From Spirochaetaceae bacterium (GTDB taxonomy: Bacteria; Spirochaetota; Spirochaetia; Treponematales; Treponemataceae): DNA of 59,983 nucleotides. Each line of letters opens with the position of its first letter. Positions within the stretch are counted from its first letter, which is position 1. Both the position numbers and the translations under genes were made by a program. The stretch is taken from assembly GCA_017936665.1 (NCBI GenBank), contig JAGBFB010000022.1:1-59983 (forward strand). The letters are read 5' to 3'. Positions 1-59,983 of the stretch are shown here, piece by piece. Under the pieces are notes generated by a model. It worked only from the letters and a program-made list of their open reading frames with translations. It did not search any database and was not told the DNA's origin.

Positions 1-532
1 TACAAATATACTGCAAAAATGCTGAAATTTCTAGGTCTTTTTCAATTTTAAACGAAGTTGCGTTAAAAATCTTTTTTATGGATTTATCACTCAAAAGTAA
101 CTCGTGATTTTCGTCACAGCGGTTTTGAAAAGTGTAAATCGGTAAGCCTAAATTGAATGGGTCGTATTTACAGATGAAAATTACAAAACTTGTGGGTAGT
201 TCCGAGTAGTCTTGCCCTTTAAGTAAGTTGTCGCAATCTAACATCGACTGATAAAAACGAGTTCTCAAGGGTAAATCTTCGTCAATAGCATTTTGAAGTT
301 CAATATCGAATACTTTGTCGCTATCTTTTATGTATACATCAAGTCGCACTCCCTTAGTTTCGTAATATGGCGAAATTGTTTTTTCAATTTCTGGATAAGT
401 GATGTGGTCAATTTTGATTTTGAGTAACCGTTCCAATAATTCTTGGCAAATATCTTGGTTTTCATGCAACACTTTTTCAAAAATATAGTGGTCTGCAAAA
501 GTAAGGTCTTCAAATTTCTTAAAATACATCAT
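1..532 (-). CDS. Rpn-family PD-(D/E)XK nuclease/putative transposase, C-terminus outside window
   Basis: The frame is open from an ATG at 532 (a second ATG follows directly) to the window edge, so at least 177 residues are seen and the C-terminus is missing. A strong GAGGAG ribosome-binding site lies 7 bases before the ATG. The protein begins MMYFKKFEDLTFADHYIF. At about residues 50-70 it carries the nuclease core: GVRLDVYIKD (acidic metal ligand) followed by FDIELQ (the E-x-Q half of a PD-(D/E)XK site), then a segment reading RTRFYQSMLD. This combination is typical of the recombination-promoting nuclease / PDDEXK_2 transposase family, present in many copies in host-associated treponemes. Known members promote DNA breakage and recombination; activity here is inferred. 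No inverted repeats or target duplication are visible at the 5' side. Confidence 0.82.
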   Translation of the reverse strand, partial: MMYFKKFEDLTFADHYIFEKVLHENQDICQELLERLLKIKIDHITYPEIEKTISPYYETKGVRLDVYIKDSDKVFDIELQNAIDEDLPLRTRFYQSMLDCDNLLKGQDYSELPTSFVIFICKYDPFNLGLPIYTFQNRCDENHELLLSDKSIKKIFNATSFKIEKDLEISAFLQYIC

Positions 533-649
533 AGTTTTTCTCCTCAAAAATAATTTTTTTTGTACATATTTATTATTGAGAAAAAATTGCATTTTTTAGC
601 AAAAACTTTGAAAAAAAATAAAAAAAATCAGAAAAATATGTTATTCTAA

Positions 650-695
650 AAAAAACAATGCCCAAGAACTTATCTTTTGGATAAATATCTTGGGC
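650..695 (-). terminator. Rho-independent terminator of the small lipoprotein gene
   Basis: Arms GCCCAAGA (660-667) and TCTTGGGC (688-695) pair perfectly. After a small internal mismatch they continue with TTATC (670-674) and GATAA (680-684). Read on the minus strand, the hairpin is followed by ATTG and a run of eight T (658-651), so it terminates transcription leaving the gene that stops at 735. Between it and the nuclease start at 532 there is only AT-rich sequence, with no gene seen. Confidence 0.75.
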
Positions 696-734
696 GATTT
701 TATTTGATAACTTGCTTTTGCAAGGATTTTTTAC

Positions 735-1100
735 TTAACTGTTATAAACCTTTTGATTATTAAATAATATTGTATTTAACAATGTATTATTTTTTTCATC
801 AAGTTTAGCCTTAGCACTTAAATTAGAAAGACTTGAAGGATAACTTCTATCAGATTCTGGATAACTAGAAAATTCACCAGTAATTCCAGATTCAACCCAT
901 TGTTGATTTGTTGCTTTATAATTTTCACTACCTTGAGTCAATACCCCATTAATATAAAGTGAATCAGGTGTAAATTTTGTTCCAGAGCCATTATCTCCAG
1001 AATTTCCTGAAACTCCCCCGTTTATATCACCACAAGCAACAAAAAAACTTGCTTCCAAAACAATCATCATCAAAATAGCAAAAAAACTGTGTAATTTCAT
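735..1100 (-). CDS. Small putative lipoprotein, function unknown
   Basis: 121 residues. The N-terminus is a hydrophobic signal followed by FVAC-GD, a plausible spirochaetal lipobox with the lipidated Cys at residue 23. A Gly/Asn/Ser-rich linker follows (residues 26-40), then a short polar domain containing SLYINGVL. I recognise no family. The ATG at 1100 is the most upstream possible start, because an in-frame stop lies just before it, but no clear ribosome-binding site precedes it, so expression or start choice is uncertain. A strong terminator follows the stop. The lipid anchor implies a membrane location; any function would be a guess. Confidence 0.5.
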   Translation of the reverse strand: MKLHSFFAILMMIVLEASFFVACGDINGGVSGNSGDNGSGTKFTPDSLYINGVLTQGSENYKATNQQWVESGITGEFSSYPESDRSYPSSLSNLSAKAKLDEKNNTLLNTILFNNQKVYNS

Positions 1101-1267
1101 AATCTTTTAATAAAGGTGTGCGTAAAATTTCTTCTGGCACAAAAGAATTATTTTTACACAAAACTTTTTTTTTGGAGAGGAAAATTATGTTCGTTTCACA
1201 AAGTAAAACTCGTCGCAATTATTATTTTAGAGTTTAATTTTTTTTCAAAATTCTATATAGATTTTTC

Positions 1268-1296
1268 TTGCCATAATTCAAAATAGGGAGTATAAT
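1268..1296 (+). promoter_or_regulatory. Sigma-70-type promoter for the heavy-metal-binding protein
   Basis: TTGCCA (1268-1273) and a consensus TATAAT (1291-1296) are separated by exactly 17 bases. A GAGG ribosome-binding site (1305-1308) and the ATG at 1316 follow. The 1101-1267 gap upstream holds no convincing gene; it contains a weak relative of the 38-base motif described at 12577 and 57590. Confidence 0.8.
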
Positions 1297-1315
1297 AATT
1301 ACTAGAGGTACGCCG

Positions 1316-1525
1316 ATGGAAAGAAAAATTTATGTAGCTGGAATGTCATGTGATGCTTGCGAAAACAAGGTAAATACAGCTGTTTCTGCAGTGGCTGGCG
1401 TTAACAGTTGCAAAGCAAATGCCATGAAAGCACAGGTTTTAGTTGATTATGACGAATCTGTAGGTGGAATCGATGCTGCTATTGAGTCAGCAATTTCCAG
1501 TTGTGGTTTTGACGTATTAGGTTAA
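1316..1525 (+). CDS. copZ: Heavy-metal-associated (HMA) domain protein, copper chaperone CopZ-like
   Basis: 69 residues forming one HMA fold. The metal-binding loop is GMSCDACE, with Cys12 and Cys15 in the M-x-C-x-x-C pattern, and the length fits a stand-alone copper chaperone. Such proteins bind Cu(I) in the cytoplasm and pass it to P-type ATPases or metal-responsive repressors. No copper ATPase or regulator is adjacent: the gene is monocistronic, between its own consensus promoter and a strong terminator. The metal cannot be assigned from sequence alone, and mercury or other soft metals remain possible. Confidence 0.85.
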   Translation: MERKIYVAGMSCDACENKVNTAVSAVAGVNSCKANAMKAQVLVDYDESVGGIDAAIESAISSCGFDVLG

Positions 1526-1570
1526 TTTAACTAAAAGGTTTAATTTTTAACTTTTTAACAGCTAATAGAA

Positions 1571-1614
1571 AACTGAAAATCTGTCCAAAAAAAGTTCAGA
1601 TTTTCAGTTTTTTT
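1571..1614 (+). terminator. Strong terminator after the HMA gene
   Basis: A perfect 13-bp stem, AACTGAAAATCTG (1571-1583) with CAGATTTTCAGTT (1597-1609), has a 13-base loop and is followed by a T run to 1614. The convergent lspA gene ends at 1621, so the stem may also act weakly on transcripts from that side, although the T run there is poor. Confidence 0.88.
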
Positions 1615-1620
1615 GTTTTA

Positions 1621-2205
1621 TTAATTATCTGAGTCAGTTGAATCTACTGTTTCTGTTTTTTCTTCAGTTTCTGAAGGTTTTTCTTCAACTTTTTTATCTG
1701 ATAATAATTTATCCTTTGCAAAGAAAATATCATAAATGATAAAAATTATAACACCAAATGTAATTGATAAATCGGCTACATTTAAAATTCCTGTGCGCAA
1801 GTTTCCAATACCAAAATTCATAAAATCAATAACACAGAAATTATTAAAAAGTCTATCAAGAAGGTTTCCTAATCCACCTGCAATTACTGATGTAAATAAA
1901 ATACATCTAAATGTGTCTTTTTCTTTGAATAAACACCAATACAAGCCTGCAAAACAAACTAAAATTGGAATAATTGCTAAAAGAATATATTTTAGAACTA
2001 TAGGGAAATTTGCTCCCATACTCAAGAAAGCACCTGTATTTTCAGCATAAATCAACTTAAAAATTCCACCTAAAAAACTCTTAGGAAAATGACCTTTTAG
2101 AAATTCTACAGCAAGAATTTTTGTTAATCTATCTAGACCAAAATTTATTACAAATGTAATAATTGTAACAAGAATAATCTTTTTTCTTTTTGAATCTGTT
2201 GGCAT
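1621..2205 (-). CDS. lspA: Lipoprotein signal peptidase (signal peptidase II)
   Basis: 194-residue inner-membrane aspartic protease that cleaves prolipoproteins just before the lipidated Cys. It has four hydrophobic segments (about 9-27, 65-90, 98-115, 140-160). Family motifs are visible: LDRLTK near residue 24, AENTGAF (55-60), GGLGNLLDRL with catalytic Asp117, and LNVADLSI with catalytic Asp145. Asn and Gly residues around both Asp match the family. A charged Glu/Lys/Thr/Asp tail after residue 168 is longer than in most LspA proteins. It processes the many lipoproteins encoded here (735, 27776, 29033). The gene sits alone downstream of leuCD. Confidence 0.96.
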   Translation of the reverse strand: MPTDSKRKKIILVTIITFVINFGLDRLTKILAVEFLKGHFPKSFLGGIFKLIYAENTGAFLSMGANFPIVLKYILLAIIPILVCFAGLYWCLFKEKDTFRCILFTSVIAGGLGNLLDRLFNNFCVIDFMNFGIGNLRTGILNVADLSITFGVIIFIIYDIFFAKDKLLSDKKVEEKPSETEEKTETVDSTDSDN

Positions 2206-2232
2206 TAAACTTTCCTTAAAATGATAATATAC

Positions 2233-2268
2233 AAAAGAGCTGTAATGTAATCACAAAACAGCCCTTTT
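2233..2268 (-). terminator. Terminator of the leuCD operon
   Basis: On the minus strand AAAAGGGCTGT (2268-2258) pairs with ACAGCTCTTTT (2243-2233), 11 bp with one G-U pair, and ends in a T-rich tail running towards 2226. It separates leuD (stop at 2288) from lspA. Confidence 0.75.
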
Positions 2269-2287
2269 TAACAAAATTTAGTTTTTA

Positions 2288-2821
2288 TTAATATTTTTTA
2301 TCAGCGTATCCAATCCAGCCTTCGTTTTCTACGAGAGCTTTTTCAAATCCATCTAATCTAAAATGATAACTTTTAGAAAGGCTTCCTGAAATTAATTTAA
2401 CTTTAGCAGTACCATCATCATTCATAATGATATTACATTCAGTTTCTTTATCAGCAAATGTATGAAACATATCTTCAATATCTTTTTTGTTAAGTTCTAT
2501 AGCCATCATTCCGCAGTTATACATATTTTGTCTAAAAATACGAGCAAAATTTACTGCAACAACTGCATTAATTCCGTTTACTTCCAAAGCCCATGGAGCA
2601 TGTTCGCGGCTAGAACCACATCCAAAGTTTTCTCTTGTAATGATAATACTTTTTCCTGGAATATCAGTTTTTGAGTTAAAACCGTCCATTTTTAAGTCTT
2701 CAAGAAGATAAGGTTTTAATGCTTGTTTACTAATTTCTGTTAAATATTTTGCAGGAATAATTTCGTCAGTATTGATATCTGAACGATCCAAAAATAGAAC
2801 TTTACCACCAAATTGTTTCAT
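2288..2821 (-). CDS. leuD: 3-isopropylmalate dehydratase small subunit
   Basis: 177 residues, the length of the shorter archaeal-type LeuD class. It shows NTDEIIPAKYL (about 17-27) and the swivelling-domain signature ENFGCGSSREHAPWAL, which completes the active site of the aconitase-fold heterodimer. With LeuC it isomerises 2-isopropylmalate to 3-isopropylmalate in leucine synthesis. Its start overlaps the leuC stop by one base (TAATG), so translation is coupled. Neither leuA nor leuB is nearby, so another hydroxyacid substrate (citramalate, homocitrate or dimethylmalate type) cannot be excluded. Confidence 0.9.
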   Translation of the reverse strand: MKQFGGKVLFLDRSDINTDEIIPAKYLTEISKQALKPYLLEDLKMDGFNSKTDIPGKSIIITRENFGCGSSREHAPWALEVNGINAVVAVNFARIFRQNMYNCGMMAIELNKKDIEDMFHTFADKETECNIIMNDDGTAKVKLISGSLSKSYHFRLDGFEKALVENEGWIGYADKKY

Positions 2822-4113
2822 TAGTTATTTCCTTTATAAAGTGATGAATTTGTTATTGTTCCAGCGATTGCTGTTGCAGCGGCTGATGCAGGGCTCATAA
2901 GGTGAACCATACCACCCTTACCCATTCGTCCGTTAAAGTTTCTGTTTGTAGTTGATGCACAAACTTCTTTTTCTGCTAAAACTCCATTACTCATACCAAG
3001 ACAAGCACCACAAGTTGGATTTGTTACACAGAAACCAGCTTCCATGAAAATATCGATAATTCCTTCTTTAAGAGCTTGTTTGTAAACTCCAGGAGTTGCA
3101 GGAGAAAGAATACCTCTAACTCCGTCAGCAATTTTTTTGCCTTTAAGAACTTCGGCTGCTACGCGTAAATCTTCGATTCTTCCGTTAGTACATGAACCGA
3201 TATAAACTTGGTCAACTTTAGTTCCTGCAAATTCTGAAACTGGTTTAACTTGGTCAGGTTTGTAGTTAAATGTTGCCATTGGAGAAAGATTTGATAAATC
3301 GAAAGTATAAATTTTTTCGTATTCTGCATCTTCATCACTTGCCCATTTTGAATATTCAGCAAGAGCATCTTCTTTTGAAGCAAAATCATCTTTGATAAAA
3401 GGCCACAAATATTCTACAGTTGTCATATCTGGCATACAAATTCCTGATGTTCCACCAGCTTCGATTGCCATGTTACAAAGTGTCATTCTGGCTTCCATTG
3501 ACATTTTGTCAACGATAGGACCTGTAAATTCCATTACGCAATTTGTAGCACCATTTACTCCGATTTGTCCAATGATGTATAAAATTACATCTTTTGCATA
3601 AACACCTTCAGGAAGAGTTCCATTAAGTACAAATTTGATAGTTTTAGGTTCTTTAAAAGAACAAACACCTTTTAAAATACCAACTTCTAGGTCTGTTGTT
3701 CCAACACCAGCAGCAAAGGCACCAAAAGCACCATGTGTACAAGTATGGCTATCTCCCATGATAATTGTAAAACCAGGACGAACAAAGCCTTTTTCAGGAA
3801 AGATTGCATGACAAACACCGTTTGCACCAATATCAAAAAAATCTTTGATATTATTTCTTCTTGCCCAATCTCGCAAAATTTTACTTTGAGTTGCAGTTTT
3901 TGAATCTTTAGAAGGGGTTACATGGTCAATAACAGCTTTGATTTTTGTAGGATCAAAAACTCTATCCATTTTGCGTTCCATCAAATCTGTTATAGCAATA
4001 GGAGTTGTAATTTCATGACAAAAAACTCTGTCTAATTTTACTACCCAAGTATCATCAAAAGGTTTTTCAACAACATGTGCATCAAAAATCTTTTGTGCAA
4101 TAGTTTTTTTCAT
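2821..4113 (-). CDS. leuC: 3-isopropylmalate dehydratase large subunit
   Basis: 430-residue aconitase-superfamily subunit of the archaeal/HacA-like class. Three Cys ligands of the [4Fe-4S] cluster are visible: Cys308 in IGSCTNG, and Cys368 and Cys371 in NPTCGACLG. GDSHTCTHGAFGAFA near residue 120 and VGTTDLE near 137 are further signatures. The ribosome-binding site AAGGA lies before the ATG. A promoter (TTGTAA-17-TAAAAT) sits at 4175-4147. I see no leucine-rich leader peptide or T-box in the short 5' region. Partner is leuD, translationally coupled downstream. Confidence 0.92.
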   Translation of the reverse strand: MKKTIAQKIFDAHVVEKPFDDTWVVKLDRVFCHEITTPIAITDLMERKMDRVFDPTKIKAVIDHVTPSKDSKTATQSKILRDWARRNNIKDFFDIGANGVCHAIFPEKGFVRPGFTIIMGDSHTCTHGAFGAFAAGVGTTDLEVGILKGVCSFKEPKTIKFVLNGTLPEGVYAKDVILYIIGQIGVNGATNCVMEFTGPIVDKMSMEARMTLCNMAIEAGGTSGICMPDMTTVEYLWPFIKDDFASKEDALAEYSKWASDEDAEYEKIYTFDLSNLSPMATFNYKPDQVKPVSEFAGTKVDQVYIGSCTNGRIEDLRVAAEVLKGKKIADGVRGILSPATPGVYKQALKEGIIDIFMEAGFCVTNPTCGACLGMSNGVLAEKEVCASTTNRNFNGRMGKGGMVHLMSPASAAATAIAGTITNSSLYKGNN

Positions 4114-4146
4114 ATTAGAATCCTTTATTTCAAATTATTTTATTAT

Positions 4147-4175
4147 ATTTTAATACAAATACTAAGGATTTACAA
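4147..4175 (-). promoter_or_regulatory. Probable leuCD promoter
   Basis: On the minus strand TTGTAA (4175-4170), a 17-base spacer, then TAAAAT (4152-4147), about 35 bases before the leuC ATG. It diverges from the toxin promoter at 4218-4246. Confidence 0.6.
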
Positions 4176-4217
4176 GTAAGTAAAAATATCAATATTAGAG
4201 AGGTTTATTATATATAC

Positions 4218-4246
4218 TTTACAAAATAATAGTAAATAGATATAAT
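4218..4246 (+). promoter_or_regulatory. Promoter of the putative type I toxin mRNA
   Basis: TTTACA (4218-4223), a 17-base spacer and consensus TATAAT (4241-4246). The start site should fall at 4253-4254, directly before the left inverted-repeat arm GGAAATGCC (4255 on). The leader to the ATG would be about 80 bases, long for so small a gene. Confidence 0.75.
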
Positions 4247-4281
4247 TACTTATTGGAAATGCCAAAAATTCAGGCGGCGTA

Positions 4282-4326
4282 CTCCCTACTCAATCAGCTT
4301 TTTTGCTGAAATAAAGACAAGGGAGG
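4282..4326 (+). promoter_or_regulatory. Leader structure masking the toxin ribosome-binding site
   Basis: CTCCCT (4282-4287) is exactly complementary to AGGGAG (4320-4325), which contains the Shine-Dalgarno AGGGAGG placed 6 bases before the ATG at 4333. Between them TCAGC and GCTGA form a small hairpin with a T6 loop (about 4293-4308). The initiation site would therefore be closed in the folded leader, a common trait of type I toxin mRNAs. The fold is inferred by eye. Confidence 0.55.
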
Positions 4327-4332
4327 CTATCT

Positions 4333-4434
4333 ATGACTTGTGAAATGATTATTAGTTTGATAACTTGTGTTGCAACAATAATCGGAACAGTTGTAGCTCT
4401 GCTTTCTTACCTAAAAAAGAAAGAAAAAGAGTAA
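4333..4434 (+). CDS. Putative type I toxin: 33-residue single-helix membrane peptide
   Basis: ATG at 4333, stop TAA at 4432-4434, 33 codons, strong AGGGAGG site 6 bases upstream. The peptide is one hydrophobic segment (about residues 5-27, containing TIIGTVVALLSYL) followed by a basic/charged tail, KKKEKE. Size, single helix and charged C-terminus fit the small pore-forming peptides of type I systems (Fst, TxpA/BsrG and holin-like families), but I recognise no exact family. The gene has its own consensus promoter, a long structured leader, a masked ribosome-binding site, and a convergent antisense RNA overlapping its 3' untranslated region. Toxicity is inferred from architecture only. It is too short for normal gene-calling limits. 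Confidence 0.65.
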   Translation: MTCEMIISLITCVATIIGTVVALLSYLKKKEKE

Positions 4435-4523
4435 AAAATAAAGCCGCCAAAATGACTCGCACCCATTTGACGGCTTTTAAGCAAAAAATGTGGAGACGAC
4501 CAAATGAATTTTGGCATTTCCTT
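4433..4523 (-). ncRNA. Putative antisense RNA antitoxin, convergent on the toxin 3' UTR
   Basis: A promoter at 4558-4530 should start an RNA near 4523, and a strong hairpin plus T run ends it near 4433, giving about 90 nucleotides. It is fully complementary to the toxin mRNA 3' untranslated region and stops at the toxin stop codon. Its first bases, GGAAATGCCAAAATTCA, nearly repeat the 5' end of the toxin mRNA because of the inverted repeat. Convergent 3'-overlapping antisense RNAs control txpA/ratA and bsrG/SR4 in Bacillus; the role here is by analogy. Confidence 0.58.
4441..4476 (-). terminator. Terminator of the antisense RNA
   Basis: AAGCCGCCAAAATG (4441-4454) pairs with CATTTGACGGCTT (4464-4476) with one mismatch and one bulged base. 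Read on the minus strand it is followed by TTTATTTTTT (4442-4433), a good intrinsic terminator. On the plus strand only four T follow, so the toxin mRNA probably reads through to the T8 run after 4521. Confidence 0.7.
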
Positions 4524-4529
4524 TTTTTT

Positions 4530-4558
4530 AATATACAACGACTTTAGAAATTTTGCAA
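4530..4558 (-). promoter_or_regulatory. Promoter of the antisense RNA
   Basis: Minus strand TTGCAA (4558-4553), 17 bases, TATATT (4535-4530). The predicted start near 4523 lies directly before the right inverted-repeat arm, mirroring the toxin promoter at the left arm. Between this promoter and the galactanase stop at 4634 I see nothing else. Confidence 0.68.
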
Positions 4559-4633
4559 GTAAATTCCTCGTTTTGTTATCTAAGAATTTTTCGGAGTGAG
4601 TATTTATAAATTCAAGTTTTGTTTGTAAAAATT

Positions 4634-5770
4634 CTACAAGGGGCCTATATAAACATTGTTAAAATCAAACCAAGTTGTATTTTCGATTGTTGAAGAATTA
4701 TTTTCTTTTTCGTTTGAAATCCAGGCTGGTTCCCACCAAAAAACTCCACTAGAATTGTTTTTTACCGAATTTTTTACAATATTGCAAAGTTCATTAAAAT
4801 AAGATTTTTGTCCTTCTGGAGTTGCATCAAAATTTTCAATAAGTTGATTTTTCATTCCGTACAAATTTGAAAGATTATCATTCCAGCCTAAAGTCCAAGG
4901 ATAGGCTGTTTCTACGATAAAAACACCTTTATTAAATTTTTCTGACAAAGTTTTTATGCAATTTCCTAATTTTGATAAATCTTTTCCTTGCCAAAGAGAA
5001 TAATAAGACAAACCGATAATATCGTAATCAAGATTAGATTTTTCGGCACAAGAAAACCACCAAAGACAACGAGATAAATCCCCAGAAGAATCAATATGTA
5101 AAATGATTTTTGCTTTTGGAAAAATATTTTTTGTGGCTTTTATTCCTTCATTTAGTATTGATGCAAGATTTGAAAACTTTTGAACATCACTTCCCTTGTT
5201 TTTTATTGCTCCATAAGGAAATAAAATTCCATTTGTAATTTCATTTCCAATTTGCACATAATCAACATGGATTTTTGCTTCTTTAAATTTTTCTAAAGAT
5301 TCAGTTATGTAATCAAAAACAATTTTTTGAATTTCTTTTTGGGCTTCATTAAAATTTTTTCTAGAAAGTTTTTCTTGCCATTTTACAGGAAGATTTTGAT
5401 TTGCTGGATCTGCCCAATAATCTGAATAATGAAAATCAATCAAAACTTTCATACCTGCATTTTTTACACGCTGAGCAATTTTTATGGTATTTTCAAGATT
5501 ACAATAATTTTTTCCTGTAGAATTTTTAGGTGATAACTCAGGATTTATCCAAACTCTAAGCCGTACGCAATCTAGTTTTTTTTCAGAAAAAAAAGAAATT
5601 ACATCAGGAATTAAATCTTTATTCTCTGTAAAATATTTTGCTCCAGAATCTTCTAATTGTTGTAAAGAAGATAAATCTGCTCCTTTTACAAAAATTTGTG
5701 CAAAAAGAGAAAAATTTATATACACAAAAAAGAGTGAAATTAAAAAAATTTTTTTTTCTAAGAATTTCAT
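4634..5770 (-). CDS. Secreted arabinogalactan endo-beta-1,4-galactanase, GH53
   Basis: 378 residues with a signal peptide ending near residue 25 (SLFAQ). The mature enzyme is a single GH53 (beta/alpha)8 barrel starting with FVKGADLSSL. The family acid/base Glu177 is in QIGNEITNG and the nucleophile Glu287 in VETAYPWT; FHYSDYWADP near residue 113 is also typical. It cleaves beta-1,4-galactan side chains of pectin. The length is normal for a bare catalytic domain without carbohydrate-binding modules. It is translationally coupled (TAATG) to a CMP kinase upstream, an odd partnership with no obvious metabolic link. No galactan transporters are adjacent. Confidence 0.92.
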   Translation of the reverse strand: MKFLEKKIFLISLFFVYINFSLFAQIFVKGADLSSLQQLEDSGAKYFTENKDLIPDVISFFSEKKLDCVRLRVWINPELSPKNSTGKNYCNLENTIKIAQRVKNAGMKVLIDFHYSDYWADPANQNLPVKWQEKLSRKNFNEAQKEIQKIVFDYITESLEKFKEAKIHVDYVQIGNEITNGILFPYGAIKNKGSDVQKFSNLASILNEGIKATKNIFPKAKIILHIDSSGDLSRCLWWFSCAEKSNLDYDIIGLSYYSLWQGKDLSKLGNCIKTLSEKFNKGVFIVETAYPWTLGWNDNLSNLYGMKNQLIENFDATPEGQKSYFNELCNIVKNSVKNNSSGVFWWEPAWISNEKENNSSTIENTTWFDFNNVYIGPL

Positions 5771-6336
5771 TAATCTTCTGATTTTACAACTAATCCCATA
5801 GAAACTAATTTTTCTAAAATTTGAGTTACAATTTCTTGAGGATTATACAAAGCTGTATCAATTTTCATATCAACAAAATCAAACTGGTTATTATCGATTT
5901 TGTATAATTTTTGATAGCGAATTGAATCTTCTCTATCTCGCATTGCGGTAAAATTCATTATTTCTTGAAGATTTCCACCTTCTCGATTAAAAACACGCTT
6001 TGCACGAGTTTCATCATCTGCAAGAAGATAAACTTTTAAATCAGCTTCTTTTAACATCCAAATTGCAAGGCGACTTCCTAAAACGCAGGATTGTTTTTGG
6101 GCCATTTCAACTTGTTTTGTATCAACTGTTATATCAAAAGAATCATCTGTTTTTGCTTTTTCGATAATTTCTGCCAAAGACATTCCAGTTTCTGCAGCAA
6201 GAGAACGAAATGTGTAATTTATCATGGAAATTCCAAGAGTTTCTGATAGAAGTGTGCTAACAGTAGTATTTCCACAACCACTTTTTCCTGAAATGGCAAT
6301 TCTAACTTCTTTATTTGGTACGATAGTATAGTTCAT
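5770..6336 (-). CDS. Archaeal-type (d)CMP kinase family protein
   Basis: 188-residue P-loop kinase of the compact archaeal/spirochaetal cytidylate kinase group, which phosphorylates (d)CMP with ATP. The P-loop at residues 17-25 reads GKSGCGNTT: the usual Lys of GxxxxGK[ST] is Asn23. An adenylate-kinase-like lid lies near residues 110-130 (RVFNREGG, then AMRDREDSIRYQ). AGGAG precedes the ATG by about 5 bases. The stop overlaps the galactanase start by one base. Assignment to CMP rather than another nucleotide rests on overall resemblance. Confidence 0.72.
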   Translation of the reverse strand: MNYTIVPNKEVRIAISGKSGCGNTTVSTLLSETLGISMINYTFRSLAAETGMSLAEIIEKAKTDDSFDITVDTKQVEMAQKQSCVLGSRLAIWMLKEADLKVYLLADDETRAKRVFNREGGNLQEIMNFTAMRDREDSIRYQKLYKIDNNQFDFVDMKIDTALYNPQEIVTQILEKLVSMGLVVKSED

Positions 6337-6486
6337 AAAAATCTCCTAAAATCTTTAGATAATTATATTACTTATCATTTCTATTTTCAATAATGTATAT
6401 TTTTTTTCATAAAAAAAAACTGTAGTAAAATTCTTTGGGTGATGATATACTTAAATTGTAATAATATTTTTTTATAGGAGGATAAT

Positions 6487-7066
<580 letters not shown>

Positions 7067-7073
7067 ACCTCAT

Positions 7074-10000
7074 CTACAATAAAAATTCTAATTTTTCCCT
7101 GATAAATTGGCTTTTTTCTTTTAACCCGATTTTTCCAGTTTGCAAAATTAAGAAATTTGGCTTATGAGGATCTAATTTTACTCTTCCACCACTTTCTTTT
7201 ATTAAACGCAATACTTTTTCTACGCTAATATGTGAAACTTTAGCAAATTCAATTTGAACAATTCCTTGTCTTTCTTTAAGAGTTGCAATATTCAACTGTC
7301 TACAAATAACACGAATTTCTGCAAGTGAAAGTAAACTATAAACTTCATCAGGAACTGGACCAAATCTATCTTCAAGTTCTGCATAAACTCGTTCGTATTC
7401 TTCTTTTGTGGAAATTGAAGCAACTTTTTTGTAAATTTCCATCTTTGTTTGAAGATTTTTAATGTATGTTTCTGGAATAAATCCTGTATATTCAAGTTCA
7501 AGAAGAACTTCTGTTTTTTCGGTGTAATTTTCGTCCGAAAGTTTTTGTACAGCATCTTCTAGCAATCTTAAATACAAATCAAATCCAACAGAATAAACAT
7601 CTCCAGATTGGTCTTTACCTAAAAGATTACCTGCCCCACGAATTTCCATATCCTTCATAGCAATTTTGAAGCCACTTCCAAGTTCAGTAAAATCTGAAAT
7701 TACTTGCAAACGCTTCATTGCAATTTCAGATAGAGCTTTGTTTTCAGGATACAATAAATAGGCATAGGCTTTTCTATCACTTCGGCCAACACGACCTCTA
7801 AGTTGATAAAGTTGGGAAATTCCGTACATGTCTGCTCTATCAATGATGATGGTATTTACATTTGGAATATCAATTCCGTTTTCGATAATCGTTGTGGCAA
7901 CTAGAACATGAAATCCACCCATTTTGAAGCGACGGAAAATATCATCAAGTTCTGTAGAAGACATTTGTCCGTGGGCTGTATCAATCATCATTTCAGGAAC
8001 AAGTTTTTCTAGTTTTAAGCGAACTTCTTCAAGGCTCTCAACTCGATTGTGAAGATAAAAAACTTGCCCTCCTCGTTCAACTTCCCGACGAATTGCAGAG
8101 GCTACTCTATCGTCATTATAGGCATCAATTACAGTTTCAATTGGTTGACGATTATGTGGTGGTGTTGTTAAAAGACTCATATCACGAATTTTTAACAAAC
8201 TCATGTGCAAGGTTCGAGGAATTGGAGTTGCACTCATGGCAAGACAGTCGATATTTTCTTTTAATTCTTTTAATCGTTCTTTGTCTTTTACGCCAAATCG
8301 TTGTTCTTCATCAATAATCATCAAACCTAAATCTTTAAAAATTACATCTTTTTGAATGATTCTATGAGTTCCAACAAGAACATCAATTTCACCTTTAGAA
8401 AGTTTTTCTAAGATTTTTTTCTGTTCGGCTTTTGTAACAAATCGTGACATGTGAGCAATTTTTACAGGAAATTTTTCAAATCGTTCTTTGCAAGATTCGT
8501 AATGTTGTTCTGCCAAAATCGTAGTTGGTGCTAAAAAGGCAACTTGTTTTCCACCCATAACGGCTTTAAAAGCAGCACGCATCGCAAGTTCAGTTTTTCC
8601 ATAACCAACATCACCACAAACTAACCTATCCATTGGAACAGGTTTTTCCATATCAAGTTTTATTTCTTTTGAAACAGTAATTTGATCATCAGTTTCGGTA
8701 TAAGGAAAAGCGGCCTCAAATGCAGTTTGCCATTCACCATCTTTTGGGAAAGGAAAACCTCGGGCAGCTTTTCGTCTTGAATATAAACTGATAAGGCGTT
8801 CTGCTAATTCTTCAACTGCTTTTTTTACACGATTTTTGCGATTTTCCCAACTTTTTGAGCCAATACGGTCAAGTCTAGGATTGTCACCTTCGTTACCGAT
8901 ATATCGCTGAACAAGATTTACTTGCTCAATTGGAATAAAAACAATTTCTTCGTCAGCGTATTCAAGTTTGATGTAATCTCGCTCGTTGCCAAGAGCTTTT
9001 ACTCGGTCAATTCCTTTAAAAAGTCCAATTCCGTAATTTACATGAACAACATAATCCCCTGGATTTAATTCAACGAAGGTATCAATTACAGAACTTTTTG
9101 CATGTTTTACAGATTTTGGAGCGTGTTTTCTGCGTCCAAAAATTTCATTTTCTTGAATTACAAGAATTTTTTCTTGAGGAATACCAAATCCACCAGAAAT
9201 TGATAATGGTAAAATTTGTAATTTTCCTGATTTAAAATCTACATAATCTTTTAAAATTTCATTTATTCGTAAGGCTTGATTTTCACTTTCTGCAAAGATA
9301 AAGATTTTATATTCTTCTTTTAAAAGATTTTCGATGGATTCTTTTAAATAATTGATATTTCCAAAAAAACTACGAGGACTTTCAACTTCTAAAGTGAATC
9401 TATCTTTTGCAAGAGAATCTTCACCGTGAATTGTTCTAAATAAAATTGCATTTTTGCAAAAATCCATTAAGTTAGAAAAATTTAGCAAAATATCTTGAGG
9501 AGGTGGAACTGGACGAGCATTTTCAGTTTCAATTAAAGTTTTTGCTTTACGATAAAGTCCTAAAAATTCTCGTTCAAAACTTTCTTGGGAATTTTTTTGT
9601 CTATCATAATCGCAGAAAAAAACTTTTGTATTAGAATCAAGATATGATAAAACAGAACTTTGATATACATTATTTTCTTCAGATTGCCACAACAAAGGAT
9701 AAAATAATTCTTCGCCCTCTGATTCGTGGCTAACCATCAATTCTGTAAGATAAGAAGAAAAATCAAATTCTGTTAAATCTTTGCGATTTTTAAGTCGGTT
9801 TTCTAATTCAGAAACTAATTCATCATTCCAAACAACTTCTTTCATTGGATAAATTAAAAGTGAATTTACAGTTTCTATAGAAGATTGTGTTTCTGGACTA
9901 AAAGATTTTATTTGTTCAACTTCATCAAAATCAAAAACGATTCGGTGAGCAAATTCTTCACCAGGCATAAAAATATCTAAAACTTCACCGCGCAAAGTAA

Positions 10001-10568
10001 ATTCTCCACGAACAGTAACTCGTGGAACTCTTAAATATCCAAGTTGTGAAAGTTTTTCTGCAACATTTGTTGGGTCAAAAGTTTGTCCTTTTTTTATTGT
10101 AAAAACAAGTGATTTTACATAATCGGCTGGAGGAACTGGAGTTAACAAAGCCCTTTGTGAAATTACATAAAATGTAGGCTTTTTATTTTTTTCTGATAAA
10201 ATTCCTTGAGATTCGTTAAAAGCTAATTTTGATAAAAAAGAAGCTCGTTCACCAAAAACAACAGCACCTTTAGCACAAGGTCTGTAAGGAACCATTCCCC
10301 ACCAAGGCAAAGTCAAAATATCTGCTTGTAAAATTCCTTTATCATCAGTAAAAACTGTGGTTAAATCTAAAATTAATTCAGAGCAATCTTTTTCTGAAGG
10401 AACAACAAAAACGCATTTTTTAGAAAGTTCTTTTGCAAAAAAAGCTGTAACAGAACCAGAAATTCCTTCAATTTCTTTTACGCCAAATTCTTCATTTTCT
10501 ACAAAAGAAAGAAGATTTTTAACTTGAGGCCAATTATGAAATAATTTTTGAAGTAATAAAGTATTCAT
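7074..10568 (-). CDS. mfd: Transcription-repair coupling factor
   Basis: 1164 residues, normal for Mfd, an ATP-driven translocase that removes stalled RNA polymerase and recruits UvrA. Order: UvrB-like N-terminal modules (about 1-340), the polymerase-interacting domain (about 480-560, with GDYVVHVNYGIGLFKGI), RecG-like helicase motor with Walker A GDVGYGKTE (about 645) and DEEQ box IDEEQRFGV (about 752), QLRGRVGRSDR, and the C-terminal TRCF domain. The gene starts only 23 bases from the divergent gene at 10592, so its promoter must overlap or lie in that neighbour. Confidence 0.97.
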   Translation of the reverse strand: MNTLLLQKLFHNWPQVKNLLSFVENEEFGVKEIEGISGSVTAFFAKELSKKCVFVVPSEKDCSELILDLTTVFTDDKGILQADILTLPWWGMVPYRPCAKGAVVFGERASFLSKLAFNESQGILSEKNKKPTFYVISQRALLTPVPPADYVKSLVFTIKKGQTFDPTNVAEKLSQLGYLRVPRVTVRGEFTLRGEVLDIFMPGEEFAHRIVFDFDEVEQIKSFSPETQSSIETVNSLLIYPMKEVVWNDELVSELENRLKNRKDLTEFDFSSYLTELMVSHESEGEELFYPLLWQSEENNVYQSSVLSYLDSNTKVFFCDYDRQKNSQESFEREFLGLYRKAKTLIETENARPVPPPQDILLNFSNLMDFCKNAILFRTIHGEDSLAKDRFTLEVESPRSFFGNINYLKESIENLLKEEYKIFIFAESENQALRINEILKDYVDFKSGKLQILPLSISGGFGIPQEKILVIQENEIFGRRKHAPKSVKHAKSSVIDTFVELNPGDYVVHVNYGIGLFKGIDRVKALGNERDYIKLEYADEEIVFIPIEQVNLVQRYIGNEGDNPRLDRIGSKSWENRKNRVKKAVEELAERLISLYSRRKAARGFPFPKDGEWQTAFEAAFPYTETDDQITVSKEIKLDMEKPVPMDRLVCGDVGYGKTELAMRAAFKAVMGGKQVAFLAPTTILAEQHYESCKERFEKFPVKIAHMSRFVTKAEQKKILEKLSKGEIDVLVGTHRIIQKDVIFKDLGLMIIDEEQRFGVKDKERLKELKENIDCLAMSATPIPRTLHMSLLKIRDMSLLTTPPHNRQPIETVIDAYNDDRVASAIRREVERGGQVFYLHNRVESLEEVRLKLEKLVPEMMIDTAHGQMSSTELDDIFRRFKMGGFHVLVATTIIENGIDIPNVNTIIIDRADMYGISQLYQLRGRVGRSDRKAYAYLLYPENKALSEIAMKRLQVISDFTELGSGFKIAMKDMEIRGAGNLLGKDQSGDVYSVGFDLYLRLLEDAVQKLSDENYTEKTEVLLELEYTGFIPETYIKNLQTKMEIYKKVASISTKEEYERVYAELEDRFGPVPDEVYSLLSLAEIRVICRQLNIATLKERQGIVQIEFAKVSHISVEKVLRLIKESGGRVKLDPHKPNFLILQTGKIGLKEKSQFIREKLEFLL

Positions 10569-10591
10569 TATTTTTATCCGATAATAAAGTT

Positions 10592-11551
10592 ATGAAAAGA
10601 TTTCTATTTGTAATTATATCAATTTTTGTAATTTTTGCCCAGACTGTAGTTGCACAAGAGAATAATGATGTGCAAGTTTCAATTAAATTATACAATAAAA
10701 CCTTGTATTATCCAGGAGAATCTTTAGATAATCCAATTTACGTTCATATAACGGTTGCTAATAAAGGAAGTGAAACTTTACGATTTAAGTTAGCTGACGA
10801 TAGAATGTTCAGTATAGATTTTAGTGCTTTTAACGCAAAAAATACAAAACTTCCATACACAGAAGAAATTATAAAAAAACGCACAACAGATAGAATTGTT
10901 TATTTTAGAGAAATTGCTCTTGAAACAGGTGAAGAATATTCTTTTGTAGAAAACTTAAAAGATTATGTACAGATTACAGAACCAGCAATTTATTATTTTG
11001 AATTAGATTTTTTTCCAGAATTATATAAATCAAAATACAACAAAATTGACTCAAATAGACTTAGAATTGATGTAAAACCTTCTCCTTCTGCTTCTGGTGT
11101 AACAAAAATTCCTGTTTCAAATGAAATGATTTCTGTATTAAAACCAGAATCAATTTCCCCTGATAAAGTTGTAGAACAAACTATCGTTGCTCGTCAAAAA
11201 AATTTGTGGGATCAATTTTTCTTGTATATGGATATTGAAAAAATGCTTACTCGGGACCAAGCAAGAAAACGAAAGTACACAACACTTTCAGATATGGATA
11301 GAAACAGAATGATTCAAGATTACAAACTTGATTTAATGCAGTCAAGAATTGATAATGCAATAGTTGCAATTCCAGAATCATTTTACATTGAAAAAACAGT
11401 TTACACCCAAACAGAAGGAAGTGTTTCTGTAATTCAATGGTTCAAATATGACACATTCCGTGAAAAGAAACGATATGTTTATAGCGTTCAAAAACGAGAT
11501 GAAATTTGGCATATTTACGATTATACAGTAGAAAATCTTGGAACAGAATAA
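10592..11551 (+). CDS. Secreted/periplasmic protein of unknown function
   Basis: 319 residues with a cleavable signal peptide (cut near VVAQ-EN, residue 22). Residues 25-165 look like an immunoglobulin-type beta sandwich (VSIKLYNKTLYYPGES, ITVANKGSETLRFKL), resembling proteins with a BsuPI-like intracellular-protease-inhibitor fold. The C-terminal 120 residues (LWDQFFLYMDIEKMLTRDQ and FYIEKTVYTQTEGSVSVI) look like an NTF2/SnoaL-type cone. I do not recognise the family. It is followed after 16 bases by a pseudo-receiver protein, with which it probably forms an operon. It probably acts in the periplasm. Confidence 0.75.
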   Translation: MKRFLFVIISIFVIFAQTVVAQENNDVQVSIKLYNKTLYYPGESLDNPIYVHITVANKGSETLRFKLADDRMFSIDFSAFNAKNTKLPYTEEIIKKRTTDRIVYFREIALETGEEYSFVENLKDYVQITEPAIYYFELDFFPELYKSKYNKIDSNRLRIDVKPSPSASGVTKIPVSNEMISVLKPESISPDKVVEQTIVARQKNLWDQFFLYMDIEKMLTRDQARKRKYTTLSDMDRNRMIQDYKLDLMQSRIDNAIVAIPESFYIEKTVYTQTEGSVSVIQWFKYDTFREKKRYVYSVQKRDEIWHIYDYTVENLGTE

Positions 11552-11567
11552 TATCTAGGGAAAACAA

Positions 11568-12404
11568 ATGAAAGCTGTAATAATCGCAGAATCAGAAAAC
11601 ATAATTGAAGAATTTTCTCAATACTACAAAGAAAATGGTTACGACATAATTGTTTATCGTTGGCTAATGAAAGCCATGGACAACATTGAAGAAATTGACC
11701 CAGATTTAATTTTTATCAATGCAGAAGAATATCCTCGCCATTGGAAAGTACTTTGCCAATATGTTGCAGGATTAAATAAAAATCCTAAAATTGTTTTATA
11801 TTCATCAAGTGTTTTAAACGATGAAGATAAAAACAAAGCGAAAATTCTAAACATTGATTCTGTAATAAATTCCAGCGAAGATTTACAAAAAATTTGCACA
11901 TTAGAAGAACTCTGCCCTACTACAACTGAATCTGAACAAGAAATTGAAACAGAATCAGTAATTGAAGTTGAACCAGAAAAGGATTTTGTTCACCACGAGG
12001 AAGTTGCACAAGAAATTGATGTTGAGCAAGACAACGAAATTGTACAAGAAATTCCAGAAATTTCACCAGAAAATGAAGTTGTTCAAGACAGCGAAGTTGA
12101 ACAAGAAATAAAAGAAGTTGAAAGTGAAAACAAAACTATTCAATCTGAAGAAATTTTTGAAGAAGAAAAAAAAGTTAACTGCAAATTTTTATTTACTCAT
12201 CCAAACTCCTTTGTGTTAATTACAGGAGAAGTTAAAGAATTTACAATTCCAAAATTAGTTTTTATTCCAGATAATATTGAAGACACAAAAGATTTATCTG
12301 TAGATACCATAATAAATAAATGCACACTTAAAATTGATAATAATATAAAAACTGTAAATGCAAAAATAATTAAAAATGGAAATGAAATAGAATTTTTAAT
12401 CTAA
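11568..12404 (+). CDS. Pseudo-receiver protein with acidic linker and possible PilZ-like end
   Basis: 278 residues. Residues 1-110 fold like a response-regulator receiver (MKAVIIAESENII, DPDLIFINAEEYP, KIVLYSSSVL), but the phosphoacceptor Asp position reads Asn in LIFINAEE, so phosphorylation is unlikely. Residues 120-205 are a long repetitive Glu/Val/Gln linker with recurring EVxQE and EIE units. The last 70 residues (CKFLFTHPNSFVLITGEV) may be a small PilZ-like beta domain. It is probably a cytoplasmic adaptor. The gene sits in a probable operon with the secreted protein before it, and a tRNA gene begins 11 bases after its stop. Function unknown. Confidence 0.72.
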   Translation: MKAVIIAESENIIEEFSQYYKENGYDIIVYRWLMKAMDNIEEIDPDLIFINAEEYPRHWKVLCQYVAGLNKNPKIVLYSSSVLNDEDKNKAKILNIDSVINSSEDLQKICTLEELCPTTTESEQEIETESVIEVEPEKDFVHHEEVAQEIDVEQDNEIVQEIPEISPENEVVQDSEVEQEIKEVESENKTIQSEEIFEEEKKVNCKFLFTHPNSFVLITGEVKEFTIPKLVFIPDNIEDTKDLSVDTIINKCTLKIDNNIKTVNAKIIKNGNEIEFLI

Positions 12405-12414
12405 GACAATTTTA

Positions 12415-12497
12415 CCCCGGATGGTGGAATGGTAGACACGCTAGTTTCAGGTACTAGAGTTCGAAAGGACGTGCAAGTTCAAGTCTTGTTCCGGGGA
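12415..12497 (+). tRNA. tRNA-Leu, anticodon CAG
   Basis: 83 bases, class II tRNA. The acceptor stem CCCCGGA (12415-12421) pairs with TCCGGGG (12490-12496), followed by discriminator A; CCA is not encoded. The anticodon arm is CTAGT-TTCAGGT-ACTAG, giving CAG at 12448-12450. A long variable arm and T-arm GTTCAAGTC follow. A C at position 1 is uncommon for tRNA-Leu but pairs correctly. Confidence 0.95.
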
Positions 12498-12556
12498 AAG
12501 TTTTTTTCCAAATAAAGCAAGAAGTAAATTTTGTAAATGCAGAATTTTCAGTCAAA

Positions 12557-12581
12557 GCTTTCGACGAGAGCCATTTTTTTT
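12557..12581 (+). terminator. Probable terminator after tRNA-Leu
   Basis: GCTTTC (12557-12562) pairs with GAGAGC (12566-12571, one G-U pair) around a three-base loop and is followed by CA and eight T. The stem is short but the T run is good. The T run merges into the dispersed 38-base motif. A shorter T7 run also follows the tRNA directly at about 12501. Confidence 0.5.
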
Positions 12582-12614
12582 CTGGTACAAATTATTTTTG
12601 CAAACTTCTGTAGA
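12577..12614 (+). repeat. Dispersed 38-base intergenic motif, copy 1 (upstream of RNB gene)
   Basis: This segment matches 57590-57627 upstream of fusA at 33 of 38 positions with no gaps. It begins TTTTTCTGGTAC and ends TTCTGTAGA. In both places it lies on the plus strand, shortly before a promoter-like element and the start of an RNA/translation gene. Here a TGATATACT extended -10 follows at about 12623. Confidence 0.55.
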
Positions 12615-12652
12615 TAGTTGCATGATATACTTTTTTACTTTATATTATAACT

Positions 12653-14599
12653 ATGATAGAAAATAATAGTTTTGTCATTTATAAAAATCAACTTGCACTT
12701 GTAATCGAAGTTTCTGATAAATTTACTGTTAAATTTCAATCTTCACCAAAAACTTCTACAGGAAAATCTGCAATTTACTCTACACAAAAAATTCGTGAAA
12801 AAGATATGTCTTTGTTATATCCTGCAAATTTAATAACAAGCAAAAAACAACTAACAGATTTTTCAAATGTAGAAAGCAAAATTCAATATTTAATTGATAT
12901 TGCGGAAAATCAAGACAATCAAAATTCTATCACAGAAAAAATTAAAGAAGTTTATGAACTTTTAATTTCGGATGAAGACACAGCAACACAAGAAGTTTCT
13001 TTTTTTGATTTAGCAGAACTTACGCTTGGAGATTTTTTAGCAAAAGATTCTTGGCTTTTTTATAACATGATAAAAAAACTTCCTTATTTTAAAACTATTG
13101 ATGAAAATTTTATTCCTCGTAGTCAAGATGAAATAAATCAAATTTTACAAAAAGAAAATGCAAAAGAAAACCAAGCAAAACTTTATGAAGAATTTATCAA
13201 AAGATTAAAGCAAAAATCAATTAACCAAGATGATTTTCAATATATGCAAGAAATCGAAGCATATTGTCTAGGAAAAACTGATAAATCTAAAATCTTAAAA
13301 GATGCAGGATTTTCTGATAAAATAGAAAAAGTTCACAAACTTTTGATTGATACAGGATTTTGGCATTTTACAAAAAATCCACATCCAATAAGACATGGTT
13401 TATCAATTCAATCTGCAAGAGAGGTTCTTCCTCCTCCACCAGAAGAAAATCGAGTTGAAGTTTCTACAATTTCCTATGCCATCGATAATGAATGGAGTAC
13501 AGACCCTGACGATGCAATTGGATTTGATGGTGAATTTTATTGGGTACATGTAGCAGACCCTGCTTCTACAGTTTTTCCTGACTCTAAAATTGATATTGAT
13601 GCTCGACACAGAGGAACAACTCTTTATCTTCCAGAACATACAGCAAGAATGTTAAATGAAAAAAGTATAGAAGACTACGCCCTTGGATTAACAGAAAAAA
13701 GTAAGGCATTATCTTTTAAAATTAAACTTGATGAAAATGCAAATATAATTGATACAGAAGTTTTAAAATCAATTGTAAATGTAAAAAGATTAACATATAA
13801 ACAAGCAGATGAAATAAAAGATTGTGCAGAATTAAAGCCTTTATTCGATATTGCAAAAAAATATGAACAACGAAGGAAATCATCTGGTGCAATTCAAATA
13901 CAATTACCAGAAGTAGATATTAAAATTACAAATTCCGATGAAGAAAAAAATATTGTTTCAATCTATAAATCTGAACATACAGAATCATCTGAATTAGTAA
14001 AAGAATTTATGTTGATGGCAGGAGAAGCCGCTGCAAGATTTGCATTCAAAAATCAAATTCCCTTTCCATTTATTAGTCAAGATGAACCAGACATTCCAAA
14101 AGAAATTCCAGAAGGTTTAGCAGGACAATATCGATTGCGCCGTTGTATGAAAAGCCGACGAGTTGGAGTTACACCTAGTATGCATTGTTCCCTTGGACTT
14201 GCGATGTACAGTCAAGTAACTAGCCCTTTACGAAGATATATGGATTTAATTGCACATCAACAATTAAGAGCGTTTATTGATAATAAAAAATTGATTTCAA
14301 AAGATGAAGTGCTAGAAAGAATTAGTTGTGGAGATGCAGGAATTAATGCCGCTGTAAAAGCAGATAGAGAAAGTTGCTTACACTGGAAACTTGTGTTTTT
14401 AACACAAAATCCAGACTGGCAAGGGAAAGCCATTGCAGTAGAAAAAAAACAAAAACAAACAGTTTTTCTAATTCCAGAATTAGCAATGGAAACAATTCTA
14501 AATAACGATAAAGACTATGAATTAAACGAAGAAATTACAGTTAAAGCAGGAAAAATTTCTATTCCAGAATTATCTGTTGATTTTATCAAAATTTTATAG
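12653..14599 (+). CDS. RNB-domain exoribonuclease (RNase II/R family)
   Basis: 648 residues. The catalytic RNB domain is clear: NEWSTDPDDAIGFDG (about 278-292) carries the metal-binding Asp cluster, GTTLYLPEHTARML follows, and SQVTSPLRRYMDLIAHQQL (about 520-540) carries the conserved Arg/Tyr nucleotide contacts. The enzyme degrades RNA 3' to 5'. N-terminal cold-shock domains are not obvious, and the last 60 residues look like a degenerate S1-type barrel, so it is an RNase II-like spirochaetal variant. The ATG lacks a good ribosome-binding site. Its 3' end overlaps the convergent zinc-ribbon gene by 14 bases. Confidence 0.9.
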   Translation: MIENNSFVIYKNQLALVIEVSDKFTVKFQSSPKTSTGKSAIYSTQKIREKDMSLLYPANLITSKKQLTDFSNVESKIQYLIDIAENQDNQNSITEKIKEVYELLISDEDTATQEVSFFDLAELTLGDFLAKDSWLFYNMIKKLPYFKTIDENFIPRSQDEINQILQKENAKENQAKLYEEFIKRLKQKSINQDDFQYMQEIEAYCLGKTDKSKILKDAGFSDKIEKVHKLLIDTGFWHFTKNPHPIRHGLSIQSAREVLPPPPEENRVEVSTISYAIDNEWSTDPDDAIGFDGEFYWVHVADPASTVFPDSKIDIDARHRGTTLYLPEHTARMLNEKSIEDYALGLTEKSKALSFKIKLDENANIIDTEVLKSIVNVKRLTYKQADEIKDCAELKPLFDIAKKYEQRRKSSGAIQIQLPEVDIKITNSDEEKNIVSIYKSEHTESSELVKEFMLMAGEAAARFAFKNQIPFPFISQDEPDIPKEIPEGLAGQYRLRRCMKSRRVGVTPSMHCSLGLAMYSQVTSPLRRYMDLIAHQQLRAFIDNKKLISKDEVLERISCGDAGINAAVKADRESCLHWKLVFLTQNPDWQGKAIAVEKKQKQTVFLIPELAMETILNNDKDYELNEEITVKAGKISIPELSVDFIKIL

Positions 14600-14990
14600 T
14601 TTGAAAAAAAACAACTAAAATTACTACAAGAAAAATTATTGCAACAAGATAAATCCATAACGGTAGAGAATCTTCTGAATATTTTTTTGAACTATCATTT
14701 TTATCAAAACCAGAAAATATTTTTTGAAAATTAAATTTTTTTCTAGAATTTTTTTTGTTTTTTTTTGAATTTTCTTGAAATGAGTTTTCTTTATCAGTTG
14801 AAGATTTTGAACTTCCAACAGCATATCCACAATTTGGGCAACCATGGGCAAAAGTATGAGATGCACCAGTTTTTCCACAAGCAGGACATTTTACCGCTGC
14901 AAAAAATCTTCCACAATGACCACAAAATCTAGCGTTACCTTTAACTTCTGTTTGACAATTTTCGCAAAAAAATCTAGCGTGTTTTTTCAT
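14586..14990 (-). CDS. Double zinc-ribbon membrane protein
   Basis: 134 residues from the ATG at 14990, chosen over an upstream ATG inside mutS because AGAGAT lies just before it and the homologous-looking part starts there. Two zinc ribbons: FCENCQTEV...FCGHCGRFF and KCPACGK...GCPNCGYAV, eight Cys in CxxC pairs (residues 9-56). A Ser/Lys-rich linker follows, then one transmembrane segment near the C-terminus (LPLWIYLVAIIFLVVILVVF). Partner and function unknown; such proteins are common small zinc-ribbon membrane factors. It is last in the tamB-bamA-skp-mutS operon, 28 bases after mutS, and overlaps the convergent RNB gene end. Confidence 0.78.
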   Translation of the reverse strand: MKKHARFFCENCQTEVKGNARFCGHCGRFFAAVKCPACGKTGASHTFAHGCPNCGYAVGSSKSSTDKENSFQENSKKNKKNSRKKFNFQKIFSGFDKNDSSKKYSEDSLPLWIYLVAIIFLVVILVVFFQTIKF

Positions 14991-15018
14991 TAATATCTCT
15001 TTTACTGCTTGTACAAAA

Positions 15019-17646
15019 CTATTTTGTTGAAAGTAATTTTTTCCATTCAGCAATTTTTGACAAGGCTTCAATTGGAGTTATACTATTAACATCGGTAGAT
15101 AAAATTGAATCTATTATCATTTCTTCATCAGAAAATAATCCAGGTAAATTTGTAGAAACTGATAATTGTTTTGTTGTGTTTGATTTTTCTTTTTGAGTAT
15201 AAATTCCTAAATCAGAATTTGAATCTGTATAAATGTTAGAATTTTTTACAATAGTTTCTAAGATAGATTGTGCTCTATCAACAACGGACAAAGGAATTCC
15301 TGCAAGTTGAGCAACATGTAATCCGTAAGAATTTTGAGCTGAACCTTGGATTACTTTGCGTAAAAAAATAATTTTTCCATCAGATTCTAAAACATCCATA
15401 CACAACATTTGCAAAACTGGATGTTCCATTCTAGTTAATTGATGATAGTGAGTTGCAAACAAAGTTTTTGATTTTATCGTGTGCAATAAATATTCCGAAA
15501 TTGCCCAAGCCAAAGAAAGTCCATCTTCAGTTGAAGTTCCTCGTCCAACTTCGTCCATGATTACAAGACTTTTTTCTGTAGCTGAACGCAAAATAAGTGC
15601 AGTCTCTGACATTTCAACTAAGAAAGTAGACTCCCCTCTTGCAAGATTATCAGAAGCTCCCACACGACAAAAAATTCTATCAACAATTCCGATTTTTGCT
15701 TTTTGTGCAGGGACAAAAGAACCAATTTGTGCAAGTAAAGTTATTAAAGCATTCTGTCGCAAATATGTACTTTTTCCAGCCATGTTAGGACCAGTTATTA
15801 AAGCAAATTTTTTTTCAGATAAATTTACATCATTTGGTACAAATTCTCCTGTTGCCATGTGAAATTCAACAACAGGATGCCGACCTTTTTCGATATAAAA
15901 AACATCATCTTGTACTATTTCTGGGCGGCACCAATTTTGAGATTTTGCACTATGAGCAAGACTTGCACAAACATCAATATAAGCAATAACTGAAGAAAGT
16001 TGTAATAAATATTGTATATGATTTGCAATTTCATTACGAACTTGTAAAAATAATTGTTTTTCTAATTGAATTATTTTTTCATCTGCTTTAACTAATTCAT
16101 CTTCTAATTCTTGTAATTTAGATGTTGTATATCTATCCCCATTAACTAAGGCACGACGCAAAATAAAATGACTTGGAACATTAGAAAGTTTTCCTTTTGA
16201 AACTTCCATGTAATAGCCATTGATACGATTATATTTTATTTTTAAAGTAGTAATTCCTGTTTGTTTTTTTTCAGTTTCAAGATATTCATCAAGAATTTGA
16301 TTAAAGTTTTTTTGTATATTTCTTAATCTATCTAATTCTTCAGAAAAACCTTCTTTAATGATTCTTCCTTCAGTTAAAGAAGTTGATGGATCATCTAAAA
16401 TTGCATTAGCTATCAAATTTATAATTTGATTTGCAGTTTCCATTTGCACAATCGGAAAAGAAAGTTCACTAACAATTTTTTGTATATTAACTGCGGATTC
16501 TAAACTTGTGCGTAAGGCTTGAACATCTTTTGGATGAGCTTTTTCTAAAGCAATTCGGCTTGTTAATCTTTCTATATCTAAAATTTTTGAAAGTATCTCG
16601 CGTATTCCACTTAGCCCAATTGGGTTATCATAAAAAATTTGTACATGATTTTGTCTTGAAACAATTTGATTATAATCCGTTAATGGATACATAAACCAAG
16701 TGGATAAGAGGCGCTTTCCCATTGCAGTATTTGTAAACTGAACTGTTTCTAATAATGAAAAAGCAGAACTTCCATCTCTTAGATTAGATGTTATTTCAAG
16801 ATTTCTGCGTGATGAATCATCAATGATTACAAATTGAGAATCTTCATAAACATTAATTGAAGTAACATGTGGTAAAATTCCATTTTCGTTTTTTAATGCA
16901 GAATTTTTTATTAAATATTCAATAAGAAAACCTGCTGTACAATTTTCTGGAGAATTTTCTGTTAAAGAAAAAGAACGCAAAGTAACTGTGTTAAATTGTT
17001 TTTTTAGTTTATTTGTAGTTAATTCCTGTGAAAAATGCCAATCAGGATAAGTTGAAATAGAAATATTTGGATATAAATTTTTTATTTGTAAAAATTCTGG
17101 CAAATCTGCAACGGAGGAAGCAACCAAAATTTCTTTTGGAGAACAACGGGCAATTTCTTTAAAAAAATAATCAGAAAATTCACTCTTATCCCAATGTGTT
17201 GCATAAAAATTTCCTGTGGATATATCAATGTAAGAAAATGAAACTTTTGTTGCCCTATTTTCTTTCACAAAACAAATTGCAGCCAAAAAGTTATTAGAAC
17301 CATATTCAAGATATTCTTCTTCTGTAACAGAACCAGGAGTAATAATTTCTACAACTTTTCTTTCTGTTAAACCTTTTGCCTTAGGCTCACCAACTTGTTC
17401 ACAGATAGCAATTTTTTTTCCTAAGCGTAAAAGTCTGGCAATATAGATTTTAGATGCATGATATGGAATACCACACATTGGTGAGGGGCCACGATGAGTT
17501 AAAGTTAGATTTAATAATCTTGAAACTTCAACTGCATCATCATTAAACATTTCATAAAAATCACCAAGTCTAAAGAACAACACCTCGTTAGGATAGTTTT
17601 CTTTTATACTTTGATATTGAATCATTAGAGGTGTTTGTTCTGCCAT
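15019..17646 (-). CDS. mutS: DNA mismatch repair protein MutS
   Basis: 875 residues, full length. The mismatch-reading Phe-x-Glu is at F30-Y31-E32 (RLGDFYEMF). Connector, lever and clamp domains follow. The ATPase has Walker A GPNMAGKST near residue 622, Walker B LVIMDEVGRGTST near 699, and the dimer motif TLFATHYHQL. It recognises base mismatches and small loops and recruits MutL. The skp-mutS coupling (12-base gap) matches T. pallidum. MutS status also bears on the stability of the poly-G tract at 35714, since mismatch repair restrains slippage. Confidence 0.98.
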   Translation of the reverse strand: MAEQTPLMIQYQSIKENYPNEVLFFRLGDFYEMFNDDAVEVSRLLNLTLTHRGPSPMCGIPYHASKIYIARLLRLGKKIAICEQVGEPKAKGLTERKVVEIITPGSVTEEEYLEYGSNNFLAAICFVKENRATKVSFSYIDISTGNFYATHWDKSEFSDYFFKEIARCSPKEILVASSVADLPEFLQIKNLYPNISISTYPDWHFSQELTTNKLKKQFNTVTLRSFSLTENSPENCTAGFLIEYLIKNSALKNENGILPHVTSINVYEDSQFVIIDDSSRRNLEITSNLRDGSSAFSLLETVQFTNTAMGKRLLSTWFMYPLTDYNQIVSRQNHVQIFYDNPIGLSGIREILSKILDIERLTSRIALEKAHPKDVQALRTSLESAVNIQKIVSELSFPIVQMETANQIINLIANAILDDPSTSLTEGRIIKEGFSEELDRLRNIQKNFNQILDEYLETEKKQTGITTLKIKYNRINGYYMEVSKGKLSNVPSHFILRRALVNGDRYTTSKLQELEDELVKADEKIIQLEKQLFLQVRNEIANHIQYLLQLSSVIAYIDVCASLAHSAKSQNWCRPEIVQDDVFYIEKGRHPVVEFHMATGEFVPNDVNLSEKKFALITGPNMAGKSTYLRQNALITLLAQIGSFVPAQKAKIGIVDRIFCRVGASDNLARGESTFLVEMSETALILRSATEKSLVIMDEVGRGTSTEDGLSLAWAISEYLLHTIKSKTLFATHYHQLTRMEHPVLQMLCMDVLESDGKIIFLRKVIQGSAQNSYGLHVAQLAGIPLSVVDRAQSILETIVKNSNIYTDSNSDLGIYTQKEKSNTTKQLSVSTNLPGLFSDEEMIIDSILSTDVNSITPIEALSKIAEWKKLLSTK

Positions 17647-17658
17647 AGTAACCGTCTA

Positions 17659-18180
17659 TTATCTAGAACTTAATCCGTTAATAACTTTATCTGTTATATC
17701 TACAGATGGACTATACCACAAAATTGAATTTGCTTGTTGCAAACTCAAAATCATACTATAACCTTCTGATTCTGCAATACGACCAATTACATCATATAGT
17801 GAAGAATAAAAAGAATCTGACTTTTCAATTCTGCGTTTAATTGATTCAAGTTCAGTATTTTTTGCATTTGCATATTCAGCTAGATAATCTGCTTTTTTTG
17901 TAATTTCAGATTCAACTTTCAAGGCTCCAGCTTCATCACCTTTTTCTTTTAAATCAATTAATTTTTGATTTAGAGTTTTTAACTCTTCAGTTTTTTCATT
18001 GATTCTTTTTTGGAAATCTGCTTTTTTCTGTTCGTAATTTCTTACTGCTGCTGAATCTCTAAAATATGTAGAATAAACTCTTGCAGTATCAACAACACCG
18101 AATCTTGTCATTGTTTGAGCAAATCCAAATCCTAAAAACAAAAATAATGACACAAAAATACAAATAAATTTCTTTTTCAT
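17659..18180 (-). CDS. skp: OmpH/Skp-family periplasmic chaperone
   Basis: 173 residues with a signal peptide (about 1-21, LGFGFAQ). The mature part begins with the Skp-type strand RFGVVDTARVY and then a long coiled coil (about residues 45-130, RNYEQKKADFQKRINEK and onward), the tentacle that holds unfolded outer-membrane proteins. The C-terminal GYSMILSLQQ returns to the body domain. It lies 14 bases downstream of bamA and delivers barrel proteins to it. Confidence 0.93.
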   Translation of the reverse strand: MKKKFICIFVSLFLFLGFGFAQTMTRFGVVDTARVYSTYFRDSAAVRNYEQKKADFQKRINEKTEELKTLNQKLIDLKEKGDEAGALKVESEITKKADYLAEYANAKNTELESIKRRIEKSDSFYSSLYDVIGRIAESEGYSMILSLQQANSILWYSPSVDITDKVINGLSSR

Positions 18181-18194
18181 CTAAAACCTCAATG

Positions 18195-20618
18195 TTATTT
18201 ATTTACAATATTGAAAGACAATACAAATTGCCAATCAGCTTTATTATCTTCACGCCATGTAAATTGACCATCTTTGAAATAGAAAGTATTAGCAAGAAGG
18301 AATCGTAATGGGAATTGTGGCATTGCAATTCTTAAACCTGGACCAAAACTAAATCTAAAATCGTTTAGACTTAAGTTTGCTAAATCTTGAACAGTGTCTT
18401 TTAACGCAACTGTATCAAAGAAGAAATCAGCTGCTAACATTCCTTTTACAAATGGCCATCTTAATTCCACATAACTTGACCACATTGCTTGACCTTTAAC
18501 GTTTGATGCAGTACTCCATCCTCTACCATTAAACATACCGTCAATATAAAGTTGATTTGTTGCACCAATAGTTGTATTAGCAGATGGAACTTGGAAAGAG
18601 AATCCTGTGTATCCTGCTAAGATAAGTTGCAAACTCCAATGTTCTGAAACTTCCCAATCTACAAGTGGTAAATAACCTTCAAGCTTTGTATCTGAACGAA
18701 GATAAAATTGATCTTCAATGGCAGGAATAAGACCTGTCCATGACAACCGTTGACTTGCAAACCAACCTTTTGTTGGGTCATAGTTTATATTTCTATCATC
18801 AACTGAGAAAGATGCCCAAATTGCATTTGTCCAACCCCAGTCATTATTATATTCACTAATAGTTGTATCAACAGGAGTATACATTTCTGGATCATAAACA
18901 TTATTTAGAAGGTTAAAACTTATTCCTCCTGCTAAAGTTAAAATAGCAAAATCTGGTGTCCATCTTCGTCCTAAAGAAGCACTAAGAGAAGTTGTCCAGT
19001 TTGTATAATCCATGTAATATTCTGTTGTATTTAATCCATCTGGTAAATACATATTTTGTAAAGTTGTTAACTCTTTATGATAAAAACTTCCTGAAAGAGA
19101 AAAACTCAAAGGTAAGCCAAGGAACCAAGAATCGTTATATCCTAAACTAACAGATTGTTGATCAGTTGCAACTGATAATTGGGCTGAAAGAGTTTTTCCT
19201 GTTCCTGCAACGTTTGAATCTTGCCATTTTGCAAAAATTGAAACTGGAATCTTATTTGTTTCAGTTACCCCAGAGAATGTTAAACCAAATTCCAAAGATG
19301 TGGTAGACTGTTCTTCTACATTGATTATCAAATCTACAAGGTTATTTTCTGAACCAGGTAAAATTTGAGGAGCAACCATAGAAAAGAATTGTAGGTTATA
19401 TAAGTTTCTTAATCCAGAAGTAAGTTTAGATTTTGAAAAAATATCTCCACTTTCAAGAGGTAATTCTCTTAAAATAACATAATCTTTTGTTTTTTCGTTA
19501 CCTTTGATAATAATATTTTCAATATGAGCTCTATCATTTTCAATAATGCGTAAAGTGAAAGATACTTCATGTTTTTCTGTGTCACGATTCATTCTATCGT
19601 CAAAACTATTGTAAGTATACCCACTTTCAAAATAAGTATCGTAAATTGCAGTCAAGCCTTCATTAAATTTAGGTTGATTAAAAATCATTCCTGGTTTTAA
19701 TTTGATACAATCCTCAAGTTGTTCTGTAGAAAAGATAGTATTTCCTGTAATTGTAATTCCACCGTAAGTATATTGTTCACCTTCTCTAAGAACATAGGTT
19801 AATACCATTTCATCACGATTTTCTTCAAGGTTTGTTGTAATTGTTCTTTTAATGTCAATTACAGTTGCATCGATATATCCTCTACTGTGATAATAATTTA
19901 AGATTGCTTGTCTATCTAATTCTTCGTTTGCTTCAAGGAAAGCACCTTTATTAAAAATACCCTTTTCTTTTTGAGTAAACTTTCCTTTTAAAGTTTTTTC
20001 AGAAACTATATAATTTCCTTCAAAATTAATTTCTGTAACAATTACAGACTTTCCTTCTGAAATATTAAAAGTTAAAATAACATCTCCATCATCTTTTTTT
20101 TCAAGATTATATGAAACTTTTACATTTGTATAACCTTTATTGAGATAATGTTCTGTAATTGCTCTAACATCAGCAGGTATTTTTTGTTCATTAAGAACTT
20201 CTAATTCTTTTACACCAATAACTTCTTTCAAAGCAGTAGGTTTTATATGAGCATTCCCTTTAAATTCAATATCTGTGATTACAGGCAATTCTTTTACTGT
20301 AAATTTTAACACTACTGACCTTTTTGTTTCATCGGCAGGAATTGCTTCTGGAATAATTTCTTCAAAAAGTTCTAATGCATAAATTTTTGAAATCAATTCA
20401 GAATAAAGCATATCTGTAAAATCTTTACCTAAATATTGATTTGTAACAGCTGTAACTTCTTCTCTATTTACATGAACTAAACCATCAAATACAATTTTTG
20501 AAATTGGCTTATCATAAAACCAAGTATCATCTTGAGCAAAAGCATTAAAACACGCACAAAAAGAAAGCAAAATAGTAAGAATTACGATAATACCCTTCTT
20601 ATGTATTCCTAAATTCAT
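18195..20618 (-). CDS. bamA: Outer-membrane protein assembly factor BamA
   Basis: 807 residues. A signal peptide ends near NAFAQD (about 29). Five POTRA repeats fill about residues 30-430, each with the beta-alpha-alpha-beta-beta pattern (for example ISKIVFDGLVHV, VIVTEINFEGNYIVS, HIENIIIKGNEKTK). The Omp85 barrel follows, with the lid-loop signature variant GRGW at about 695 in place of VRGF. It inserts beta-barrel proteins into the outer membrane. In T. pallidum the equivalent is TP0326 (Tp92), in the same gene order. Confidence 0.97.
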   Translation of the reverse strand: MNLGIHKKGIIVILTILLSFCACFNAFAQDDTWFYDKPISKIVFDGLVHVNREEVTAVTNQYLGKDFTDMLYSELISKIYALELFEEIIPEAIPADETKRSVVLKFTVKELPVITDIEFKGNAHIKPTALKEVIGVKELEVLNEQKIPADVRAITEHYLNKGYTNVKVSYNLEKKDDGDVILTFNISEGKSVIVTEINFEGNYIVSEKTLKGKFTQKEKGIFNKGAFLEANEELDRQAILNYYHSRGYIDATVIDIKRTITTNLEENRDEMVLTYVLREGEQYTYGGITITGNTIFSTEQLEDCIKLKPGMIFNQPKFNEGLTAIYDTYFESGYTYNSFDDRMNRDTEKHEVSFTLRIIENDRAHIENIIIKGNEKTKDYVILRELPLESGDIFSKSKLTSGLRNLYNLQFFSMVAPQILPGSENNLVDLIINVEEQSTTSLEFGLTFSGVTETNKIPVSIFAKWQDSNVAGTGKTLSAQLSVATDQQSVSLGYNDSWFLGLPLSFSLSGSFYHKELTTLQNMYLPDGLNTTEYYMDYTNWTTSLSASLGRRWTPDFAILTLAGGISFNLLNNVYDPEMYTPVDTTISEYNNDWGWTNAIWASFSVDDRNINYDPTKGWFASQRLSWTGLIPAIEDQFYLRSDTKLEGYLPLVDWEVSEHWSLQLILAGYTGFSFQVPSANTTIGATNQLYIDGMFNGRGWSTASNVKGQAMWSSYVELRWPFVKGMLAADFFFDTVALKDTVQDLANLSLNDFRFSFGPGLRIAMPQFPLRFLLANTFYFKDGQFTWREDNKADWQFVLSFNIVNK

Positions 20619-20644
20619 AAAAACTCCTATAATCTATAAAAAAT

Positions 20645-23600
20645 CTAAAACATTAACTTCCAAGATAATCCAACAGATACATCTGGTATCCAGAAATTAT
20701 TTAAGTTTCCTATATTTGGAGAAAGACTCCAACGTATAAGTGCAAAAGGACTATCTAACTCAAAACCAATTTCTGGCTCAAATAAAAGTCCTGTAAGTGA
20801 TCTACCACTTTCTACTAAAGAAGCGTTGTAATCAAAATGCAAAAGAGCATCAAGATACATTGCGTTTCCAAAGTACTTCCCTATATAAACAGACGAATTG
20901 TCCAAATAGTTACCAATTGTTACATTATTATCGTTATTTAATCCAACTAATAACGCATTTTGCAAAATTGTAGTCCTTAAAGAAAATATATCAAATTTAA
21001 AGAAATCACGCAATCGGTCTTCAAGTTCTTTTACAGCAGTTGCTTGAGCCACATAGTTTAATCCACCTGCTAACACGTTTATACCAAAATCTCTAATTGA
21101 ATCTGTTTCTTCTGAAATAACAATTTGCCCCAACAATGCCATAATTTCTGCTTCTGATTTTGCAGGAGTTGATGAAAATGATGGTGAAAACATACTTAAC
21201 TTTTGATTATCAGCAGAAAGGATAATTTTTACATTATCACCTTCAGAGTCGGTTTCACGCATTTCGGCTCGAACAGTAATAGTTGGGTCAAAAGAACCTT
21301 GTTTTTCATTAAACACCAAACGACCTTCTTTCAAATAGAAAGTACGACTTAAAGCAACGATAGATCCTCCTCTAAATACTAAATCTCCAGTTAATTCAAA
21401 AAAGTCTGTTTCTGAATCTAATTTTAGTCTAATTTTTGTTTGAGGATTTATCAAGGCTTTTAGCACAGGATTTTCTTTATTTGGAAAAAAAACTCTTCCG
21501 TGTTGACCAACGAGCATATCTAAATCAATTTTTGAGTAGAAAAATGATGTGGATTCTTCTTCTGGATTATCATCCCCTGATGAAAACAATGAAAATGTAC
21601 CGTCAACATCTTGTGCAAAAATAGAACCTTTTAAAGTAATTCCTTCTGCTAGAATAACATCAATATCTAAATCGCAGGCAGCATCTCCTTCATATTGCAT
21701 ATTTGGTAAAATAAATTTTGCAGGAACTAAAGTACTTCCTCTTGTTTTTACATCAACCATAACAGAATATAATGCCCATCTATCAAATTCAAAGCGAATT
21801 TTTGCATCGATATATCCTTTTTTTGTGCGACTTACTAAATTGTTCATAACAAAGGCGTTATCTTCAACATCAATTTTTATATTTTTTGAATAAAAGTTTT
21901 CATTAACGTAATCAGGAATTGAATATAAAAAATCTTGTGCAACCAAAGCACCAGAAAATTCTGGATCAGTTACATATCCACCAATGTGTAAATTACCATA
22001 TCCGATTCCACTTATTGCAGCAAAAAATGGAAATCTTAAAAATTTACTTACTTTACTAAAATCCAAGTAAAAATCATCAACAGAAATATCTAATAATGAA
22101 TTATCGATTGTTCCGTTTACATTCATTCTTATTGGTAAATCTTGGGAAGTTTGCACTTTTAAAACTTTTCCATCCACAAAAGAACCAACAATTGCATTAT
22201 TTTTTCCACCAAAGAAATCTAATCTACCAGGTGAAGAAACAAGAGAAACTTTTACATCATCATAATTACCAAAAGAAGTTGAAGTAATTTTATTTAAAAT
22301 TGCAGTAACTAAAAAAGATTCAGGTAAATTAAAATTAGAAAAGCTAAATTCTGCATTTTCATCTTGTGTAGCAAATGGTGAAGAAAGATTTATTTCAAAA
22401 GGAGAGCTATATTCTCCTCCAAGGAATTTTCCATCCACATTTCCAGAAAGCATACCGTTAAAAGTAGATAAATTTAAATCTGCCTGTAATTTTGAAATTT
22501 TTTGACCAGCAAAAGAAACTGTAGAATCAAGAATTTTTGCAATACCATCTTCTAAATTTGCGTTAAGTGTTAAGTCTAAAGAAGAACCTCCAAGAGAAAC
22601 AGAAGTATCATATACTGATACAGTAATTCCAGGATTTTCTATTGGTCCAAGGGCTGTAATTTCGGCATTTAATACATTAGGATTTTTTTGATTCGCCAAA
22701 AATCTTGATAATGGAGAATTTTGAATAGAAATTTGTGCTGAAAGAAAAATATCTTTTAAAAAATTTAACTCTGAAAAAGATTTATTCATAGGATTTGAAG
22801 CACTACATTCTAGTCTTATAGATTCAGAAGTAATTGAACTGGCTAAATTAATATCAATGGATGCATTTGTTAAAGAATCTTGATTAAAAGTCCATAACAT
22901 ATTACCTTGACCTGTTAAAACGGATGTTGAATCAACAAAGTTTATTTGATCAAATAAGGCTCCGTAATTATTTAAATTTCCTATAAAAGTTAAACGAGGT
23001 GAAATTTTAGAATTAGTACTGTTATCTGTAAAATCAAATCGATTTATTTTTACATTCCAATCAGAAAGGGAAGAAAATTTAAATTCAGAATCAATTGATA
23101 AACTTAGAAGTAGATTTTTAGCAGAAATTGGTAATCCATCCATCATTAATGTACCAACAATATTTTGTTTTTCAGTTAAAATTTCAGCGTTAAAACCATA
23201 ATCTCCTGTTAATGAAATTCGCTTTGCATCAATTACTGTTCCAGAAAGATTATATGGAACTGAGTTAACTGCAAGATTTGAAACAAAAAATAAATTTTCA
23301 AAACCATCAGTATAATCTGCATCAAGAGTAAGATTTATTTCTTGCCCTGCAAACAAAACATCAAATTGAGAAACTTGTAATGAATTTTCAGTTCCATCAA
23401 AAGAGAACAAAGCCATTTCTCCATCTTTTTTTGTGTTTGCAATAACAGAATAAGGAATATTGTATGTAAAACTAGAAAAATCTGTAGAAACAAAAAATTC
23501 AGTAGACATTACATAAGGAGAAATTGATTTTCCTACACTTTTTAAAGTTTCAGAACTTTTATCATCAAGGAAAAAACTAACTGCATTCAAAACAGAACTT

Positions 23601-25081
23601 ACAAAAAAGTTATCTAAAGAAAGATTACATTGCATATATGGTGATGAATCTAAAAGAACACTTCCGTTTAATCCAATTGTACCAATTAATCCTTCTAGCT
23701 GATTAGAATAATCGTAAACAGAAAGTTCATAATCCACAGAATTTTGCTGAGGAATTACATCAATTTGTAAAGCTGTAAAAAATTGCTCACCTAAAGTCAA
23801 TTGTGGGATAAAGCACATAAAACCTTTTTCAAGATGGTCAAGATACATTTCTAAAGTAAGTTCATTTCCGTTATTCAATTTGTAATAATTCAAGAAAAAA
23901 GAACCTTCAGGTTGCAAAGTTTTTAAATTACAACTTCCTTCAAAATCTGCGGAAACAAAACTTGAACGTACATTAAGAAAATCAATATTTATTTTATTTT
24001 GATTTCCTAAAAAAGAATAACTAGCAGTTAAAGGGTCAATTCCTAATTTTTTTCCAGTAGAAATATTACCGTCTGCTGAATAAGAAAGTAGATTTTGTTT
24101 TCCTTCATATATAAGTTTGTAAACTCCAGAAAGTTTTGTATCAGAAAATTTATTTAGTACATCTTTTTTATCTTTAATTTTAACCAATGAAAAAGGCTCA
24201 AAATTTTCAGCTTGTAAAGAAACAGAAGCATTTTGTAATTCTGTATTGTAAATTGCAGCTAAATGAATTGGAACTGTATTTTGCAAAATTTGAGCATTAA
24301 AAATATTGTTTGAATAATCACATACAATTTGAAGTGGCTTAGTTGAAATATTTTCGTTAGATAGTCGTAAAATTCTTAATTGTGCGGCAAATTCATCAAA
24401 TTTTGAAGAAATTGTACCCAAAGCAGAAAAATCTGTTTCAATGTTGCCTAACATCGCAAACTGATTTGTTTTTGGAAATAAACTTAAATTTCCTCTTATT
24501 TCAGCCATAATCAAACTAGAATCATCAAGAGGCTTTAAGCGAATATTTTTTAACTGGGATTTTAACCTAAAATTATCATCAAAATAAGACAAAGTAGTAT
24601 TTATAATTTTTACTCCAAAAGGAAGAGTTAAATTAGTAGAAGATTTTTTTTCGGGATTTGATAATTGAGAGATTAAACTTGAAATTCTATTTAAAACTTC
24701 TTTATTTTGATTAGTATCATATTCTGCAGAAATTCCTTGAATAATTAAATTTCCTAAACCTTTTTCAATATCTCCTTTTAATAAGGCAGAAAGATTATAA
24801 GCAAATTTTACCGAATTTATTTTTAATAAAACTAAATTAGATTGTGAATCTAGCACCTGTATATTATGTAATTTTAATCCAGATAAAATTGAAGGAGAGG
24901 CTTTTTCGTATTTTATTGTTAATGCAGTGTTTTTTTCGATATTTAAAAGAATATCATCTCTTATACTTATCAATTTTTCGGTTACAGACAAATAAATTGG
25001 TCTGACAAGTAAAAGACTTATAATTAAGAGAAAAATAAAAATTATCGAACTTGTACCAAGTTTTATTAAGCGAACACGCAT
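20645..25081 (-). CDS. tamB: Translocation and assembly module protein TamB (AsmA-like lipid-transfer family)
   Basis: 1478 residues, one N-terminal transmembrane anchor (about 13-28, IIFIFLLIISLLLV) and then long, repetitive beta-strand sequence forming the expected hydrophobic groove. The C-terminal DUF490-type region begins near 1200 and includes GDLVFRGGSIVALSRTFYLKEG-like strands and KSEAEIMALLGQ, a hallmark segment. It spans the periplasm from the inner membrane and is implicated in lipid transport or barrel assembly with Omp85 proteins. It is first in the bamA operon and divergent from tmk by 55 bases. Confidence 0.93.
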   Translation of the reverse strand: MRVRLIKLGTSSIIFIFLLIISLLLVRPIYLSVTEKLISIRDDILLNIEKNTALTIKYEKASPSILSGLKLHNIQVLDSQSNLVLLKINSVKFAYNLSALLKGDIEKGLGNLIIQGISAEYDTNQNKEVLNRISSLISQLSNPEKKSSTNLTLPFGVKIINTTLSYFDDNFRLKSQLKNIRLKPLDDSSLIMAEIRGNLSLFPKTNQFAMLGNIETDFSALGTISSKFDEFAAQLRILRLSNENISTKPLQIVCDYSNNIFNAQILQNTVPIHLAAIYNTELQNASVSLQAENFEPFSLVKIKDKKDVLNKFSDTKLSGVYKLIYEGKQNLLSYSADGNISTGKKLGIDPLTASYSFLGNQNKINIDFLNVRSSFVSADFEGSCNLKTLQPEGSFFLNYYKLNNGNELTLEMYLDHLEKGFMCFIPQLTLGEQFFTALQIDVIPQQNSVDYELSVYDYSNQLEGLIGTIGLNGSVLLDSSPYMQCNLSLDNFFVSSVLNAVSFFLDDKSSETLKSVGKSISPYVMSTEFFVSTDFSSFTYNIPYSVIANTKKDGEMALFSFDGTENSLQVSQFDVLFAGQEINLTLDADYTDGFENLFFVSNLAVNSVPYNLSGTVIDAKRISLTGDYGFNAEILTEKQNIVGTLMMDGLPISAKNLLLSLSIDSEFKFSSLSDWNVKINRFDFTDNSTNSKISPRLTFIGNLNNYGALFDQINFVDSTSVLTGQGNMLWTFNQDSLTNASIDINLASSITSESIRLECSASNPMNKSFSELNFLKDIFLSAQISIQNSPLSRFLANQKNPNVLNAEITALGPIENPGITVSVYDTSVSLGGSSLDLTLNANLEDGIAKILDSTVSFAGQKISKLQADLNLSTFNGMLSGNVDGKFLGGEYSSPFEINLSSPFATQDENAEFSFSNFNLPESFLVTAILNKITSTSFGNYDDVKVSLVSSPGRLDFFGGKNNAIVGSFVDGKVLKVQTSQDLPIRMNVNGTIDNSLLDISVDDFYLDFSKVSKFLRFPFFAAISGIGYGNLHIGGYVTDPEFSGALVAQDFLYSIPDYVNENFYSKNIKIDVEDNAFVMNNLVSRTKKGYIDAKIRFEFDRWALYSVMVDVKTRGSTLVPAKFILPNMQYEGDAACDLDIDVILAEGITLKGSIFAQDVDGTFSLFSSGDDNPEEESTSFFYSKIDLDMLVGQHGRVFFPNKENPVLKALINPQTKIRLKLDSETDFFELTGDLVFRGGSIVALSRTFYLKEGRLVFNEKQGSFDPTITVRAEMRETDSEGDNVKIILSADNQKLSMFSPSFSSTPAKSEAEIMALLGQIVISEETDSIRDFGINVLAGGLNYVAQATAVKELEDRLRDFFKFDIFSLRTTILQNALLVGLNNDNNVTIGNYLDNSSVYIGKYFGNAMYLDALLHFDYNASLVESGRSLTGLLFEPEIGFELDSPFALIRWSLSPNIGNLNNFWIPDVSVGLSWKLMF

Positions 25082-25136
25082 AATCCTTCATTATAGATAA
25101 TAGCATTTTTTTAAGAAATATGGTAGACTATAAAGC

Positions 25137-25775
25137 ATGGTATTACAATCTTTTATCGTTTTTGAAGGGCTTGATGGCTCTGGAACTTCAACACAAATAA
25201 AACTTTTACAAGAAAAACTTTCTGAAAATAAAACTTGGATAACAGCAGAACCTACAAATAATGAAACAGGTCTTTTTTTGCGAAAAATGTTAAAAGGCGA
25301 AATTAAAATTCATCCAAAAACATCAGCATATATGTTTGCTACCGATAGATGTGAACATATAAATGGAAAAAACGGAATTTTAGACCAAATAAATGCCGGA
25401 AAACTTGTAATTTCAGATAGATATTTGTTCTCTAGTTTAGCTTATCAAAATCAAGATTGTACTTGGGATTTACCATATAATTTAAATAAAGAGTTTCCTT
25501 TACCTGAATATCTATTTTTCTTTGATATGGCACCCGAAAAATCCTTAGAAAGAGTATTTGCTCGTGCTAACAAAACTGGAGAACAAACTGAAATCTACGA
25601 AAAATTAGATTTTCAGAAAAAAACCTATCAAGAATATAAAAAAATAATCGAATTTTACTCAAAACCAGAATTTTCTGATATGAAAATTATCGTTATTGAT
25701 GCAAGTAAATCTATACAAGAAATTCACGAAAAAATATGGAGTATCATAAGCAAACTGCCGATACTAGAAGTGTGA
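25137..25775 (+). CDS. tmk: Thymidylate kinase
   Basis: 212 residues. dTMP kinase signatures are present: FEGLDGSGTSTQ, DRYLFSSLAYQ (DR(Y/H) motif near 99) and a LID around RANKTGEQTEIYEK. It converts dTMP to dTDP. The P-loop at residues 11-18 is GLDGSGTS, where Thr17 replaces the normal Lys; similar Lys-less loops seem usual in treponemal Tmk. The gene starts a three-gene plus-strand operon with a membrane protein and aroB, and its stop is coupled (GTGA) to the next gene. Confidence 0.93.
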   Translation: MVLQSFIVFEGLDGSGTSTQIKLLQEKLSENKTWITAEPTNNETGLFLRKMLKGEIKIHPKTSAYMFATDRCEHINGKNGILDQINAGKLVISDRYLFSSLAYQNQDCTWDLPYNLNKEFPLPEYLFFFDMAPEKSLERVFARANKTGEQTEIYEKLDFQKKTYQEYKKIIEFYSKPEFSDMKIIVIDASKSIQEIHEKIWSIISKLPILEV

Positions 25776-26389
25776 AATCTTACAAAAAGATAATTTTTTT
25801 AGTAATATTAATTTCTCTTTTAGGTTCTTTGCCTCTTTTTTCATATTTGATAACATACAAAGAACAATATTACAAACTTTATCATGTTCACTATCAACAA
25901 TATCCAGATGATGTTATAGAAAATATTTATTGGTTAGAAAAAGCAGCAAAAGCAGATTTTGCAAATCCTCAATATGCATTAGCAAAAATCACAGATAAAA
26001 CCGATTGGGAAAAATATCGATATTTATTTATGATGCATATTAACTTAAAATTAGTTGAACAACATCTTCGTTTAGGGCGAACCTGGGATAAAAAAATTGC
26101 GTATTTTTATGATGCTCCTTGGAAAGAAGAATATTTGCGTGATTTAGAAACAGCAAAAACTTGTTACGCAACAGGTCTTCATTATTGGAAAGAAGCAAAA
26201 CTTTGGGCTGAAAAAGCAGGAATGAAAAAATTTAATTTTATGTATCTCACAGATATTCAAAATTGGGAAGATGAAAAACACCGAATTGAAACAGGTAAAT
26301 TGGACTACGAAAAAACAATAAATCGGGAACTAGAAAGAATTGAAAAAGTAATATCTCAATATCTTGAAATGGATGAAAATACTTATTAA
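25772..26389 (+). CDS. Membrane-anchored protein of unknown function
   Basis: 205 residues from a GTG at 25772 that overlaps the tmk stop as GTGA. An ATG at 25736 would add 12 polar residues and overlap tmk by 40 bases, and I consider it less likely. One N-terminal transmembrane segment (about residues 7-27, IIFLVILISLLGSLPLF) precedes a helical, Trp/Tyr-rich domain (VENIYWLEKAA-like region, GLHYWKEAKLWAEKAG) with a TPR-like feel. It is probably anchored with the domain outside the cytoplasm. I know no function for it. It lies between tmk and aroB, 9 bases before aroB. Confidence 0.78.
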   Translation: MKSYKKIIFLVILISLLGSLPLFSYLITYKEQYYKLYHVHYQQYPDDVIENIYWLEKAAKADFANPQYALAKITDKTDWEKYRYLFMMHINLKLVEQHLRLGRTWDKKIAYFYDAPWKEEYLRDLETAKTCYATGLHYWKEAKLWAEKAGMKKFNFMYLTDIQNWEDEKHRIETGKLDYEKTINRELERIEKVISQYLEMDENTY

Positions 26390-26398
26390 AATATAAGT

Positions 26399-27496
26399 AT
26401 GATTACTGACACTTTTTCTATAAAATATCAATTAGTTCCTCATGGAACAGAAGAAACAAAAATTCAATTTTATAACACAATCCCAGAAATTTTTGAAAAT
26501 TTAGTACAAAATAATGAACAAACTGTAATTTGTACAGATTCAAATGTGGTAAACATTCCAGAAGTAAAAACTTTTTTAAATAAAATAAATAATGCAAATG
26601 TAGAAACAGTTATAATTCCTGCAGGTGAAGAAAACAAAACTCTTGAATCTGTACTTTCAATTATAAAGGCTGCCCTTGATAAATCTTTTACAAGAAATTG
26701 TAAATTTATTGCCATCGGTGGTGGTGTTATTAGCGATATGACAGCCTTTGCATCTTCACTTTACAAACGAGGTGCAAAACTTGAAATAGTACCAACTACT
26801 CTACTTTCCATGGCAGACGCTTGTATTGGTGGAAAAACTGGCTGTGATTTTGACAATTACAAAAATATGATTGGCACATTTTATCCTGCTAGTAAATTAC
26901 ATTTTTGTCCAGATTTTATACTATCTTTGCCAGAAAACGAATATTTATCAGGCTTGGCAGAAGTAATAAAGACAGCCATGTTATACGCACCAAAATTATT
27001 TCAGATTTTGAAAACAGAAAACGAAAAAATAAAATCACGAAACAAAGAAGAACTTTATCAGATAATAAAACGCTGCGCCTTAGCAAAATCTAATATTGTA
27101 GAAAAAGATATTTCTGAAACTGGTCTTAGAAAACAACTTAATCTTGGCCACACTTTTGGTCATGCATTGGAATCAGTTGCTGGTTTTGGAAAAATTTCTC
27201 ATGGACAAGCTGTTGCATGGGGGCTTGGTCGTGCAATTCAATTAAGTTTAAATTTAGGTTTATGTGAAGAAGATTACAAAGATGATGTTTTTGAATTATT
27301 AAACATATATGGATATTCTACAGAAAAAACACCAAAAATAATTGCTGAACAAGAAAATGTACAAGAAAAACTTATAAAAGCAATGAAACAAGACAAAAAA
27401 AATGATTCAAATGGAATTACTTTTGTCTTGCAAAGAGAAATCAATAGTACTTTGATTGAAATTGTACAAGAAAAAGATATTTTAGCAGTTTTATAA
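26399..27496 (+). CDS. aroB: 3-dehydroquinate synthase
   Basis: 365 residues, full length. It cyclises DAHP to 3-dehydroquinate in the shikimate pathway, needing NAD and a divalent metal. Visible motifs: GGGVISDMTAFASSLYKRG (about 103-121, NAD site), PTTLLSMADACIGGKTG, KNMIGTFYPA, and the metal ligands in SGLAEVIKTAM (Glu) and HTFGHALE (His). The substrate loop GCDFDNYKNMIG differs slightly from the common GVNxxxGKNMIG. It is last in the tmk operon. Shikimate synthesis argues for a free-living or gut treponeme rather than a highly reduced pathogen. Confidence 0.94.
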   Translation: MITDTFSIKYQLVPHGTEETKIQFYNTIPEIFENLVQNNEQTVICTDSNVVNIPEVKTFLNKINNANVETVIIPAGEENKTLESVLSIIKAALDKSFTRNCKFIAIGGGVISDMTAFASSLYKRGAKLEIVPTTLLSMADACIGGKTGCDFDNYKNMIGTFYPASKLHFCPDFILSLPENEYLSGLAEVIKTAMLYAPKLFQILKTENEKIKSRNKEELYQIIKRCALAKSNIVEKDISETGLRKQLNLGHTFGHALESVAGFGKISHGQAVAWGLGRAIQLSLNLGLCEEDYKDDVFELLNIYGYSTEKTPKIIAEQENVQEKLIKAMKQDKKNDSNGITFVLQREINSTLIEIVQEKDILAVL

Positions 27497-27556
27497 AATC
27501 ATAGAGTCTAATATATTGACTTAATTTTACATTTTTGCTAGAATGAAAATATCCTT

Positions 27557-27637
27557 GCGGGGGTGGTGGAATGGTAGACACGCTAGCTTGAGGTGCTAGT
27601 GGCGCGAGCTGTGCCAGTTCAAGTCTGGTCTCCCGCA
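27557..27637 (+). tRNA. tRNA-Leu, anticodon GAG
   Basis: 81 bases, class II. Acceptor GCGGGGG (27557-27563) pairs with CTCCCGC (27630-27636, one G-U), discriminator A. The anticodon arm CTAGC-TTGAGGT-GCTAG gives GAG. It shares its D-arm and anticodon-stem layout with the CAG tRNA at 12415. Confidence 0.95.
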
Positions 27638-27673
27638 AAAAAGATGAGGATGACTAAAAAGTTTAAACCATAG

Positions 27674-27745
27674 TGTCATCCTGAACTTGGTTCAGGATCT
27701 AAACACTGTATATAGTGTAGATTCCGAATCAAGTTCGGAATGACA
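27674..27745. repeat. Palindromic dispersed intergenic repeat
   Basis: A 72-base imperfect palindrome runs from TGTCATCC to GGAATGACA. Each half is itself a hairpin: CCTGAACTTGGTTCAGG (27679-27695) and TTCCGAATCAAGTTCGGAA (27722-27740). A central CACTGTATATAGTG stem lies between them. Outside it CTAAAAAG (27654-27661) pairs with CTTTTTAG (27749-27756). This TGTCAT-CCTGAAC type of repeat is seen between genes in many unrelated bacteria. Placed between a tRNA gene and the 3' end of the surface operon, it may also stop transcription from both sides. Confidence 0.8.
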
Positions 27746-27775
27746 ATTCTTTTTAGACAGCCCCATTTTTTTTAC

Positions 27776-29032
27776 CTAATATGATTTTGCTATACGAAAA
27801 CCTAAAGTATTATTTTTCAAATTTCCTAATAAAAGACAATAATCATTTATGCTACAACTGGAATTTAACCAGCTTCCACCCATAGCATAAAATTTATTTT
27901 CTACATTAGTATCTGTCCATTCAAAAACATTTCCAAATAAATCATAAATTCCAGCATAATTAGGTTTTAAGGAATTACAATCGAGTGTTTTTTCTGAATT
28001 ATAATTAGAATAATATAATAATTCATTTAATTTATCAGTACCAGAAAACTGATATGTGTAAATTTCTTTTTCAAAATTAAGAGATAAAGGTTCTGTACCT
28101 AAAAATATTTTTCTTGCAAAATTGCCACAACGTACAGAAAATTCCCATTCATAAATAGACGGTAAACGATACCCTGTATTATTTTTTAATATAGAACAGT
28201 TCATTATAACTGAACTTTGAGAAGAATCCCGTAAAACTTCTTTTGTAGATGAATTTACATAACATGGAGTAAAATTACACATTTCACTTAAAGCATTACA
28301 CCAAACTCTTGCGTCACACAAGCTAATACTAGTTACAGGTTCATTTGTACCTTGGTAATCCTGCCCTACGTTTCTTTCAGAACCTTCTGTGCCTAGATTT
28401 TGAAACAAATATTTTTTTGTACCACGTTCATCACTTGTTGCCCAAGATAAAACCTCTTGCCATATTTTATAAGAAACTTCTGAACAGGAAATTAAATAAG
28501 GTTCTAAGGTAATAGTATTTTGTTCTATAAATGAAGTAGTAATAAGACCACCAGAACTAACAGAACTATTTAGAGTAAGACTTTCATTTAATGGACAAAA
28601 AAAATCAAAGTTATTTTCTTTTTCTTTTACAAGAATTGTAAAAACTTGTGATTTATTTTCTTTACTTACTATGATGTTTTGTAATCCTGATTCTTTTTTT
28701 ATAGTTGTAATATTTAAATCTGCAAAATTGTTTGAACTTTCATCAACTACAGAATAATCTGAATAACTAGAAGTTACTTGCATACCATCAAGACAAATAG
28801 AACTTACTATTTTTTTTGTATCTGCCCTATACAAAATATCATTTTCTAAATAATACTCAAGACAATTTGGTAAAGAAGTAATTTGAAAAGTAGAAAGAGT
28901 AACTTCATCACTAGGTTCAGTTTGATTAGTTTTTTGTTCACCCTTAAAAACATCAACAAAACTTGGCACATCCAAATTACAAGAAATGAGAAAGATTGAA
29001 AATATAGCTAGAAAAAAGTGTTGTGGTTTCAT
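27776..29032 (-). CDS. Lipoprotein with SUMF1/formylglycine-generating-enzyme fold
   Basis: 418 residues. Signal peptide with lipobox LISC, lipidated Cys18. Residues 45-150 may be a small beta domain similar to those in the neighbour's N-terminus. Residues 165-418 show the FGE-sulfatase/C-type-lectin-like fold: EVSYKIWQEVLSWAT, NEPVTSISLCDARVWCNALSE, GYRLPSIYEWEFSVRCG, GIYDLFGNVFEWT, MGGSWLN, and terminal LGFRIAKSY. Most bacterial lipoproteins of this type are binding or structural proteins, not sulfatase activators. It directly follows the 1801-residue lipoprotein, with adjacent stop and start, so the two are probably co-expressed on the surface. Confidence 0.88.
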   Translation of the reverse strand: MKPQHFFLAIFSIFLISCNLDVPSFVDVFKGEQKTNQTEPSDEVTLSTFQITSLPNCLEYYLENDILYRADTKKIVSSICLDGMQVTSSYSDYSVVDESSNNFADLNITTIKKESGLQNIIVSKENKSQVFTILVKEKENNFDFFCPLNESLTLNSSVSSGGLITTSFIEQNTITLEPYLISCSEVSYKIWQEVLSWATSDERGTKKYLFQNLGTEGSERNVGQDYQGTNEPVTSISLCDARVWCNALSEMCNFTPCYVNSSTKEVLRDSSQSSVIMNCSILKNNTGYRLPSIYEWEFSVRCGNFARKIFLGTEPLSLNFEKEIYTYQFSGTDKLNELLYYSNYNSEKTLDCNSLKPNYAGIYDLFGNVFEWTDTNVENKFYAMGGSWLNSSCSINDYCLLLGNLKNNTLGFRIAKSY

Positions 29033-32000
29033 TTATTGTTGATATCTTCCTAATACAGTATCTGATCCTGATAAATCACAATTTCTTGTAATTATACAAT
29101 TAGCTTGAGAACTAATTCTTGAATTATTTGGTGATAAAACATATAAGGAACCTCCTGATATGTTTAACTTACAATTAGAACCGACATTAAATCCGCATGG
29201 AGGAATACGCCATTCCACATCATTCATACCTGCTTTTATATCAATTTCGCAGTCTGTTAAAATTAATTCTCCAGAATAGGGATCAGCTTCCAAGTAAAAA
29301 CCTACAGACGAATCTATATTTATCGTTGAATTATTAAATTGTCCATAAACTCTAAAAAAACCAACCCTAGTCGGCGATCTAACACTTAAGTACGAATTAT
29401 CTACAATAAAATTTGTAGTAGTCCAACCATTGAAAGAGTCAGAATTAGAATCTATATTAATTTTTGAACCAGATACAGAAAAAACAGGACCCGTGACATC
29501 TATTCCAAACCCAGAAGAATTAATATCTATGACACAATTTTCTATTACAGCAGAAGTCTTAAAACTACAAATAGCATTGCTTATTATAGACGGTGGAGAA
29601 TAAGGCGACGAAACCGTAATATGTAATGTAGATTCTATTATACTATAATTTTTTGATGCATAAAAGCCACAAATTTCTTTGTCAGATGAATACAAATTTA
29701 TATCAAATTTAGAATTTTCTATTTTTAATCCAGCTTGATTAGCATCAAAACCACCGCTGGCACATTTATCTATTATAAATTCACAATTTTTTATTGTAGA
29801 ACCATTTGTTCCATTTTCAAAAGCAACACAGCTCGAATTAGTATATTCATCACCTGTAAAATTAAATTTTGCATTAGAAATTGTAGCATCACAGCCAACA
29901 CACATCGGGGAATATTTGCCTGCATGTTCAAAATTAAATGTTCCTCCATTTATAGAAAGACTACCTTCTGCGTTAAAGCTATTTCCTCCTTGTGTGGATT
30001 TTAAATTAAATGTTCCACCGTTTATGGATAAATTGCCTGTAGACAGTAAAATATTGGTTCCATCCGTAGATGTTAAATTTATGTTTGAATTATTTATTGA
30101 CAAAACACCATTAGACAAATTTGAAATTGATTTCATATTTGGTGCTGTACAATTATTAATTGTAAGATTTGCTCTATTTGAAAGACCTAAATTTACAGTG
30201 CTATTATTTATATTTATATATCCAGATACAAAGCGTAAGGTATAATTTGCACCAAAAGTAAAATTACCTTGTGGTAAACTGTATGTTTGTGTACAAGGTT
30301 CAAAAATACAATTATTAAAAACTAATTCACCAGAAGAATAGAAATAACAAAAATTTTCATAATTAAATTCTGTATAAGGAAATTCAGTTGCAGAAATATA
30401 TTTATATCCTCTGTTAGAATTTTTGTTTATTACTTTGTTGTTTTCATATTCTAAAATATTACCTGCCCTAATATATTCAAGATCTTCAAAAGTATTATTT
30501 TTTATAGAACTATTATCACCTAAAAATAAAAAACATCCAGTTCCAAAATAATTTTCTTCAATATCAATGTCTTGACCATCGTGGATAGAAAATTCACAAA
30601 GATTTCCAAAAGTATTATTTTTTATCTCAGCATTATTAAAATCAACATTGTCATCAGTCGCTATAAGAGCAAATGGATGTCCTACGATAAAGTTTTCTGT
30701 TGTTCTTATTAAAGTTGTATCAAAATCATTTCCTTCTAAAACTAAATTTTTTGTAGAAAATACAATGCAATAACTGTCATCTTCTTCTAACATATAAAAA
30801 TCTGAATTTTTTATAGTTAAATTTTCACAACCAAAACCTATATAACCACCGCCAATAAAAATTGAATTTTCAATATAAAAATCTTTTGGTTTAATATCCA
30901 AATTACGTGCATAAATTTGCGAAAAACAAAGATTTCCACCATCCGATTTTATGGTTGAGTTTTTTATAAACGAATTTCCATCATAACTAACACCAGCCAA
31001 AGATTCTCTATCCCATTGCCACTCTCCAACAGTAATTTCAGAATCTTCTACTTGAATTATATAGGATGTATCAACTGTTTCTGCTGTTAAAGTTGAATCT
31101 TTCATGATTAGATTTTCAGCAGAAAGAGCACCGTATACGTTATTTATAGCTATTAAATCTAAATTTGAATTTATTAAATTTAAATCTTCATCAAATGAAT
31201 ATATACATGAGTTTTCAAATGTTGTATTTTCTATTGTTGCACCATAACCTGAAACAGAAATATTATTAAAATATGAATTATTTATATGTACAGAAGCACT
31301 TCTATCAATTACATTCACCATTTCAACATACGCTTCCCAAAATAGATGAGGAGCCTCTTCCTCTACAGTTGAATAGTTAATATCATGAATGTCATACATT
31401 TCATTGTTAAATACACAAGATTCAATTATATAATTATTACTTACAGTGTTTAATGCACAATTGGTTTTAGTATTTTTTATAGTAACATCACCTTTATGGT
31501 AAAGCATTGAAAATCCATAAGAATTTGTTACATTTATTTTGGTATTTTCTATTATTGCATTATTCGATGTATTAATAGACCCTGATAAAAGATTATCTTT
31601 TTCTGAATAATAAAATCTACAAGATGAATTTTGCGTTTTTATATTAAACAAACAATTATTAATTTCTAAAGAATGATTTTGAGTTGCTTCTTTTGGATTT
31701 AAAACTTTTGTAATATCCAAAAAAGTTTCATTTGCACTTTGTTCCAAATCAATATCAAATCCGTCTATTGTAAAAGTTCCTGTAAAATTTTCATTTGCAT
31801 AAAACAAAGATTCTTCATTTGAAGAAAATGGTGTTCTTTTTAAAACTGTATGATTTATTAAATTGTTATCTGTATCAACTTCACGCTCATCGATAGAACT
31901 TTCAGTTCCTTCAAATCCACCACGCAAAATTAAATTTGATCTTACATTAAAACCATTTATTTTATTCAAAATTGGTTCATATTCATCAGCTGTAATCCAA

Positions 32001-34438
32001 ATTTCTTGTAAAATAGAATCATCAACAGAGTTTGCTTTTTCTAAAGCTAAATCCAAATTTATAAAAGCGTCTTGCCAACTTGTTCCGTTGTTTCTACCAA
32101 TTGCATTTATATCAACAAAAATAATATCACCACTTTCTTGTAAAGAAACAATATAATCTTTTGTATATAATCCGTTTACACTTGTTACAGTATAAGTTAC
32201 AGGACTAGAAAAATCTTGAGATGAAATTCCACTAGTTTGAATTTGTCCATTTACAGATACAGTTCCATTAGATGTAAAAGTTGGAGTTAATAAAGTTCCT
32301 TTATTTGATCCTGTTCCATAAGGCATAAAAGCAAAAATACTTTTTGTTCTTTCTGTAACGGTTGCTTGAACATCTTCATTTAATGAAGAATTATTTTGAG
32401 TTTTAAAACCAAAATCTAAAATATCACAACTACTTGAACTATCTTTTACAAAAGAAACATCTACCCTATATCGCTTTGTAATTTTTTCTTCTGTTCCTGT
32501 TGTTACAACATAATAAGTTGTATATTTAAAACTTTCTTCTGAAAAACCTGATGTTTGAGTTATACTATTACAAGTTACTTCTCCATTTGATGCAAAAACA
32601 GGAGTTAAATTGTAGGGAGGTTTTTCGGTAAAATATAAAATCTCACATCTTATAGTATTAGTTAAATCGTCAATTGTTGCTACAGCATCTTTTGATAAAT
32701 CTTTATTTAAATAAACAGGAAATTCAAAAGAAGTAATAACAGGCTCTTCTGTAACAATTTGTACAAATTCAATACTTATATCATAAAGGCGACAATACAA
32801 ACCATTTTTTGCAGTACAAAGGTATTGAGTTTTATATTCAAAATTTTCTGATGTTACACTAGAAATAATTTCTTCACCATTTTTTGTAACGATTCCCGGA
32901 GTAATAAAATCTGAAATAAGTTGATACGGAGGAATTTCGCCTTCGTACATAACGGTTGCAGAAATAAATCCTGTATCGCCTTCATTGTAAATTGAAGCAA
33001 TTACAGTTTTCTTTATATCAGTATTTTTTGATTTATAAAATCTAAAATCAGTAATACTTCTTATTGAATCAGGATCTAGTTCTATTGGGCAATGTAACTG
33101 ATATTCTTTACTAACGTTAGAATTATAAACTGTAATTGTACATGTTCTTACAGATTCAGAAAAAGGAATTTTTGTTTCGCCAGAAATTAATTCTGTTTCA
33201 TTTCCTGATGGCATAGTAAAAGTAATTCTATCACCTTCAAAAACCACATGAGGAATTAATTCATAATCTATTTCCATATCCATTGGATATAAACAAGTTA
33301 CATCAATTTGATCTGTATCAACTGAAGATTTTGAATCTTTAATTAAATAAGGATTTGTTGTTTTTGAAAATGCAATATTTAAAAGTTTAGGTTGGATATT
33401 TTTTATTTTACAATTAATGTAATATATTTTTACATCTTTGTTAGCAGAGATTACTGCAAAATAAACTTGTGTGTCATAAAAATTTATTGGCATATCTAAA
33501 CTAGGATATGTGATATTATCAAGTTTTTTTATAAAACTATAAATATATTTTTCAACATCAGAAGTTGTACTATATCCTGAGTAAAACTGTAATATTTGTT
33601 CAAAAGACAAACCTAAACTTAATAAATAATTTTGTGTAAGAGGTAGAACATTTGCACCTTCAGAAACAGTTACAATTGGTAAAATTTCTTTTAAATTTGT
33701 ATTTTCATCAACTTCAAAAGTAACAATACCAGAATATGGAACACTATCACCTAAATTGTTTGAATCTTGTATAATTTCATTATTTCCACCTGTTACAGTA
33801 TGTTCAATTATTGGTTCTGCAATTTGAGATGGAACTTCAAAACTTAAAATTAGATTTTCATAATCTTTCTCTTGAGAATCATCATTATTGTTATCATTTT
33901 GATTTTCATCATTATTGTTATTATTATCTTGACTAGAACTCTCTTTTTTTACGGTTACTGTATAAAACTTATAATTACCTTGACCTGAAATTACTATAAA
34001 AGGTACAGGAGTTGTAAAATCAATAGGCATTTCTAATTTTGGAATTTTAATTCCATCATTTTCTAAAACCAAATTTAAAAACCATGTTTTAAAAGTTCCA
34101 TTTTTATTTGCTGTATACATATCTAATGCCAAGGTAAGTAAATCTTTTTCTGGAAAAATTTTATTTAAGTAATTCAAAGTACCTGGAACAATTTGTGCCT
34201 TTTCTGAAATTTTTACAATAGGAATTAAACTTGTAACATCAGTTTCTGCTGGAACTATAATTGTAATGTTATTATTTGAATCAGGAGTTTGTAAAACAGA
34301 ACGACTTCCGTTTGTATATTCAAGTTGAAAATTTATTATTTCACCTTCTTGTGGAGGAATGATGTTATGAAAAAAATTAGTACAAGAAGAAAATAATAAT
34401 ACTAAAAAAAATAAATTTGCAATTTTAAATCTTTTCAT
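29033..34438 (-). CDS. Giant surface lipoprotein: beta-sandwich repeats plus parallel beta-helix
   Basis: 1801 residues. Lipobox FSSC, Cys19. Residues 25-180 and 195-350 are two related domains (each with IVKISEKA/IVTVSEGANV and a closing xPFIVISGQGNYKF-like strand), separated by an Asn/Asp/Gln run. Several DUF5018-like beta domains follow to about 775. A VDINAIGRNNGTSWQDAF segment then marks the start of a right-handed beta-helix filling the rest, with dozens of N-N-S/I-E-N-T turns. The architecture is that of an adhesin or polymorphic-membrane-type protein. AGGAG precedes the ATG, 9 bases after the OmpA gene. Confidence 0.88.
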   Translation of the reverse strand: MKRFKIANLFFLVLLFSSCTNFFHNIIPPQEGEIINFQLEYTNGSRSVLQTPDSNNNITIIVPAETDVTSLIPIVKISEKAQIVPGTLNYLNKIFPEKDLLTLALDMYTANKNGTFKTWFLNLVLENDGIKIPKLEMPIDFTTPVPFIVISGQGNYKFYTVTVKKESSSQDNNNNNDENQNDNNNDDSQEKDYENLILSFEVPSQIAEPIIEHTVTGGNNEIIQDSNNLGDSVPYSGIVTFEVDENTNLKEILPIVTVSEGANVLPLTQNYLLSLGLSFEQILQFYSGYSTTSDVEKYIYSFIKKLDNITYPSLDMPINFYDTQVYFAVISANKDVKIYYINCKIKNIQPKLLNIAFSKTTNPYLIKDSKSSVDTDQIDVTCLYPMDMEIDYELIPHVVFEGDRITFTMPSGNETELISGETKIPFSESVRTCTITVYNSNVSKEYQLHCPIELDPDSIRSITDFRFYKSKNTDIKKTVIASIYNEGDTGFISATVMYEGEIPPYQLISDFITPGIVTKNGEEIISSVTSENFEYKTQYLCTAKNGLYCRLYDISIEFVQIVTEEPVITSFEFPVYLNKDLSKDAVATIDDLTNTIRCEILYFTEKPPYNLTPVFASNGEVTCNSITQTSGFSEESFKYTTYYVVTTGTEEKITKRYRVDVSFVKDSSSSCDILDFGFKTQNNSSLNEDVQATVTERTKSIFAFMPYGTGSNKGTLLTPTFTSNGTVSVNGQIQTSGISSQDFSSPVTYTVTSVNGLYTKDYIVSLQESGDIIFVDINAIGRNNGTSWQDAFINLDLALEKANSVDDSILQEIWITADEYEPILNKINGFNVRSNLILRGGFEGTESSIDEREVDTDNNLINHTVLKRTPFSSNEESLFYANENFTGTFTIDGFDIDLEQSANETFLDITKVLNPKEATQNHSLEINNCLFNIKTQNSSCRFYYSEKDNLLSGSINTSNNAIIENTKINVTNSYGFSMLYHKGDVTIKNTKTNCALNTVSNNYIIESCVFNNEMYDIHDINYSTVEEEAPHLFWEAYVEMVNVIDRSASVHINNSYFNNISVSGYGATIENTTFENSCIYSFDEDLNLINSNLDLIAINNVYGALSAENLIMKDSTLTAETVDTSYIIQVEDSEITVGEWQWDRESLAGVSYDGNSFIKNSTIKSDGGNLCFSQIYARNLDIKPKDFYIENSIFIGGGYIGFGCENLTIKNSDFYMLEEDDSYCIVFSTKNLVLEGNDFDTTLIRTTENFIVGHPFALIATDDNVDFNNAEIKNNTFGNLCEFSIHDGQDIDIEENYFGTGCFLFLGDNSSIKNNTFEDLEYIRAGNILEYENNKVINKNSNRGYKYISATEFPYTEFNYENFCYFYSSGELVFNNCIFEPCTQTYSLPQGNFTFGANYTLRFVSGYININNSTVNLGLSNRANLTINNCTAPNMKSISNLSNGVLSINNSNINLTSTDGTNILLSTGNLSINGGTFNLKSTQGGNSFNAEGSLSINGGTFNFEHAGKYSPMCVGCDATISNAKFNFTGDEYTNSSCVAFENGTNGSTIKNCEFIIDKCASGGFDANQAGLKIENSKFDINLYSSDKEICGFYASKNYSIIESTLHITVSSPYSPPSIISNAICSFKTSAVIENCVIDINSSGFGIDVTGPVFSVSGSKINIDSNSDSFNGWTTTNFIVDNSYLSVRSPTRVGFFRVYGQFNNSTINIDSSVGFYLEADPYSGELILTDCEIDIKAGMNDVEWRIPPCGFNVGSNCKLNISGGSLYVLSPNNSRISSQANCIITRNCDLSGSDTVLGRYQQ

Positions 34439-34447
34439 AAAAACTCC

Positions 34448-35644
34448 TTAATTTATACTTTTAATTTGTGCCATTCTATATTGTTGATATTCAGAATTAT
34501 CTTTTCCTGGTATGATTTTTCCTGATTTAGTTGCTCCAAGACTTTCCACTTTTACACGACGGTTTGCAATATTATAATTTTCGATTAAATAATTTCTTAC
34601 AATATTTGCTCTATTTAAGCCCATGTTATATTGAAGTTCTTTTGTTTCAAAAGGAGCAGAATGACCTTGTATCAAAATATATTCTTCAGGAAAATCTTCT
34701 AAGTAATTTCCTATCTCGTCTAAAATTAAAATTGATTCTTTTGAAAGTTCATCAGATTTTACTTCAAAATAGATATTTAATAACTCACCTTTTTTATAGG
34801 ATTGAATTGTTTCAGAATCAGAATATTTTTCCTTTAATTCATTAAATTCAGAACGTAAAGCAACCACTTCTGAATAAATATTGTCTAGTTTTTCATTGTT
34901 TAACTTTGTTGATTCCTTTTCAACTTCTACAATTTTTTCAACTTCAACAGGCACATCAATGTACCAAACTTTTAATTCTGGTTTTGGTTTTCTTACAATG
35001 TTTCTAAAGGATGCAACAGGATATAATCTTAATCCAACATCAACAACTGGTAGAGGTACAATACCATCAACTTCCCAAATACAATCTATGCCTGCATTAA
35101 TTTTCAATTTTAAAATATTGTTAAGAAAATTTATTCCAAAATTAAGTCTTGCATTCAAAATATAACTATTTCCAGTTGTAGTAACCAAATTTTGATTAAC
35201 TAAATCAAGAACAGTTTGATAATGAGAAATTTCTGAAAAATAAATACCACCACCAATTGTACATCCCAAAGCTAACCATTGCAAATTTCTATGTTTTGGT
35301 GAAAAAGAGTAAGAAATTGCTCCTGTTAATGGCAAAATATCCAACATTCTAACTAAAGGATTAGAACCTGCAACTACATTATGTCCAGTAGAAATCATTA
35401 ATTGTGTAGAATGAGAAAAACCTCTAAAAAAATCAAAACCGAGAGTTATATTCCATCCTGGTTTGGGTTGAGTATAATCTTCTAGCCCATATACAGCAAG
35501 ATATCGTTGAATAGAACCTTCTAAAAAAATATTATCAAAAGAAATTGGTTTATATAAAACTTCAGATGAATCTTCACAAGACAAATTACAAATAAAAAAA
35601 ATACTTATTATAAATAGAACTAAAACTTTCTTTTTTAAAAACAT
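34448..35644 (-). CDS. OmpA-family outer-membrane/peptidoglycan-binding protein
   Basis: 398 residues with a signal peptide whose end, CNLSCED, could also be a lipobox (Cys about 23). Residues 35-220 are beta-strand rich and resemble an outer-membrane barrel. Residues 230-275 form a short coiled coil (VEVEKIVEVEKEST, then ALRSEFNELKEKY). Residues 285-398 are an OmpA C-terminal domain: LNIYFEVKSDELSKES, IQGHSAPFETKELQYNMGLNRA and RRVKVESLG, the peptidoglycan-binding pattern with its NxxLSxxRA variant. It is first in the surface operon, reads from the poly-G promoter, and has a GGAG site 10 bases before the ATG. Confidence 0.88.
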   Translation of the reverse strand: MFLKKKVLVLFIISIFFICNLSCEDSSEVLYKPISFDNIFLEGSIQRYLAVYGLEDYTQPKPGWNITLGFDFFRGFSHSTQLMISTGHNVVAGSNPLVRMLDILPLTGAISYSFSPKHRNLQWLALGCTIGGGIYFSEISHYQTVLDLVNQNLVTTTGNSYILNARLNFGINFLNNILKLKINAGIDCIWEVDGIVPLPVVDVGLRLYPVASFRNIVRKPKPELKVWYIDVPVEVEKIVEVEKESTKLNNEKLDNIYSEVVALRSEFNELKEKYSDSETIQSYKKGELLNIYFEVKSDELSKESILILDEIGNYLEDFPEEYILIQGHSAPFETKELQYNMGLNRANIVRNYLIENYNIANRRVKVESLGATKSGKIIPGKDNSEYQQYRMAQIKSIN

Positions 35645-35699
35645 TTGTATTTACTCCATTAAAAACTTATTGATCAATTAAAAAAATTGTCTAAATTTT

Positions 35700-35727
35700 A
35701 TTATAAATGAGTACCCCCCCCGGTCAA
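35700..35727 (-). promoter_or_regulatory. Poly-G promoter of the surface operon, probable phase switch
   Basis: On the minus strand TTGACC (35727-35722) and consensus TATAAT (35705-35700) are separated by 16 bases, made of eight G (35721-35714) then TACTCATT. Losing or gaining one G changes the spacer to 15 or 17. In T. pallidum poly-G length in promoters modulates subfamily II tpr genes. An eight-base G run is very unusual in this AT-rich sequence. Confidence 0.78.
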
Positions 35728-35750
35728 CTAGGGAATGCAAATATTTTAAA

Positions 35751-35780
35751 GAAAAAATACATTTTATTCAAAAAAAATGT
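35751..35780 (-). terminator. Terminator of the chemosensory operon
   Basis: On the minus strand ACATTTT (35780-35774) pairs with AAAATGT (35765-35759) and is followed by ATTTTTTC. It is modest in stability but well placed, 8 bases beyond the MCP stop, and insulates the poly-G promoter downstream. Confidence 0.5.
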
Positions 35781-35787
35781 TTTACTT

Positions 35788-37539
35788 TTACGCAAATTTA
35801 AGTCTATTTACAATATTGTGTAATTCTTCACAAGTTTTGGTTATAGTTTGATTTAATTCTGAATTATTTTCGATACTAATTGAAATTTGTCGTAAAGTTA
35901 CCAAAATCTGTTCAAAGGCTGTTGCTTGTTGGCCAATAATTAAACTTATATCCGCAGAAGATTCAGCTGTAACTTCAGCAGAACTTTTTATATCTGCAAA
36001 ATTTTTCTTCAATTTAGTCGATAAGTCACATCCTTCAAGTATTTTTTCGGTTCCACCTTCAGAAGCAATAATTAAGTTATCCGATGAATGTTGAATTTCA
36101 GTTATTTTTTCACGAATTTCTTTTATAGATTCTGTAATTCCATCTGCTAAACGTCTAATTTCATTTGCTACAATATGAAAGTTTTTTCCAGCCTCCCCTG
36201 CACTTACCGCTTCAAGTTCTGCATTTAAAGCAATTACTTTTGTTTGGTCTGCAATTCCATTAATGATTGTAACAATCTCCCAAATATTTTCGATTTTTTC
36301 ACTTAGCAATTTTATACCAGAAATTGTATCAACATTGGCATTAGTAATCTCATCCATTTTTGCAAGATTAGTTGCAAGAATTTCAACACCTTCTTGAACA
36401 TCTAAAGCAGTTTTATTGGCAACTAAAGCAACTTCATTTATGCGTTTAGAAATACTTTGTGAAAGTTTATCAGATTCTTCCATGGTTGTAACAATATTTT
36501 TTACAGAATTTGATTGTTCTATAGAAATCGTTTCAACATTTCTAACAGATAACAATAAATCTTCATTTGAGGATGAAACTTTTTGTGCAATACTGTTTGT
36601 GTTTTCAAAAATATTTTTAAATAATGAAATTGTAGAATTTACCCAAAACACATTATAAGATAATTCATTTGTAAAATCACAGGGCAATAAAGAAACAGAA
36701 TCTGCACCTTGAGTATTTATATTTTTAATTGCAATTCTCATTTCTTTTGCGTGTAACGAAATTTTATTAAAAAATAATATTGATAAAACAGAAATTAAAA
36801 ATAAGTGAATTGCAAAAATTAACAAAATTCTTAAAGAATTATTTAATGAATTTTGAGAATCAGTTTGTAAAAATGAATTAATTTCACTTGTAAATGATGA
36901 CCAAACAAGAAAAAACAATAAACCAAAAGAAATTACTAAAGGTACAAGAATGTAAAACACAAATAATTTTTTAATTGATAATCCATAACCAAATTTTTCA
37001 TATTCATCATTTGGTTTTATACCTTGAGCAACTAAAGGTTTTGCATAATTAGAACAAACTTTTTCTGCCATATCCAAAGTGAACAAACCAGAAATTGTTG
37101 AAGTAAAAATTGTAGCAACACAACCATAAATTAAATTTTTGAATTCAAACTTTCCTTGAAAATATAAAATGAAAATCCATAATATACAACCAACAAAAAA
37201 TAAAAGAAAAACTTGAAGTGAAATATAAAATGGAATTTTTAATAAATCTTTTAATAAATTTGTTCTATCAGCAACTGAAAAATAATTGTTATCATATTTC
37301 CAATCTTCAAATCTTTTAGATACAGAATTAGTTATCAAACGATTTGTTTGTGGTGCAATAATCGTTTGAATTACAAACATAATTAACATTCCATAAAGAA
37401 AAGAAATTGGAAATTGACTAAACTTTACACCAGCAAAACAAAAAATATATGGCATAACAATTATTCCAGAAATTATATTTGGTAACAAACCAAACTTCAT
37501 CATTTGTTTTTCAAAAGATTTATCAAAAGTAATTTTCAT
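35788..37539 (-). CDS. Methyl-accepting chemotaxis protein with six-TM N-terminus (second of pair)
   Basis: 583 residues. Residues 1-265 contain about six hydrophobic segments (near 18-38, 45-60, 105-130, 137-160, 193-217, 238-262) and no periplasmic sensor domain. There is no obvious HAMP. Residues 300-583 are the cytoplasmic signalling coiled coil with a hairpin tip: QTKVIALNAELEAVSAGEAG and FHIVANEIRRLADG. Relative to the usual tip (ALNAAIEAARAGE) several positions differ. It is a paralogue of the next gene, 9 bases apart, last in the operon. A membrane-embedded or intracellular signal is likely. Confidence 0.9.
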   Translation of the reverse strand: MKITFDKSFEKQMMKFGLLPNIISGIIVMPYIFCFAGVKFSQFPISFLYGMLIMFVIQTIIAPQTNRLITNSVSKRFEDWKYDNNYFSVADRTNLLKDLLKIPFYISLQVFLLFFVGCILWIFILYFQGKFEFKNLIYGCVATIFTSTISGLFTLDMAEKVCSNYAKPLVAQGIKPNDEYEKFGYGLSIKKLFVFYILVPLVISFGLLFFLVWSSFTSEINSFLQTDSQNSLNNSLRILLIFAIHLFLISVLSILFFNKISLHAKEMRIAIKNINTQGADSVSLLPCDFTNELSYNVFWVNSTISLFKNIFENTNSIAQKVSSSNEDLLLSVRNVETISIEQSNSVKNIVTTMEESDKLSQSISKRINEVALVANKTALDVQEGVEILATNLAKMDEITNANVDTISGIKLLSEKIENIWEIVTIINGIADQTKVIALNAELEAVSAGEAGKNFHIVANEIRRLADGITESIKEIREKITEIQHSSDNLIIASEGGTEKILEGCDLSTKLKKNFADIKSSAEVTAESSADISLIIGQQATAFEQILVTLRQISISIENNSELNQTITKTCEELHNIVNRLKFA

Positions 37540-37548
37540 AATTTTTCC

Positions 37549-39279
37549 TTAAACAACTGTTTCTTTTAATTCCGCTAATGAATCAGAAATCTTTTGCAGT
37601 TGTAAAGACAAATCATTAACAGATTGAATTGAAGTTGCAGAAGATTCAATTCCAGCTGAAATCTGCTTAAGAGTAATTACAATTTGTTCAAAAGAAATTG
37701 TTTGCTGTTCGATAAAACCTTTAATATCATTTGCAGAAGAAACTGTAACTTCAGAAGAATTTTTAATATTATTAAATTTATCTTCTAGTTTTACAGAAAG
37801 TTGGAATCCTTCATTGATTTTTTTTGTTCCACCTTCTGAAGCTAAAATTAATGAATCAGAAGAATGTTGTATATCAGAAATTCTTTGCTTAATATCTTTT
37901 GTAGATTCCATTGTGTTATCTGCTAATCTTCTTATTTCATTTGCAACAATATGAAAGTTTTTACCTGCTTCCCCTGCACTTGCAGCTTCAAGCTCTGCAT
38001 TAAAAGCAATAATTTTTGTTTGATCTGCAATACCACTAATTATATTTACGATATACCAAATATTTTCAATTTGTTCATTTAATTTTTTTATTTCATCAAT
38101 GATAGTAATATTTGCATCTGTAATTTCATTCATCTTACTTATACTTTCAGAAACAGTATTAAATCCATCTTGTACATCCTGTAAGTTTTTATTTGCAATT
38201 TCATTTACATAAGTAATTTTATTACTAATATCTTTAGATAACTTATCTGACTCTTCCATTGAACTTACAATTTGTCTTACACCAGTTGATTGTTCAACCG
38301 AAACAGAGGAATTTTGAGTAGAAATTACAACAAGGTTTTTTACACTATCTGCAATTTCGTTTCCAATAGTTGCAGCCTTTTTTAAAACATCAGCAAATTG
38401 AGAAGTATTTTTATTTATCAAATGAATATTGTAAGAAAATTCATTTGCCAAATCTGTTGGAACAAAATAACTATCTTGTAAATTATTTGATGTAGTATTT
38501 TTTATTAAAGCATCACGCATTTCATAAATATATCTTAAGAATCTAATTCCAAAAACAATTGCCAATGAAATACAAATTATTGCATTTATAATTATTACAA
38601 TTGCAATATCAAACATTAAAATATTTTCTTTAATACTTAATTCTTTAAATACAAACATAAATGTAGAAAGACTACTTAAAATTGTTGGAATACAAATAAA
38701 TGTATAAAAATAATTTTTTATTGAAAAACCAAAAAAGTTTTTCTTATCAACGATTGATGAATCAACACCTTCGAAAATTAATTCAAGGGCATATTTTGAG
38801 CAAACTTTTTCTGCACATAAAATTCCAGCAACAGATGCAATATAAGCAGAATAAACACAAGTGAATAAAATAAAAACAAATGTAATTAAAGAAACTTTTA
38901 CAACAAAATAAAAATACAATGCCCAAATTATTGTTCCACCTCCAAAAACAACCATAACAGATTTTCCAACATGTACAGGACAATGCATTAAATCTGCTAA
39001 AAGATTAGTTCTACTTTTTTCGTCTAAACCATTTTCTTTCCAGTCAATAATTCTTAAAGAAAGTTTTCTTGAGGAATTAGCATTAGTAAAAGGACCTAAA
39101 ACAAATTGCATTAAAAGATAAAGTACAATTCCTGCAATACCTGCATCTAAAACTTCTTGACCAGTAATGTTTACAAAGAAAATTACATACAAAATAAAAA
39201 CAGCAACAGCAGAAAAATTTGGAATTTTTCCTGAAGTCATAATTTCTTGTTCAAAAGTTTTTTCTTTTTTTTGTTTCAT
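37549..39279 (-). CDS. Methyl-accepting chemotaxis protein with six-TM N-terminus (first of pair)
   Basis: 576 residues, same design as its neighbour: polytopic N-terminal region (about 1-265) carrying a shared cytoplasmic-loop motif, here SRTNLLADL and there DRTNLLKDL, then a signalling domain with tip QTKIIAFNAELEAASAGEAG and FHIVANEIRRLADNT. The pair clearly arose by duplication. The ends lack a C-terminal CheR-tethering pentapeptide (terminal residues LKETVV). It lies 9 bases downstream of the adenylate cyclase gene, so receptors, kinase and cyclase are made together. Confidence 0.9.
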   Translation of the reverse strand: MKQKKEKTFEQEIMTSGKIPNFSAVAVFILYVIFFVNITGQEVLDAGIAGIVLYLLMQFVLGPFTNANSSRKLSLRIIDWKENGLDEKSRTNLLADLMHCPVHVGKSVMVVFGGGTIIWALYFYFVVKVSLITFVFILFTCVYSAYIASVAGILCAEKVCSKYALELIFEGVDSSIVDKKNFFGFSIKNYFYTFICIPTILSSLSTFMFVFKELSIKENILMFDIAIVIIINAIICISLAIVFGIRFLRYIYEMRDALIKNTTSNNLQDSYFVPTDLANEFSYNIHLINKNTSQFADVLKKAATIGNEIADSVKNLVVISTQNSSVSVEQSTGVRQIVSSMEESDKLSKDISNKITYVNEIANKNLQDVQDGFNTVSESISKMNEITDANITIIDEIKKLNEQIENIWYIVNIISGIADQTKIIAFNAELEAASAGEAGKNFHIVANEIRRLADNTMESTKDIKQRISDIQHSSDSLILASEGGTKKINEGFQLSVKLEDKFNNIKNSSEVTVSSANDIKGFIEQQTISFEQIVITLKQISAGIESSATSIQSVNDLSLQLQKISDSLAELKETVV

Positions 39280-39288
39280 TTTACACCT

Positions 39289-41118
39289 CTATTTTGTTGT
39301 TAAAGAAGTTGCACCATCCCAATCATTAGGAGGATTATTTGCAAAATCAATACATCGTTTTAACATACAATTTGCAGCAACATCATTTGATGCTAATTGC
39401 AAACATCTTTCAAAATATTCCCTAGAGAGATTCCATCCTCCAAGAAAATATAAATCTAAGGCTTTTCTATAGCAATCAAGATATTCACTATTATATTCTG
39501 AATCATCAGAATCAACTGAATAAATTGAAACAGCAATAGATTTTCCTTTAACTTTTACTTTATCAAGCATTCTAATAAAAAATTCTTTTTTTAAATTATC
39601 AACCACATCTTGAGAGATAACAATTTTTACACCATATTGTTTTGTTAAACCTTCCAATCTTGAAGCTAAATTTACAGAATCACCAATAACTGTATAATCT
39701 GTTTTTTCTGCACAACCTATACTTCCAAAAATTACATTACCATAATGAATACCAATTCCAATATCAATTTTTTTATTTTCAGGAATAAAAAGGTTTTCGC
39801 AACTAATATTTTTTAAAGCATTTTTCATTTCAATGGCAGCTTGAACAGCTCTATCACAGTTATCTTCATAACTTATAGGAGCACCAAACAAAGCCATAAT
39901 TGCATCTCCCATAAATTTATCGATTGAACCACCATTTTGTTTTATAATATCTACCATAACTGTAAAATATTTATTTAAAAAACTAACAACATTTTCTGGT
40001 TCATTATATTCACTAATTGTAGTAAATCCACGAATATCACAAATTAGAATTGCAATTTGTTGTTTTTGACCAACGAAGTTAGTTTTATTATCTGATGTTT
40101 TTATTAAATCTTCAATAACTTCTGGTGGAACAAATCTTGAAAACAAAGATTTTAATTTATTCTCTCTGTAAGATAAATTTTCAAATGTTATTAACTTGCA
40201 AAGTAATTTTGAAAATTCATTAAATAAATATTCAATTTGTTCAACATGTAAATCAGTAAAATAATTTATTTCATTACTTCCAATATGCAAACTTATTACA
40301 CAATCATCAATATTTTTTACAAAGAATTTGTATGAATTAATTTTTTTATTATTAAAATCTTTATTAAGATTATAACTTCTTTCAAATTTAATTTTCTGTT
40401 GAACATATTTTTTTAATTTAGAAATATTTAATTCAAAATCTGTTTTACAAATCAAAAGAAAATCCTCAATTTCATTATTAGAAAAGCGAGAATCAAATTG
40501 TGAAAAATTTATTATTTTGTTTTGAAAACAAACATTCAAACAAATTCCGTCTGTATTAATTAGACAATCAACAAAAGAAAAAACATTTTTTACAAATGAG
40601 TTTACATTTAAACTATCTGAATAAAAATTTATCAAATTTTTTAATATTATTTTTTTATATGAATCTTTACTAATTACATTAGAAATATTTATTATTAAAT
40701 CTTTTTCAGAAAAATTATTATAATTCTTTTCAAGTTTATTAATTTTAGTTGAAATATTTTTAACATGACTTTCTATAGTTTCGGAATTTAAAGTAAAAAA
40801 ATAATCAACATTTAATTCATCAATAAAAAAATCAGAAAAATTTTCATCACTTAAAAAATACAAACCAACAAAAATTAATTTTGTATTTACATTTGATTTT
40901 ATAAATTTTATTAATTCAAAAGAATTAATTGGAAAACTTAAAGAAGAAAATAAAATTCCATCAGGATTTGAATTAGAAATTTCTTTTAACAAATCATAAG
41001 AATCATCATAAAAAAATAATTCAAATTCATTTAAATCAAATGAAGATAAAAATATATTTTTTAGAGTTTTTGATTTTTCGCAAATATAAATAATTCTCTT
41101 TTCACTTTTATTGTTCAT
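39289..41118 (-). CDS. Adenylate cyclase (class III) with degenerate receiver domain
   Basis: 609 residues. Residues 8-120 resemble a receiver, but the phosphoacceptor region reads GILFSSLSFP, with Ser in place of Asp. A GAF-like middle (about 150-320) follows. The class III cyclase domain (about 345-530) has both metal Asp (LICDIRGFT, MGDAIMALF), the Lys of IDKFMGD and Asp of TDYTVIGD expected for ATP selection, and the Asn/Arg of SVNLASRLE. A TPR-like tail ends with NDWDG. It overlaps cheA by 11 bases, so cAMP is the probable output of this chemosensory operon. Confidence 0.92.
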   Translation of the reverse strand: MNNKSEKRIIYICEKSKTLKNIFLSSFDLNEFELFFYDDSYDLLKEISNSNPDGILFSSLSFPINSFELIKFIKSNVNTKLIFVGLYFLSDENFSDFFIDELNVDYFFTLNSETIESHVKNISTKINKLEKNYNNFSEKDLIINISNVISKDSYKKIILKNLINFYSDSLNVNSFVKNVFSFVDCLINTDGICLNVCFQNKIINFSQFDSRFSNNEIEDFLLICKTDFELNISKLKKYVQQKIKFERSYNLNKDFNNKKINSYKFFVKNIDDCVISLHIGSNEINYFTDLHVEQIEYLFNEFSKLLCKLITFENLSYRENKLKSLFSRFVPPEVIEDLIKTSDNKTNFVGQKQQIAILICDIRGFTTISEYNEPENVVSFLNKYFTVMVDIIKQNGGSIDKFMGDAIMALFGAPISYEDNCDRAVQAAIEMKNALKNISCENLFIPENKKIDIGIGIHYGNVIFGSIGCAEKTDYTVIGDSVNLASRLEGLTKQYGVKIVISQDVVDNLKKEFFIRMLDKVKVKGKSIAVSIYSVDSDDSEYNSEYLDCYRKALDLYFLGGWNLSREYFERCLQLASNDVAANCMLKRCIDFANNPPNDWDGATSLTTK

Positions 41119-43228
41119 TTAGCAACTCCTTAATTGTAGAAACTAAAATTCCTCTTTCAAAATCAGACTTTACAATAAAAGCATTTACACCCAGAGAATA
41201 ATATTCTTCTTTTGTATTTAAATCATTTACCGAAGAAACAACTATAATTGGAATATTTTTATATTCATCCATTCTTCTAATATTATTTATTAAAACATTT
41301 CCATCCATTCGTGGCATTTTTATATCAGTTACAATTGCATCAAAAACTTCATTTTTAATTTTATTTAACGCATCAATTCCATCAGTAGCAGTATCAACAA
41401 CAAAACCTTCTGCTTGCAAAATTGTTTTTTCAATTTGTCTTGTTGTAATAGAATCATCCACAACTAAAATTTGATGTTTCTTTTTTTGAGATTTAACTTC
41501 AAATTTCTTAACATCATAATTTAATAGATTGCTAAATTTTAACAACACATCTGGAATATTTATTATTGGAACTATATCATAATTTTCGTCAAAAATAATT
41601 CCTTGTAAAATATTGTAATTTTCAAAAACTTTTGGCAACGGTTTTACAACAACAGAAACAGTATTAAATACATCAGAAACTATAATACCAACTTTCTGCT
41701 CTAAATATTCTACAACAACTATCGAATCATAATTTAATGAATTAGAAGAATTATTTTTCTCATCAGTTTCGATAATCGAAGATAAATTATATATTGGAAT
41801 TACTTGATCACGAATTCTAAGCATGATTGCATCTTGCATTTTAATATAATCAGAATAAGTAGCATGTACAATTTCAACAATATAAGTTGTAGGAATCAAT
41901 AACTTCATATTATCACATTTTACAAAAAGCCCTTGCATTGTTGCTAAAGAAACAGGCAAAGTTATTATAAAGGAAGTTCCTTTATCTTTTTCAGATTCAA
42001 CTTGAATCTTACCTTTTATTTTTTCTACATTTTCTTTTACAATATCTAAACCAACTCCACGACCAGAAACAATAGAGGCTTGTGATAAAGTTGAAAAACC
42101 TGACATAAAAATAAAAGAAGACAACTGCTTATTATTCATTTCAAGAATTTCATCTTTACGATGTTCCATTAATTGAATTGCTTTTTCTCTAATTTTTTCG
42201 TAATCAATTCCTCTTCCATCATCTGAAATTGTAATTTGAATTTTATTAGAAAAAGTTTTTACATGTAAGGAAATTTTACCAAACTCATTTTTTGATTTTT
42301 CAATTCTTTCAGATGAAAATTCTATTCCATGGTCAAGAGCGTTTCGAATTAAATGCAATAAAATTTCTGACAAAGGTTCTAAAACAATTTTATCAACTGA
42401 AACATCTGTTTGAGGAACATCAAACAAAACATTTTTTCCAGAATTTATAATTTCTAATTCTAAATTTCTTTTTAATGGATTTAAAATCAAATCTAAAGGC
42501 AACATGCGTAAATCAAAAATATTATTTTGTGTTTCAAAAACAGATTGCTCTAATTGTTCAAAATCTTCTTCCAACTGTTTTCTTATTTTTCTAATTTCCA
42601 AACAACCAGTTTTTTGTTCGTAATCTTTTATTAAATCCAACTGATGTTTAATTTTAAATTCACGAACAATTAAATTATCAAAAGATTGAATGATAGAATT
42701 TATTTTATCAATTTTAATTCTAATTGATTTAACATCTTTTAAAGAATTATAATTTTCTTCTGAATCAGAATAATTATCTTCAATTTCAATCTTGTTTATA
42801 AAATTCAATAATTTATCTAGAGAAAAATCTAAACCACAAGAAGCTTTTTTCAAAATATCACAAACTAATGAAATATCAATTTCATCAGAATTTTCAGATT
42901 CGATTTTATTTATACATGAAGATAATACTTCAAGAGATAAAAATAATAACTGCAAACATTTATTATTTAATTCAATTTTATTTTCTGTAAAAGCTTTTAA
43001 AACATCTTCTATTGAATGAGCAAGATTTTCTGTAGTTTTAAATCCCATCATTCTTGAAGAACCTTTTAAAGTATGAACTTCTCGCAATAAAATTTTTATA
43101 ATATTTTCATCAAAAAAATTTTGTTTTAAAGAAGTAAGACCTTCAAAAATTCCATCGATATGTTCTTTTGATTCAATAATATAATCATCTATAAGTTCAA
43201 ATTTATTAATTAACATTTTGTACTCCAA
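41108..43228 (-). CDS. cheA: Hybrid chemotaxis histidine kinase CheA with C-terminal receiver
   Basis: 706 residues. The Hpt domain has phospho-His52 (REVHTLKGSSRMMG). A dimerisation helix pair lies near 200-245. The HATPase has N box HLIRNALDHGIE, G1 DDGRGIDYEK and G2 GRGVGLDIVKENV. A CheW-like domain follows (about 440-575), then a receiver (about 585-706, ILVVDDSITTRQ and VTDIKMPRMDG with acceptor Asp). A clear P2 domain is not seen. The fused receiver is typical of alternative-function CheA proteins (FrzE/ChpA-like). The gene abuts cheB and overlaps the cyclase. Confidence 0.95.
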   Translation of the reverse strand: MEYKMLINKFELIDDYIIESKEHIDGIFEGLTSLKQNFFDENIIKILLREVHTLKGSSRMMGFKTTENLAHSIEDVLKAFTENKIELNNKCLQLLFLSLEVLSSCINKIESENSDEIDISLVCDILKKASCGLDFSLDKLLNFINKIEIEDNYSDSEENYNSLKDVKSIRIKIDKINSIIQSFDNLIVREFKIKHQLDLIKDYEQKTGCLEIRKIRKQLEEDFEQLEQSVFETQNNIFDLRMLPLDLILNPLKRNLELEIINSGKNVLFDVPQTDVSVDKIVLEPLSEILLHLIRNALDHGIEFSSERIEKSKNEFGKISLHVKTFSNKIQITISDDGRGIDYEKIREKAIQLMEHRKDEILEMNNKQLSSFIFMSGFSTLSQASIVSGRGVGLDIVKENVEKIKGKIQVESEKDKGTSFIITLPVSLATMQGLFVKCDNMKLLIPTTYIVEIVHATYSDYIKMQDAIMLRIRDQVIPIYNLSSIIETDEKNNSSNSLNYDSIVVVEYLEQKVGIIVSDVFNTVSVVVKPLPKVFENYNILQGIIFDENYDIVPIINIPDVLLKFSNLLNYDVKKFEVKSQKKKHQILVVDDSITTRQIEKTILQAEGFVVDTATDGIDALNKIKNEVFDAIVTDIKMPRMDGNVLINNIRRMDEYKNIPIIVVSSVNDLNTKEEYYSLGVNAFIVKSDFERGILVSTIKELLNEQ

Positions 43229-44251
43229 TTATTCACTTTTATCATATTGTAATAATTCTTTAATTTTATTTGCAATTTCATCTATATCCAACACAGTAGA
43301 AATTCCACCAATTTCAACTGCAACTTTTGGCATACCATAAATTACACAAGTTCTTTCTGATTCTGCAATTGTATATCCACCATTTTTTAAAATATCAACA
43401 CAACCTTGAGCACCATCCTTCCCCATTCCAGTAAGAAGAACACCTAGGCATCTTGATTTAAAAATTTTTGCAACAGAAGAAAAAAGTTTATCAACTGCAG
43501 GACGCAAAAAATGAAGAGGTGGATCATCAGTCAATCTAATAACAGATTTTCCTCCAGAAACATGACAAACTGTTAAATGTTTTTCTGCAGGAGCAACATA
43601 AACATTCCCTGGCATTGGAATAATTCCATCAGAAGCAAGTTGCACTTTAATCTTACAACTATCATTTAACCATTGTACATAATGTTTATCAAAATTTTTA
43701 TCTATGTGTTGTGTAACTAAAATTGGTACAGGAATATCACTTGGTAAGTCTTGCAAAACCTTTTGAACTGCAACAGGACCTCCAGTAGAAGCACCAATAC
43801 AAATTATATCAAATTGCTGTTTTTTATTTTTTACAAAAGATTCTTCTTCTTGAATTTTATTTTTAATATTTGCCTTTGCTGCAGATTCTATTTTTTGTAA
43901 AAATAATGAAATAAATCTTGCATCCATTTGTTCCATATCAGGTTTTGCTAAAATATCAATTGCACCAGCTTCAATGGCAGCATATCCAATTCTAACAACA
44001 TCTTCAGTTGTAAAAATTAAAATTGGAGTTGGATTTTCTTTCATGATAATTTTAGTTGCTTCAAAACCATCCATTTCTGGCATATTAATATCCATGATAA
44101 TAACATCTGGATTATGCAACTTAGTCAAGGCAACAGCATCATTTCCATTAAAAGCCATTCCTATAACCTGAAACTCAGGATTTTTTCTTAAGATTTGTAA
44201 TAAAAGAGCTCTTGTAATGGCAGAATCATCAACTATTAATATTTTAATCAT
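43229..44251 (-). CDS. cheB: Chemotaxis response regulator protein-glutamate methylesterase CheB
   Basis: 340 residues. The receiver domain has acceptor Asp54 (IIMDINMPEMDG). The methylesterase domain follows from about 150 with the catalytic triad in GASTGGP (Ser), VTQHIDKNF (His) and LTGMGKDGAQG (Asp). It removes methyl groups or deamidates receptor glutamates. No cheR methyltransferase lies in the operon or elsewhere in the window, so its partner must be encoded elsewhere or be missing. Start overlaps the upstream gene by 8 bases. Confidence 0.96.
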   Translation of the reverse strand: MIKILIVDDSAITRALLLQILRKNPEFQVIGMAFNGNDAVALTKLHNPDVIIMDINMPEMDGFEATKIIMKENPTPILIFTTEDVVRIGYAAIEAGAIDILAKPDMEQMDARFISLFLQKIESAAKANIKNKIQEEESFVKNKKQQFDIICIGASTGGPVAVQKVLQDLPSDIPVPILVTQHIDKNFDKHYVQWLNDSCKIKVQLASDGIIPMPGNVYVAPAEKHLTVCHVSGGKSVIRLTDDPPLHFLRPAVDKLFSSVAKIFKSRCLGVLLTGMGKDGAQGCVDILKNGGYTIAESERTCVIYGMPKVAVEIGGISTVLDIDEIANKIKELLQYDKSE

Positions 44252-44741
44252 ATTTTATATTCCACTGATTTTGTAATAATTTATCTAAATTTATAAAATA
44301 TTGAACTTTATCATTAGACAAAAACCGTAAAGCATAAATTCCTTTAGAAAACAAAAAAGATTCAATTAAGGAACTAAATACAGAAAAAGAAGACAATTCA
44401 TAATCTTCAACAATTGGGGAAGAAGAAACTATTAAACCAAAATATTTTTTTGATTTATAAAATTCAGGCAAAAAATTAAAAAACTTTGTATCTAAAATCA
44501 AAACATTATAAAAATTTTCAATTAAGTTTTCTTTATTAGAACATTCTTCAACTCCTAAAACAAATTGATTTAAAAATTTATTAAAATCAAAACAAGGCAC
44601 AATATGATTATCAAAATTTACAACAAATCCGTTTGTATCAGAATGATTTAATTTTTCATTTAATAAAATACAAGAAGTAACATATTTTTCTAAAATGAGA
44701 AAATCATAATTATCATAGGAAAGTTTTACAAAGCTATTCAT
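44244..44741 (-). CDS. Divergent CheW-like coupling protein
   Basis: 165 residues. It has the general two-subdomain beta pattern of CheW (FLILEKYVTSCILL near 14-27, NFDNHIVPCFDFNKFL near 43-58, ending RFLSNDKVQYFINLDKLL), but the usual G-x-x-x-R-G core is absent. Placement between a clear cheW and cheB, with 8-base overlaps on both sides, supports a coupling or scaffolding role. It could link the six-TM receptors to CheA with changed specificity. Assignment rests mainly on context. Confidence 0.6.
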   Translation of the reverse strand: MNSFVKLSYDNYDFLILEKYVTSCILLNEKLNHSDTNGFVVNFDNHIVPCFDFNKFLNQFVLGVEECSNKENLIENFYNVLILDTKFFNFLPEFYKSKKYFGLIVSSSPIVEDYELSSFSVFSSLIESFLFSKGIYALRFLSNDKVQYFINLDKLLQNQWNIKYD

Positions 44742-45252
44742 TTTTTAAATCTCGTCTAATTTTTTGTAAAAAAGAACTAATGTTCAAAATTGGAACTTCT
44801 TTACCATTCCATAAAAAACTTGAAGAAAAATAATCAATCCCGTTTATTTTTTCTAAAGAATTTATCTCTGTTTCATCAACTTCAAAAAATTCTAAAACAT
44901 CAGTAATTTTGAAACAAAATTTTTCTTGCGGTAATTTACAAACTAAAAATAAGTTTGAAGTCTGTTCTGATTTTGAAAAAAGAATCATTGGGTCAAGAAC
45001 TGTGTAAGCATCCCCAAGACGATTAAGAACACCTTTTATGTAATTTGGAACAAAAGGAAGTTTGTACACTTTAAAATCATTCAAAATTTCTCTAGAAAGA
45101 TTAGATTCTATTGCATAAGGCTCGTCGTTCATTAAAAAAATTAAATAATTTACCTTATTTGCTTGATTTTCTTGCAAAGAACTTTCTTGAGAATCCTTAG
45201 ATAAACTATTTTCTTTTATTTCTTCCAAAATCTTATCGTTCATGATAAACAT
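44734..45252 (-). CDS. cheW: CheW-family coupling protein
   Basis: 172 residues: a polar N-terminal extension (1-30) and a CheW domain (VNYLIFLMNDEPYAIES, KLPFVPNYIKGVLNRLGDAYTVLD, FSSSFLWNGKEVPILNISSFL). VLNRLG stands where V-x-N-x-R-G is normal. It couples receptors to CheA. The first ATG (45252) overlaps a -10 box; the fourth codon ATG at 45243 would give an almost leaderless mRNA. Neither has a clear ribosome-binding site. First gene of the chemosensory operon. Confidence 0.85.
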   Translation of the reverse strand: MFIMNDKILEEIKENSLSKDSQESSLQENQANKVNYLIFLMNDEPYAIESNLSREILNDFKVYKLPFVPNYIKGVLNRLGDAYTVLDPMILFSKSEQTSNLFLVCKLPQEKFCFKITDVLEFFEVDETEINSLEKINGIDYFSSSFLWNGKEVPILNISSFLQKIRRDLKNE

Positions 45253-45280
45253 TATACCATGAACGACTAATTTTTGCTAA
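45251..45280 (-). promoter_or_regulatory. Putative promoter of the chemosensory operon
   Basis: On the minus strand TTAGCA (45280-45275), an 18-base spacer ending TGG, then consensus TATAAT (45256-45251), an extended -10 type. It fills the 28-base gap after lepB and overlaps the first possible cheW start codon. Confidence 0.55.
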
Positions 45281-46054
45281 TTATTTTTTAGTATTTGCAA
45301 ATCCAAAACGATTTATAGGCCAAAATCTTAAAGAAGGTGAACCTAACACAGATTTTTTTGCAACTAATTGAGGTTTTAGATTACTCATATAATTTACAGA
45401 AAAATTATCGCTTTCCATAAGTTTTTCTAAATTTCTATCATAAGAATGACGCATATCCAAACTGTTAAAACGATTATCTCCCATAAGGAAATAAGAATTT
45501 TCTGGAATATACTGAGGCTCACCAGACTCAGAATTTTGAGGGAAAACCATCATATTTCTACTATCGTTATAATTGATGTAAATATATAAAAGTTGAGCTT
45601 CATTAAGATAATTTATGCGATTTTCGTTTGTTACCCAAAGCATTTTAGGAGTTTTTTCAATTAACAACTGAGTATTTTCTAATAACAATTTTGCAAAAAG
45701 TTGCTTTGTCATTAAATTTATTCTAAAAAGTGAATCAGTATACATATCTCCACCATAAAGAGAAGAACCATTTAACACTTCATTAGAAACTGATTCTAGC
45801 CAATTTGTCATAAAACCAGAAAACCACATAAATCCTGCTGGAGAATTTAATATTTTTTCTGCAAAAGCTTCGTTGTTTTGGAACATATTATAAATAGTAA
45901 GTTCTTCTGGTAAAAACAATGATTCAGGATCATCAAACATAGATAAATTTGATAATGAATATGCTCCGTTCCATTTTTTATACAAGGATTTATATTTTTC
46001 TACAAGTTCTCCACATTCTTTTGCAAAAGAAGCAACATCAAACTCACGACGATT
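45281..46054 (-). pseudogene. lepB: C-terminal part of signal peptidase I, cut off by in-frame TAA
   Basis: The 257 codons after the lepB stop continue the same reading frame without shift. They begin NRREFDVASFAKECGELVEK and carry the conserved end of SPase I: ENSYFLMGDNRFNSLDMRH (box E) and SVLGSPSLRFWPINRFG. Without these the N-terminal piece should be inactive. An independent start is possible only at non-ATG codons such as the TTG at 45985, which lacks a good ribosome-binding site. Either a nonsense mutation, a sequencing error, or read-through is involved. Confidence 0.8.
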
Positions 46055-47065
46055 TTATTCTGCCTTTAACAAACTATTATAAACATTTTGAGAAATTGGA
46101 ATATCATGAATTTTTGCCTTCAAATCTGCTGGAAGTTCGTTTAGATTCCATTCTGCCCATTTTTCATCCTGGGTAACAGGAGTAAATTCTGGATTATTTG
46201 GAGTTCTATGATACAAAATTCCATCAAGCATAACAAGTTGCTCTCCTTCAACACCACAAATACGCTTTACTAAAGGATCTGCAATAGGATTTCCGTTTTC
46301 ATCCACATTTAAATTTACCCCAGTTAAAGTTAGCATAAAAACAAGTTGTGAAGTAAAACTTTGTAATTCACGCTGACGATTAGCAGGATAATGAGGATTT
46401 TTAAACACAACCACATCACCTCTTTCGTAATTTTTCATTTCGGACAAGCCTACTTGAGTCATTGGAAACTTTGGTCCAGAAAGTGTTTTAAAAACTAAAA
46501 CTCTATCCCCTACTAAAAATTCACTAACCATAGATTCCGATGGAATTTCATATAACTGAAAAATAAAGATATTCAATAAAATAATTGTAAAAACAGCCTG
46601 AACAAAAGCATCAATCCAATCAAAAACTTCGATTACAACTTTTTTTGCTGTAGAAACTTCTTTATTTTTTGCTTCTTTAAATTCTGGATTTTTCTTAAAA
46701 AATCTTTTTTCTGAAAGATAAATTTGCACAGTTACAAAAGAAACAACAGAAACTGCAATCCAAAGAATCACACTGATTAAATCATAAGCAAAAGAAGTTC
46801 CAAAAGTTCCTGCTCGACGAAGTACAAAAACTGCTAAAAATACAAAAGGTATATATTCATACATTTTGCGAAGAATCTTATATATAGAAGAATCTTTCTT
46901 TATTTGAAGTTTATAAAAACCAAAAAAGATGAGAAATCCAGTAAAAATCAATGACAACCAAAAGGCAAAAAAGGACAAATCAACAAAGGTTGTAAATTGT
47001 AAAAAAGTAAAGATAACACATAAACTTAGTGTAATCAAATTTAAAATACAAAATTTTCTATTCAT
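46055..47065 (-). CDS. lepB: Signal peptidase I, N-terminal part, truncated by in-frame stop
   Basis: 336 residues. Several N-terminal transmembrane segments (about 8-25, 30-50, 72-83, 95-115, 152-170) lead to the catalytic serine Ser178 in IPSESMVSEF and the general-base Lys267 in PLVKRICGVEGEQ. Normal SPase I continues to the GDNRxNSxDSR box, which here lies after a TAA codon at 46057-46055, in the same frame. The full gene would be about 594 codons, a long form with an insertion before box E. LepB cleaves secretory signal peptides and is normally essential, so the break is notable. Confidence 0.85.
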   Translation of the reverse strand: MNRKFCILNLITLSLCVIFTFLQFTTFVDLSFFAFWLSLIFTGFLIFFGFYKLQIKKDSSIYKILRKMYEYIPFVFLAVFVLRRAGTFGTSFAYDLISVILWIAVSVVSFVTVQIYLSEKRFFKKNPEFKEAKNKEVSTAKKVVIEVFDWIDAFVQAVFTIILLNIFIFQLYEIPSESMVSEFLVGDRVLVFKTLSGPKFPMTQVGLSEMKNYERGDVVVFKNPHYPANRQRELQSFTSQLVFMLTLTGVNLNVDENGNPIADPLVKRICGVEGEQLVMLDGILYHRTPNNPEFTPVTQDEKWAEWNLNELPADLKAKIHDIPISQNVYNSLLKAE

Positions 47066-47145
47066 AATTTAATTATAGCAAAATTTAGGCTTTTGTACTA
47101 CAATAATTTAGTAAAACTTAGAATTTTTAAGGATTCTCACAAAAT

Positions 47146-47496
47146 ATGGAAGCAAATAACAGAAAACTTTTTAATAAAGAAGAAACTTTAGTTAGATTTG
47201 GTGGCGATGAAGAACTTTTGAAAGAATTAGCAACAATGTTTATAAATGACAGCAAATTTTCTAAAGACGAATTTGAAAATCTTCTGAAAAATGATGATAA
47301 ATCTTTAAGTGCAAGTTATGTTCATAAATTAAAAGGAAGTTGTGGCACCTTAGGCTGTGAACTTCTCTACGACCAGTGCGTTAAAGTGGAAAGTATATTA
47401 AAAGGGAAAGAAACCGGAAATTTACAGCAAGAAAAAGAAACTTTGTGTAGGATTTATGATGAGACGGTGTGGTTTCTTAGAAATTTTTTAGTATAA
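47146..47496 (+). CDS. Stand-alone Hpt (histidine phosphotransfer) protein
   Basis: 116 residues, four-helix Hpt domain with phospho-His60 in SYVHKLKGSCGTLG. The N-terminal EETLVRFGGDEELLKELATMF matches the usual first Hpt helix. It relays phosphate between receivers and kinases. It lies 81 bases from the divergent lepB and 1.9 kb from the chemosensory operon, and could serve its hybrid CheA or another phosphorelay. It lacks any other domain. Confidence 0.88.
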   Translation: MEANNRKLFNKEETLVRFGGDEELLKELATMFINDSKFSKDEFENLLKNDDKSLSASYVHKLKGSCGTLGCELLYDQCVKVESILKGKETGNLQQEKETLCRIYDETVWFLRNFLV

Positions 47497-47552
47497 AATA
47501 GCAAAGATAGAAACTTGACAAATTTGAAATTCAATTTCATAATATTTAAAGT

Positions 47553-48758
47553 ATGATTTACAGAGATTTTGAAAAACAAATAAATTTAGCCTTAGAATTT
47601 TTTCCATGTGTGACTTTAACGGGAGCAAGACAAACAGGAAAAACTACATTACTCAAAAAAATGCTCCCAAATTATAATTATGTATCTTTAGATTTACCAA
47701 GTATCGCAGAAATGGCGGAAGAAAATCCAGAAGCCTTTTTTGAAAAATACAAAACCCCACTCATTATAGATGAAGTACAATATGCTCCAAAGTTATTTCG
47801 ATACTTAAAGGTAAAATTAGACAATGATAGACATCAGATGGGGCAAATGGTTTTAACAGGAAGCCAAAAGTTTGAATTAATGAAAAATCTTTCAGAGAGT
47901 CTTGCAGGAAGAACCGCAATTTTAGAACTTGAAGGATTATCTTGGAATGAATATAAAAATTACATTAATGAAGAAAATGCAGATTTTGATACATTTATTT
48001 TTAGAGGCGGATTTCCAGAACTTACTAGAAAACAAGACTTTCCACTAGATATGTTTTTTTCAAGTTATCTTGCAACTTATCTTGAAAGAGATGTTCGACA
48101 ACTTATAAATGTAACAAATTTACGAACTTTTGAACAATTTATTCGATTACTTGCTATTCGCAATGCTAATCAACTTGACATGACAGATATTGCAAATAAT
48201 CTTGGAATAAGTTCTAAAACGGTGGCATCTTGGATAAGTGTTTTAGAAACTTCAGGACAAATAACATTACTACAACCTTGGTTTGGAAACTCTGGTAAAA
48301 GAATTGTAAAAACACCAAAAGTTTATTTTAACGACACAGGCCTTTTATGTTGGCTTTTAGGAATAGAAAAACACAACTTTAAAACATCTCCTTTTATAGG
48401 AAGTATTTTTGAAACAGCTATTTTTGCAGAGTTAAGAAAAATAAATAAACTTAATGGATCAAAGAAACAAATTTATTACTATAGAGATGTAAGTCAAACA
48501 GAAATTGATTTTTTTGTTATAGGTAATGGATGTAAAATGATAGAAGTAAAAAACTCTATAAATCCAAAATCAGACGCAGCTTTAGGAATGAAAAAACTTT
48601 ATGAACAATTTTTACAACAAGGAAAAATTCCACAAGAGCTAAATCCTTTATCATTTTTTATCGTAAGCAATACACCTGCAAATTATCCAATAAAAATCTC
48701 AACCAAAGAAACTGAATTTGAAGTAAGCGTAATAAATGCAAAAGAAATTAATTTGTAG
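47553..48758 (+). CDS. ATPase of the AAA_14/DUF4143 family
   Basis: 401 residues. Walker A GARQTGKTT (about 23-31) and Walker B LIIDEVQYAP (about 70-79), a sensor segment VLTGSQKFELM, then a winged-helix part (ANNLGISSKTVASWISVLETSG) and a C-terminal DUF4143 domain with a nuclease-like core, ETEIDFFV/KMIEVKNS (D...E-x-K). The C-terminal half reads QTEIDFFVIGNGCKMIEVK. Such genes are abundant and mobile in gut bacteria and archaea; function is not established. It sits alone between two hypothetical transcription units, 57 bases after the Hpt gene. Confidence 0.88.
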   Translation: MIYRDFEKQINLALEFFPCVTLTGARQTGKTTLLKKMLPNYNYVSLDLPSIAEMAEENPEAFFEKYKTPLIIDEVQYAPKLFRYLKVKLDNDRHQMGQMVLTGSQKFELMKNLSESLAGRTAILELEGLSWNEYKNYINEENADFDTFIFRGGFPELTRKQDFPLDMFFSSYLATYLERDVRQLINVTNLRTFEQFIRLLAIRNANQLDMTDIANNLGISSKTVASWISVLETSGQITLLQPWFGNSGKRIVKTPKVYFNDTGLLCWLLGIEKHNFKTSPFIGSIFETAIFAELRKINKLNGSKKQIYYYRDVSQTEIDFFVIGNGCKMIEVKNSINPKSDAALGMKKLYEQFLQQGKIPQELNPLSFFIVSNTPANYPIKISTKETEFEVSVINAKEINL

Positions 48759-48783
48759 GGATTTAGATTACAGAGAGTTACAC

Positions 48784-49626
48784 TTACTCCATCATCGCAA
48801 AATTATCATAAATTTTACTTGTAATAATTTCTAAACTTTCTTTTCTAAAATTAAATACTTGCTCATACACTTTTAAAATGTCTGTTGGTGGGGTAAAAGA
48901 TTCTCCCTTCAAAGTTTGATATGGAGAATCAGTTTCTAGCAGTAACCATTCAAGTGGTAAATTTTTTACACAGTCCATTGCGTTTTTATTACCGTTTAAA
49001 ATTGGTTTTCCAAAAGAAAAAAATGCATTCACTCCTTTTTTACGTATAGAATTTGCTTCTGTAATAGAACCAGAAAAAGAATGAAAAATCACAGCTTTGA
49101 TTTTTTTTAACTTTTCGATACTTTCAAAAATATGACACATCCCTTTTCTACAATGTACAATTATTGGTTTGTCATATTTTATGGCAAGTTCTAATTGAAT
49201 GTTCCAAATTTCTGATTGTTCATTAAAAGTTGATTTAAATTCCTTTGTAAATAAGTCAAAGCCAATTTCACCAATAGCAGAAATTCTGTCATATTTTGTC
49301 ATATTATTGTCATATATTAAATCCGATTTGTCATATTTATCCTTTAATTTGTCATATTTTAATAAGTTTTCTAAGTCATATAAAATATTTTTGTCAGGAT
49401 TTTGTGGATGAATTCCAAAAGAATGGCATATTTTAATTTTTTCAATGTCATATTTTTGTCTTATTTTATTTATAATATGACAATTATTTTGCCAGTCTTG
49501 TAAACTGTGGGAACTTGTACATGCAGAATATTGTCTTATTTTGTCATATTTAGAAAAGAAAATATCTAATTCTTTTTCAACTTGAGGAATATCACACAAA
49601 TGTAAATGAGAATCCACTATCATCAT
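48784..49626 (-). CDS. tatD: TatD-family metal-dependent DNase
   Basis: 280 residues. Metal ligands visible: DSHLHL (His7, His9), AIGEIGFD (Glu), IVHCRKG (His), VIFHSFSG (His) and LLETDSPYQ (Asp), the full TIM-barrel set. Family members are 3'-5' exonucleases and deoxyribonucleases linked to DNA repair. Odd feature: between about residues 75 and 115 there is a low-complexity stretch of recurring K/Y/D units (LLKYDKLKDKYDKSD, then NNMTKYDRIS), coded by repeated AAATATGACAA words. It converges with the ATPase gene, 25 bases apart. Confidence 0.9.
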   Translation of the reverse strand: MMIVDSHLHLCDIPQVEKELDIFFSKYDKIRQYSACTSSHSLQDWQNNCHIINKIRQKYDIEKIKICHSFGIHPQNPDKNILYDLENLLKYDKLKDKYDKSDLIYDNNMTKYDRISAIGEIGFDLFTKEFKSTFNEQSEIWNIQLELAIKYDKPIIVHCRKGMCHIFESIEKLKKIKAVIFHSFSGSITEANSIRKKGVNAFFSFGKPILNGNKNAMDCVKNLPLEWLLLETDSPYQTLKGESFTPPTDILKVYEQVFNFRKESLEIITSKIYDNFAMME

Positions 49627-49733
49627 AGTAAAAGTATATCACACTTTACTTCATAAAAAAACTGCTAAACCAAACAAAATAAATGCCGAAAATAAAGTGT
49701 ACTTATTCTACCTTATATTTGGAGGAAATTTTT

Positions 49734-49952
49734 ATGGAAAATTACTTGTTAAAAAGCCATTCAAATAGCAATGATTATATGACACTTTTAGAAGAAGTTA
49801 ATGACGGTTACATTGTTAGAATTGTAAGAGATAAAGATGGTTATGAAGAAGTAATTACAGATTTTATCAGCAAAATGCTTTTTGATAGTTGTGTAAGAAC
49901 TGGATATATTACAAAAATTGAAAATGCAACGTTAAATGCAATTACTGCATAG
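49734..49952 (+). CDS. Small conserved protein of unknown function
   Basis: 72 residues from the ATG at 49734, chosen because a strong GGAGGAAA site lies 8-10 bases upstream; an ATG at 49683 has none. The sequence is acidic and compact, with EEVNDGYIVRIVRDKDGYEEV (three strands, likely) and FDSCVRTGYITKIE. I believe similar small proteins occur in other treponemes, but no function is known to me. It converges with the glycosyltransferase gene and overlaps its 3' end by 11 bases. Confidence 0.75.
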   Translation: MENYLLKSHSNSNDYMTLLEEVNDGYIVRIVRDKDGYEEVITDFISKMLFDSCVRTGYITKIENATLNAITA

Positions 49953-51126
49953 TCTTTTGTAAATAATGTAATGCACGGATTATTTTTAGTCCGTCAAATT
50001 TACAATGAAATGCAACTGTTAATTTTTTTGATGACTTTTTGTTATTAGCAACGATTGAATCCCAATCAGAAAAAAAGCCATCTTCATATAGAAAGTAATA
50101 CAACTCCTTACATGTTTTTTTGGCTTCCCTTTGTAAATTCAAAGGGAAGTTTTTTTTATTTAAATCATTAAACAAGTTAATAAAATTTTTTATTTGCAAA
50201 TAATGTTCTCGGCAAAATGTATTGTATTTTACTGTTTCACCTTCAACAATTTTTTTTAACGCCTGTCCTGTACCAAAAATAACTCTATCTGAAAATCGAG
50301 TTGCAGGTTTTACTTGTGTATCTAAAAATTCAATCGGAAAAGAAATTTTATCAGGATTTTTATTTATAACATTTTTAATCATTTCTTGAATAAAATAAAA
50401 ATCTTCTCCTGCTAATTTATTTTTCATTCCGCCACATTCAGCATACATTTTATCAGAACAAACAATGACACATCCTAAAGCTGGATAAAAAAAAGGAGTT
50501 CCACAATTGCGTAAATTTATTGAATGATTTTTTATATAATCTTCATAATCTTGAATTGCAGAATTTAACTGAATTGAATTTTGATTTAAATTTTCATCAT
50601 CAATTCTTTTATGATAAAAATCCATTGTAGCACATTCCATTTTTTCATCTTTAAATCTTTGTAATTGTGCAACATAATTTTCATCAACAAAAGTATCTGC
50701 ATCTAAACAAGCTAAAACTTTTGCTCCGTTTGCCAAAGCATAGTCCATTGTAATTTTTCTTGCACAACCTACTCCTTGTTTTTCGGAAAAAGAATTTTCT
50801 TTAGTAAAATCTAAAACAGAAATTTTTAACAAAGAATTATTTTCTTCTGATTGATTTTCTTTTTTTGAAATTCGATTTAATTCATAAGTCATTTTAAAAT
50901 TATTTTCTAAAATTTCATTGTTACAATTTTTTTTATTATTAACACAACATACAACTTGTACTTGTTGATTTGCAACTGCACAACTTATTGCAAGAGTTTT
51001 TAGCACACTCATAAAATTTGGATATTCATTACAAATGGGAATACAAACTGCAATTTCACTACAGTCAAAAGTTTTAGTTTTAAATATTGATTTTTTTTCT
51101 AAATATTTTTTTATTGTATCTTTCAT
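49942..51126 (-). CDS. Glycosyltransferase family 2-like protein
   Basis: 394 residues. GT-A fold start at about residue 25 (IAVCIPICNEYPNFMSVLKTL), with a DxD metal motif in CLDADTFVDENYV (about 140-150). GGMKNKLAGEDFYFIQEM (about 235-252) corresponds to the acceptor-site D/E-D of GT2 enzymes. No transmembrane helices; the 70 C-terminal residues are helical. It probably transfers a sugar to an envelope glycan or protein; substrate unknown. Last gene of the dapB-cyclase-rlmI-miaA operon, 23 bases after miaA. Confidence 0.82.
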   Translation of the reverse strand: MKDTIKKYLEKKSIFKTKTFDCSEIAVCIPICNEYPNFMSVLKTLAISCAVANQQVQVVCCVNNKKNCNNEILENNFKMTYELNRISKKENQSEENNSLLKISVLDFTKENSFSEKQGVGCARKITMDYALANGAKVLACLDADTFVDENYVAQLQRFKDEKMECATMDFYHKRIDDENLNQNSIQLNSAIQDYEDYIKNHSINLRNCGTPFFYPALGCVIVCSDKMYAECGGMKNKLAGEDFYFIQEMIKNVINKNPDKISFPIEFLDTQVKPATRFSDRVIFGTGQALKKIVEGETVKYNTFCREHYLQIKNFINLFNDLNKKNFPLNLQREAKKTCKELYYFLYEDGFFSDWDSIVANNKKSSKKLTVAFHCKFDGLKIIRALHYLQKTMQ

Positions 51127-51149
51127 TTTTCTTTCTGATTTTAAATAAA

Positions 51150-52166
51150 TTATTTTAACGAATTTATGTAATCAACAACTTGTTGTACACGAGTTTCTTT
51201 TGTTTTAACATCACGATTAAGCCAAAAAATTTTTACACCTTTTCGTTCCATACCTCTAAACCAAGTTTCTTGTCTTTTTACAAATTGATGAATTGCTGTA
51301 TTTAGTTTTTCAAACAATTCATTTTCTGATAAAATTTTTCCTTGTAAAAATTCTGACACAAAACGATATTCAAGTCCAAGTCGTTCTAAGCGCTCCCAAG
51401 AAATTCCAGAATTATGAATTGATTCCACTTCTTCAATCATTCCTTCTTGTAATCTTTGTTTTAATCGCTTTGTAACATTTTCTCGTAAAACACTTCTTTC
51501 AAAAGTTGTTCCAATGATAATTGGTTTTATATCTGGACGTTCAGGCATTTTTTCATCAGAAGAATTTCTGTAATTATTAAATTCTGGATTAGTTTTTTTT
51601 TCTTGTGTAAAAATTTCAATTTCAATTGCTCGTAAAAGTCTATGACGTTCTGTTATATCAGTTGAATTGTGAAGTTTATTTCCAACTTTATTTTTTAATT
51701 CAGACAAAATTTGCGTTAGTTCAATTTCAGATTTTCCTGCTAACTCTTTTCGTAATTCATGATTAGTAGGAACTTCAATTAAATCATAACCACGAACAAT
51801 TGAATCTAAATACATTCCTGTTCCACCAACTATAACTGGCAAAATATTTTTTGATTGCAATTCAGTAAATACTTTATAAAAATCTTTTTGATAATTAAAT
51901 ACATTGTATTCATTTTTAACATCAGCATTATCAATTAAATGATATGGAATTTTTTTTTCTTTGCTTGTTCCTTTATTTAAAATATATTCATCTAAATCTT
52001 TTCCAGAACCAATGTCTAAACCTTTATAAACTTGTCTTGAATCCGCAGAAATTATTTGACCGTCGTAATAATCAGCTACACCAACTCCAACACCAGTTTT
52101 TCCAACAGCAGTTGGTCCTAGAATTACGACACAGTTATATGAATCTGGAAAAAATTTATCATTCAT
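51150..52166 (-). CDS. miaA: tRNA dimethylallyltransferase
   Basis: 338 residues. P-loop GPTAVGKTG (about 17-25), DSRQVYKGLDIGSGK (about 42-56), VGGTGMYLDSIVRGY (substrate channel), and GLEYRFVSEFLQGK. It adds a dimethylallyl group to A37 of tRNAs reading UNN codons. The GLDIGSGKDL variant in place of GMDIGTAKP marks a subgroup also seen outside Proteobacteria. The stop-start junction with rlmI overlaps by one base (TAATG). Confidence 0.94.
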   Translation of the reverse strand: MNDKFFPDSYNCVVILGPTAVGKTGVGVGVADYYDGQIISADSRQVYKGLDIGSGKDLDEYILNKGTSKEKKIPYHLIDNADVKNEYNVFNYQKDFYKVFTELQSKNILPVIVGGTGMYLDSIVRGYDLIEVPTNHELRKELAGKSEIELTQILSELKNKVGNKLHNSTDITERHRLLRAIEIEIFTQEKKTNPEFNNYRNSSDEKMPERPDIKPIIIGTTFERSVLRENVTKRLKQRLQEGMIEEVESIHNSGISWERLERLGLEYRFVSEFLQGKILSENELFEKLNTAIHQFVKRQETWFRGMERKGVKIFWLNRDVKTKETRVQQVVDYINSLK

Positions 52167-53380
52167 TAGTTCACCTTAGCAATTATACATTTTAAGTATG
52201 ATGATTTTGGATATCCTAAAAGCACAGGATGATCAGGACCAGCTCCCGTCTTTTCTAAAATTTGTACACTGCGATGAGAATCTCTTGCAGCATGCATTAA
52301 CATATCAGAAAATTTTGTTTCGTCAAAAAAATGTGAACAAGAACATGTTACTAAAATTCCGCCTTCTTTCAAAATTCTCATTGCTCGTAAATTTATTTCT
52401 TTGTACCCACCGTATGCTTTATCTATAGACTTTGCACTTTTTGCAAAAGCTGGTGGATCAAGAATTATTAAATCGTAAAGGTTTCCATTTTTTTCTTCTT
52501 CTTTCAAGAAATCAAAAACATCTGCACAGATTGCTTTCATTACTTTTGATGCTTTATTTTGAATTATATTTGTTCTAACTGTTTCTATTGCTTCTTCAGA
52601 AATATCAACAGAAACTACAGAACTTGCACCACCATAAAAAGCATTTAATCCAAAGGCACCTGTATGTGTAAAAGTATCAAGAACTTTTTTATTCTTAGAA
52701 AGTTCGGCAACTTTTTTTCGATTAAATTTTTGGTCTAAGAAATATCCAGTTTTTTGACCATTTTCTAAATCAACAGTTAATAAAATTCCATTTTCTTTTA
52801 TGGTAATTACAGGATTATGTTCAGTTCCTATCCAACCTTTTTTTTGAGGCAATCCTTCTTTTTCGCGAACATCTACATCACTTCTTTCATAAATTCCAAA
52901 AGGATGACATAACAAATTTAATGAGCTAATAATTTTGTCTCTAAAAATTTCTGTACATAAAGCTAAAAACTGAACAACTAAAAAAACACGACCGTTTATG
53001 TCAACATAACGTTCTACAATTAAGCCTGGTAAAAAATCAGCCTCTGCAAAAATTAATCTATAAGAATCTGATTTTTTATAATTCATAAAACGAATATCTA
53101 ATGCATCTTGAATTCGTTTTTCAAAAAATTCAGAATTAAATTCTACATCTTTTTTTCTTGATAAAATTCTAACTGAAATTTTTGATTTACTATTGTAAAT
53201 TCCTGTTCCTAAAAAATTACCAGATTTAGAAAATACATCAACTTCACTTCCGTCTTGTATTGGATGATTTTCATCATTGTTTTTTATTGATAAAATTTCA
53301 TTATCAAAGACCCAAGGAAATCCTTGTAAAATTTCTTTTTCTTCATCTTGTTTTAAGAAAATTTTTTTTCGTGTAGACAT
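52166..53380 (-). CDS. rlmI: 23S rRNA methyltransferase of the RlmI class
   Basis: 404 residues. An N-terminal PUA domain (about 1-80, GFPWVFDNEIL) is followed by a Rossmann methyltransferase: VLDTFTHTGAFGLNA (SAM motif I), SVDISEEAIETVRTN, LIILDPPAFAKS (motif IV, DPPxF) and ILVTCSCSHF (Cys motif VI). E. coli RlmI makes m5C1962; the exact base here is inferred. It is 13 bases downstream of the propeller cyclase and coupled to miaA, giving an RNA-modification pair. Confidence 0.88.
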   Translation of the reverse strand: MSTRKKIFLKQDEEKEILQGFPWVFDNEILSIKNNDENHPIQDGSEVDVFSKSGNFLGTGIYNSKSKISVRILSRKKDVEFNSEFFEKRIQDALDIRFMNYKKSDSYRLIFAEADFLPGLIVERYVDINGRVFLVVQFLALCTEIFRDKIISSLNLLCHPFGIYERSDVDVREKEGLPQKKGWIGTEHNPVITIKENGILLTVDLENGQKTGYFLDQKFNRKKVAELSKNKKVLDTFTHTGAFGLNAFYGGASSVVSVDISEEAIETVRTNIIQNKASKVMKAICADVFDFLKEEEKNGNLYDLIILDPPAFAKSAKSIDKAYGGYKEINLRAMRILKEGGILVTCSCSHFFDETKFSDMLMHAARDSHRSVQILEKTGAGPDHPVLLGYPKSSYLKCIIAKVN

Positions 53381-53393
53381 AATAATTTATTCC

Positions 53394-56300
53394 TTAAAGT
53401 TGAACAAAATAAGTTTTCATCTCGCCCTTACCTTTTACATTCTGAGTTTCTACTTCAGTGTAAGCAACAAGATTTTTTGTAAGTTCATAAGTATGTTCAG
53501 AAACATGAATATATCCTGGTTTAGATAATGTTTCCATTCGGCTTGCAATGTTTACAGTATCGCCCCAAACATCATAAATAAATTTTATTTTACCTATAAC
53601 GCCTGCAACAACTTCGCCAGAATTTATTCCAATTCTAATATCAAATTTATATTTTGAAGTTTTGTTAAATTCTTTTACATCTTGCAAAAGGCCTCGAGCA
53701 AATTCAATTATTTTATGAGCATGATTTTCTGATTTATCTCTAATACCAGAAATTGCCATGTAACAATCTCCAATTGTTTTGATTTTTTCAATGCCCATTA
53801 AAACTACTCTATCGTCAAAACGAGAAAATAAATCATTCAATGAATTTACTAAATCATTAGGATCAACTGTAGATGCAATTTTTGTAAAGCCAACTAAATC
53901 AGCAAACAAAACAGAAACACAATCAAATTTTTCTGCAATGCGTTTGTTTCTATCTTCTTTTAAATCTTGGGCGATATGGTCAGGTAAAATATTTAACAAA
54001 AGACTATCGGCTCTGTCTTTTTCAATTTCCAAATCCACAGTTTTCATTGTAATCATTGTTTCTAATTGCAACTGATTTATTTTATATTTTTTGTATTTTA
54101 TTATAATAAGTAAAGCAACAATTCCACAGAAAACAATAGAGAATAAAATCCAGAACAATGTCATTTGATAAAAATAGGGTTTTTGTTCAATAATTATTTT
54201 TGCAGGATTTTCGCACCAAAGTTGATCTGCATTTTGTGCAAAAATTTCAAATTCATATTTTCCTGGTTTTAAGTTTGTATAAGATACAATTCTTGAAGTT
54301 GTAAGATTAGAATAATTTTTTTCAAAATCAGAAAGGCGATATTTAAACTTTACCATTTCGGAAGAAACAAAACTTAATCCTGTATATTTAATTTCAATTC
54401 GTTTTGTTCCTGGTTCTAAAATAATTTTTTCAGTTAGAGGAACTGTAATTCCATCGACAATAACATTTTCAATATGTACTAAAGGTGGAATTTTATTTGA
54501 TTTAGATTTTAATGGATCATAAATTGCAAATCCATCAATGAGAGTAAACCACAATCTACCTAAAGAATCGCACATGCTCAAACTTGTGGAAGTAACTCCG
54601 TCAGAAAGCAATCCATCATTCTTTGTAAAAAATTTTGGATTTATTTTTTTTGAATTATCATTTGCATATTCATCAAAAGATGATAAAGGAACAGAAAAAA
54701 TTCCTTGATTGCTTGTCATCCATACGGTATCTGTGTAATCAACTAAAATTTGAAAAACTGAATCAGTACCAATACCACTTTGAGAATTAAAAGTAGTAAA
54801 ATTATTTCCATCAAATCTTGAAATTCCAGAACCTGTACAAATCCAATAAAGTCCTTTTTTGTCTTGAATTATTTTGAAAATTACATTTCCTGCTAAACCA
54901 TTATTTGTGTTATAAGATTTTACAAATTGATTATCTTTATAAACAGAAATTCCGCCACCGTCAGTTCCTATCCAAATTGCACCTTCTGCATCTTCATAAA
55001 GACACATAACATATTCATTGCAAAGACCTTCAGAGCGAGTTAAATTTATCATTGAATTATCAGTATTCAAAATTGATAATCCTGTTGTTGTACCAACATA
55101 AATTTTTTTATCAGAACTTTCTATTGCAACTCTTGTTCTATCACCAATTAAACCTCTATCATTATTCCAAAAATTAATATTTCCATTTACATCTTTTTTT
55201 ATTAAACCATATTTTGAATATGCACAAACAAGTAAAGATTTATCAGAAATTTCTTCTATATGTCTTATTCGAATATTCTTACACATTTTTGTTAATTCGT
55301 TTTCGACATACTTTCCTTTGTAATAACATAAAAGTCCGTTATCAGTTCCAAGCCAAACATAGCCAGCATAATCTTCCGCTATACAATTTACAGAAGAAGA
55401 AATATTTACCGTTCTAAATTTGCCTAAACTCATTTTTTCAACGCCACCGCGATCAGTTGCAAGCCAGATATTTCCTTCTCTATCTTCAATAATTTTTTCT
55501 ACATTATTGTCAGTAAGACCGTTTTCTTCTGTATAAAAATATAATTCGCCATATTTTAATAGAACAACACCTTTTTCAGTTGCAAACCAAACTGCATCAG
55601 TAGAATCTACAAAAATGCTATTAATTGTATCTGTTATCATATTTTGAGTTTCATCAAGAGAAAAAATTTCCCCATCTTTTATTCTAACAACTCCACCAGA
55701 AACAAGTCCAATCCAAAAAGCTCCTGTAGAATCTTGTGTTATGTATGAAACCAAACTATTGGCTAGTATAGGATATCCATGTAATTTTTCAAAACTTCCT
55801 GCAGAATAAATGTATATTCCTTTTGAATTTGAACATGCAATCCAAATTCGATTTGCTGTATCACAGTATAAATCGCTAACAAATAATTCAGTTTCTGTAC
55901 TTCCGAATGGTGCAACAATTTCATTACGATTGTTTATAAAAACAACCCCAGATGAAGTTCCTATCCAAATATTACCATGTTTATCTTCAACAATATCTCT
56001 AACAGAATTACTAGGTAACCCATCATTGATTGTTAAAACTTTAATTCCATCATCACTTACTTTTACAAGACCATCGTCATTAGAACCAACCCACAAACAA
56101 CCTTTTGAATCTTCAAAAATACATCTTGCAGAAACAACGTTAAATTCTGGAACAGTAGATTTATTTATAACATAAAAATCAACTCCGTCAAATCTAACAA
56201 GACCGTCATAAGTGCCTAAATAAATGTATCCATTTTTATCTTGAAGGATATCAGTTATTGTATTTCCAGGAAGTCCGTCAGTTGCAGTCCAAACTCTACT

Positions 56301-56399
56301 AACATATTCAGATAGTACATTTTGATTTTTTATACTTTGAGAAAAAACTAAAATTGGTAAATATAAAATCAATAAAAAAATAACTGATATCTTTTTCAT
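53394..56399 (-). CDS. Periplasmic beta-propeller sensor fused to an adenylate cyclase
   Basis: 1001 residues. A signal peptide ends near VFSQS (about 22). About residues 35-640 are two seven-bladed propellers of two-component-regulator (Reg_prop) repeats, seen in units such as DGLPGNTITDILQDKNGYIYLGT. A Y_Y_Y domain follows (about 660-735, LKPGKYEFEIFAQNAD), then one transmembrane helix (about 755-775) and a class III cyclase (about 805-1000): FADLVGFT and GDCYMA metal Asp, EKIKTIGD Lys and DVWGDTVN Asp for ATP, SRME Arg. The input half is that of gut hybrid two-component sensors, but the output is cAMP. Confidence 0.93.
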   Translation of the reverse strand: MKKISVIFLLILYLPILVFSQSIKNQNVLSEYVSRVWTATDGLPGNTITDILQDKNGYIYLGTYDGLVRFDGVDFYVINKSTVPEFNVVSARCIFEDSKGCLWVGSNDDGLVKVSDDGIKVLTINDGLPSNSVRDIVEDKHGNIWIGTSSGVVFINNRNEIVAPFGSTETELFVSDLYCDTANRIWIACSNSKGIYIYSAGSFEKLHGYPILANSLVSYITQDSTGAFWIGLVSGGVVRIKDGEIFSLDETQNMITDTINSIFVDSTDAVWFATEKGVVLLKYGELYFYTEENGLTDNNVEKIIEDREGNIWLATDRGGVEKMSLGKFRTVNISSSVNCIAEDYAGYVWLGTDNGLLCYYKGKYVENELTKMCKNIRIRHIEEISDKSLLVCAYSKYGLIKKDVNGNINFWNNDRGLIGDRTRVAIESSDKKIYVGTTTGLSILNTDNSMINLTRSEGLCNEYVMCLYEDAEGAIWIGTDGGGISVYKDNQFVKSYNTNNGLAGNVIFKIIQDKKGLYWICTGSGISRFDGNNFTTFNSQSGIGTDSVFQILVDYTDTVWMTSNQGIFSVPLSSFDEYANDNSKKINPKFFTKNDGLLSDGVTSTSLSMCDSLGRLWFTLIDGFAIYDPLKSKSNKIPPLVHIENVIVDGITVPLTEKIILEPGTKRIEIKYTGLSFVSSEMVKFKYRLSDFEKNYSNLTTSRIVSYTNLKPGKYEFEIFAQNADQLWCENPAKIIIEQKPYFYQMTLFWILFSIVFCGIVALLIIIKYKKYKINQLQLETMITMKTVDLEIEKDRADSLLLNILPDHIAQDLKEDRNKRIAEKFDCVSVLFADLVGFTKIASTVDPNDLVNSLNDLFSRFDDRVVLMGIEKIKTIGDCYMAISGIRDKSENHAHKIIEFARGLLQDVKEFNKTSKYKFDIRIGINSGEVVAGVIGKIKFIYDVWGDTVNIASRMETLSKPGYIHVSEHTYELTKNLVAYTEVETQNVKGKGEMKTYFVQL

Positions 56400-56414
56400 T
56401 AAATACCCTAAATT

Positions 56415-57194
56415 TTATTCACTTAATAAATCGTCCATTGTGTAAAGACGTCCCTTTGGTAAAGTTCCAGAAGAAATTCCTTTATAAAGCCATTCAGAAG
56501 CACGAACAGCACCAAGAGCAAAGCCTTCTCTGTTTCTTGCTCTGTGTGTAAGTTCAATTGAATCTGCATTTGAATCAAAGAAAACTGTATGAGTTCCAGG
56601 AACATTTCCAACACGAGTACTTGAAACATGAAGTTGATTTGGTTTTGGTTGTGTATGAAAAGCATCAACTACAATTTCAGTTTTTTTAGGATTTGCTTTC
56701 ATCACATATTTTGCAATATCTAAAGCAGTTCCAGAAGGACTATCAGCTTTTTGATTGTGATGAGCTTCCCAAATTGCACTATCGTATTCATCGTATTGAG
56801 CCATTAAACGAGAAGCGTTTTCTATAATTCTGTAAAACATATTTACACCAATAGAAAAATTACCTGCATAAAAAAGTGCGTTATCATTCTGTTTTACAAG
56901 TTCTTCAACTTCTTTTAATCGAGAAGTCCAGCCTGTTGTACCAACTACTATAGGCATTCCTAAAGGAAGAAAGGCTTTAATGTTATTAAAAGCTTCATCT
57001 GGATGAGTAAAATCAATTACAACATCAGGCTTTACTTGAGCAATAACATCAGCACCTTCTTGTGAACTTTTTACAATATATTTAGCATCCGGAGAAACAT
57101 AATCCACAGTTGCAACAACTTCATTTCCTCGTTTAGTTGCAATATTTTCAATCATGTGTCCCATTTTTCCGTAACCAATTAGTGCAATTTTCAT
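56415..57194 (-). CDS. dapB: 4-hydroxy-tetrahydrodipicolinate reductase
   Basis: 259 residues. The NAD(P)-binding GYGKMGHMI (residues 7-15), VDFTHPD-like VIDFTHPDEA, VVGTTGW, and catalytic EAHHNQKADSPSGTA (His-His-Lys) are all present. It acts in the diaminopimelate/lysine pathway, needed for peptidoglycan. AAGGA precedes the ATG. A TATAAT box lies at 57234-57229. It is first in the operon with the propeller cyclase, 15 bases apart. In 57195-57380 I see only AT-rich sequence besides this promoter. Confidence 0.96.
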   Translation of the reverse strand: MKIALIGYGKMGHMIENIATKRGNEVVATVDYVSPDAKYIVKSSQEGADVIAQVKPDVVIDFTHPDEAFNNIKAFLPLGMPIVVGTTGWTSRLKEVEELVKQNDNALFYAGNFSIGVNMFYRIIENASRLMAQYDEYDSAIWEAHHNQKADSPSGTALDIAKYVMKANPKKTEIVVDAFHTQPKPNQLHVSSTRVGNVPGTHTVFFDSNADSIELTHRARNREGFALGAVRASEWLYKGISSGTLPKGRLYTMDDLLSE

Positions 57195-57380
57195 AAATTA
57201 TCCTTGTTATATAGTAATATTTTTTTACATTATACAGTAATTTTGAGAAAAAATAAAGAATAAATAAGATAAAATATAATAAGTAAAAGTATGCAAGTTT
57301 GTTATATAAAATTCGTATAAAAATGCTTTCAGATGAAATTACTCTCTGAAAAAGCCTCGCAACGAAAAATCCCCAACACA

Positions 57381-57413
57381 CAATTGCAAGTTTTGTTTCA
57401 CAAAACTTGATTG
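57381..57413. other. Stable hairpin in the dapB-fusA intergenic region
   Basis: CAAGTTTTG (57387-57395) and CAAAACTTG (57401-57409) pair perfectly around TTTCA. The outer CAAT/ATTG extends the stem past a two-base bulge. A smaller hairpin AAGTC-GAA-GACTT follows at 57415-57427. Neither has a T run, so they are not terminators. The 57345-57480 stretch is more GC-rich than its surroundings and could be a repeat or a structured RNA; I cannot identify it. Confidence 0.45.
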
Positions 57414-57511
57414 TAAGTCGAAGACTTATTAACCTTGCAAGCATAGCGTAGCTCTCTACTAGAACGAAAGAACTTTGCAAAAATAAATTAAATCAAAAAA
57501 CTTATTAGACT

Positions 57512-57579
57512 AAAAAAAACAAACTGTAGTGCGACCGTCTAGCGAAGCGTCAAGGGAGCAATGCAGTTTGTTTTTTTTT
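57512..57579. terminator. Long-stem bidirectional terminator-like structure
   Basis: AAAAAAAACAAACTG (57512-57526) pairs perfectly with CAGTTTGTTTTTTTT (57564-57578), enclosing a GC-rich 37-base loop (57527-57563) that may fold further (TAGTGC against GCAATG). A9/T-type runs stand on both sides, so it can act on either strand. No gene is seen ending nearby, so it probably insulates fusA from upstream transcription. Confidence 0.6.
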
Positions 57580-57589
57580 GAATAACATA

Positions 57590-57627
57590 TTTTTCTGGTA
57601 CTAAATATTTTTACAAAATTCTGAAGA
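57590..57627 (+). repeat. Dispersed 38-base intergenic motif, copy 2 (upstream of fusA)
   Basis: Begins TTTTTCTGGTAC and ends TTCTGAAGA; 33 of 38 positions match 12577-12614 without gaps. It lies 11 bases before the fusA -35 box, so it could be an activator site, an UP-like element or the remnant of a repeat. Confidence 0.55.
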
Positions 57628-57638
57628 GTATTTTTTTC

Positions 57639-57668
57639 TTGACAACTCTTAAAATGTGCAAGTATCAT
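57639..57668 (+). promoter_or_regulatory. fusA promoter
   Basis: Consensus TTGACA (57639-57644), 18-base spacer, TATCAT (57663-57668). Transcription would begin near 57675, leaving a leader of about 47 bases. Confidence 0.7.
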
Positions 57669-57686
57669 GTACTTATACTTAATATA

Positions 57687-57711
57687 GGAAATAAACTTAT
57701 TTCCAAAGGAG
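57687..57711 (+). promoter_or_regulatory. Leader hairpin adjoining the fusA ribosome-binding site
   Basis: GGAAATA (57687-57693) pairs with TATTTCC (57698-57704) around AACT. The AAAGGAG site follows at once (57705-57711), 10 bases before the ATG. The hairpin leaves the site open but could influence ribosome access. Confidence 0.45.
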
Positions 57712-57721
57712 TTTAATTTTT

Positions 57722-59809
57722 ATGGATTTTGCAACTAATAAGATTCGCAACATTTCTATAGCAGGACATGGTCAAACAGGTAAAACGACTTTGTTAGAAC
57801 ATTTACTTTTTGTAGGAGGAATCCTTCAAAAAGCAGAAACAACAGAATCTGGTAAAACTGTAAGTGATTATACTCCAGAAGAAATCGAACACAAAATTTC
57901 TATTCATGCATCTCTTTCTCATATAAATTGGAAAGAGAATAACATAAACATCTGGGATACTCCAGGTTCATCAGACTTTGTTGGTGAAGTTATTTCAGCT
58001 TTCCGTTCTAGCGAAATTGGACTTATGCTTGTAGATGGTCGCTCCGGTGCACAAATTGAAACAATCAAACTTTGGCGAGAGTTAGACCGTCGCAATAAGC
58101 CTCGTGTAGTTTTTATCAATCGATGTGATGATGAAAGAGCAGATTTTAACGCTGTAAAAAAAGATATTCACGATAAATTTTCTGTAGAAGTTTGTCCTGT
58201 TACAATTCCAATGGGAATAGGTGCCGATTACAAAGGTATTATCAATGTTCTTGAAGGAAAAGCATACTTCATTCCAGCAGAAGGAAAAATCGAAGAAGCT
58301 ACAGAAATACCTGCCGAATATCAAGATGATTACAAAGATGCTCTTGGTGTTTTAGCAGGTGCTGCTGCTGAAGGTGATGATGAATTACTTATAAAATTCA
58401 TTGATGAAGGTGAACTTACTACCGAAGAAATTATTCGTGGACTTAAAATTGCATTTAGAAACAATCGAATCGTTCCAATATTTGCAGGAAATCCAATTAA
58501 AAACAGTGGATTAAAATCTGTTTTAGACTTTATCGTTGACATTGCCCCTGACCCTACTTTCAGTTTGGAAAATGCAGTTAGCGATACAGATGAACGAGTT
58601 ACTGTAAAATTCAATCCAGATGAAGACATGAAAGCTCTTGTTGTAAAAACTAGTAGCGACCAATTCTCAGGAAAACTTTCTTATATCAAAGTCGTTACAG
58701 GAAAACTCAATAGCGATACAGAAGTTTTCAATATTCAAAGCGATAAAAAAGAAAAAATCGGAAAAATTTATCGCTCAATTGGAAAAAAACTTGAAGAAGT
58801 TAAAACTCTCTATGCAGGTGATATTGGTGTTGCAGTAAAACTTCCTCTTGCAAAAACAAGCGATACCCTTGCTACAAATAATAATACACTTCCGTTTATC
58901 AAATTACGACATCCAGAACCAGTTTATTCCATGGCAGTTTCTGCAAAAGATAAAAAAGAAGAAGATAAAATGAGTGAAATGCTTGCAAAATTTGCTGATG
59001 AAGACAGAACGCTTTCTTTCAATTACAATATCGAAACAAAGCAAAATGTTCTTTCTGGAATGGGTGAATTGCACATTTCAATTTTGTTAGACAAAATCAA
59101 ATCTCAAAATAAAATCAATATTGAAACAACTGTTCCTCGTGTGGCTTACCGTGAAACAATCCAACGAAAAACACAAGCGGAATACACACACAAAAAACAA
59201 TCTGGTGGACACGGACAGTATGGTCGAGTTGTTCTTGCTATCGAACCTTTAGCTCGTGGAGATTCATATTCATTTACAAACGCTGTTTTTGGTGGTGCAA
59301 TTTCTAAAGGATACATTCCAGGCGTAGAAAAAGGTGTGCAAGAAGCCATGGAACATGGAGTTTTGGCAGGATATCCTGTTGTTGATGTTGGAATTACAGT
59401 TCTTGATGGAAAAGAACATCCTGTAGACTCTTCAGAAATGGCATTTAAAATTGCTTCCCGAAATGCATTTAAAGAAGCCATGCGAAATGCAGGACCTATC
59501 CTTCTTGAACCAATTATGAATATCACAGTTTGGGTTGAATCAAAATATCTTGGTGATATTATGTCAGACATGGCAGGAAAGCGTGGTAGAATTTTAGGAC
59601 AAAATCCACTAGGTGGCGGAATTGAAGAAATTCGTTGTCAAGCACCACAATCTGAAATTCTAAAATATGCAATCGACTTGCGTTCAATCACAAGTGGAAC
59701 TGGTAGTTTTGAAACTTCATTTGACCATTACGACCCAATTTCTGGAAAGATTGCAGAAGAAGTTATCAAAGCTGCAAAAGAATTTATGACAGTTCAACAA
59801 GAAGATTAA
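57722..59809 (+). CDS. fusA: Elongation factor G paralogue, EF-G II-like translational GTPase
   Basis: 695 residues with all five EF-G domains. G1 GHGQTGKT (15-22), G3 DTPG (79-82), but G4 is NRCD (133-136) where canonical EF-G has NKxD. The G1 and switch I regions (TTESGKTVSDYTPEE) resemble the EF-G II or FusA2 group, not the AHIDAGKTT form of housekeeping EF-G. Domain IV has SGGHGQYGRVVLAIEP. The housekeeping EF-G is therefore probably elsewhere. It translocates or releases ribosomes, or has a specialised role. It has its own consensus promoter. Confidence 0.85.
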   Translation: MDFATNKIRNISIAGHGQTGKTTLLEHLLFVGGILQKAETTESGKTVSDYTPEEIEHKISIHASLSHINWKENNINIWDTPGSSDFVGEVISAFRSSEIGLMLVDGRSGAQIETIKLWRELDRRNKPRVVFINRCDDERADFNAVKKDIHDKFSVEVCPVTIPMGIGADYKGIINVLEGKAYFIPAEGKIEEATEIPAEYQDDYKDALGVLAGAAAEGDDELLIKFIDEGELTTEEIIRGLKIAFRNNRIVPIFAGNPIKNSGLKSVLDFIVDIAPDPTFSLENAVSDTDERVTVKFNPDEDMKALVVKTSSDQFSGKLSYIKVVTGKLNSDTEVFNIQSDKKEKIGKIYRSIGKKLEEVKTLYAGDIGVAVKLPLAKTSDTLATNNNTLPFIKLRHPEPVYSMAVSAKDKKEEDKMSEMLAKFADEDRTLSFNYNIETKQNVLSGMGELHISILLDKIKSQNKINIETTVPRVAYRETIQRKTQAEYTHKKQSGGHGQYGRVVLAIEPLARGDSYSFTNAVFGGAISKGYIPGVEKGVQEAMEHGVLAGYPVVDVGITVLDGKEHPVDSSEMAFKIASRNAFKEAMRNAGPILLEPIMNITVWVESKYLGDIMSDMAGKRGRILGQNPLGGGIEEIRCQAPQSEILKYAIDLRSITSGTGSFETSFDHYDPISGKIAEEVIKAAKEFMTVQQED

Positions 59810-59847
59810 TTCTAAACAAGAGTGTACCTTGATTACAATAAATGAAG

Positions 59848-59893
59848 TGCACCCCTAAAGTTGGACAAATAAAGTTCAATTTTAGGAGGTGCA
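59848..59893 (+). promoter_or_regulatory. IS left end forming a hairpin over the orfA ribosome-binding site
   Basis: TGCACCCCTAAAGTTGGAC (59848-59866) is complementary, with a few mismatches, to GTTCAATTTTAGGAGGTGCA (59874-59893). The right arm contains the AGGAGG of the transposase. In transcripts entering from fusA the hairpin would mask this site, a protection known from several insertion sequences. Confidence 0.6.
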
Positions 59894-59899
59894 TTTTTT

Positions 59900-59983
59900 A
59901 TGTCTAAATACTCAGAAGAGTATAAGTTAAGAGTTGTAAAAGCTTACATATCAGGAGAAGGTGGAACTGAAACAGTTGCCAAA
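59900..59983 (+). CDS. IS3-family transposase OrfA, N-terminus only
   Basis: ATG at 59900 after an AGGAGG site. The 28 visible residues begin MSKYSEEYKLRVVKAY and continue GEGGTETVAK, the typical start of the OrfA helix-turn-helix of IS3/IS150 elements, which binds the terminal repeats. The frame runs off the window. A -1 frameshift to orfB would be expected further on. Confidence 0.85.
   Translation, partial: MSKYSEEYKLRVVKAYISGEGGTETVAK

Follow-up and report, generated by a model that had tools for sequence, protein, structure and literature searches.

A poly-G spacer promoter upstream of an ompA operon, probably phase-variable, within a genome-wide set of lipoprotein-associated promoters in a treponeme-like bacterium

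An operon for a predicted OmpA-type barrel protein and two lipoproteins is preceded by a promoter whose -35/-10 spacer contains a run of eight Gs (G8), and promoters of the same construction recur about 20 times in this genome, nearly always in front of lipoprotein genes. From these sequence comparisons, we consider it probable that the promoter is a contingency (phase-variable) promoter of a surface operon. The stretch of DNA analyzed here (59,983 bases, hereafter the window) belongs, as contig 11, to a genome of 2.58 Mb with 99.2% completeness.

On the minus strand, positions 35727..35700 contain the promoter CCTAG-TTGACC-GGGGGGGG-TACTCATT-TATAAT (the CCTAG block adjoins on the 5' side), with a -35/-10 spacer of 16 bases (Table 1). 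A first-pass annotation made from the letters alone had described TTGACC and TATAAT 16 bases apart with G8 in the spacer and had stated that such runs are otherwise absent from the window; both observations hold, as G8 is the sole G/C run of ≥6 bases in the window, followed in length by three runs of 5. The base following TTGAC is C at this promoter, not G, which makes the tract one base shorter; G8 is at the short end of the range for slippage. The ompA transcription start site is predicted at about 35693. The TTGACC/TATAAT pair matches sigma-70 at 11/12, a score that puts it among the best two in the 27-36.5 kb region. We rejected sigma-70 matches by themselves as evidence, since they are no commoner than chance (71 vs 60.6 in shuffles); the window promoter stands above chance because the poly-G promoter recurs across the genome.

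The promoter occupies a 143-base gap between ompA and a co-directional MCP gene (35788-37539). Two tandem MCP chemoreceptor genes (window positions 35788-39279) lie directly upstream in the same direction, without a convincing terminator between. No support emerged for a hairpin terminator separating the promoter from the MCP gene upstream of it (z -0.68), and the scan found none; therefore, read-through from the MCP gene into the operon is possible.

Table 1. Features of the poly-G promoter and the operon downstream, in window coordinates.
Feature	Position	Strand	Remarks
CCTAG block adjoining -35 on its 5' side	35728..35732	-	CCTA(C/G) in sister promoters
-35 hexamer TTGACC	35722..35727	-	Sisters have TTGACG (G is part of the tract), one TTGACT
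G8 homopolymer within the -35/-10 spacer, proposed slipped-strand switch	35714..35721	-	
Non-G spacer remainder TACTCATT	35706..35713	-	Same letters in twin promoter C40:28010
-10 hexamer TATAAT	35700..35705	-	
Likely ribosome-binding site GGAG	35654..35657	-	9 bases 5' of the ompA ATG
ompA-like gene, 398 aa	34448..35644	-	Signal peptide, predicted 8-stranded barrel, OmpA peptidoglycan-binding domain
1801-aa lipoprotein gene	29033..34438	-	LFSSC lipobox, tandem Ig-like domains N-terminal, probable beta-helix beyond ~776
418-aa FGE/C-type-lectin-fold lipoprotein gene, last of the operon	27776..29032	-	Lipobox LISC at N-terminus

The three genes are separated by intergenic gaps of 9 bases (ompA/1801-aa) and 0 bases (1801-aa/418-aa), and their products are as first annotated: an OmpA protein (Pfam OmpA, E 9e-12), an 1801-residue lipoprotein, and an FGE lipoprotein (Pfam FGE-sulfatase, E 9e-20), the latter two with lipoboxes. 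The AF2 model of the OmpA protein (pLDDT 72, pTM 0.46) contains eight membrane-length strands at residues 38-206 followed by the OmpA C-domain, and Foldseek matched it to Pal/OmpA-C and to Ail/OmpX/OmpA barrels. This protein carries only a weak lipobox (NLSC); because the cysteine is absent in homologues, it is probably an outer-membrane barrel protein rather than a lipoprotein. Within the 1801-aa protein, which matched no family in Pfam or NCBIfam, the N-terminus consists of tandem Ig-like beta-sandwiches, and the beta-helix named in the annotation is probable, judged from the sequence after about residue 776. The predicted OmpA-type barrel and the two lipoproteins are putatively surface exposed.

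Genome-wide, TTGACN-G8 with ≤1 mismatch occurs 19 times, compared with 0 in the backward control. The genome contains 35 distinct G runs of ≥8 bases, whereas Markov models of its own DNA predict 0.35-2.8; with only one G7 run and 13 G6 runs, the length distribution is bimodal. This excess and this gap set the long G runs apart as a class of their own, which is what maintenance and expansion, as opposed to chance, would produce. The single G7 run is itself such a promoter (C41:103337). Together with the 19 G8-G10 runs it brings the set to 20 promoters, each with the tract after TTGAC and a -10-like hexamer 7-9 bases later, although the -10 of one promoter counted (C29:58029) is ambiguous. The consensus of the set is CCTA(C/G)TTGAC-Gn-TATCRTGA-TANNNT. 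Immediately 5' of TTGAC stand, in order, T in 18/19 promoters, A in 19/19, and C or G in 19/19, and the palindrome-like TATCATGATA is present in several copies. The window promoter has a twin at C40:28010, CCTAGTTGAC-G9-TACTCATTTATAATAAAA, from which its block differs solely by C in place of the first G; the gene driven by the twin encodes a lipoprotein of 942 aa that has InlB-like repeats and two FGE matches. In a paralogous pair of promoters (C18:102897 and C18:103424), the flanks and the 5' UTR are identical as far as the start codon, and the tract is G8 in one copy and G9 in the other; no other comparison made here comes as close to an observed length change.

One of the few tracts that do not adjoin a surface-protein gene is at G000:C8:52388 (L047), where CCTAGT-G9 lies ~78 bases 5' of a GH3-family gene and, from its sequence, looks like a poly-G promoter that lost TTGAC. 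At G000:C22:83923 (L057), a gene for a C5-cytosine DNA methyltransferase (Pfam DNA_methylase, E 2e-84) has a G8 run 111 bases 5' of it; a phase-variable methylome is possible, but the run lies outside any recognizable promoter spacer. At G000:C22:540 (L055), a G10 run is upstream of a short ORF beginning MKITVKEFVKLDLTSLMQVNGG, which resembles a double-glycine leader peptide.

In the 19 G8-G10 promoters, the spacer is 16 bases long in 14, 15 in three, and 17 in two, at most two bases away from the 17 that is optimal in porA and tp0126. Because the number of Gs and the length of the non-G remainder are anticorrelated, albeit modestly (r -0.54, permutation p 0.02), it appears as if the total -35/-10 distance is the selected quantity. 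Ordinary non-poly-G TTGACA promoters in the same DNA have a spacer peak at 17-18, based on small numbers. The first-pass annotation had placed the window promoter one G short of the optimal 17 and suggested reduced expression; the arithmetic is right, but the suggestion is weak and does not follow, as 14 of the 19 promoters have the same spacer. Because 16 is the usual value of the promoter set, the operon cannot be read as turned down.

Each of the 20 promoters is followed, 35-120 bases downstream, by the start codon of a gene that has a ribosome-binding site and encodes a signal peptide. The first gene encodes a clear lipobox after 19 of the 20, the exception being the window promoter (ompA, then two lipoprotein genes), whereas a lipobox occurs in 26 of 256 other genes (10%; Fisher P about 4e-16) sampled from about 372 kb around the tracts and the window rather than from the whole genome. 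The lipobox script likewise scored 19/20: it counted the NLSC of the window OmpA and missed C7:51188, in which an FMGC lipobox is plain by eye. The targets are partly unrelated to one another, including lipocalin-like small lipoproteins, CotH kinase, FGE/InlB-repeat, and DUF6567 proteins. One lipoprotein family has five matches in this genome, all five with poly-G promoters, and we found no homologues of it in two genomes of the same genus.

Reading frames of surface proteins contain at least seven more G runs, four of them out of frame (C1:3875; C1:6880, FGE; C13:5382; C7:180557). In three (C7:209760 and C17:34425, which are amylase-like, and C29:2576), the run comes soon after the lipobox and is in frame. 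At C7:180557, the frame with the signal peptide and lipobox ends just past G10, and a different frame stays open for 1356 codons. Mixed in-frame and out-of-frame states within one genome are a prediction of translational phase variation. Another tract, the G9 at G000:C36:9778 (L063), is near the 3' end of an HDOD/HD-domain gene, where the frame stops 12 codons past the tract start; therefore, slippage there would alter the C-terminus alone.

We searched 274 genomes of the family with the OmpA protein, and 11 matched, including its own. A homologue of the 1801-aa protein is encoded directly after ompA in 9 of the 10 other genomes, and the FGE gene is third in six; in G258 the OmpA domain alone matched. 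In five genomes, the 5' end of ompA contains a run of Cs on the coding strand; the run is in frame with the start in G199 (C9), G044 (C10), and G039 (C9) and out of frame in G079 (C10) and G097 (C11, with ambiguous bases nearby). At the same site, the G243 contig terminates in a run of 49 Cs (C49), probably an artefact at the tract, and the G144 contig terminates near the ompA start. Judging from these tracts, the operon looks translationally switchable through ompA poly-C in two other genera (g14 and g16). In the species studied here, no tract lies inside ompA or elsewhere within a reading frame of the operon, and the promoter carries poly-G instead. Homopolymer control of the operon is not obligatory because G034 and G136 carry the operon with no G/C tract at it.

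The two genomes of the same genus, which are 74% and 87% complete, have neither ompA nor the promoter motif. Within the family, TTGACN-G7 occurs 19 times here, ≤4 times elsewhere, and 0 times in those two incomplete genomes. A wider spacer pattern applied to 393 genomes of the phylum gave 20 matches here and ≤5 in any of the 392 others (G040, G508), with a nearly empty backward control. Some of the G040 and G508 sites also precede small lipoproteins; the lipoprotein association is not unique to this species, but its scale is.

Other layouts occur elsewhere in the family. In the g14 genomes G040 (L151-L155), G037, and G038, we observed TTGACA(N)-long poly-G-TATAAT, in which the tract directly adjoins the -10, and three of the five such sites in G040 precede small lipoproteins. 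The g14 sites TTGACAAAAC-Gn-TAGAAT (G13 in G037, G16 in G038) were considered as an orthologous length change and rejected, as the downstream genes differ. Several relatives (L078, L081, L091-L093, and similar) have a CTATACT-like -10 just before TTGAC(N)-poly-G; by position, these tracts would lie close to the start site, an arrangement that looks like the tpr type and not the spacer type.

The first-pass annotation's proposal of a phase-variable surface operon is strongly, though indirectly, supported because of the sister set, the bias toward surface proteins, the heterogeneity of tract length, and the poly-C at this operon in other genera. Slipped-strand mispairing at G8 would add or remove Gs, and the -35/-10 distance would become 15, 16, 17, or 18. 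The altered distance would change recruitment of RNA polymerase with the housekeeping sigma factor, and transcription of ompA, the 1801-aa adhesin-like lipoprotein gene, and the FGE lipoprotein gene would vary in a graded or on/off manner. With ~20 poly-G promoters and ≥7 coding tracts, a clonal population could come to display many combinations of surface proteins, which might be the selective reason for the arrangement. A bolder reading has two parts: a large part of the lipoprotein coat would be a combinatorial random-expression system, built from those promoters of one class and the coding tracts, and the operon's switch would have moved from translational poly-C to promoter spacing, with selection keeping switchability while the switch itself was replaced. 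On the joint claim we are evenly divided.

It is possible, though we think it unlikely, that two layers act at once, with a shared regulator setting the level of lipoprotein expression, the tract adding stochastic variation, and a spacer of 16 representing normal intermediate output. Conserved flanks around a heterogeneous tract, as well as a modal spacer of 16 and not 17, fit this arrangement; however, no regulator or binding site was identified, and the flanks may be just strong promoter elements or reflect common descent. Quite improbable is a fixed promoter or operator of a lipoprotein regulon, CCTA(C/G)TTGAC-Gn-TATCATGATA, bound by a regulator or a special sigma factor, in which the Gs are a structural spacer and no switch exists. 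Conservation extending past the hexamers to the upstream CCTA(C/G) and the palindrome-like element, the spacer held at 16 in most copies, and the action of Tp0262, a CRP homologue, on poly-G tpr promoters in T. pallidum (PMC7864442) would be in keeping with it, but the tract ranges from G7 to G10 among copies (including the two with identical flanks), poly-G also lies within the reading frames of this protein class, which require no operator, and poly-C lies inside ompA in other genera. Poly-G artefacts occur in two-colour sequencing, and in one relative a 49-base run at the ompA tract terminates the contig, but we give almost no credence to a chance G run or a sequencing or assembly artefact: chance is rejected by the run-length counts and the linkage to TTGAC, and because 20 tracts recur at the same place after TTGAC, nearly all before lipoproteins and with 0 backward-control matches, artefact is refuted as a general explanation and could survive for exact tract lengths alone.

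In treponemes, most work on phase variation has concerned single loci of T. pallidum. Another treponeme-like species has what appears to be a genome-wide set of spacer-length switches dedicated to lipoproteins, and one operon carries homopolymer tracts in several genera at different levels, in the promoter or in the reading frame. Such a pattern suggests that heterogeneity of the ompA/adhesin/FGE operon is favoured by some pressure, whether from host immunity, phage, or another source. We found no account of a dispersed set of poly-G lipoprotein promoters, or of tracts at this operon, in the literature searched (subscription papers were outside the search). G and C tracts have been counted in cultivable treponemes, with 39-40 G in T. 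pedis; as far as consulted, that survey makes no mention of a promoter of this type (PMC8049484).

Among known systems, the annotation had pointed to the subfamily II tpr genes of T. pallidum. The tprE/G/J/L promoters are alike in having promoter poly-G for surface proteins of a treponeme; however, the poly-G of tprL (and of its paralogues, as reported) lies in the -10/start-site region and leaves the -35/-10 spacing unaltered (PMC7864442). The analogy is wrong on anatomy because the window tract is 5' of the -10, inside the spacer, and the tprL-type tract is outside it. The matching systems are T. pallidum tp0126, an OmpW homologue, and Neisseria meningitidis porA, as described in PMC7864442: in tp0126, poly-G lies between -35 and -10, and in porA, spacer poly-G gives distance-dependent transcription of a surface protein, each with a 17-nt optimum. 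The window promoter likewise has its homopolymer between recognizable -35 and -10 elements. It resembles tp0126 also in serving an outer-membrane protein gene within the family Treponemataceae, to which this genome probably belongs, but tp0126 is a single T. pallidum locus, whereas here a stereotyped promoter with the tract right after TTGAC is repeated ~20 times; porA, too, is one gene, in another phylum. The vlp lipoprotein family of Mycoplasma hyorhinis has poly-A in each promoter and switches on and off (PMC10502178, citing Citti and Wise 1995). The vlp family is similar in placing a homopolymer in the promoters of lipoprotein genes and differs in using poly-A for one lipoprotein family, whereas the set reported here uses poly-G at dispersed loci for unrelated lipoprotein families. 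The mechanism is already known; what is new is its lipoprotein-dedicated expansion and the swap between promoter and reading frame.

Follow-up and report, generated by a model that had tools for sequence, protein, structure and literature searches.

A long Treponema-family signal peptidase I gene interrupted by one in-frame TAA, most probably reflecting an erroneous base in the assembly or a very fresh mutation

How can a gene for signal peptidase I carry a stop codon in its middle and be intact on both sides of it? This question is raised by a frame in a stretch of DNA of 59,983 nucleotides (the window), which makes up the whole of contig 11, one of the 43 contigs of a genome that measures 2.58 Mb and is 99.2% complete. 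The initial annotation had described a 594-codon signal peptidase I gene (lepB) with one in-frame TAA, placing Ser178 and Lys267 before the stop, the GDNR box after it and 23 open codons of the same frame in between, and had offered a second lepB, translational read-through, a two-piece enzyme or a base error as explanations. Translation bears this description out and places the gene on the minus strand: the frame runs from an ATG at 47065 to a stop at 45281-45283, the TAA at codon 337 is the only internal stop (the terminal one being codon 595), and 23 open codons separate it from the first start-like codon, TTG 361 (Table 1).

The second open stretch is not a product of chance, since a run of 257 open codons has a probability of about 3e-10 at 28.8% G+C and the two pieces line up consecutively on a single S26 profile. 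The first piece covers positions 2-93 of PF10502 (55.2 bits) and the second one positions 104-150 (25.4 bits; cut-off 22.9 bits), and the read-through protein reaches 80.3 bits against TIGR02227 (cut-off 47). Membership in S26 is supported by profile scores above the curated cut-offs together with the box B serine (Ser178, in IPSESMV) and the box D lysine (Lys267, in DPLVKR), which, by assignment from the S26 family, we take to be nucleophile and general base, respectively. The MGDNR motif at residues 528-532 stands in the same frame but 3' of the TAA, and would share a polypeptide with these two residues only given an erroneous stop or read-through of it. Upstream, a perfect TATAAT lies 6 bases from the ATG (window 47066-47077, minus strand); hence, the lepB message may be nearly leaderless, or the true start may be located further inside.

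Table 1 Features of the lepB locus (positions of the window)
Feature	Position	Strand	Remarks
Entire frame of the long signal peptidase I (lepB)	45281..47065	-	594 codons + stop
First lepB piece	46055..47065	-	336 codons + TAA; membrane helices, Ser178, Lys267, start of helical insert
In-frame TAA, lepB codon 337	46055..46057	-	column variable, with E336 and R339 on either side invariant
Second lepB piece	45281..46054	-	257 open codons + stop; remaining helical insert, MGDNR box, C-terminal strands
Ser178 codon (presumed nucleophile)	46532..46534	-	
Lys267 codon (presumed general base)	46265..46267	-	
GDNR box, residues 529-532	45470..45481	-	
Insert predicted to be alpha-helical, approximately residues 298-503, lying between boxes D and E	45557..46174	-	
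TTG, codon 361, first in-frame start-like codon past the TAA	45983..45985	-	no Shine-Dalgarno-like sequence upstream
Divergent Hpt-domain gene	47146..47496	+	neighbour of the long gene at 23 of 53 loci of relatives
CheW-like gene, downstream of lepB	44734..45252	-	adjoins the long gene at 3 of 53 loci of relatives

The interrupted gene is of the long lepB form (about 550-630 amino acids) of the Treponema family, a label adopted here because the relatives found by alignment are named Treponema sp., Spirochaetaceae or Spirochaetales. Scanning the contigs of other genomes with the single lepB protein as query gave no match, and the same scan with the lepB alignment retrieved a few Treponema/Spirochaetales relatives together with many distant matches. 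Within the family, long lepB was matched in 264 of 274 genomes, in most of them once, and in all 128 genomes with a completeness of 90% or more and a contamination of 5% or less; completeness is lower (59-89%) in every one of the ten genomes without it. The matches listed number 150 including the gene itself, and none of the 149 others carries a mid-gene stop: eight were flagged with one stop, and on reading, each of these was found at or after query residue 588, which is the gene end. Family matches from a separate search for relatives were free of stops as well. Shared neighbours, namely the Hpt-domain gene and, in a few of the 53 loci, downstream CheW or CheB genes, indicate from gene order that the interrupted gene is located at the orthologous lepB locus and is not a spare copy. 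One relative with a complete genome of 1.14 Mb (G021) is presumably T. pallidum, and its long gene presumably TP0926. In PMC12417408, Tp0926 is called a metalloprotease, and a limited search of open-access literature retrieved no report of an interrupted lepB.

Beyond the stop, the gene is in the same condition as before it. Of the alignment columns without variation among 21 relatives, the interrupted gene keeps 46 of 46 before the TAA and 22 of 22 after it, with Ser178 and Lys267 each identical in all 21, and the column of the TAA itself is variable. In relative-rate tests against the nearest relative (G002) with eight outgroups, none of the eight comparisons revealed a significant excess of change past the stop in the interrupted gene (own-only versus G002-only changes of, for example, 22 vs 23, 25 vs 24 and 33 vs 24), and the sole significant value reflects faster change in G002. 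Codon bias amounts to 0.25 before the stop and 0.28 after it, and at the junction to 0.33 for the last 20 codons and 0.51 for the first 20 following the TAA. Signs of decay, i.e., further stops, frameshifts or faster change, were absent in the comparison of frame and relatives.

Single-codon breaks are not special to lepB in this assembly. We scanned 860 kb, roughly one third of the genome (the window and another 800 kb in stretches), for places where one stop separates two open stretches of at least 100 codons each in the same frame. Such pairs numbered 37 in a part of 460 kb and 39 in the other 400 kb; judged by eye, they include two clear cases and one doubtful case of a single gene split by one codon. 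Besides lepB, the clear case is an alpha-amylase-like lipoprotein gene (L212:27-3464, G000:C12), in which an in-frame TGA stands at C12:1689, codon 555 when the frame is read through; its paralogue on C35, 57% identical and matched over residues 1-786, has no stop there. Isolated nonsense codons thus affect genes other than lepB, which is what base errors at random or new mutations would be expected to produce. The alpha-amylase-like protein also carries Big_2 and CBM26 domains. The doubtful case, L242 (G000:C36:18272), has a TGA directly before a DNA-methyltransferase-like frame and no ATG, GTG or TTG for 35 codons, so that either the frame begins at an atypical codon or a third gene is split, and was left uncounted. 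Seven further candidates (C18:210112, C18:218558, C7:15810, C12:50390, C21:75728, C29:2432 and C36:43735) were judged by eye to be separate genes or opposite-strand shadows.

Given a core gene of the family, relatives free of mid-gene stops among the matches listed, an intact remainder and a second broken gene in the same genome, the locus is very probably an orthologous long lepB with one isolated nonsense codon that arose as an assembly base error or as a very recent mutation. As to the cause, we consider the chances of a base error to be somewhat better than even, a real recent mutation to be possible though clearly less likely, and anything else to be unlikely. Of the four options in the initial annotation, base error (or fresh mutation) is the best supported: an error and a very recent nonsense mutation would both fit all data. 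Two points speak against this reading. The assembly otherwise looks clean, with no stop within its 53 ABC_tran and 17 Response_reg matches and only the two clear splits and the doubtful one in 860 kb, and full conservation of the second half is equally expected if that half is still translated. With a base error at this codon, the product would be the usual membrane enzyme of 594 residues. A real stop would yield a 336-residue membrane fragment, which would retain the serine and the lysine but lack the MGDNR box and, going by the structure model, most of the insert and the C-terminal strands; such a fragment would be expected to be inactive, and export would then rest on a short S26 enzyme of 166 amino acids.

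A conserved second half invites the idea that both halves are made separately and assemble into a two-piece enzyme, with the break in the helical insert and outside the catalytic fold. Structure prediction lends this some appeal: the roughly 200 residues inserted between the boxes of Lys and GDNR are confidently predicted to be helical, the TAA falls into the first long helix of this insert (residues 326-340), where a split might be tolerated, and all invariant residues are kept in both pieces. The catalytic part of the lepB model, however, is of low confidence (mean pLDDT of 58.6 overall, 308 of 594 residues under 50). Moreover, a second polypeptide would need a start, and none of the usual codons (ATG, GTG, TTG) occurs for 23 codons past the stop; within the 80 codons checked by eye, no Shine-Dalgarno-like sequence precedes codons 361, 376, 383, 394 or 413, and no split relative is found among the matches listed. 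This option of the initial annotation hence found no support, and we regard it as very unlikely. As regards the predicted insert itself, a Foldseek search of the lepB model against the PDB returned no match at E <= 0.001, and the model suggests a helical character, to which our description is confined. LepB of the Treponema family carries this insert, which is missing from homologues of 331-342 amino acids in other families of the order.

Translational read-through, in which an amino acid is inserted at the TAA and enough full-length enzyme is made, would likewise agree with an open, conserved frame on both sides and with the coding bias that persists up to and past the stop. It is nonetheless very improbable. 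No anticodon reading a stop was present among the 37 tRNA genes read (36 by covariance model, all of them covered by ARAGORN, which adds one tRNA-Thr), a list that contains no tRNA-Ile and is thus incomplete; the predicted folding of the RNA at and beyond the stop is no more favourable than that of shuffled sequences (z of -0.20, 79 of 200 shuffles being as good); and the relatives listed have no stop at this position. The suggestion of read-through was accordingly not supported.

A second lepB, the remaining option, proved half right. Searching the genome for another lepB identified two further S26 genes, one of 243 codons on C32 and one with a 168-codon frame on C39 encoding 166 amino acids. 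Only the latter has both the serine and the lysine, which are kept in eight of eight aligned relatives, too. The 243-aa protein (L001, G000:C32:28763-29479) scores 94.7 bits against TIGR02227 (cut-off 47), but has an arginine at the position of the catalytic lysine. Across 30 family loci including its own (L001, L246-L275; the 30 best among 59 matching genomes), lysine is found at this position in none, with 26 loci having Arg and one each Val, Ser, Phe and Tyr, and in 11 of these 30 the catalytic serine is lost as well. In relatives outside the family (four genomes aligned), the lysine is kept. Since the lysine is missing in 30 of 30 family loci read, the 243-aa protein is, as judged from its sequence, probably a non-catalytic pseudo-protease throughout the family; an inactive S26 paralogue in Treponema is not reported in the open-access literature covered by our limited search. 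Counts of 'signal peptidase I' genes in the family would then overstate the number of active enzymes, and this by-product of the analysis is of more interest than the lepB stop. Long lepB is accordingly one of only two S26 genes with the full Ser/Lys pair, which makes an old, tolerated loss less likely.

That lepB is an old, genuine pseudogene made dispensable by another signal peptidase is hardly credible, for although two other S26 genes exist and one of them has the serine and the lysine, no decay is seen past the stop, relatives with other S26 genes still keep the long gene intact, and the 243-aa copy has no catalytic lysine in any family locus read (best 30 of 59). Similarly remote is the idea that the stop is real and fixed, so that the main signal peptidase would consist of two polypeptides (or be read through) meeting via the helical insert and, along with the dead S26 paralogue, would form a multi-subunit enzyme; if true, Treponema signal peptidase would be such an enzyme, counting a catalytically dead S26 paralogue present family-wide.

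Under the preferred reading of an isolated nonsense codon, the locus mainly cautions that one codon suffices to turn a core enzyme into two annotated fragments. Should the stop be real, the locus would amount to a natural experiment on whether a bacterium of the Treponema family can do without its long signal peptidase.

Compared with known systems, the gene shares with signal peptidase I (MEROPS S26; PF10502; TIGR02227) the Ser box, the Lys box and, past the TAA, the GDNR box, in this order. A profile built from 16 family members and used against solved structures matches solved signal peptidases with best E-values of 1.1e-14 to 6.1e-14; the solved enzymes 1b12, 1t7d and 1kn9 we take to be signal peptidase I of E. 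coli. In contrast to the solved enzymes, the protein described here has a predicted helical insert of about 200 residues, a longer N-terminal membrane part and the TAA within the insert. Long LepB of the Treponema family is orthologous, of the same length class and, in some relatives, flanked by the same neighbours, whereas the relatives read have no mid-gene stop. Finally, with single nonsense codons in draft genomes and with recent pseudogenes the gene shares one in-frame stop and an intact rest, and its genome holds a second example; what differs is that the gene affected here is a core gene of its family.
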